In this document: in pieces, positions 1 through 23,463 of the stretch
How the letters are laid out: every line of letters starts with the position of its first letter
How positions within the stretch are numbered: the first letter of the stretch is position 1
IMG/VR virus record: IMGVR_UViG_3300027973_000223
Location: 1 to 23,463 of that record
Strand: one strand, 5' to 3'
Origin: a virus
DNA length: 23,463 nt
The notes under the pieces: generated by a model
Seen by the model: only the letters and a program-made list of their open reading frames with translations
What the model was told of the DNA's origin: nothing
Database searches by the model: none
Program-made: the position numbers and the translations under genes

Positions 1-737
1 TTCATAGAACCAAACTTATTTTCTACTAATGGAATAATGCTAATATCAGAATCTGCATATGCGCCCATATATTTGCTTATCTCTGCATAGTCATAGATAG
101 TTGGATTTAGCTTTAATCCGTTTGTAAATACTCCAATCATCCTATCCCACAAATGCTTCTCCCCTAGATTATATCCTGCAATGACTGTTCGTACAGGAAA
201 ATTAATCTTTTTCATTGGATTCCTAAGTATATCTAAATCAGGAACGTGAGTGCCTGAACCTGACCAAAACAACCTAACTAAATCTGATTCTATTTTATTG
301 TCTTGAAATTGCTCCTCACCATATGGCAACCCATTAGGTAAGATTTCTACATTATGATTAAACTTATATATTTCTTCAGCTAACCTTTCGTGTGTACAGG
401 TGCAAAGGTCTGCAACTTTCATATACTCTGTAATGATTTCTGTAATGTTGCTATCCCTATATCTTTGTGCTAAAATGTGCGAAGGTGGTAAAATCCAATA
501 GTCATCATTATCTACTATCAGTTTGAAGTTATATTTTATCTTCATCTCAACTAATAGCTTTGCATCTGTTGTACCTAAGAACCTATTAAATATTACAATG
601 TCATAGTTATTATCAAATACTGCTTCATTAATTGTATCTGTTATCATACAATAATCTTTGCGCATATTGACTAACGGCATCATTATTCTATGATATCCTA
701 CCCCACTAAACTTAGTTGTAATTGCTAGTATTCTCAT
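1..737 (-). CDS. Glycosyltransferase, GT4/GT-B-like, C-terminus cut by window edge
   Basis: An open frame of 245 codons starts at 737 and runs off the left edge without a stop, so it is partial. The start overlaps the TGA of the upstream GT2 gene (ATGA), which supports the ATG at 737. The N-terminus (MRILAITTKFSGVGYHRIMM) has the strand and glycine-loop look of a GT-B nucleotide-sugar glycosyltransferase. Further on are an acidic IVDNDDYW segment, a THERLAEEI / VEILPNGLPYG stretch resembling the inter-domain region of GT4 enzymes, and FWSGSGTH at the start of the second Rossmann-like domain. By family it would transfer a sugar from an activated donor; donor and acceptor cannot be read from sequence. 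It follows a GT2 and a hexapeptide acyltransferase in one operon, which suggests a surface or DNA decoration module. Family-level call only. Confidence 0.7.
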   Translation of the reverse strand, partial: MRILAITTKFSGVGYHRIMMPLVNMRKDYCMITDTINEAVFDNNYDIVIFNRFLGTTDAKLLVEMKIKYNFKLIVDNDDYWILPPSHILAQRYRDSNITEIITEYMKVADLCTCTHERLAEEIYKFNHNVEILPNGLPYGEEQFQDNKIESDLVRLFWSGSGTHVPDLDILRNPMKKINFPVRTVIAGYNLGEKHLWDRMIGVFTNGLKLNPTIYDYAEISKYMGAYADSDISIIPLVENKFGSM

Positions 738-1423
738 AATGGCAAATAAATATTTTTATCCTCGTGATAAATCTTTTGATATTTATTCCATATGTTTTGT
801 GCATTTCTTAAACTTTCATCTTTTGCTCTACGGTAATCGCTATTCTCTCCTATATCGTGTCCTATGTGTTCACTTCTTAAATTAGGTAAATAATAATTAG
901 TAAATCCTGCTATGATAGACCTTTCTCCAAAGTCGCTATCTTGCATTCCATAAGGGTCATATTCTGTATTATAGCCACCAATTTTATCTATTACACTTCT
1001 CATAATTAAATTATTACCAAATGGTGTATGTGTTCTATGTATTCCATCTTGTAATGGTGGCAATGATTCAACACAATGTATTCCAATAATACCTGTGTTT
1101 TCTATTTTACTTGAATATTCAACCATAGTTTTTAACCAATCATTCGGCATTAATATATCATTAGCCATTAAACAAACTGCATCATATTGCTTTGTTAAAT
1201 GTAATCCAATATTAACTCCCTTTGCTATACCTCTTTTTTCTAAAGACCAATCAGAATAATGCCATTTGTATGAATCAAAAACTAAATTAAAATCTTTTAT
1301 ATTACTTCCGTTATCAATTAAAATACAATCAGCAGGATACCCACCATTGTAAAAATTTTGTTGTATAGTTCTGATAGATAAATCTGTTCTACCTAATGTT
1401 AAAAAAATTACTGCTATTTTCAT
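734..1423 (-). CDS. Glycosyltransferase family 2-like protein (GT-A fold)
   Basis: This 229-residue protein is short but complete for a minimal GT2 catalytic domain. Residues 1-10 form the first strand (MKIAVIFLTL). CILIDNGSN (about 33-41) matches the second-strand VDNGS motif typical of GT2 enzymes, RGIAKGVNIGL (64-74) matches the conserved R-G-N helix, and MANDILMP (86-93) occupies the DxD-like metal and donor-binding position. DSDFGER near 162 resembles the catalytic-base ED region. Expected role: transfer of a sugar from a nucleotide-sugar to a glycan, protein or modified base; substrate unknown. It overlaps both neighbours by ATGA (1420-1423 and 734-737), so the three decoration genes are translationally coupled. 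No membrane segment is visible, so it is probably cytoplasmic. Confidence 0.75.
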   Translation of the reverse strand: MKIAVIFLTLGRTDLSIRTIQQNFYNGGYPADCILIDNGSNIKDFNLVFDSYKWHYSDWSLEKRGIAKGVNIGLHLTKQYDAVCLMANDILMPNDWLKTMVEYSSKIENTGIIGIHCVESLPPLQDGIHRTHTPFGNNLIMRSVIDKIGGYNTEYDPYGMQDSDFGERSIIAGFTNYYLPNLRSEHIGHDIGENSDYRRAKDESLRNAQNIWNKYQKIYHEDKNIYLPL

Positions 1424-1902
1424 CGTGGTTTATTTACTCCTAATTTTCTAGCAGGAACACCTGCGTATTTTGTATATGGTTCTGTATTCCCTTTTATAAA
1501 TGCACTAGCTCCAATCATACAACCTTCCTCTATATGTGTGTACTGATGCAATACTGCGTTTAATCCTATGTTTGAATTTTCTTCTATAATAGAATGTCCA
1601 CCAATCTTTGCACCGCAACTTATTGTAACATTATTAAAAATTGAACAATCGTGTCCTATATGTGCGTGTTTCATTATAAAACAATTATCCTGAATATAAG
1701 TAATATCTTCAGTACCTGCATCTATTGTAACCAATCCTGTAATAATATTATTATCCCCTATAATTACATTACCTTTTTGCTTACCCCAATACTTTTTATG
1801 TTCTGCAGGGTCGCCTATAATACAATATGCACCTATGTAATTGTTATCTCCTATTATAACATTATGTCCTAAGATTGCAGTTGGGTGTATGAAATTAGCC
1901 AT
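1420..1902 (-). CDS. Left-handed beta-helix (hexapeptide repeat) acyltransferase-like protein
   Basis: The protein has tandem hexapeptide repeats, [LIV]-G-x4 style, across almost its whole length (HPTAILGHNVIIGDNNYIG, GNVIIGDNNIITG, NCFIMKHAHIGHDC, AKIGGHSIIEENSNIG). It ends in GNTEPYTKYAGVPARKLG, the classical end of sugar acetyltransferases. The opening resembles LpxA, and HAHIGHDC may supply the catalytic histidine. Such trimeric enzymes move an acyl group from acyl-CoA or acyl-ACP to a sugar or amino-sugar. I use the second ATG at 1902 (160 residues). The first ATG at 1923 would overlap the upstream gene by 29 bases and adds seven residues (MVANQRQ) outside the fold. With 1902 the overlap is 8 bases. 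It sits in the decoration module ahead of GT2 and GT4 genes. Acyl donor and acceptor are unknown. Confidence 0.8.
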   Translation of the reverse strand: MANFIHPTAILGHNVIIGDNNYIGAYCIIGDPAEHKKYWGKQKGNVIIGDNNIITGLVTIDAGTEDITYIQDNCFIMKHAHIGHDCSIFNNVTISCGAKIGGHSIIEENSNIGLNAVLHQYTHIEEGCMIGASAFIKGNTEPYTKYAGVPARKLGVNKPR

Positions 1903-2167
1903 TTGTCTTTGGTTTGCGACCACGCTTTTTTGGTTCTAAAAGGTTTTCTATTGGTAAACTATTATAGTATTGATACAATCTAACTACCATATCCATTCGG
2001 CAATTACCACACCATATAGTCAAAATAAAATTAGGGTCTATGTATTTTCTATAAATGCTTTCATATGTTTTCATTACAGATAAATCTAAGTTTCTAAGAT
2101 AGCCACTTTGTGATGTCTCGTAATTATTGTAATGCTCTTTTAGGTATAATCTATCTACTAATTCCAT
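1895..2167 (-). CDS. Hypothetical protein with CxxC pair and basic AT-hook-like tail
   Basis: I do not recognise this 90-residue protein. It has a helical, tyrosine-rich N-terminal half, a CGNC pair at about 53-56 followed by RMDMVVRLYQYY, and a C-terminal basic tail KKRGRKPK. That tail contains the RGRKP core of an AT-hook, which inserts in the minor groove of AT-rich DNA. One CxxC is not enough for a zinc site unless it dimerises or partners another protein. The gene overlaps its upstream neighbour by 10 bases and its downstream neighbour by 8, so it belongs to the same transcript. It sits at the boundary between the regulatory or nuclease genes and the glycosylation module. A DNA-associated role is only a guess from the tail. 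Confidence 0.7.
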   Translation of the reverse strand: MELVDRLYLKEHYNNYETSQSGYLRNLDLSVMKTYESIYRKYIDPNFILTIWCGNCRMDMVVRLYQYYNSLPIENLLEPKKRGRKPKTNG

Positions 2168-2397
2168 ATCTTATAAATTAAAGTTTCAACAATAGCAGCA
2201 ACAAAGCCTGATATAAATAAAACACTTGCAATGTTTAAAATCAGTTCAGGTGCGAAATACAATAGGATTCCAATCCACGAAGCCAAGCAACTTCCACAAC
2301 TGAAAGGTTTGAAATTGATTCCCCATTTACGATGCAGGTTGTGGATAGTAGTAAAAAATAGTGATGCACAAATACTAGTTAATATTATTTGAATCAT
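2158..2397 (-). CDS. Small membrane protein, DUF1360-like
   Basis: The 79-residue protein has hydrophobic segments at about 1-18 (MIQIILTSICASLFFTTI) and 38-75 (SWIGILLYFAPELILNIASV, then a second helix), giving two or three membrane passes. Between them lies FSCGSCLASWIG, a CxxC followed by W-x-G. That arrangement is typical of the small DUF1360-type membrane proteins found in phages and bacteria, whose function is not established. It starts within the ATGA shared with the sigma-like gene stop (2394-2397). No signal peptide is needed, since the first helix could act as an anchor. It could be a superinfection-exclusion or early membrane protein, but nothing in the sequence proves this. Confidence 0.65.
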   Translation of the reverse strand: MIQIILTSICASLFFTTIHNLHRKWGINFKPFSCGSCLASWIGILLYFAPELILNIASVLFISGFVAAIVETLIYKIWN

Positions 2398-2876
2398 TTT
2401 CGTATGTGTTTTTTTAGTTCAGTTTTAGTTTGTTTCAATGTTCTTATAATTGACATATAAGGTATTCCTGTTTGTCTGCTTAATTCCTTTGCGTTCTTGT
2501 TAAAGTCAAAAGTATAAAGCCTTAATATTTCTTTTTGATACCAATGTAATTTCTCAATCCCTTGTTCCATTATATCAATTACACTTTCATTTTCTACCTC
2601 TGCAACTTCCTTCCCATTATATTCAGAATAGTTCCTATATTTTTTCCAAAATTGGCTTCTATCTGACTTTATCATATTTAGCATAGTTCGTACTATGTAA
2701 AACCTAATTTCATTCCTTTCATACAAACCAATTAACTTTGCATCATCCATTTCTAATAAAACCATAAACACTTCAACTTTTAAATCATATTGCAATTCTT
2801 CAGGCTGCATCTTTGCAAATGCTTGATTGACTTCATCATTAAGCCAATATTGCTCTATAATTTTATTTTTGACCAT
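2394..2876 (-). CDS. Sigma-70/ECF-like RNA polymerase sigma factor, phage-encoded
   Basis: The 160-residue protein has a two-domain layout resembling small sigma factors. Residues about 27-85 form a helical region 2-like segment (ELQYDLKVEVFMVLLEM, then IVRTMLNMIKSDRSQFWKKY). An acidic linker follows (EVAEVENESVIDIMEQG), then a region 4-like helix-turn-helix at about 108-158 (LHWYQKEILRLY ... NAKELSRQTGIPYMSIIRTL). The A-x-E-L-x3-T-G-I-P-x3-I pattern is the recognition HTH. It may redirect host RNA polymerase to phage promoters or act as a region 4 anti-activator. It is an early-operon gene well upstream of the structural block on the map, which fits a middle or late switch. Region 2 is divergent, so a simple DNA-binding regulator remains possible. 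Confidence 0.6.
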   Translation of the reverse strand: MVKNKIIEQYWLNDEVNQAFAKMQPEELQYDLKVEVFMVLLEMDDAKLIGLYERNEIRFYIVRTMLNMIKSDRSQFWKKYRNYSEYNGKEVAEVENESVIDIMEQGIEKLHWYQKEILRLYTFDFNKNAKELSRQTGIPYMSIIRTLKQTKTELKKHIRK

Positions 2877-3169
2877 TCAATTAGTACAGGTTGATTTTCT
2901 TTTTCTGTACAAATATATACTAATCCCTGACAATTATAGATATCTTGCAATCTTTCTTTTTGTTCAGCACTTAATTTGTCTCCTAATTTTTTCACTTCTA
3001 CTGCTACATATCTGCCTTCGGATGTATAACCTTGCAGGTCTGCCCATCCTTTTTGAATAGTTCCTTTACGTTTTCCGTATGGTATATTGTTTACTCTGTT
3101 TAGCCTGTAACCAATATATTCTAAATTTTTCTTTGCCCATTTAGTTAGGTCGTTTGCCGATATGTCCAT
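2855..3169 (-). CDS. VRR-NUC / PD-(D/E)xK nuclease domain protein
   Basis: The compact 104-residue protein contains the catalytic pattern of the PD-(D/E)xK superfamily in VRR-NUC form. Asp44 lies in GWADLQG, Glu58 and Lys60 in VAVEVKK, and Gln70 in SAEQKERL. The final strand GLVYICTEK (about 82-90) matches the stretch closing the fold. Stand-alone VRR-NUC proteins in phages are thought to be structure-specific endonucleases, possibly Holliday-junction or flap resolvases, using Mg2+. It lies in the replication and recombination operon with the ERF annealing protein, so a role in processing recombination or replication intermediates is likely. The start is the only in-frame ATG before the fold and overlaps the upstream hypothetical by 25 bases. 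Confidence 0.78.
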   Translation of the reverse strand: MDISANDLTKWAKKNLEYIGYRLNRVNNIPYGKRKGTIQKGWADLQGYTSEGRYVAVEVKKLGDKLSAEQKERLQDIYNCQGLVYICTEKENQPVLIEWSKIKL

Positions 3170-3327
3170 AGTAATTCGTAAAATTGTTTTTTAAATTTAA
3201 GCCTATTTATTCCTTCAATAGCATCTTGCCTCGTTGGGTAGCAGTCAAAAAAGTTAATAGTATAACAATATTTAACTGTGCTATAATGCGTATATCTAAC
3301 TTGATAAACCTTCAAAGTATTTGACAA
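3145..3327 (-). CDS. Hypothetical small protein (60 aa)
   Basis: I do not recognise this protein. It is 60 residues, rich in aromatic residues (YQVRYTHYSTVKYCYTINFF, then ELLWTYRQ), with a helix-like DAIEGINRLKFKKQF segment. This is a beta-strand pair followed by a helix, plausible for a small globular domain. It overlaps the end of the upstream 244-residue gene by 32 bases and the start of the nuclease gene by 25. These overlaps are larger than usual here, but no other frame covers 3170-3295, so the gap would otherwise be empty. There is no alternative downstream ATG. Confidence 0.55.
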   Translation of the reverse strand: MSNTLKVYQVRYTHYSTVKYCYTINFFDCYPTRQDAIEGINRLKFKKQFYELLWTYRQTT

Positions 3328-4030
3328 GTGCTAATTTTTTACATTGTGTATCTACAAAATCATTATCCTTTATGGATTGTCTAAAATTCTTTGCATCTAT
3401 TCCGTATAATTTATTCATTTTTTGTAGGTTATCTTCCCTAACAATCTTAATAATTTCTAACATTTCGTGTTCCTCAAATTTTAATTTACCCTGTTTTAAT
3501 AAAATTCCGAATACTTTATCTGCATTAAATACCCTATTAAAATCAATTCTAGGCGATTCTAGCCACTCTTTCTGCGTAAATGATACTATCTCATTATCTG
3601 TTAATTTTGGAACCTCTAACTCCTGTGTAATCGGTTTTATCATTTTTCTTACATCATTGGCTTTTTTAGTATATGCAGCCATTACCTGTCCAATAAACTT
3701 AGGGCTAAATTTTTCATAGTGTTCTGTACTGCATTCTAGCTTACCCTGAACAGCCATTTTAAAAGCTATTCTAAATTCCTGAATAGTGTATAATGGATAG
3801 CTTGTTCGTATAAAATCCTCAATGACAATCATTTCATCTTTATCAGGATACTTAGTCAATCCTATCAAAGTAAAAATATATGCTAGGTTTTCCCTTAAAG
3901 TTACAGGGCTTACTAGGTTTAATTTATTTCCTTTAAATGCTTCGGTTATTTCATTATCGACTATGTATCCACTCTTTAAGGTTGTCCATTCTTTGCTTAC
4001 TTGCATCGGTTGGTTTATTTGTAGTTCCAT
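3296..4030 (-). CDS. Hypothetical replication-module protein, candidate helicase loader
   Basis: The 244-residue protein is mostly alpha-helical with no Walker motif, so it is not a DnaC-type AAA+ loader. Visible stretches are LRENLAYIFTLIGLTKYPDKDE (37 onward, given here in part as LRENLAYIFTLIG), YPLYTIQEFRIAFKMAVQG (about 74-92) and FSPKFIGQVMAAY (about 108-120). This resembles the helical replication-associated proteins that sit behind DUF4373 genes in Bacteroidota phages. It lies immediately after the replisome organiser and shares a 77-base overlap with it, the longest in the window. By position it may help load host DnaB at the phage origin, as G39P-type loaders do, but I see no motif proving that. 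An ATG at 4006 (Met9) is an alternative start and would still overlap. Confidence 0.6.
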   Translation of the reverse strand: MELQINQPMQVSKEWTTLKSGYIVDNEITEAFKGNKLNLVSPVTLRENLAYIFTLIGLTKYPDKDEMIVIEDFIRTSYPLYTIQEFRIAFKMAVQGKLECSTEHYEKFSPKFIGQVMAAYTKKANDVRKMIKPITQELEVPKLTDNEIVSFTQKEWLESPRIDFNRVFNADKVFGILLKQGKLKFEEHEMLEIIKIVREDNLQKMNKLYGIDAKNFRQSIKDNDFVDTQCKKLALVKYFEGLSS

Positions 4031-4667
4031 ATTTATTTTTGTTTTTAACCCAAGTATTTATTCTGCGTTTAATATCAAAAAACTTTTCTAACTCATAGCG
4101 CAACTTACCATTTTTATTCGGTTCGCACCAATAGTCTAAAAATTCATTATACGAATCTCCTAATAAATCTTTATATTCTTCTATATTATTTATTAATAAT
4201 TCTTTATAATTTATTTTATTTTCTTTTCCTTTTATTTCCTTTCTTTTGTTATATTCTGTTATATCAGTGTTATCTTCTGTTATAGAATCGTTATAACTTG
4301 TTGATGACCAACGCTTTTCCATTCCCTTTTTTCCTGCAAAAGACTTAGATTTTCGTTTTTCTTCCTGTACTTCTTTGTTTTCTAGAACTCTTTGGCTCCA
4401 ATAAAATTCGCCATCTGTAACAAATAATTCGGTATCTATACAACTGTTATAGAACTGTAATAACTTATCTATATCAATGTTAAGTTGATATGAAATTCCG
4501 TTAATTAGTTTGCATTTTAATTTTGAATCCTGACTTTGGTGCATTAATTCTATAAAGTACCAATATAAACCGTAGCCTTCCATTCCATAGATAGACCTTA
4601 GATAAAGGATTTTTTCATCGTAAGCAGCATTAAAATCGTGCTGAAAATAATAGGATTTGTTATTCAT
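3954..4667 (-). CDS. DUF4373 / Lin1244-Lin1753-like phage replisome organiser
   Basis: The N-terminal domain (about 5-90) carries the family signature: YYFQHDFNAAYDEKI, then a conserved LRSIYGMEGYGLYWYFIELM block and a small winged-helix-like region (GISYQLNID ... LQFYNSCIDTELF). A basic, lysine-rich linker (about 103-150) follows. A C-terminal helical segment (EFLDYWCEPNKNGKLRYELE, then FFDIKRRINTWVKN) resembles the DnaD/replisome-organiser tail. Members bind the phage origin or remodel it to load the host helicase. It is flanked by a DnaA domain IV gene and by a helical gene of unknown function, forming an initiation cassette. The ATG at 4667 is immediately before the conserved domain. Confidence 0.82.
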   Translation of the reverse strand: MNNKSYYFQHDFNAAYDEKILYLRSIYGMEGYGLYWYFIELMHQSQDSKLKCKLINGISYQLNIDIDKLLQFYNSCIDTELFVTDGEFYWSQRVLENKEVQEEKRKSKSFAGKKGMEKRWSSTSYNDSITEDNTDITEYNKRKEIKGKENKINYKELLINNIEEYKDLLGDSYNEFLDYWCEPNKNGKLRYELEKFFDIKRRINTWVKNKNKYGTTNKPTDASKQRMDNLKEWIHSR

Positions 4668-4751
4668 AAAAAAATGGGGTTCGGAATCCCTGCTTGTCGC
4701 ATAAGCAGTTCATCTTCCCCCCAATATTGTTCTAAATACTATATGCGACAT
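4664..4751 (-). pseudogene. Possible small ORF interrupted by a one-base shift at a G6 run
   Basis: An ATG at 4751 opens a short frame (MSHIVFRTILGG) that stops at 4710 just after a run of six G (plus-strand C at 4717-4722). If one G is skipped, the frame continues as GEDELLMRQAGIPNPIFL and ends in a TGA overlapping the ATG of the DUF4373 gene (ATGA). This coupling is seen at many real junctions here. The joined peptide would be about 28 residues. The gap may hold a decayed or miscalled gene, a site of programmed slippage, or nothing. The same stretch also contains a perfect 9-bp inverted repeat. Confidence 0.3.
4695..4750. repeat. Perfect 9-bp inverted repeat between DnaA-like and DUF4373 genes
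   Basis: TGTCGCATA at 4695-4703 is matched by TATGCGACA at 4742-4750, a perfect 9-bp inverted pair with 38 bases between. The left arm lies inside a second, smaller hairpin, CTGCTT-gtcgcat-AAGCAG (4690-4708). The position between two replication-initiator genes makes this a candidate operator or initiator-binding site. The arms also fall inside the possible small ORF, so chance is not excluded. Confidence 0.4.
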
Positions 4752-4759
4752 AGTAGTTT

Positions 4760-5185
4760 TTATTTAGACAAATATAAAGCATACTTATCTATTTCCTCGC
4801 AAAGTTGCTCTATTTTTTCCTTAAACCAATATTCAGTATCCATAATGTCTCTACATTTATTTATTGAGTAGAGAACTGTTGTATGGTCTTTAACACCGAT
4901 ATATGATGTAATTTCTGATAGACTTAACCTTGTGTACATTCTTAACATATAAGCTGCTGCCTGTCTTGCAAATACTGTTTTTTGTTTTCTATTATTTGCT
5001 TTTATGTCTGTACTAAATACATCTGCAACTAATTGTACAATTTTTTCAGGTTTGATAGATTTATCAGTTACGGGTAATCTAATGTCATCTAAGATAATAC
5101 CTTCTTTGATTAATAGATTTTGCAAATAACTGAAGCTATCTTTTTGCATTACATATGCAGCGTATATTTCTTCTTTGTGTGTCAT
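4760..5185 (-). CDS. Stand-alone DnaA domain IV-like DNA-binding protein
   Basis: The 141-residue protein carries the DnaA C-terminal DNA-binding domain (about 45-120): ARQAAAYMLRMYTRLSLSEI (73-92), then a SYIGVKDHTTVLYS block. DHTTVLYS (100-107) is the DnaA signature helix-turn-helix that reads DnaA boxes. Full-length DnaA is about 450 residues; the AAA+ ATPase domain is absent and there is no Walker motif. The N-terminal 40 residues are helical and unrecognised. It probably binds DNA at the phage origin, or occupies host DnaA boxes. It sits two bases after the next upstream gene and just before the replisome-organiser gene, consistent with an initiation role. It could alternatively be a transcription regulator of TrfA/Trp-repressor-like fold. 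Confidence 0.82.
   Translation of the reverse strand: MTHKEEIYAAYVMQKDSFSYLQNLLIKEGIILDDIRLPVTDKSIKPEKIVQLVADVFSTDIKANNRKQKTVFARQAAAYMLRMYTRLSLSEITSYIGVKDHTTVLYSINKCRDIMDTEYWFKEKIEQLCEEIDKYALYLSK
4769..4776 (-). promoter_or_regulatory. Candidate Bacteroidota -7 element TATATTTG
   Basis: TATATTTG on the minus strand fits the TAnnTTTG -7 consensus. It lies in the last codons of the DnaA domain IV gene, 18 bases before the ATG at 4751. A TTTG occurs 23 bases upstream, slightly wider than the usual 19-21. It could drive the replisome-organiser part of the operon. In AT-rich coding DNA such a match may arise by chance. Confidence 0.3.
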
Positions 5186-5187
5186 AT

Positions 5188-5394
5188 TTAAAATTCTAAA
5201 TCATCATTTACTATTGGTTGTGCCACATCAGGCTTTAAATAATTGTTTTCATAAATTTGAAAATCAGGTTCAGTATCCTTTTTTTTGTAAGTGTTAACCC
5301 ACATATTATACTTTTGACCTTCAATTGTAAAATTAATTACTTCTCCTTTAGGTGTTTGCTTTTTCCAAGCACCATACTTTTTTTTATCTTCCAT
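5188..5394 (-). CDS. Hypothetical small beta-rich protein (68 aa)
   Basis: The 68-residue protein looks like a small beta-barrel: YGAWKKQTPKGEVINFTI, then EGQKYNMWVNTYKKK and PDFQIYENNY. The alternation of strands with a W near the start resembles the DUF736-like or single-stranded-DNA-binding-like miniproteins common in phage early operons, but no family can be named with confidence. It begins at a TAATG overlap with the stop of the HTH gene (5394) and ends two bases before the DnaA-like gene, so it is well embedded in the replication operon. A weak nucleic-acid-binding role is the most I would suggest. Confidence 0.65.
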   Translation of the reverse strand: MEDKKKYGAWKKQTPKGEVINFTIEGQKYNMWVNTYKKKDTEPDFQIYENNYLKPDVAQPIVNDDLEF

Positions 5395-5606
5395 TACTTT
5401 TTGTTTTTGATTAATGTATATTGTGCTACAAACTTAGGCTTATTCTTAGTTCCTACATTTACCCTGTCAGTAACTATTTTATGCCCTTCATCTTTAAGAT
5501 TAAATACTAATGCTGCTAATCTTAATGTACCATACTTTCTTAATGCCACTAATGGTGTAAGCGGTTCTTTTTTTAGGTGATTAAGCACCTGTGTTTGTTG
5601 ACTCAT
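5394..5606 (-). CDS. Small winged-helix/HTH protein (HTH_39-like)
   Basis: The 70-residue protein is almost entirely one helix-turn-helix domain: QVLNHLKKEPLTPLVALRKY (7-26), then GTLRLAALVFNLKDEGHKIV and a beta wing (NVGTKNKPKFVAQYTL). The L-T-P-x-A-L-x-x-Y-G...R-L-A-A-x-[VI]-x-x-L-x-x-x-G pattern matches the small HTH proteins found in many phages (Pfam HTH_39 style). These are thought to regulate DNA rearrangement or transcription, with function mostly unproved. The recognition helix is RLAALVFNL. As the only small wHTH regulator near the control region, it is a candidate ligand for the ACGGTAWWW boxes at 7062-7180. It overlaps the upstream gene by 26 bases. Confidence 0.72.
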   Translation of the reverse strand: MSQQTQVLNHLKKEPLTPLVALRKYGTLRLAALVFNLKDEGHKIVTDRVNVGTKNKPKFVAQYTLIKNKK

Positions 5607-5778
5607 TTGTTTTGTTTTTAATTTTTGAAAAATTATAATTGATGTTTAAAGAATGATTAAAATTACTATTATCTATATAATTAGAAGATACATTTAACAT
5701 CCTAACCCATTGATTAAAAGATGGCTTTTCTTCAGGTATTGATATCCTACTAATTTTAATTCCCCATTGATTTTCCAT
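5581..5778 (-). CDS. Hypothetical small protein (65 aa)
   Basis: This protein is not recognised. The first half (MENQWGIKISRISIP, then EEKPSFNQWVRML) looks like a folded segment with two tryptophans. The second half is asparagine- and serine-rich (NYIDNSNFNHSLNINYNFSK) and probably disordered. It overlaps the HTH gene by 26 bases at its C-terminus and starts two bases after the end of the zinc-finger-like gene. The tight fit and lack of alternative frames support it as a gene. Confidence 0.55.
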   Translation of the reverse strand: MENQWGIKISRISIPEEKPSFNQWVRMLNVSSNYIDNSNFNHSLNINYNFSKIKNKTNESTNTGA

Positions 5779-5780
5779 AA

Positions 5781-5960
5781 CTAATCTATTTTATTTAATT
5801 GTTCTTGTTCTATTGCTCGTTCTGTTTCTCTATCTTGTTCTAATTCCTCCTGTGTTGTTTCTTCTTCTTCTTCTTCCCAATCACAATGTTCTAAACAATC
5901 AGGACATATATCTATTTCAGAAAAATTAGTATGTGCGCCGCAGCAGGTTGAATATGGCAT
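5781..5960 (-). CDS. Cys-rich miniprotein with acidic tail (59 aa), zinc-finger-like
   Basis: This 59-residue frame begins at an ATG sharing its A with the stop of the ERF gene (TAATG at 5958-5962) and ends at TAG 5781, two bases before the next gene. The N-terminal half contains STCCGAH (C6, C7, H10) and ICPDCLEHC (C19, C22, C26, with H25). This is enough ligands for a single zinc site of ribbon or rubredoxin-knuckle type. The rest is highly charged: six consecutive Glu at about 29-34, then an E/Q-rich helix. Such small treble-clef-like proteins are frequent beside recombination genes in phages; their roles are unknown. Acidic-tail mimicry of DNA or recruitment of a partner are possibilities, without proof. 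Confidence 0.75.
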   Translation of the reverse strand: MPYSTCCGAHTNFSEIDICPDCLEHCDWEEEEEETTQEELEQDRETERAIEQEQLNKID

Positions 5961-6502
5961 TATTTTTGGTTTTGGTTAATACTTCTTAATGCCTTATCAT
6001 ATTGCTCATTTGTAGTTATAGCACTAATCTTAATAGCTACTTTTTGTTTCATAACTTCATCCCAAGTAGTTGTTTCAAGTTTAGCAATTAACTCCATTCT
6101 TTTAACTTCACCAACTTCATCTTTATGTTCATTTGTAGAATCGCTATCTTTTGTATCATCTATGGCAAATAAACCATTTAATGCATATTTACGAGCATAA
6201 CTGCTAGATGAACCCGAAATTTGACTTGCATCCATTCCCTTTTTTGATTCTTCTTCTCTTGCCCAACCTGATACACTTATACTGTTTTCTGTACCATCTA
6301 ATAAAGTTGCAGTAGCTTTAAAATAAATCCTATCACCTACTTGTACTACTTCATCACTTATTACTAATGCAGTTCCGTACTTGTTTAAAATAGGTTTTAC
6401 TGCCTCAATAATGTCTTCTGCATTTCGGTATTTGTATTTACCAAATGCGTTAAATTGTCCTTTGGGTGCTTTTAATTCAGCTTGAATTTTTACTAAGTTC
6501 AT
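5960..6502 (-). CDS. ERF-family single-strand annealing protein
   Basis: The 180-residue protein shows the ERF core: the N-terminal helix is followed by FGKYKYRNAEDIIEAVKPIL (20-39), VISDEVVQVGDRIYFKATAT, then the hallmark GMDASQISGSSSSYARKYAL (89-108) and LFAIDDTKDSD (111-121). ERF proteins form rings on single-stranded DNA and anneal complementary strands, giving RecA-independent recombination. They are used for genome circularisation or concatemer formation. Length is normal for the family. The C-terminal about 60 residues are a charged linker and helix. It is the third gene of the leftward early operon, with the VRR-NUC nuclease further along; no accompanying exonuclease was found adjacent. 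Confidence 0.88.
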   Translation of the reverse strand: MNLVKIQAELKAPKGQFNAFGKYKYRNAEDIIEAVKPILNKYGTALVISDEVVQVGDRIYFKATATLLDGTENSISVSGWAREEESKKGMDASQISGSSSSYARKYALNGLFAIDDTKDSDSTNEHKDEVGEVKRMELIAKLETTTWDEVMKQKVAIKISAITTNEQYDKALRSINQNQK

Positions 6503-6520
6503 AGTGTTTGTTTTTGTTTT

Positions 6521-6760
6521 TTAAAAATTATAGTTTTCAAATTCTTCACACCAAGTATCCATTGGTATAAATGGTATTGGTTTTAAATTTTGTTTAGGTT
6601 GTTCTAATAATTCAGGGCAATGTTTTAACTTGTATTCTTTTAAATCTTCCCAAGACTTTTGCATATTATTATAATGCCTGTCTCTGCTAAATTCATTACT
6701 CTTATCAAAATACCATTTATGAGTATTGTATTCTAGTTGTAGTTTTTCTAATTGTGTCAT
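6521..6760 (-). CDS. Hypothetical protein (79 aa)
   Basis: This protein is unrecognised. The frame is open from 6823, but I choose the internal ATG at 6760: it follows the stop of the upstream gene by one base, while earlier starts would overlap that gene by over 50 bases. The product begins MTQLEKLQLEYNTHKWYF, is helical and aromatic-rich, and ends with a proline-rich tail (KQNLKPIPFIPMDTWCEEF). The helix pair with W/Y residues may be a small binding domain. As the second gene of the early operon, immediately before the ERF gene, it may be an early host-takeover or recombination accessory protein. Confidence 0.6.
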   Translation of the reverse strand: MTQLEKLQLEYNTHKWYFDKSNEFSRDRHYNNMQKSWEDLKEYKLKHCPELLEQPKQNLKPIPFIPMDTWCEEFENYNF

Positions 6761-6761
6761 A

Positions 6762-6977
6762 TTAATTAAAGTTTGCCCAAGCATCTTTTGGTAAATGATT
6801 AAATACTGATAAGTAATATCCACTTAAATGAACGAATGTACCATATCTCATATCACTTACATAATATTGACTTTCTAATTCATCTTTTAATTCTTTTGCA
6901 AGAGATGGATATTGTTCAGCAGATTCTTCAATTGCCTTTAAGATTTCAGGCTTTAATTGCTCTAGTAGGTTTTTCAT
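6762..6977 (-). CDS. Hypothetical protein, first gene of the leftward early operon (71 aa)
   Basis: This protein is not recognised. The first half is an amphipathic helix pair rich in Glu and Leu (LLEQLKPEILKAIEESAEQY, then PSLAKELKDELES); the second half is aromatic (YYVSDMRYGTFVHLSGYYLS). It lies directly behind a TATATTTG box (6997-7004) and the 284-base control region, so it should be the first protein made from this promoter. First early genes of phages often target host functions, but there is no motif to assign one here. Confidence 0.65.
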   Translation of the reverse strand: MKNLLEQLKPEILKAIEESAEQYPSLAKELKDELESQYYVSDMRYGTFVHLSGYYLSVFNHLPKDAWANFN

Positions 6978-6996
6978 ATTTTTTAGTTTGTTTATA

Positions 6997-7004
6997 CAAA
7001 TATA
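6997..7004 (-). promoter_or_regulatory. Candidate early promoter (-7 element TATATTTG), leftward
   Basis: TATATTTG on the minus strand fits TAnnTTTG, the Bacteroidota -7 element. It lies about 20 bases before the ATG at 6977, giving a short leader. I do not see a clear -33 TTTG at 19-21 bases upstream, so activation by a regulator is possible. It sits on the flank of the operator-like array and faces the early operon. Confidence 0.5.
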
Positions 7005-7061
7005 GGGGATATAAACATACTATCCTAATAATATATACTGAATTTCCAACAATTATTATGA

Positions 7062-7180
7062 ACGGTAAATGGGAATGATGGACGGTATTTGTTCAATATT
7101 TTGTCCGATATTTTGTCCGAACAAAAAACAGGACATACTAATATTTTTAGTATTTACCGTTTATCCTTAAATATTACCGT
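7062..7180. promoter_or_regulatory. Symmetrical array of four ACGGTAWWW boxes around TTTTGTCCGA repeats
   Basis: In the gene-free stretch 6978-7261, plus-strand boxes ACGGTAAAT (7062-7070) and ACGGTATTT (7082-7090) are 20 bp apart. Minus-strand boxes ACGGTAAAT (7152-7160) and ACGGTAATA (7172-7180) are also exactly 20 bp apart. The two pairs mirror each other about position 7121. AACGGTAAAT at 7061-7070 has its exact reverse complement at 7152-7161. At the centre is a 12-bp tandem repeat ATATTTTGTCCG (7096-7107, 7108-7119) and a TTTTGT-CCGA-ACAAAA dyad (7111-7126); GGACA at 7131-7135 inverts the TGTCC core. The 20-bp phasing places paired boxes on one DNA face. This suggests a cooperative operator controlling both divergent promoters, or a replication origin with iterons. 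Confidence 0.7.
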
Positions 7181-7192
7181 TTGTGTAATAAA

Positions 7193-7232
7193 TTTGGATA
7201 TGTTGTTTATAAGTTGTATATTGTATTATAAT
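7193..7232 (+). promoter_or_regulatory. Candidate promoter for the rightward gene
   Basis: TTTG (7193-7196) followed after 20 bases by TATATTG (7217-7223) is close to the Bacteroidota layout TTTG-N19-21-TAnnTTTG. A sigma70-type alternative overlaps it: TTGTTT (7203-7208), an 18-base spacer, and TATAAT (7227-7232). Either would give a leader of roughly 25-35 bases before the ATG at 7262. It lies just outside the last ACGGTAWWW box. Confidence 0.4.
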
Positions 7233-7261
7233 TAGTTCTTTCACATAAACCAAATCAATCT

Positions 7262-7717
7262 ATGAAAACAATCATTAGAAAATCTGTGCGTAATGAGATT
7301 ACAAAAGCAATTCCTGAACTATTAGATAGTTCGCTTTGTTGGATGAAATCAAAATACGCAAATGTAAATTTTGAGAATATAGAATATATATTTTCAAATA
7401 GTTTTAATCGTTCAAGGTATTTTAGAAATGCTAATAATGTTAAATATCAAACACCTACTATTTGTATTCACACAACGAAAGTAATAGGGGTATATGATAT
7501 TAAAACATTAAAGATTAAAAAAAGATTTATTATTGGTGATACTAAAACACAAATAATGTGTGCTTTAATTCACGAATTAACTCATCATATGCAATATGAG
7601 TTAGGATTAGCAAAAGGTGAATTAGAAACAACTAGGAATGAATTAGATTATCTTAAACAATATCATCCTAGTTATTATAACAAAATGATGGGCATTAAAA
7701 CACCACCACTAATTTAA
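7262..7717 (+). CDS. HExxH zinc metallopeptidase-like protein (151 aa), only rightward gene
   Basis: The 151-residue protein has ALIHELTHHMQYE at about 101-113, a full HExxH zinc motif (H104, E105, H108). An acidic stretch follows (GELETTRNELDYL, about 119-131) that could give the third ligand Glu. The N-terminal 60 residues are basic and helical with R/N-rich patches; the middle has beta strands (TPTICIHTTKVIGVYDI). It resembles SprT-like or ImmA/IrrE-like minigluzincins rather than secreted proteases; no signal peptide is seen. It is alone on the plus strand, driven from the control region and ended by a terminator that overlaps its stop codon. Its position opposite the early operon is where a phage lysogeny or immunity regulator usually sits, so cleavage of a repressor is a hypothesis. 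Confidence 0.7.
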   Translation: MKTIIRKSVRNEITKAIPELLDSSLCWMKSKYANVNFENIEYIFSNSFNRSRYFRNANNVKYQTPTICIHTTKVIGVYDIKTLKIKKRFIIGDTKTQIMCALIHELTHHMQYELGLAKGELETTRNELDYLKQYHPSYYNKMMGIKTPPLI

Positions 7718-7724
7718 GTGGTGG
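7703..7724. terminator. Bidirectional intrinsic terminator between convergent genes
   Basis: CCACCACT (7703-7710), loop AATTTA, AGTGGTGG (7717-7724) is a perfect 8-bp stem. It is followed on the plus strand by TTTTATTTT (7725-7733) and preceded by AAAA, giving a T-run on the minus strand too. The stop codon of the rightward gene lies at the loop, and the leftward gene ends at 7727. Confidence 0.88.
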
Positions 7725-7726
7725 TT

Positions 7727-7996
7727 TTATTTTGTACCATCCTGAAGGGGTAAATGTTTGCTATTGTCTACCTGTCTGTAGCCTAAAGCCCATAGCATTT
7801 TAGTCATTGTAATACTCTTTTCAACTATTTGTTCTTCTGTATCTTCAGGATTTGTCAAATGATATAACTCATGGATTAAAATTTCCATTTTCTTTCTACC
7901 CTTTAGTCTAGGGTCAATATATATAATACCATCACTTTCGGCAATGCCGTGTGCTTGTTCTCTGCCTAATTTTTTATATATAATTTTAATCTTCAT
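7727..7996 (-). CDS. Mini HExxH metallopeptidase-like protein (89 aa)
   Basis: The 89-residue protein has a compact fold: beta strands (MKIKIIYKKL, GIIYIDPRLKG) lead into the active helix MEILIHELYHLTNPED. The HExxH motif is H42-E43-x-x-H46, with E55 or E59 (EEQIVEKS) as possible third ligand. This is the minigluzincin layout known from small SprT-like, ImmA-like and toxin-antitoxin-linked proteins. It is the last gene of the leftward late transcript and ends at the bidirectional terminator. It converges with the unrelated-looking 151-residue HExxH gene. It overlaps the upstream hypothetical by 11 bases. Catalytic activity is likely, but its target cannot be read. Confidence 0.75.
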   Translation of the reverse strand: MKIKIIYKKLGREQAHGIAESDGIIYIDPRLKGRKKMEILIHELYHLTNPEDTEEQIVEKSITMTKMLWALGYRQVDNSKHLPLQDGTK

Positions 7997-8177
7997 CTTT
8001 CATTAAAGCTAAATCAGGTCTGTCTATTTCTTTAAATATTAATACTTCGCCACCTCTTATCTTTCCTAGTGTTAATTTAATTTCACTTTCTAATTGGTGT
8101 ACTTCTTGTAGTTTATTTACCAACCATTGTTCTTGTTGTAGTGTTGTCAATTTTGCAAAGTTTTTAGGGTATCTCAT
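7986..8177 (-). CDS. Hypothetical protein (63 aa)
   Basis: This protein is unrecognised. I use the ATG at 8177, one base after the upstream stop (8179), instead of the ATG at 8210, which would overlap that gene by 32 bases. The product starts MRYPKNFAKLTTLQQEQWLV, continues with a helix (NKLQEVHQLESEIKLTLGKI), and ends in a charged strand (EVLIFKEIDRPDLALM). It may be a short coiled-coil partner of the adjacent HExxH protein, with which it overlaps by 11 bases; this is inference from position. Confidence 0.6.
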   Translation of the reverse strand: MRYPKNFAKLTTLQQEQWLVNKLQEVHQLESEIKLTLGKIRGGEVLIFKEIDRPDLALMKDED

Positions 8178-8178
8178 T

Positions 8179-8376
8179 TTAATATACTTTATTGTTTTGT
8201 ATTGATTCAAGTTTCTTTAAGTACAATATGGCATCCATTAATTCTTCTTTTAAATGTGTTATCCATTGTGAAGTAGATAAATCTTCTCTATCCATACTTG
8301 TTCCATATGTTTCTAATCCTTTTGCTTCCCTGTTTCGCATATCGTTTATAACCTCTGCTAATATTTTGCTATCCAT
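8179..8376 (-). CDS. Small helical protein with MazG-like EExxDA motif (65 aa)
   Basis: The 65-residue protein ends with WITHLKEELMDAILYLKKLE, resembling the second metal-binding helix (E-E-x-x-D-A) of all-alpha MazG/dUTPase NTP pyrophosphohydrolases. The N-terminal part is RNREAKGLETYGTSMDREDL. Comparable small phage proteins with a K-x-x-YG...W-x-x-H-x-x-E-E-x-x-D-A-x-x-Y-L-x-K pattern are common. They may hydrolyse or sense nucleotides as oligomers. The first metal helix is weak, so activity is uncertain. It starts in TAATG overlap with the exonuclease gene stop (8376-8378). Confidence 0.6.
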   Translation of the reverse strand: MDSKILAEVINDMRNREAKGLETYGTSMDREDLSTSQWITHLKEELMDAILYLKKLESIQNNKVY

Positions 8377-9110
8377 TATTTATCAGTTTTAGAATGTAGT
8401 TTACCACAATTTTTACATTTCATTTGAATCTTAACTAACCCTGAAGCCATAACTCTTCTATTGTTTTTTATAATTTCATCACTTCCACATTCAGGACAAC
8501 TACCTCTATCACCACCAAAGATAACTCCATAATGGGTCTTTGCAGGTATATGGTTATTTAATGCCTTATGTACTTTCTCTAATAGAACTACATCCTGAAT
8601 GCAATAGTCAATCATTATGTTCATAGACTTAGTACAATTCTTTAGCATTATGTCTTTCCATAAATCAAAGTTAGTATGATTTTTTTGTCCTAAACCTAAA
8701 AACTTTCCAATATAATCAAGCCTGTTTGAATTGAACCTAAATTTAGAACGTGCTATTTTTAAAGTATCTATTGTATTATATGTTGGAAACATATCTATTT
8801 TATGCAGTAAACATCTTGTGCGAATCCAAGATAGGTCAAACTTATCGCCATTGTGTCCAACCAATTCATCAGCTTCATTTGCTACACTTATAAACTCTTG
8901 TAGTAACTTTTTATCACATTGGTTTTTATCCCATTGCAGATAATAGACATCTTTGTCATCTTCCCATTTATAACAGATACAAATAATTGCACGTTCTTTA
9001 ATTATGTTCTCTGTTCCAATTTGTAATTTAAACCCTGACTGCCAAAATAAACCCACGTTTGCTGATACTTCAATATCAAAGTATAGCCTTTTGCGTTTTG
9101 TTTTTAACAT
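8376..9110 (-). CDS. DnaQ-like 3'-5' exonuclease (RNase H fold) with C-terminal zinc ribbon
   Basis: The three exonuclease motifs are in order: Exo I DIEV (D12, E14), Exo II GHNGDKFD (N87 to D92), and Exo III YCIQDV (Y169, D173). These give the metal-binding acids of DEDDy-type exonucleases. About residues 1-195 form the RNase H-like domain. Residues 205-235 add CPECG ... CKNCG, a classical four-cysteine zinc ribbon that probably binds DNA. No polymerase domain is present in the gene or elsewhere in the window. Likely jobs are trimming recombination ends for the ERF protein or DNA proofreading and repair. The gene sits between lysis and accessory genes in the late transcript, joined to both by TAATG overlaps. 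The resemblance to the PolB exonuclease domain is generic. Confidence 0.82.
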   Translation of the reverse strand: MLKTKRKRLYFDIEVSANVGLFWQSGFKLQIGTENIIKERAIICICYKWEDDKDVYYLQWDKNQCDKKLLQEFISVANEADELVGHNGDKFDLSWIRTRCLLHKIDMFPTYNTIDTLKIARSKFRFNSNRLDYIGKFLGLGQKNHTNFDLWKDIMLKNCTKSMNIMIDYCIQDVVLLEKVHKALNNHIPAKTHYGVIFGGDRGSCPECGSDEIIKNNRRVMASGLVKIQMKCKNCGKLHSKTDK

Positions 9111-9577
9111 TATATTTGTTTGTAGTTAGTAATTCCATTAGTTTTAGTTGCTTTTAAAATTTGTCTTCTATGTCTATCTGAATAAGAAACGTGAACCCAC
9201 GCAGGATTCAAAGGATTACCAAACTCCCATATCAATTGGTCAAATGGTAGCTTGTCTTTTATAAAGTTAAATATGTCTGCATTGATTACATCATAGGTAG
9301 TGCCATCCATATCAATATCAATAGCCTGACCTAAGCAATGTTGTGATACATTAGTGCCACTAACACCCCCAATTTTGGCATTTAATTCCTTAGACCTATA
9401 TCCACTAGATATTAAAATAGGGCATCTAAAATTGGCTCTAATAGGCTCAAATATATGTTCTGCTAATAGTTTAAGATTAGCTATGTGTTCAGGTGGTGGC
9501 ATATTTGTAATGCCACTACGTTTAGCTGATTCACTACGAGTTAACTCTGCTAAAGATAAGTGTTCAGAAATGACCAT
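9110..9577 (-). CDS. Peptidase M15-family endolysin (L-alanyl-D-glutamate or D-Ala-D-Ala type)
   Basis: The 155-residue protein covers a complete M15 domain: ISSGYRSKELNAKIGG (56-71), SQHCLGQAIDID (78-89) with zinc ligands H80 and D87, the acid E118 in LIWEFG, and the third ligand H129 in AWVHVSY. The opening SEHLSLAELTRSESAKR resembles the N-terminal helix of M15A phage endopeptidases. It should cut the peptide stem of peptidoglycan to release progeny. There is no signal peptide or cell-wall anchor, so export depends on the holin-like proteins encoded just upstream. It overlaps the spanin-like gene by 28 bases. Confidence 0.88.
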   Translation of the reverse strand: MVISEHLSLAELTRSESAKRSGITNMPPPEHIANLKLLAEHIFEPIRANFRCPILISSGYRSKELNAKIGGVSGTNVSQHCLGQAIDIDMDGTTYDVINADIFNFIKDKLPFDQLIWEFGNPLNPAWVHVSYSDRHRRQILKATKTNGITNYKQI

Positions 9578-10062
9578 ACGAATCTTTTAATTAATATGAA
9601 TCCAATTAAAATACCTAATAAACCCCAAAATCTGCCTTTCCATTTTTTGCTAGTATCTTTACTTTGTTGCAAAGATTCTTTATAATAACGTACAGAATCC
9701 AAAGTTATTGTTAATCTTCTAGTATCTACGATATATCCTGTGCGAATTTGATTAACCTTAACAGTCTTTACGATTGTTTTAGCCTTTTCTTTTATGGTAA
9801 TGTATTGGATGCCGTTAATTGTAATTGTATCTGTTTTGTAGTCAGTAACGGTATCAATAAGTAATGTAGTATCATTCTTTGTAATTATAGTTGTATCGTT
9901 TGCGCAAGGTCTAGTTTTCTCTAATTCTCTAAAAACTCTTTCGCTGCTTTCTATATTATTTAATACTTTGCGTTCTGCCTTCCTGATAGGATTGCAACCA
10001 AATGCAATAACTAAAAATAAACATATTAAATAAATTGCAAATACTTTAGTTTTATTTCCCAT
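9550..10062 (-). CDS. Putative unimolecular spanin: lipoprotein signal plus C-terminal membrane anchor
   Basis: The 170-residue protein starts with a charged N-terminus (MGNKTK) and a hydrophobic stretch (FAIYLICLFLVIAFG) ending in a lipobox-like AFGC, with cysteine 23 as the putative lipid site. Residues about 55-135 are charged beta/coil with repeated TIT/DTTL segments. A C-terminal transmembrane helix (GRFWGLLGILIGFILIKRF, about 143-161) is followed by a short tail. Outer-membrane lipidation at one end and inner-membrane anchoring at the other is the architecture of u-spanins, which fuse the two membranes after endolysis. Position between holin-like and endolysin genes supports it. The lipobox has F at -2, so lipidation is likely but not certain; Rz/Rz1 homology is not visible. 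Confidence 0.65.
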   Translation of the reverse strand: MGNKTKVFAIYLICLFLVIAFGCNPIRKAERKVLNNIESSERVFRELEKTRPCANDTTIITKNDTTLLIDTVTDYKTDTITINGIQYITIKEKAKTIVKTVKVNQIRTGYIVDTRRLTITLDSVRYYKESLQQSKDTSKKWKGRFWGLLGILIGFILIKRFVWSFLNTYL

Positions 10063-10240
10063 ATCTAGTATCGTTTGGATTTAAGTAGTTTATAACAATA
10101 GGCAAAATTGATATAACTCCTGCACTAATGCATTCTTCTAATGTTACTAAATAAATATTTCCTTTAGCAATAATCATAGTAAGGATTGCAGAGACAAACA
10201 CTTTTATCCAACTACCATAAATAGTATTTAAGAATTTCAT
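10052..10240 (-). CDS. Holin-like membrane protein (62 aa)
   Basis: The 62-residue protein has two hydrophobic segments: WIKVFVSAILTMIIA (11-25) and AGVISILPIVINYL (40-53). It ends in the polar NPNDTRYGK tail, a motif (NPxDxRYG) I associate with small holin-type phage proteins. It would insert in the inner membrane and time the exit of the M15 endolysin. It starts in ATGA overlap with the end of the 58-residue membrane gene (10237-10240) and overlaps the spanin by 11 bases. Assignment is by architecture and position. Confidence 0.7.
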   Translation of the reverse strand: MKFLNTIYGSWIKVFVSAILTMIIAKGNIYLVTLEECISAGVISILPIVINYLNPNDTRYGK

Positions 10241-10413
10241 TTGTCATATTTTTTTGTGGCTTTGTAATAATAACGAATGGCAAATATGCCTGAAATAATA
10301 GCAACCAAACCTGCACACAAAGTAACAAAGGGTTGAACTTGTGTTAAAGTTAATGAAGCTGCGGTTAAGCTAACACCTGTACTAACTAAGGCTTGGCTGC
10401 TATCCTGTGTCAT
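10237..10413 (-). CDS. Small one-pass membrane protein in the lysis cassette (58 aa)
   Basis: This is a 58-residue frame in the lysis cassette, sharing ATGA with the holin-like gene. The N-terminal half is polar (MTQDSSQALVSTGVSL), the transmembrane helix is FVTLCAGLVAIISGIFAI (29-46), and the end is a basic tail (RYYYKATKKYDK). A positive C-terminus suggests N-out/C-in topology. It may be a second holin component, antiholin or pinholin. The ATG at 10413 follows the TAG of the next upstream gene by one base, which makes the start secure. Confidence 0.75.
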   Translation of the reverse strand: MTQDSSQALVSTGVSLTAASLTLTQVQPFVTLCAGLVAIISGIFAIRYYYKATKKYDK

Positions 10414-10414
10414 A

Positions 10415-10570
10415 CTAATCTTCTTTTAAATCTACCACCTTAGCCTCTTTAGGCTTTTGGTCTTCTGCTAACTTACCAAAGAAGTTTAACAATGGCAACC
10501 CAAATTCAGTTGGGATTTTGTTGATGTACGCTTGAAGTTCGTTCAAGTCTTTTTCGCTTAATTGTAACAT
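10415..10570 (-). CDS. Hypothetical protein, first gene of the lysis cassette (51 aa)
   Basis: The 51-residue frame begins at ATG 10570, after a TATATTTG box, and ends one base before the next ATG. The sequence is amphipathic (LSEKDLNELQAYINKIPTEF, then GLPLLNFFGKLAED) with a charged tail (QKPKEAKVVDLKED). There is no full membrane helix. As the first gene behind an apparent promoter in the lysis cassette, it could be a regulator of lysis or a virion-associated miniprotein. It is unrecognised. Confidence 0.65.
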   Translation of the reverse strand: MLQLSEKDLNELQAYINKIPTEFGLPLLNFFGKLAEDQKPKEAKVVDLKED

Positions 10571-10586
10571 AAATTTAAATTTGTAA

Positions 10587-10594
10587 CAAATATA
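10587..10594 (-). promoter_or_regulatory. Candidate late promoter (-7 element TATATTTG) for the lysis cassette
   Basis: TATATTTG on the minus strand (TAnnTTTG) lies in the short gap behind gene 10595-10864 and about 17 bases before ATG 10570. It is identical to the box at 6997-7004. A -33 TTTG is not evident. It would allow lysis genes to be expressed separately from the fibre transcript. Confidence 0.45.
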
Positions 10595-10864
10595 CTAATT
10601 TTCTACTATTTCTACATAATCTCCAACAATAGTAACATCTATTTTAGAAGCCACCCAATTATAGGCATAATCGTTTGTTACCCAATCGGCATAGTCTTGA
10701 CCTTCCATAGTCAAATTACCTTGAGAAAATTGACTTTTAGTATCACTTAAAAGTGCATAGTAAAAAGTAGCTGAATCGCTTAGATTGTCATTAATACAAT
10801 AAGCGTTTAAAATTGTTGCCGTTCCTAAGTTTAGTGGGAATACCACAGGAGAAATTTGTTTCAT
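10595..10864 (-). CDS. Hypothetical protein downstream of the main fibre gene (89 aa)
   Basis: The 89-residue protein consists of beta and mixed segments: VVFPLNLGTATILNAYCIND, then SATFYYALLSDTKSQFSQGN, and a C-terminal helix/strand DYADWVTNDYAYNWVASKI ending in VDVTIVGDYVEI-like residues. It lies 12 bases after the fibre gene. Proteins of this length and style are common at the end of fibre operons in Bacteroidota phages. They may be fibre-assembly or baseplate accessory proteins, but I cannot name a family. Confidence 0.6.
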   Translation of the reverse strand: MKQISPVVFPLNLGTATILNAYCINDNLSDSATFYYALLSDTKSQFSQGNLTMEGQDYADWVTNDYAYNWVASKIDVTIVGDYVEIVEN

Positions 10865-10876
10865 TTTATTTTATTT

Positions 10877-12676
10877 TTATACTGATGTTATTGTTTGCCA
10901 AGTTGTTGCGAATACGCATAGTTTACCTAATGTTGTGTCAAATACTACCAAGCCTGTTGCAGGAGAAGATATAGCATTTTTTTCCGATGTTGTCATTCTA
11001 GGAGGTAAGAAACCTTGAGTAGTTGAATTAATTGTTAATTTAGAACTTGCTACGTCTGTCGTTGTATTTATAAGAATATTACCTGTTGAACCAACAAGTC
11101 TTATAAATTCAGTTCCCGCCAAATTAAAATAACTAAATATTCCATCTGTTCTTATTGCAATTCTTTCGGTTGCATTACCAACTACATTATTTAGATTATT
11201 GTTATCTGCACTACCTACAAAAAATGATAATTTATCAGTAGTAGGATTTGCATTATTTGTAACATTAATCATTTGCAAATAACCCATAGAAGGTCTACTT
11301 CCTTGAACCGAATTCCAAGCATTACCTTTTAAAACTAATCTGTTACTACTAATTGCACCACCTGAAGTTGCAGCAGCAGTTTGTATTAATGTTACATCAT
11401 TAAGATATGAACCCGTACCTCCTGAAAAATTAGCACCACCATTTGTTCCAAATAACCCCGCTGAAGTAATAAACATTTGTTCGGTTGCGGCAGCGTTATC
11501 AGTACCAACAAGAAATGATAATTTGCTAATAGTAGGATTAGTATTTCTTTGATAAGATGTTACTTGTAAACTTGCGGTTGCACGAACTGCACCTAATGAA
11601 CTATTCCAAAAACTTGAACTTAATTGAAATAATGGATTTAGTTTTGGGTCTACATCGCCTGTTGAATTTAAAGTATTAATTAATCTTAAACCAATATTAT
11701 TAACTCCTGTAAATGCTCCATTTGTAAATGTAGGAGCAATATCTAAAGCTATTAAGTTATCACTATTTGCAGCAGCAACTAATGTAGCACTATTTAATTC
11801 TCCTCTTGCTATACCACTTGCAGCAGTTGTAGAACCTGTTATTGTAGTACTTCCGTTTAAACGAGTAGTACCATTTACATCTAATTTATAACCTGATAAT
11901 GTAGTACTACCTATATTTAATACACCTGCAAGATAGTTAGCAGCAGTACCTGTCATATATAAATTCCATCTATTTGTTCCGCTTGCTATACCACCATAAA
12001 ATCCGTAATTGTTTGTAGCACCTGTCATTGAACTATCTGCAAAATATCCATATTGATTAGTTACTATACTACCTGCACCTATTGTGCCTTGCATTGAACG
12101 ATGGTGTACATAATCAACTAATGTAAATGATGCAGCAGCAGTATTTAATAAACTACCATAATTTGAAACTAAAGTAGTAACATCACTTTGCACTACTCCT
12201 TGACTTCTAATTCCATAAGAAGTTGTTGCTCCTGTAATGTTTTTACTAACATTAAAACTATAACCTGTTAAAGAACTTGTACCAATTCCTAAACTACCAC
12301 TTGAAATTGTAGTATCAGAACCTAATGTTATTAAAGTACCACTATCACTTACATTAGAATTACCTATTGTAGAAGCACCTGTGAATTTAGGCAATGTGTT
12401 TGTTGTACCTGTACCTGTTATACCTGCATCACTATCGTTTATCCATTGTGTTCCGTTGTATTTTAATACCTGACCATTAGCAGGACTTGTTATAGTTACA
12501 CCTGCTAATTGTGTTAAGGTGTAATCTCCTTCAGTAGCTACAATATTACCTACCCTACCAAATACAGAATTGATTGTATTAGGCAAAGGATAACCACCTG
12601 AAGGTGCTATAATATTTACAACTTCTTCAGTTACGTTTATATCTATAATTTCCTCTGTTACGTTAATATCTGCCAT
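10877..12676 (-). CDS. Long tail fibre / receptor-binding protein (599 aa)
   Basis: The 599-residue protein has low-complexity Thr/Ser/Asn/Gly beta repeats typical of trimeric fibres. The N-terminus repeats an 8-residue element (DINVTEEI, DINVTEEV). It continues with SVFGRVGNIVATEGDYTLTQ (37-56) and NGQVLKYNGTQWIN (67-80), a module seen in phage fibres. A motif of the type IGxxxLxGYxxxV recurs near 130 and 255, with a looser copy near 535. A block of about 55 residues at 357-409 is repeated with divergence at 454-514. The end (GFLPPRMTTSEKNAI, then GLVVFDTTLGKL) is the conserved fibre C-terminal domain. Expected role: host receptor recognition. The ATG overlaps the stop of the upstream gene (TAATG, 12676). 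Confidence 0.8.
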   Translation of the reverse strand: MADINVTEEIIDINVTEEVVNIIAPSGGYPLPNTINSVFGRVGNIVATEGDYTLTQLAGVTITSPANGQVLKYNGTQWINDSDAGITGTGTTNTLPKFTGASTIGNSNVSDSGTLITLGSDTTISSGSLGIGTSSLTGYSFNVSKNITGATTSYGIRSQGVVQSDVTTLVSNYGSLLNTAAASFTLVDYVHHRSMQGTIGAGSIVTNQYGYFADSSMTGATNNYGFYGGIASGTNRWNLYMTGTAANYLAGVLNIGSTTLSGYKLDVNGTTRLNGSTTITGSTTAASGIARGELNSATLVAAANSDNLIALDIAPTFTNGAFTGVNNIGLRLINTLNSTGDVDPKLNPLFQLSSSFWNSSLGAVRATASLQVTSYQRNTNPTISKLSFLVGTDNAAATEQMFITSAGLFGTNGGANFSGGTGSYLNDVTLIQTAAATSGGAISSNRLVLKGNAWNSVQGSRPSMGYLQMINVTNNANPTTDKLSFFVGSADNNNLNNVVGNATERIAIRTDGIFSYFNLAGTEFIRLVGSTGNILINTTTDVASSKLTINSTTQGFLPPRMTTSEKNAISSPATGLVVFDTTLGKLCVFATTWQTITSV

Positions 12677-13044
12677 TAGATTTTAGTTATATCTTCTTGA
12701 ACAAAAAAAGTACCCCAAACATATGTTTTCACTTCGCCACTAGGAAAAGCTACATTCATATCATATAAATAGCTTCCTGCAGCAATAGTTACTTGCTTGT
12801 TTAAAGTAATTTGATTGTTACTAGCACCGCCAATAGTTATTGAACTATCAGCAGTTGATAGGGTCAAATCAATAGTTGAAGCATTAGCAGTCTTTCTTAC
12901 CTGAATAGTAATCGTACTACCTGATAGATTTACCGCTACATTATTTGCAGTAATAGCAAATACCTGCGCCCAAGTATCGTTTCTCCATATTTGGACATTA
13001 TATTGTGCAGGTCTTAAATCTGCAGTTGTTGTTGAACAAGACAT
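12676..13044 (-). CDS. Beta-rich virion protein, baseplate/upper-fibre-like (122 aa)
   Basis: The 122-residue protein is all beta: YNVQIWRNDTWAQVFAITAN, then VNLSGSTITIQVRKTA and AAGSYLYDMNVAFPSGEVKT. It resembles the immunoglobulin-like N-terminal domain of BppU-type baseplate proteins, in which R-N-D-T-W / G-x-x-I-x-x-Q-[IV]-R is common. It would connect the fibre to the tail or to another fibre. A similar beta architecture occurs in the 125-residue gene at 18008-18385. It starts 23 bases after the upstream stop and ends in TAATG overlap with the fibre gene. Confidence 0.6.
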   Translation of the reverse strand: MSCSTTTADLRPAQYNVQIWRNDTWAQVFAITANNVAVNLSGSTITIQVRKTANASTIDLTLSTADSSITIGGASNNQITLNKQVTIAAGSYLYDMNVAFPSGEVKTYVWGTFFVQEDITKI

Positions 13045-13067
13045 ATTTTTTAATTTTTATTTTTTAA

Positions 13068-13433
13068 TTATGGACAAGTTCCATCACCCATTTCTATTAT
13101 TATACTTGGATAATACCCATTAGTTATTTGACCTGCAAAAGTCCTACTTGAACCTGCAACATTAGCACAATTTATATTTAATTTTGTATCAGTTACACTT
13201 ACATAATCTCCACTTGCAGTGTTATATGAAACAACAATAGTATAAGTTCCTAATTGGTTTGTTAATCCATTCGCACTATTACCTGCCGTTACAGGAAAAG
13301 TTACATCACTAATTGTAACACCATTCACAGTTACATTAGTAATGTTAGCAGTAGTTGTGTAGTTGTTTATATCAACTCCTGTTGTTGTTCTGCCTTGAGC
13401 AGACATCATTATTCCTTGTTTTACTAATTTCAT
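13068..13433 (-). CDS. Hypothetical beta-sandwich virion protein (121 aa)
   Basis: The 121-residue protein has a short basic start (MKLVKQGIMMSAQGRTT) followed by alternating beta segments (ANITNVTVNGVTISDVTFPV, then GTYTIVVSYNTASGDYVSV) and a Cys pair (C90, C120). The composition, rich in T/N/V, suits a virion or fibre component. It starts in TAATG overlap with the stop of the second fibre gene (13433). No family recognised; assigned to the fibre block by position and composition. Confidence 0.6.
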   Translation of the reverse strand: MKLVKQGIMMSAQGRTTTGVDINNYTTTANITNVTVNGVTISDVTFPVTAGNSANGLTNQLGTYTIVVSYNTASGDYVSVTDTKLNINCANVAGSSRTFAGQITNGYYPSIIIEMGDGTCP

Positions 13434-14956
13434 TATACTACTATATTACCAATTATATACCATTCATTAGTTCCTCTCTTTATTAAAGTTAATCCTGTAT
13501 ACCTATTAGCTATTGTATATGCACTATCCTTGCTCACTATTGTAACACCACTTGCAACAGCTATTGATGTAACACCTGCTCCATATTGCATAACAGTTAT
13601 TTCAGTTCCAATAGGGAAAGCCACACTTGCATTGGTGGGTATTGTAACTGTGTTTGCACTACCTACGTTCATTTCTACAATCTTACTTGCATCAGCTAAT
13701 ACTAAGGTATAACTTGCAGTCTGTGTATTATATACATTATAATTAGTTACTAACCCACTAAATGTAGATGCGCCTGAAGAATCAAATCTTAAAAAATTAG
13801 TATTGCCATAAGCAATAGAAAATCCTGTATTATCTACGTTTGGATTTCCTGCAACTAAATTTACTGCTTGACCACCTGAACCTGTATTAGAAATTACTAA
13901 TCTTGCACCTGATTGGTCTGCATTTGTAATTGATGAAACATTGCTAAATAAACCTTGTGTTGCCGTTACAGATGAACTAAAAGTAGCTGCGCCTGTTGAT
14001 GCAATAGTTAATGCCGTTATAGTTCCACTATTTACATAAAATCTATGGCTTGTATTTGTAACATAAAAAGCTGAAGTAGCATCATTTCCAATATTTAAAA
14101 TTGATGAACCTCTTGTTACGTTTAAATAAACATCAGATACTGAAGTTAATTGTAATGATTGACCTGATGCACTAAATGTAGCACTTGTTCCACCTAAAGC
14201 ACCTGTTAATGTTCCCCCTGCCAATGGAAGGTAAGTGCTTGATGCATTACTAATAGTCAAATAAGTTGAAGCAGCATTACCTGTTGTTAAGTATGTTGAA
14301 TTATCATATGTAATTGAAGTACCTGATGCCTTCACAAATCCTGTACCATTTAGTGCTTGTTGCTTACCATTAAAAGTATTCCAATCAGTAGAGCTTAAAA
14401 ATCCACTAATTGTAGAACTTGATTGAGCAATGCTTATAACATTACTTGAAATACTTAAAGGTAATGATGCACCTGTGATTCTATTTGTATAAGCCGTATC
14501 TGCATTTGTGCCTTGAGCAGCAGTTGCAAAATCGCCTGTGTTATTATTAGCTGCAGAACCAAATGTTCTATACGCTAAAACATCCGTTCCAATAACTAAT
14601 CCTAAAGAAGTTCTTGCAGTTGGCGCACTTAATCCACTAGCACCACCATCCCATTTTAATCTATCAGCAAATCCTGCATCCCATTCTGTTTGTTTAGCCG
14701 TTGTTGGGATAGAATACCCTGCAGTTAATGTTACTGCTAATGTGCCACTTGTTGTAATAGGAGAACCTGTTACAGTTAATCCTGTTGGTACAGTCATAGC
14801 AACACTAGATACAGAACCTGTTGAACCAAATAAACTTGATATCTGACTTAATGTAATCTTCTTTAATTGCCCTGTTGCTGCATCCCCTACCACCGTTAAG
14901 TCATTAACTGAAGGTGCAACATTAGTTCCTAATTCGTTTATCTTTTTACTTTGCAT
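13433..14956 (-). CDS. Tail fibre protein (507 aa)
   Basis: The 507-residue protein opens with KKINELGTNVAPSVNDLTVV and TGQLKKITLSQIS, the usual N-terminal attachment motif of such fibres (K-I-N-E-L ... D-x-x-x-V-x-D-x-x-T-G-x-x-x-K-x-[TS]-x-x-Q-I). A VTGSPITTSGTLAV block and Ser/Thr/Ala-rich triangular repeats follow (TYLTTGNAASTYLT style), then a C-terminal region from about residue 415 (YTLVLADASKIVEM, TVTIPTNASV, GTEITVMQYGAG) shared by many phage fibre tips. It has a different middle from the 599-residue fibre, so the phage carries two fibre proteins. Confidence 0.8.
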   Translation of the reverse strand: MQSKKINELGTNVAPSVNDLTVVGDAATGQLKKITLSQISSLFGSTGSVSSVAMTVPTGLTVTGSPITTSGTLAVTLTAGYSIPTTAKQTEWDAGFADRLKWDGGASGLSAPTARTSLGLVIGTDVLAYRTFGSAANNNTGDFATAAQGTNADTAYTNRITGASLPLSISSNVISIAQSSSTISGFLSSTDWNTFNGKQQALNGTGFVKASGTSITYDNSTYLTTGNAASTYLTISNASSTYLPLAGGTLTGALGGTSATFSASGQSLQLTSVSDVYLNVTRGSSILNIGNDATSAFYVTNTSHRFYVNSGTITALTIASTGAATFSSSVTATQGLFSNVSSITNADQSGARLVISNTGSGGQAVNLVAGNPNVDNTGFSIAYGNTNFLRFDSSGASTFSGLVTNYNVYNTQTASYTLVLADASKIVEMNVGSANTVTIPTNASVAFPIGTEITVMQYGAGVTSIAVASGVTIVSKDSAYTIANRYTGLTLIKRGTNEWYIIGNIVV

Positions 14957-14957
14957 A

Positions 14958-15386
14958 TTATGGTATTTGACAGGTATCGTTTAATGAAGATAATGTTAAT
15001 GAAAAGTCTATTTTCACACCTGCTAAATAATCAGGGTCTGATTCCGTATAAAAAGAAACAGTCATATTATCACTAGCAATCCAATTATAAATAGGGTCTC
15101 TTAATTCAGCAACCATATCCTGACCTATTAAAGTCATATCACTTAGTACCTCTGTTTCGTTTGTTTCTTCCATTAACATTCTATCCATAACATAGATAGA
15201 AAAATTATATTGTATTTGTTTAGCTAAAATCTGCGCATCCGTTAAACTAAAAAACATAGCAGGATAAGTAACTTCGCCATTACTTAAACGTTCCCAAACA
15301 TCACCGAAATACACGAACTTAATTTGCTCGTGATTGCTTCCGAATGTAGTTATTTGTTTTACTATTTGATTTAGTGTTAATGCCAT
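14958..15386 (-). CDS. Tail completion / terminator-like protein candidate (142 aa)
   Basis: The 142-residue alpha/beta protein has an N-terminal helix (MALTLNQIVKQITTFGSNHE), then alternate strands (IKFVYFGDVWERLSNGEV, YPAMFFSLTDAQILAKQIQY, NFSIYVMDRML), and a final strand AGVKIDFSLTLSSLNDTCQI. Size and fold pattern fit tail terminator (gpU/gp17-like) or neck proteins, which cap the tail tube and join it to the head. It directly follows the connector gene and precedes the fibres, consistent with that. Function is inferred from position and size. Confidence 0.55.
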   Translation of the reverse strand: MALTLNQIVKQITTFGSNHEQIKFVYFGDVWERLSNGEVTYPAMFFSLTDAQILAKQIQYNFSIYVMDRMLMEETNETEVLSDMTLIGQDMVAELRDPIYNWIASDNMTVSFYTESDPDYLAGVKIDFSLTLSSLNDTCQIP

Positions 15387-15453
15387 TTTTTTTTGTTTTT
15401 TCTAAATAAACTTTTAGCTTATTTTGATTTTTAATATTTGCTTCTTTGCTCAT
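15319..15453 (-). CDS. Doubtful basic small ORF overlapping two virion genes (44 aa)
   Basis: An ATG at 15453 lies directly behind the stop of the connector gene (TAATATG) and opens a 44-codon Lys/Asn-rich frame (MSKEANIKNQNKLKVYLEKT to SRAN). The last 68 bases overlap the tail-completion gene out of frame, across a run of nine A. Only the first 20 or so codons lie in otherwise unused DNA. The junction hints at translation coupling; the composition could simply reflect A-rich spacer. Confidence 0.25.
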   Translation of the reverse strand: MSKEANIKNQNKLKVYLEKTKKNGINTKSNSKTNNYIRKQSRAN

Positions 15454-15454
15454 A

Positions 15455-16027
15455 TTAGCATCCTATTTTACCTTGATATTTTTGTGCTAGGTTTTTATTC
15501 TCATAACAACTATCATCCTCTAAAAACAAAGATGAAGTATAACCTTCTAAATCAGGAACTATTGTATCTATACCACTTGTAAAGTTTAAATATTCAGGGA
15601 ACATTGTATTGTTCTGTCTAAGATATTTAATGATTCTTTGCTTATAAAATTCTGCTCTAGTTCTATATCTGTTTGCCACATCAATCATATCCTGCATTGA
15701 TGGATTCTCTTGATTGTCTCCACCTTTGCGAAGCAATCCTTTGTTATAAAACTGATATGATAACCCCATTGGCAATTCACTCATAACATAATAAATAAGG
15801 CAATCAGTAACATAGTTATCTAATAAACCTTGTTCATCCATATTTAAGGTGCAGTTATTAACTCCATCTTGTAATCTGTTATATAATGTACTACCCAAAG
15901 TTGGTAGTATGTACATATCTTGAGCAGTCTTAATTTCAGGCAATACTAATTTTTCATCCACATTAGCGTGTAATCCTGTTCTATCTTTAATACTCTGTAC
16001 CGATATGAATAATGTATTTAATGACAT
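15455..16027 (-). CDS. Head-tail connector-like protein (190 aa, DUF6712-like)
   Basis: The 190-residue protein contains an N-terminal element LPEIKTAQDMYILPTLGSTL (29-48). This matches the I-x-x-A-Q-x-x-x-[IL]-x-P-x-L-G-x-x-L-Y pattern of Bacteroidota phage connector proteins (DUF6712 type). Helical segments follow (LLDNYVTDCLIYYVMSELPM, then YRTRAEFYKQRIIKYLRQN). It is likely to be the adaptor that binds the portal after packaging, comparable to gp6/gp15-type head-completion proteins. It lies four bases after the portal gene, a usual adjacency. Confidence 0.72.
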   Translation of the reverse strand: MSLNTLFISVQSIKDRTGLHANVDEKLVLPEIKTAQDMYILPTLGSTLYNRLQDGVNNCTLNMDEQGLLDNYVTDCLIYYVMSELPMGLSYQFYNKGLLRKGGDNQENPSMQDMIDVANRYRTRAEFYKQRIIKYLRQNNTMFPEYLNFTSGIDTIVPDLEGYTSSLFLEDDSCYENKNLAQKYQGKIGC

Positions 16028-16031
16028 CTTA

Positions 16032-18011
16032 TTATTTTTTTCTTGTTACTATGTTTGTGCGCCACTCGTGTCTGCAAGATTCACTAATTGTTCCGTTATC
16101 ATTCCACCAACCACCTCTCCTATCCCAAACAGAATATCCTAATCTTGCACTCATAGATTCTATATCACTTCTACTATATAGCTTTTTTGCATCTAATAAA
16201 GCAACACAAAATGGTCTGCTTGTACTTTTATCTGCATTGCTAAATCCTGAAATCCAATCGTAAGAATAACGAACTAAAATTTCAGTAGTTTGTGGTTTTA
16301 CATTGCCAACTGTTTTACTCAATGGCTGAACCAACTGTCTAGAAATAATAATATTACTATTTATTCCCTTGCCTATTTTTTCTTCGCTTACCTTTAATAT
16401 CTTTCTATCTTCTAGGTCTTTTAAAATAGTATTAATTGTATCTACGCTTTCATCTAAAACCTCTGCTAATACTTCAGATGTAATATCCTTTTGTTTAGCA
16501 ATTTGGTCTAGGATATCAGATTCTAATTGGTTCACATCTGCAAACATATGAAAGTCTGATTCTTCGCTAAAACGCTTTTTAGATTTCCAAATATTGTACG
16601 CATCTTGACTTTCTCCAAACTCGTAAAATACGCTAAAGTCTTGCGCTGCAAATTCAGCATCTAGTTCTGCTCCTAACCATAGATTGACTTCTTCATCACT
16701 TAAAGCATATCCTGTTTTAAGCATTGCAGTAGCTTGTTCTCTATTTATTTTACCTTTAGAAAATTCACGAATGATACGCTGCATATTCTGCCATTCCCTA
16801 CCTTTTAAACCTTTGATATGTTCATTAACTGACAATTCCTGTACAGGTGCGTTAACATCTGCAGCAGGTGCGTATTTAGTCATATCAATACCAATCTTTT
16901 CTAATATCCATTCTTTAGGCGCAACCGATACTATTGTAGCCTCACTAAATTCAATACCTATTGGTTCAGTAGGGATAATTTTAATCTCACTTGTAACGCC
17001 TTTGTATTTAGCTAACATATTAAATACACTTTCTAAATGCATCTGTTTAGCATTTACATAAGTGTTCTTAAATATTTCATAGCCATCACGCATCTCTGTT
17101 CTTGTTCCTAACTTACCTGCCTCTGCAATACCCATAATAGAAGGAGTAGTTACCTGATGCCCACTAAATATATTAGTTTGAATTAATTCATCAATCTTAC
17201 CAAAGTCCTCTTTTGTTAAATCACTTGTACCTAAATCATCAATAACAGGCTTTCTTGATATGTCATTAACAAAGGCAATCATATACTTTTTGCCATCTGC
17301 ACCACTATATGTCTTTCTAATTCTATTGTCTACATTGCGCTTTTCCTCATCATTAGGTTCGCCATTTGGCAACGTAATAAGTTTACTAGCAGAAAATCCT
17401 GTTTGTGCATTTCCTAAGATATGCTTAGATACTTCAATGTCAGATTCAATATAGTTTAAAGCAGCAAAGTATGAAGGCAATCCATAGATACCAATGTTAG
17501 GTCTGTACTCTTTAACGTATAAAATCTGCTTACCTGTTGGTTGTTTAGGATTAAATGCAGCTACCACTTCAGGCTTTACTTTATTATCTTTCCAATCTTC
17601 TTTATACCAATACTGCGTATTATCTTTATTCGTGCGCATCTTTGTATAATCACAATGCCAAATCTCTGCAAGGTTACCTGATAAATCCCAAATAATTTCT
17701 AAAAATGCACCACCAAATATTTCAATATCTAAGGATACCTTTCTAGTTAAATCATCCAAAGATTCTACTCTATTTGCCTTTTCTATAAATGACTGCGCAT
17801 CTGTATCACCTGCCCAACCATTGCCTGTAATGTAGTGTACCTTACTTTTAATAATGGCACTATGCTTAGAAGATTTGTTATATAAATCTACTATGTATTC
17901 AGGGTAGTCATTGTTTTCGCCATATTTAATGTAGCCACCATCAATACCCTTCTTCTCTTTAAATTCAGGTTGTCTAGCTTCTGCGAATGTTAATACTCTT
18001 AAATCTATCAT
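16032..18011 (-). CDS. Portal protein with C-terminal wHTH-like and Cys/His domains (659 aa)
   Basis: The N-terminal 400 residues are portal-like: GYIKYGENNDYPEYIVDLYN (26-45), HYITGNGW (59-66), a beta-rich clip/wing region (YVKEYRPNIGIYGLPSYFAA, 165-184), and the stem/crown segment VTTPSIMGIAEAGKLGTRTE (287-306). Portals form a dodecamer at one capsid vertex and are the channel and motor dock for DNA. The rest is an extension. About 494-545 (LESDILDQIAKQKDITSEVL ... DLEDRKIL) looks like a winged helix, and 580-659 holds SRPFC and SCRHEW with RRGGWW. The latter is a C/H-containing domain seen in some phage head proteins. The ATG is in ATGA overlap with the upstream gene (18008-18011). Confidence 0.82.
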   Translation of the reverse strand: MIDLRVLTFAEARQPEFKEKKGIDGGYIKYGENNDYPEYIVDLYNKSSKHSAIIKSKVHYITGNGWAGDTDAQSFIEKANRVESLDDLTRKVSLDIEIFGGAFLEIIWDLSGNLAEIWHCDYTKMRTNKDNTQYWYKEDWKDNKVKPEVVAAFNPKQPTGKQILYVKEYRPNIGIYGLPSYFAALNYIESDIEVSKHILGNAQTGFSASKLITLPNGEPNDEEKRNVDNRIRKTYSGADGKKYMIAFVNDISRKPVIDDLGTSDLTKEDFGKIDELIQTNIFSGHQVTTPSIMGIAEAGKLGTRTEMRDGYEIFKNTYVNAKQMHLESVFNMLAKYKGVTSEIKIIPTEPIGIEFSEATIVSVAPKEWILEKIGIDMTKYAPAADVNAPVQELSVNEHIKGLKGREWQNMQRIIREFSKGKINREQATAMLKTGYALSDEEVNLWLGAELDAEFAAQDFSVFYEFGESQDAYNIWKSKKRFSEESDFHMFADVNQLESDILDQIAKQKDITSEVLAEVLDESVDTINTILKDLEDRKILKVSEEKIGKGINSNIIISRQLVQPLSKTVGNVKPQTTEILVRYSYDWISGFSNADKSTSRPFCVALLDAKKLYSRSDIESMSARLGYSVWDRRGGWWNDNGTISESCRHEWRTNIVTRKK

Positions 18012-18385
18012 TGTCTAATTGTATAAGTGTCTGTTGTTGTATATTGGTTATATGTCAAGGTAGAACCTGAAAGCCACATAATCCCTGTTTCTAGCTTATT
18101 TAAGCCTGTAATATCTAAATTGGTAGTACTTGCCTGTTCGTATATTTCATAGGTGTACTGACCCTCTAATGCGTTTTTAAACTTAGTATTTGTAACGATA
18201 CTAAATTGATTAAATCTGTCTTTGTATATACTCGTATCAGATGCGTTTAAAACCACAAATGATATGACATTATTGCTGCTTCTATTCGTAAACACAAAAA
18301 GATAGTTAGGGTTAGTCAGTAACTGCTTTTCAGTTAATGTCATAACAATAATATTAGTTTCGCCTTTAGTTAAATGTATCATCAA
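18008..18385 (-). CDS. Beta-rich virion protein between tail tube and portal (125 aa)
   Basis: The 125-residue protein is mostly beta: IHLTKGETNIIVMTLTEKQL (3-22), then YLFVFTNRSSNNVISFVVLN and EGQYTYEIYEQA. It looks like a single immunoglobulin-like virion domain and resembles the 122-residue protein in the fibre block in style. It could be a head decoration, tail or neck component. It lies behind an apparent terminator (18425-18450) and shares ATGA with the portal gene, so it is translated with the portal. No family recognised. Confidence 0.6.
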   Translation of the reverse strand: MMIHLTKGETNIIVMTLTEKQLLTNPNYLFVFTNRSSNNVISFVVLNASDTSIYKDRFNQFSIVTNTKFKNALEGQYTYEIYEQASTTNLDITGLNKLETGIMWLSGSTLTYNQYTTTDTYTIRQ

Positions 18386-18424
18386 TTATAAATAGCATTT
18401 ATATGAATATTTACAAAATAAAAA

Positions 18425-18450
18425 CCCCCACCTAGAAAACTAAGCAGGGG
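18425..18450 (-). terminator. Intrinsic terminator after the tail-tube candidate gene
   Basis: On the minus strand CCCCTGCTTAG (18450-18440), loop TTTT, CTAGGTGGGGG (18435-18425) forms an 11-bp stem with three G-T pairs. It is followed by TTTTATTTTG (18424-18415). It lies in the 92-base gap after gene 18478-18996 and before 18385, so it should stop or reduce read-through into the portal region. Confidence 0.85.
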
Positions 18451-18477
18451 AACTAAACTATGAAAAACTACAAACTT

Positions 18478-18996
18478 TTATCCTGCAGTTGTAAGTGCAG
18501 CAGCGACTGCGCTATTTACTTCAGGTGCTAATTGAGGCTCTGCGCCTGTAAAAGTCAAAGTGTAACCACTTCTGTCTCCTTCAGCAGTTCCTGATGTTGC
18601 GTTTCCTGCAGTCAAATCTAATGCTCTTGTTTTACCTAAGTAAAAAAACTTACCATTATTATCTTTTGCAACTGCTACAAGTCTGTTCTGTGCCAATAAC
18701 AAGATTTCATTTCTTGTATTTGCTTGTAGCTTATTTAAAATTATTGTTAATTCAGGTGTATAAAACAAAGTACCATTTTGAACATTTGATGCTACATTCT
18801 CTGTAAACATAGATGTTCCTTTTGTTAATTCGTATTTATAGAATCTTTTACCCGTAGCCTTTACTAATGCAGTAATTACACCACTAGCTTCGGTTGTAGA
18901 AGTTACATCTGAACTTGCAATAAAATAAACTTCCGTAATACCACCTAGTGAATCACGGCAATCTAAGGTATATCCTTGTGTTAATGCGCACGGCAT
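18478..18996 (-). CDS. Putative major tail tube protein (172 aa)
   Basis: The 172-residue protein resembles tail tube proteins in length and pattern. It has GITEVYFIASSDVTSTTE (19-36), GKRFYKYELTKGTSMFTENV (49-68), and GTLFYTPELTIILNKLQANT. These are followed by VAVAKDNNGKFFYLGKTRAL and a terminal GDRSGYTLTFTGAEPQL. The NNG-[KY]-[FY]-x-LG and E-x-x-SG-x-x-x-x-x-x-G-E elements recur in phage tube proteins of Bacteroidota. It would stack as hexameric rings forming the tube. It is bracketed by two intrinsic terminators, a usual arrangement for a highly expressed structural gene. It sits apart from the tape measure gene, which is unusual, so the assignment is tentative. Confidence 0.6.
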   Translation of the reverse strand: MPCALTQGYTLDCRDSLGGITEVYFIASSDVTSTTEASGVITALVKATGKRFYKYELTKGTSMFTENVASNVQNGTLFYTPELTIILNKLQANTRNEILLLAQNRLVAVAKDNNGKFFYLGKTRALDLTAGNATSGTAEGDRSGYTLTFTGAEPQLAPEVNSAVAAALTTAG

Positions 18997-19024
18997 ATTG
19001 TATTATTTTATTGTTTTAAAAAAT

Positions 19025-19046
19025 GGGGAGTATATTTCAACTCCCC
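19025..19046 (-). terminator. Intrinsic terminator after the capsid gene
   Basis: On the minus strand GGGGAGT (19046-19040), loop TGAAATAT, ACTCCCC (19031-19025) is a perfect 7-bp stem. It is followed by ATTTTTT. It lies in the 57-base gap after the major capsid gene, whose stop is at 19054. Confidence 0.88.
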
Positions 19047-19053
19047 TTTATAA

Positions 19054-20004
19054 TTAGATAATTACTTTTACGATTTCATCAGGGAATGCGATATTCACAC
19101 CCATTTTGAATTCAGCAGCAAATCTTACTTCATCAGCTTCTTTAGCAAAGAAGATTTCAAACTTTTCTTCTTCATTTAATAAGTCTGTACCTAAGAACAA
19201 GTTGCTTAAACGCATTGCGTAAACATCATTAGTTCCGTTAAGACCTTGTAAAGCTACAACTCTAATTGAAGTCCCAGGCAATACAAATTCAGAATCAGCC
19301 TTACCATCAAAAGAATAGTTAAATAAGTTAGAATTCTTTAATGCAATAGCATAAGTTCTGAAAGTATCCATACCACAAACAATAACCATATCTTCTGCAG
19401 ATACTACTTTAGCAGGAATTGCTCTGTAAACACCATCCATTAAAGATACTACGTTTGCAGTAGTAATAGAAGTCAAAGGTGCACCTGAAATAAATCCTGA
19501 TACGTTAGCATCAACAACACCTGAAGCAGCACCAATCAATTTGATTAAACCATCAAACTTGTTTAAGTTACCATTTGCAGATGCAGTATCACCCTGCCAA
19601 ATTGCAGTCTCTAATTGAGCAGCAATAGTCTTTGCTTTTCTATCTGTGAAGTCTTGCTCAAAAGGAATTGAATCATAAGTAGAACCTGTTGGTAAAGCCT
19701 TTTGTAAATACTTAGATTCTAATGTCTTAGGACATAAAGCCTCTTGTACTTTGATTTTACCTACTGTTACAGTTCTTTGTGTGAAAGAAGTTGTACCTGA
19801 TGCGTTCCAACCGCAAGTACCACCTGCTTGGAAAAATGCATCTGTATCCATAATGTTGATTGTCTCTGCAGACTTTACACCAACCATTACATTACCTGCG
19901 CTTTTAATTAAAGCTGCAGTTTTTGCGCCTAATACTGAAGAAGTAACCAATAATGCTTCGTTCTCTTTAGTATAGTTTGTTAATGAACCTACTGAAAATG
20001 CCAT
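19054..20004 (-). CDS. Major capsid protein, HK97-fold-like (316 aa)
   Basis: The 316-residue protein fits the HK97-type capsid fold without an attached scaffold domain. Visible are an N-terminal arm and strand region (TNYTKENEALLVTSSVLGAK, 9-28), KIKVQEALCPKTLESKYLQK (83-102), FTDRKAKTIAAQLETAIWQG (118-137) as the spine helix, and A-domain-like strands (MVIVCGMDTFRTYAIALKN). The C-terminal part is VYAMRLSNLFLGTDLLNE, then AKEADEVRFAAEFKMGVNIA. It is the probable shell subunit. The gene lies 12 bases behind the scaffold-like gene and before a strong terminator. The order protease, scaffold, MCP is conserved in tailed phages and supports the call. Confidence 0.88.
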   Translation of the reverse strand: MAFSVGSLTNYTKENEALLVTSSVLGAKTAALIKSAGNVMVGVKSAETINIMDTDAFFQAGGTCGWNASGTTSFTQRTVTVGKIKVQEALCPKTLESKYLQKALPTGSTYDSIPFEQDFTDRKAKTIAAQLETAIWQGDTASANGNLNKFDGLIKLIGAASGVVDANVSGFISGAPLTSITTANVVSLMDGVYRAIPAKVVSAEDMVIVCGMDTFRTYAIALKNSNLFNYSFDGKADSEFVLPGTSIRVVALQGLNGTNDVYAMRLSNLFLGTDLLNEEEKFEIFFAKEADEVRFAAEFKMGVNIAFPDEIVKVII

Positions 20005-20015
20005 TGTTTATTAAT

Positions 20016-20621
20016 TTATTTGTTTAAAATTGCGTTTCTATATTTCTCAATTCTTTCGTACTTACTATCATTAGTAGTTACATAAGATTGAAATGCGTTT
20101 GCTGCTTTTTGAGTAGGCTCTGCAGTTGGTGTGTTTGAAAGTGCCTCTACTAATTCAGCTACTTGTGCAAAACCACTTTTTACTTTGCTTTCTAATTCAG
20201 CAATCTTCGCATCTAATTCCATTTTTTTCTTCATGTAATCATTCTTCAACTCTTGAATCATTGCATTTGTATCTTGTGCAGGTGGAACAGGTGCAGCAGG
20301 TGCAACAGGTTCTTCTTCAATAACATCCTCTTTAGGTGATGCAATTTCTATGATTGTACCTAATTCATCAACTTGGATAGAAGTACCATCCATTAATTGA
20401 TGTTCTCCCATTGGAGCAGGTGTACCATCAGCCATTTCTACCATACCACCGATTTCTAAAGCAGATATCATAACCTTCGTTCCATCTACTAAAGAATATT
20501 CAGCCATTTCTACCTTAGTTACTTCAGGTGCTACTTCAGCAACAGGAGCAACAGGCTCAACAACTTGTGGCATATTTTCAAATAAGGCTCTTATTTGCAT
20601 CAATGCTTCTTTTGTGTTCAT
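20016..20621 (-). CDS. Capsid scaffold-like protein with DGT-repeat domain (201 aa)
   Basis: The 201-residue protein has modular architecture. Residues about 1-16 are helical, followed by a Pro/Ala/Val-rich linker (VVEPVAPVAEVAPEVTKV). A small beta domain follows with three DGT motifs (SLVDGTKVMISALEIGGMVE, then MADGTPAP, LMDGTSIQVDELGT). Then come a second Pro/Ala-rich linker (EEEPVAPAAPVPPAQ), a coiled-coil helix (IQELKNDYMKKKMELDAKIA, about 123-142), and a C-terminal helix. Coiled-coil, Pro/Ala linkers and position between protease and MCP fit a scaffold. The DGT domain is unusual for one. Confidence 0.7.
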   Translation of the reverse strand: MNTKEALMQIRALFENMPQVVEPVAPVAEVAPEVTKVEMAEYSLVDGTKVMISALEIGGMVEMADGTPAPMGEHQLMDGTSIQVDELGTIIEIASPKEDVIEEEPVAPAAPVPPAQDTNAMIQELKNDYMKKKMELDAKIAELESKVKSGFAQVAELVEALSNTPTAEPTQKAANAFQSYVTTNDSKYERIEKYRNAILNK

Positions 20622-20664
20622 TTTTCTTTTTATTTAAATGTTTATAATTATTAATATTTATCAC

Positions 20665-21258
20665 TTAAAAATCAACCTGACATAATATGTCTTTGATTCT
20701 TTGCATTTTAACTTCTTCTTCAGTTACTTTTGGCGCATAGTTAAATATGCCTTCAATAGAAAATCCATTAACCATACCTTGCTTTACTTTATCCCATACC
20801 TCATCATTTTCAACTAGCATAGATACAAACCAACTACCATCAGGTGCATCTTCAAATCCTTTCATTGGCTCAATGCCTCTAGACTTATCACTAATAAAAC
20901 TTTCAAACATTGTAACCCCTGTCTCAATTTGATTAGGGTCATGCATTAGGTTTACATTGTTCTGATAGCCTTTTTTAAAATATTTCTGTACAATCTTTGT
21001 AATTGTATCTTTAGAAAAAGCCACATAATAATCGCCAAAATTAGCATCACTCCTAAAGATAGGAGTATTAGCCAACATAGCGCAACCACTAATAATACGC
21101 TTATCTTCACTAATGATTTGAAACTTTTGTTCATTTTTAAATGCATTCCAATTCTTTTGAATCGCAGGTCTATCTACTAATGAAACGAACTGCACCTCTG
21201 CATCATCGTTTAAATCATCAGATATTTCCAACATATATAAAGGTAATTCCATACTCAT
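20665..21258 (-). CDS. Prohead protease, XkdF-like serine protease (197 aa)
   Basis: The 197-residue protein matches the XkdF-type phage serine protease pattern: VQFVSLVDRPAIQKNW (22-37), FSKDTITKIVQKYFKKGY (81-98), VNLMHDPNQIETGV (102-115) with H106 as catalytic histidine, and GMVNGFSIEGIF (161-172) with S167 as nucleophile. GSWFVSMLVENDEVWDKVKQG lies between them. By family this enzyme matures the capsid by cutting scaffold and MCP tails. It precedes the scaffold-like gene by 43 bases. The C-terminal tail KVTEEEVKMQRIKDIL is charged and could be a scaffold-binding helix. Confidence 0.85.
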   Translation of the reverse strand: MSMELPLYMLEISDDLNDDAEVQFVSLVDRPAIQKNWNAFKNEQKFQIISEDKRIISGCAMLANTPIFRSDANFGDYYVAFSKDTITKIVQKYFKKGYQNNVNLMHDPNQIETGVTMFESFISDKSRGIEPMKGFEDAPDGSWFVSMLVENDEVWDKVKQGMVNGFSIEGIFNYAPKVTEEEVKMQRIKDILCQVDF

Positions 21259-21278
21259 AAATAGTATTTTTTTAAATA

Positions 21279-23027
21279 TTAACTAAATCTTGCTCTTTGT
21301 CTAATTGCAGTTATTCTTTCTTGACTGCTAGTAACATCACTTTCAACTACATATGCTCTTACTGCCTGATTCCCAATATCATTAATTGTTTGTTGATTTA
21401 ACTGAGTTATTTGTGCAGTTGGTAATTGTGGCATTATAGGTGCTATATTTGCCATTGATGGCATTGCTGCACCACCACCTCCATTAGGTAATTGAACTGA
21501 AGCTATTGATTTAACAGTTTTAATACCTGTCGCAATAATTGTAGCAACATTAGCTACTTTTGCAATAACATCAAATGGGGAAGGTAAAGTTGATTTTTGT
21601 TTTAATGCTTCACTTGCTCCTTGATATGTATTTATAGTTGCAGTTGCAATACCTAAAGCCTTTCCTGCTACTGTATCTTTACCAACAAAATCTGTTAGCT
21701 GACCCATTAATTTGATGGTTTCTTTTACCTGTGCTTCTTTTTGTGCTTTTTTACTTGTTGTTATTGCCTTATCAATATCCTGTTCTTGCTTTGCGTATTT
21801 AGCAATAATATCTATTCTTTCTTTTTCAGATAGATTTAAGTTAGATAATTCAATTATTTTTTGTTCAGCAATAAGTGCTTCTTTATTAGCAAGTCTTTGT
21901 TGGTCATCTTCAAAGTCATCATCTTTTAATTGATTAAGATAATCATAATCATTAATTTGATTTTGTATATTTTGGAAATCTAATTCTCTTTTTTTAGTAG
22001 CCTTTTCTTCTTCAAGTTGTAATAAACGTTGTTGAAGTTGAGTGTCAAAATCTTCATTAGCTTTAATACTAGCTAAATTTCTTTCTTGCTCTTTTATTCT
22101 TGCAGCTTCATTTTCTTTAGCAATATCTTCATTCTTCTTTTTAATTCTATTTGCTTCTTGAATATCTAATACTTGCAACTCTGTATTTAAATCAGCCCTA
22201 GATTGTAATTCCTCTTGTGATGTACCTTTAATTAATTTAATTTGATTATTAATTCTTTGTTTCTTTTGCTCATATATTTCAGCTTCTTTATTTCCTTGTG
22301 CTTCTAAAATCTTTATTTGATTATCTATTGCCTTATTAGAAGTTTCCAAAGCTAATTTTAAAGCATCTTGCGCCCTTGACGCTTCACTTGTTAATCCAAC
22401 AAAATCTGTAATAGCATTTACTATTCTCATTACCTCATCACCAAAGCCTTTTAAATCAGGAAATAATTTTAATAAAGTTTCTTTAACTTCTTTAAAATTT
22501 GCTATTAGTAAACCTAATCCAACTGCTAATGCGCCTACACCTGTTGCTATAATTGCACCTCTTAATGTACTAAATGCAGTTACAACTTGCGTTCTAATAA
22601 CTGTTCCTAAATTCTTAAATGAATCAATGCTATTTCCAACTGCTTCTAATCCCTGAGACAATGCCATTGCAGATTGTACCTTAACTAAAGTCTTTTGCAA
22701 ATTTTCTGATTCAGAACCAAATAAACCCATAGCACCTTGTACTGCTGCAAATCCACCTGCCACACCTGCTAAAGATGAAGTTAATGCTCTAAACTTTTGG
22801 TCAGGATTAAATGCATCAGTTAATGCTTTAGCATCTCCAACTCTGTCTCTAAGTTCTGCTGCCTTCTTTGCTGCGTTTACTGCTTCTTTAGATGTAGCAC
22901 CAAACTTGTCTGACAATGCGACCACTTCATTCTGTGCTTCTCTAAGTTGCTTTTTAAGTGAACCTATTGAGCCTTCAGCACCTGAAGTTTTGACATTTAC
23001 GTTTAAATCTAAATTTTCTTGTGCCAT
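21279..23027 (-). CDS. Tail tape measure protein (582 aa)
   Basis: The 582-residue protein has the tape-measure layout. A helical start (GSIGSLKKQLREAQNEVVAL) leads to Ala/Gly-rich hydrophobic segments (ALTSSLAGVAGGFAAVQGAM, then a membrane-like stretch GAIIATGVGALAVGLGLLIA near 157-176). A long charged coiled coil runs from about 215 to 430, with high K/E/Q/N/R content. The C-terminal region has GKALGIATATINTYQGASEA, FDVIAKVANVATIIATGI and VRAYVVESDVTSSQERI. That C-terminal block recurs in Bacteroidota phage tape measures, where it ends with a short basic tail. The length would imply a short to medium tail. It shares TAATG with the upstream gene (23027). No downstream tail genes follow; the head module does. 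Confidence 0.8.
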   Translation of the reverse strand: MAQENLDLNVNVKTSGAEGSIGSLKKQLREAQNEVVALSDKFGATSKEAVNAAKKAAELRDRVGDAKALTDAFNPDQKFRALTSSLAGVAGGFAAVQGAMGLFGSESENLQKTLVKVQSAMALSQGLEAVGNSIDSFKNLGTVIRTQVVTAFSTLRGAIIATGVGALAVGLGLLIANFKEVKETLLKLFPDLKGFGDEVMRIVNAITDFVGLTSEASRAQDALKLALETSNKAIDNQIKILEAQGNKEAEIYEQKKQRINNQIKLIKGTSQEELQSRADLNTELQVLDIQEANRIKKKNEDIAKENEAARIKEQERNLASIKANEDFDTQLQQRLLQLEEEKATKKRELDFQNIQNQINDYDYLNQLKDDDFEDDQQRLANKEALIAEQKIIELSNLNLSEKERIDIIAKYAKQEQDIDKAITTSKKAQKEAQVKETIKLMGQLTDFVGKDTVAGKALGIATATINTYQGASEALKQKSTLPSPFDVIAKVANVATIIATGIKTVKSIASVQLPNGGGGAAMPSMANIAPIMPQLPTAQITQLNQQTINDIGNQAVRAYVVESDVTSSQERITAIRQRARFS

Positions 23028-23455
23028 TAGTATGATATTTCAATTACTTTTAATAAACTTATTTTCGTTGTGTTGTATTCCATAGGATTATATCCTTCTA
23101 CTGTATTTAATCTAAATAGTACACCATCTATCCAAATATATTTGCTAAAATCTAGGGTATTAATATCAACAGTATTTAACAAAGCATTACAGGTTAATAG
23201 CTTACTATCTTTATTTGTTATTTCAGCTATGTACTCACTATGATACACATTAAATAGATTAGCAGTTGGATAAGATGTTGTACTTATATATACTTCTTTT
23301 GGCGCACCAAAGTTTATATCTTCTATTGGTATTCCGCTACCATTAAAAAACAAATGTCCTGCATAGCCATAATATGTACCTGTATGTAAATTACCATTAT
23401 TATTTTGATTTCGTATATGCCAACTATGTACCCCTGTTATTTTTTGAACCTGCAT
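23027..23455 (-). CDS. Tail/baseplate-like hypothetical protein (142 aa)
   Basis: The 142-residue protein is beta-rich with aromatic segments: ITGVHSWHIRNQNNNGNLHT, then TYYGYAGHLFFNGSGIPIED and KYIWIDGVLFRLNTVEGYNP. The repeated strand-turn-strand pattern and its position directly before the tape measure gene suggest a distal-tail or baseplate component. No family recognised. The ATG at 23455 shares its A with the stop of the preceding gene, whose last two codons are visible at the window edge. Confidence 0.6.
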   Translation of the reverse strand: MQVQKITGVHSWHIRNQNNNGNLHTGTYYGYAGHLFFNGSGIPIEDINFGAPKEVYISTTSYPTANLFNVYHSEYIAEITNKDSKLLTCNALLNTVDINTLDFSKYIWIDGVLFRLNTVEGYNPMEYNTTKISLLKVIEISY

Positions 23456-23463
23456 TATTCTAA
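23455..23463 (-). CDS. Last two codons and stop of an upstream gene, cut by window edge
   Basis: The nine bases read TTA GAA TAA on the minus strand, with the TAA overlapping the next ATG as TAATG. This coupling is repeated at seven other junctions here, so an upstream tail gene probably ends at 23455. Nothing about its function can be said. Confidence 0.3.
   Translation of the reverse strand, partial: LE

Follow-up and report, generated by a model that had tools for sequence, protein, structure and literature searches.

The locus raises the question of which protein, of the phage or of its host, reads four short boxes arranged as a mirror image between two divergent genes. The window, i.e. 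the whole stretch of DNA analysed, is an IMG/VR virus record of 23,463 bp. Direct inspection of its sequence placed ACGGTAWWW boxes on the plus strand at 7062 (ACGGTAAAT) and 7082 (ACGGTATTT) and on the minus strand at 7152-7160 (ATTTACCGT) and 7172-7180 (TATTACCGT), just where the original prediction had put them; these are the only four matches in the window, and an array like this one appeared in none of 2,000 first-order Markov genomes, which held 1.08 boxes each on average. The location given earlier, a divergent intergenic region, also held, with the flanking genes starting at 6977 (minus strand) and 7262 (plus strand). A dyad axis at 7121, said to be common to all elements, is right for the boxes and wrong for the TTTTGT-type dyad, centred at 7118.5 and hence offset by -2.5; the axis of the four boxes is in any case no extra evidence, because any two inverted, equally spaced pairs share one automatically. 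Extended to the 9-mers defined below, the boxes make up two arms, each reading outwards:

7058..7066, minus strand: promoter-proximal box ACCGTTCAT of the left arm, corresponding to the box at 7062 (from the sequence)
7078..7086, minus strand: distal box ACCGTCCAT of the left arm, corresponding to the box at 7082, 20 bp from the proximal box
7156..7164, plus strand: distal box ACCGTTTAT of the right arm (from the sequence, the box matrix and the family of 134 arms)
7176..7184, plus strand: promoter-proximal box ACCGTTTGT of the right arm, 20 bp from the distal box

The exact four-box ACGGTA pattern had no match in viral contigs, because the boxes vary as RYGGTA, and a relaxed arm pattern did find copies. 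Four related contigs, from which the arm consensus was derived (RYGGTAAW-N4-AAKGATRRRYGGTAWW), keep the box positions and vary in the bases within them (ACGGTA, ATGGTA, GTGGTA, GCGGTA); in promoter orientation the arm reads ACC[GA][CT]T[CT]AT-11 bp-ACC[GA][CT]T[CT]AT. This pattern matched at least 120 times in the viral collection, against nine for the reversed pattern, and 11 times in 257 Gb of bacterial and archaeal genomes. The boxes have therefore passed the check on which the original prediction had staked itself, conservation in relatives: their 20-bp phase recurs in 134 distinct arms, where it is fixed by the search pattern itself, so that the evidence lies in the excess over the reversed pattern. 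The left proximal box ACCGTTCAT is the most frequent proximal 9-mer (53 of the 134 arms).

One to six arms were detected in every one of 36 contigs tested at length (two matches in all for the control), contigs that had been picked since they or close relatives carry the arm. Among 33 contigs picked by capsid protein, several of which had also been found through the arm, 27 matched a looser pattern (control, 0), a few of them poorly (e.g. the single match in G039). The arms of a genome lie at separate loci, mostly linked to promoters; about three such loci, some 11 kb apart, are often present in the more complete genomes. Single arms, ahead of varied small genes, are the majority of copies. 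Arms of L060, L087 and L120 contain three consecutive boxes, again in 20-bp phase. Arms were also found in phages whose structural genes are unrelated, as expected for sites of a host factor. No relative was found among annotated phages, either by DNA or by capsid protein; the capsid relatives of this uncultured group number at least 528.

Past the arm, in promoter orientation, come TAnnTTTG, which is the -7 element of Bacteroidota (PMC9723704), and then a gene start. Of the 134 distinct arms, 96 are followed at 35-59 bp by an exact TAnnTTTG, against an upstream background of 0.00014 per position, and this Bacteroidota sigma-A type of -7 element is also that of the leftward promoter in the window. 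Once promoters that were over 70% alike at equal distance had been removed, 28 non-redundant ones were left, whose -7 elements lie at 35-39, 45-47 or 55-59 bp and never between. Their spacing gave R = 0.78 at a period of 10-10.5 bp, as high as in none of 20,000 uniform sets, a test made optimistic by the relatedness that persists among the 28. Steps of one helical turn are what would be expected of an activator that needs to face the polymerase. Around the array the following elements and genes were located:

6762..6977, minus strand: 71-aa gene that opens the leftward unit, no family match
6997..7004, minus strand: leftward promoter, -7 element TATATTTG of the TAnnTTTG type, 57 bp beyond the left arm
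7193..7196, plus strand: rightward promoter, TTTG as a possible -33 element, lying 20 bp ahead of the -7 candidate
7217..7224, plus strand: rightward promoter, candidate -7 element TATATTGT, 36 bp beyond the right arm
7262..7717, plus strand: gene of the rightward unit, 151 aa, with a weak match, below the family cut-off, to DUF6782 (putative metallopeptidase)

The TTTG at 7193..7196 is kept in nearly all mirrored loci. The rightward candidate TATATTGT is of the TAnnTTGY type, motif SM5 of Flavobacterium psychrophilum (PMC9723704), and not the standard TAnnTTTG. Another candidate for the rightward -7, TAAATTTG at 7189, was rejected as lying only 8 bp past the boxes and overlapping the likely -33. 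The mirrored array is two promoter arms placed back to back at divergent promoters.

The genes behind the arms are diverse. The first genes downstream (88 in all; median 83 aa) fall into 56 families, 34 of them singletons, with a Pfam match in at most five of the 71 scanned. Often a single arm starts where a gene of 383-388 aa ends, at its stop codon; from its sequence we take this gene for that of the terminase large subunit. In the window, the rightward gene (7262-7717) and the gene at 7727-7996 are convergent and encode HExxH-type motifs (HELTH, HELYH); both products may be small zinc peptidases.

The same arm and -7 element also occur in bacterial chromosomes. One of the 11 chromosomal matches, in a Runella metagenome-assembled genome (MAG; family Spirosomataceae in NCBI), has a -7 element at exactly 58 bp and lies ahead of padR-pspC. 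Box pairs were matched in 30 of 200 genomes of the Runella family, and TAnnTTTG follows at 58-59 bp in 14 of the 30 loci read. Five gene families stand behind this composite, among them padR-pspC, a MarR-like gene and genes for small exported proteins; except for PadR, PspC, DUF2807 and MarC, these gene names are our reading of the sequence. A class-wide sample of 395 genomes yielded the composite in two only (control, 0); these two belong to the Runella family and, as judged by shared flanking palindrome sequence, to the padR-pspC type. Capsid-protein matches in Runella-family genomes are remote only (20-25%); members of this family are the presumed hosts of these phages.

Several further features of the chromosomal copies were noted. 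A small exported protein (MGHPQNLFA / IGRPHNVFA) is encoded behind the arm in several Runella-family genomes (L317:2665-2916, L297-L303) and represents a second conserved host target. Between the boxes and the -7 element of host padR-pspC promoters (L306-L309, L338) lies the palindrome GTACCTTGCATYRCAAAGTAC, a likely PadR operator, and dual control of host padR-pspC by PadR and the box-binding regulator is possible. PadR itself was dropped as the binder of the boxes, since the arm precedes other genes too and the PadR-like palindrome is separate from it. Six of the 11 chromosomal pattern matches are a repeated element of marine Flavobacteriaceae and not an arm promoter: this intergenic repeat, ATACCATTTATCATTTGAATTTACCGTAATAAAATG, mostly followed by AAACCGTAGC...AGCTATGC (L134, L136, L137, L140, L142, L144), is box-pair-like, lacks the phage promoter context and has two copies in one genome.

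A phage-encoded DNA-binding protein, with the boxes as its activating or repressing sites, is an unlikely reader, if the least unlikely of the alternatives. Candidates would be, for example, the DnaA-domain-IV-like protein (4760-5185), the sigma-like protein (2394-2876) or the HTH_39 protein (5394-5606). The DnaA-domain-IV-like protein is encoded in 29 of 36 arm-bearing contigs, the box, as TTTACCRYT, partly resembles the DnaA box TTATCCACA, and arm copies in host chromosomes are few. Yet we found no protein family, early proteins included, that is common to all arm-bearing phages, and the composite promoter is present in host-type chromosomes as well. The DnaA-like protein was moreover dropped as an insufficient explanation, since armless relatives retain it and several arm-bearing phages gave no match to it; inspection of the armless relatives by eye revealed no alternative box pair. 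As for the 160-aa protein at 2394-2876, its relatives include a phage protein that matches Sigma70 region 2 (G020, L167:14537-15061); it is conserved in 14 of 20 arm-bearing genomes and may be a phage sigma-like factor.

The boxes had been said to match no known system; in our reading they resemble the repeats bound by LytTR response regulators. Published LytTR operators are direct or inverse repeats of 9-11 bp with spacers of 11-13 bp and without a universal consensus (PMC4847170), e.g. ACCACTTAT-12 bp-ACCGCTTAT for BrsR and ACCACTTAT-11 bp-GCCACTTAT for the LytTR-type repeats of Treponema (PMC6193735). All 134 arms have this spacing (9-mers 20 bp apart, spacer 11 bp), and they lie, as LytTR operators do, upstream of the promoter and in helical register with it. 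Their most frequent distal 9-mers are ACCGCTTAT, ACCGTTCAT and ACCGTTTAT, the consensus of the LytTR family being loose. A LytTR matrix built from 42 published repeats ranked the right arm third in the window, with a score that simulated genomes can reach, so that the motif alone is no proof; none of 200 column-shuffled matrices reached the four-box score. A LytTR domain (PF04397) was found in none of 41 phage contigs, many of them perhaps fragments, and 13 times in the Runella MAG; no LytTR gene was found adjoining the Runella-family arm copies. Because the repeats are LytTR-like, PF04397 is missing from the phage contigs searched and the Runella MAG has 13 matches, we favour a LytTR-type regulator of the host as the most likely binder, which probably activates the phage promoters. 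We infer alike the binding by a LytTR protein, its encoding by the host, the activation and the signal.

The regulator might instead be a host protein outside the LytTR family, the likeness being coincidental, which we consider improbable. The composite in host chromosomes is independent of the LytTR assignment, and the LytTR consensus is loose. AraC-type regulators, too, bind direct repeats about two turns apart, a layout comparable to that of the arms. Against this, the 9-mers ACCGCTTAT and ACCACTTAT, the 11-bp spacer and the position upstream of a promoter agree with published LytTR operators, and the result with shuffled matrices speaks for more than coincidence.

The original prediction had also seen two classes of site nested in one mirror plan, with a core at the axis, and had proposed a looping operator. 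Between the arms lie:

7096..7126, no strand: core, consisting of the 12-bp tandem repeat ATATTTTGTCCG x2 and the imperfect palindrome TTTTGTCCGAACAAAA (from the sequence)
7137..7153, no strand: palindrome TACTAATATTTTTAGTA adjoining the right arm (from comparison of mirrored loci)

The copies of ATATTTTGTCCG occupy 7096-7107 and 7108-7119, and the imperfect TTTTGTCCGAACAAAA dyad spans 7111-7126, with its centre at 7118.5; a search of the array region for RNA families found none. Fifteen mirrored loci span 118-119, 108-109, 99-100 or 64 bp (a second pair of collection scans returned the 118-119 and 99-100 classes only). The TTTTGTCCG palindrome is offset from the axis by about -2.5 to -3 in the 118-119-bp arrays and by -8 in those of 108-109 bp, and is absent from those of 99-100 and 64 bp. 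This TGTCCG palindrome keeps a constant 62-63 bp from the right end of the array and so shifts relative to the axis. At two mirrored loci TACTAA-TTAGTA palindromes replace the TGTCCG core, two others have no core, and core-like sequences also accompany single arms (L130, L112). Palindromes of the TTTTGTCCGGACA and TACTAA-N5-TTAGTA types recur, at a constant distance from the right arm, with many mirrored arms and with some single ones. The nested plan is not supported, because the core palindrome is tied to the right arm and not to the dyad axis; the core thus belongs to that arm as an accessory element.

A lysis-lysogeny switch whose looping operator would be a symmetrical complex of core and all four boxes is very unlikely. 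The clustering of mirrored lengths at 118-119, 108-109 and 99-100 bp, about one turn apart, is in its favour, but such phasing is equally explained by each arm being in phase with its own promoter, the majority of arms are single, and the core is neither bound to the axis nor present in every array. The least credible reading is a replication origin with iterons, the other alternative of the original proposal; what survives of that proposal is a regulatory site between divergent promoters. An origin would suit direct repeats spaced by about two turns in the vicinity of replication genes, with a DnaA-like gene nearby. Instead of a single cluster independent of promoters, however, each genome has one to six arms at different loci; in the majority of arms a -7 element follows in fixed steps and a gene starts nearby, and cumulative GC skew, a check advised at the outset, does not reverse at the array beyond what the plus-strand gene would cause.

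Under the favoured reading, a host LytTR-type regulator, the array would consist of two upstream activating sites back to back, one each for the leftward and the rightward promoter, and each site would comprise two 9-bp direct repeats separated by an 11-bp spacer. Both promoters would be read by the Bacteroidota-type RNA polymerase of the host, and a host-encoded LytTR response regulator would probably bind each pair and activate from a fixed face of the DNA helix. In Runella-family hosts the same regulator would act on envelope-stress genes such as padR-pspC; in the phages, where arms stand at as many as several sites of a genome, they would drive small genes of varied kinds, probably accessory or early ones. 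These observations suggest that the viruses borrow a gene switch of their host, probably one of the LytTR type. A bolder version is conceivable and, in our view, rather doubtful: by convergence, unrelated freshwater Bacteroidota phages would all use a single LytTR envelope-stress regulator of the host as the switch of their hypervariable accessory genes; if true, phage gene expression would track the stress state of the host membrane.

Should the main reading be right, the sequence signature would mark promoters of variable gene slots in a large uncultured phage group, would point to the host family of these phages, and would bring the LytTR family and the Bacteroidota onto the short list of phages that listen to a two-component system of the host; the binding partner could then be tested with few host proteins. 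Small genes that change fast, and are candidates for host take-over or counter-defence, are located by the same signature.

With the operators of BrsR/HdrR of Streptococcus mutans (PMC6193735) and YpdB of Escherichia coli (PMC4847170) the arms share two 9-bp direct repeats, whose sequence may be of the ACC[GA]CTTAT type, and with LytTR operators in general a spacer of 11-13 bp and a position upstream of the activated promoter. LytTR operators usually have a 21-bp period, whereas the arms have one of 20 bp (the 11-bp spacer, a minority form), and the promoter-proximal repeat of the arms is often farther upstream, by two turns, than the 10 bp that are usual. The operator of BtsR/YehT is a further one of the LytTR family. 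Unlike known LytTR operators, the arms are predicted sites, and the phages that carry them gave no match to a LytTR protein. The HAAS-PadR / PspC / Toastrack envelope-stress operon (PMC11237479) corresponds to the Runella-family host operon with the same arm and -7 spacing, and the host padR-pspC promoter differs from the phage promoters in holding the PadR-like palindrome GTACCTTGCATYRCAAAGTAC. Sites of a host response regulator in promoters of unrelated phages are known for CtrA in phages of Alphaproteobacteria; like the arms they are concentrated in promoters, and they arose in several lineages (PMC9437464). CtrA belongs to another regulator family and its hosts to another phylum, and its binding and regulation were established by experiment, whereas the arms are known from sequence. 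Cyanophage Pho boxes, according to PMC10976474 (citing Zeng and Chisholm 2012), are read by host PhoB and, like the arms, wire phage genes to a two-component system of the host; as described there, the genes concerned respond to phosphate stress, in contrast to the varied small genes behind the arms. The same source warns that predicted sites in phages are unreliable without binding tests. Our search of the open-access literature found no phage regulated through LytTR; phages under host response regulators (CtrA, PhoB) are already known, and a LytTR case in phages would be new.
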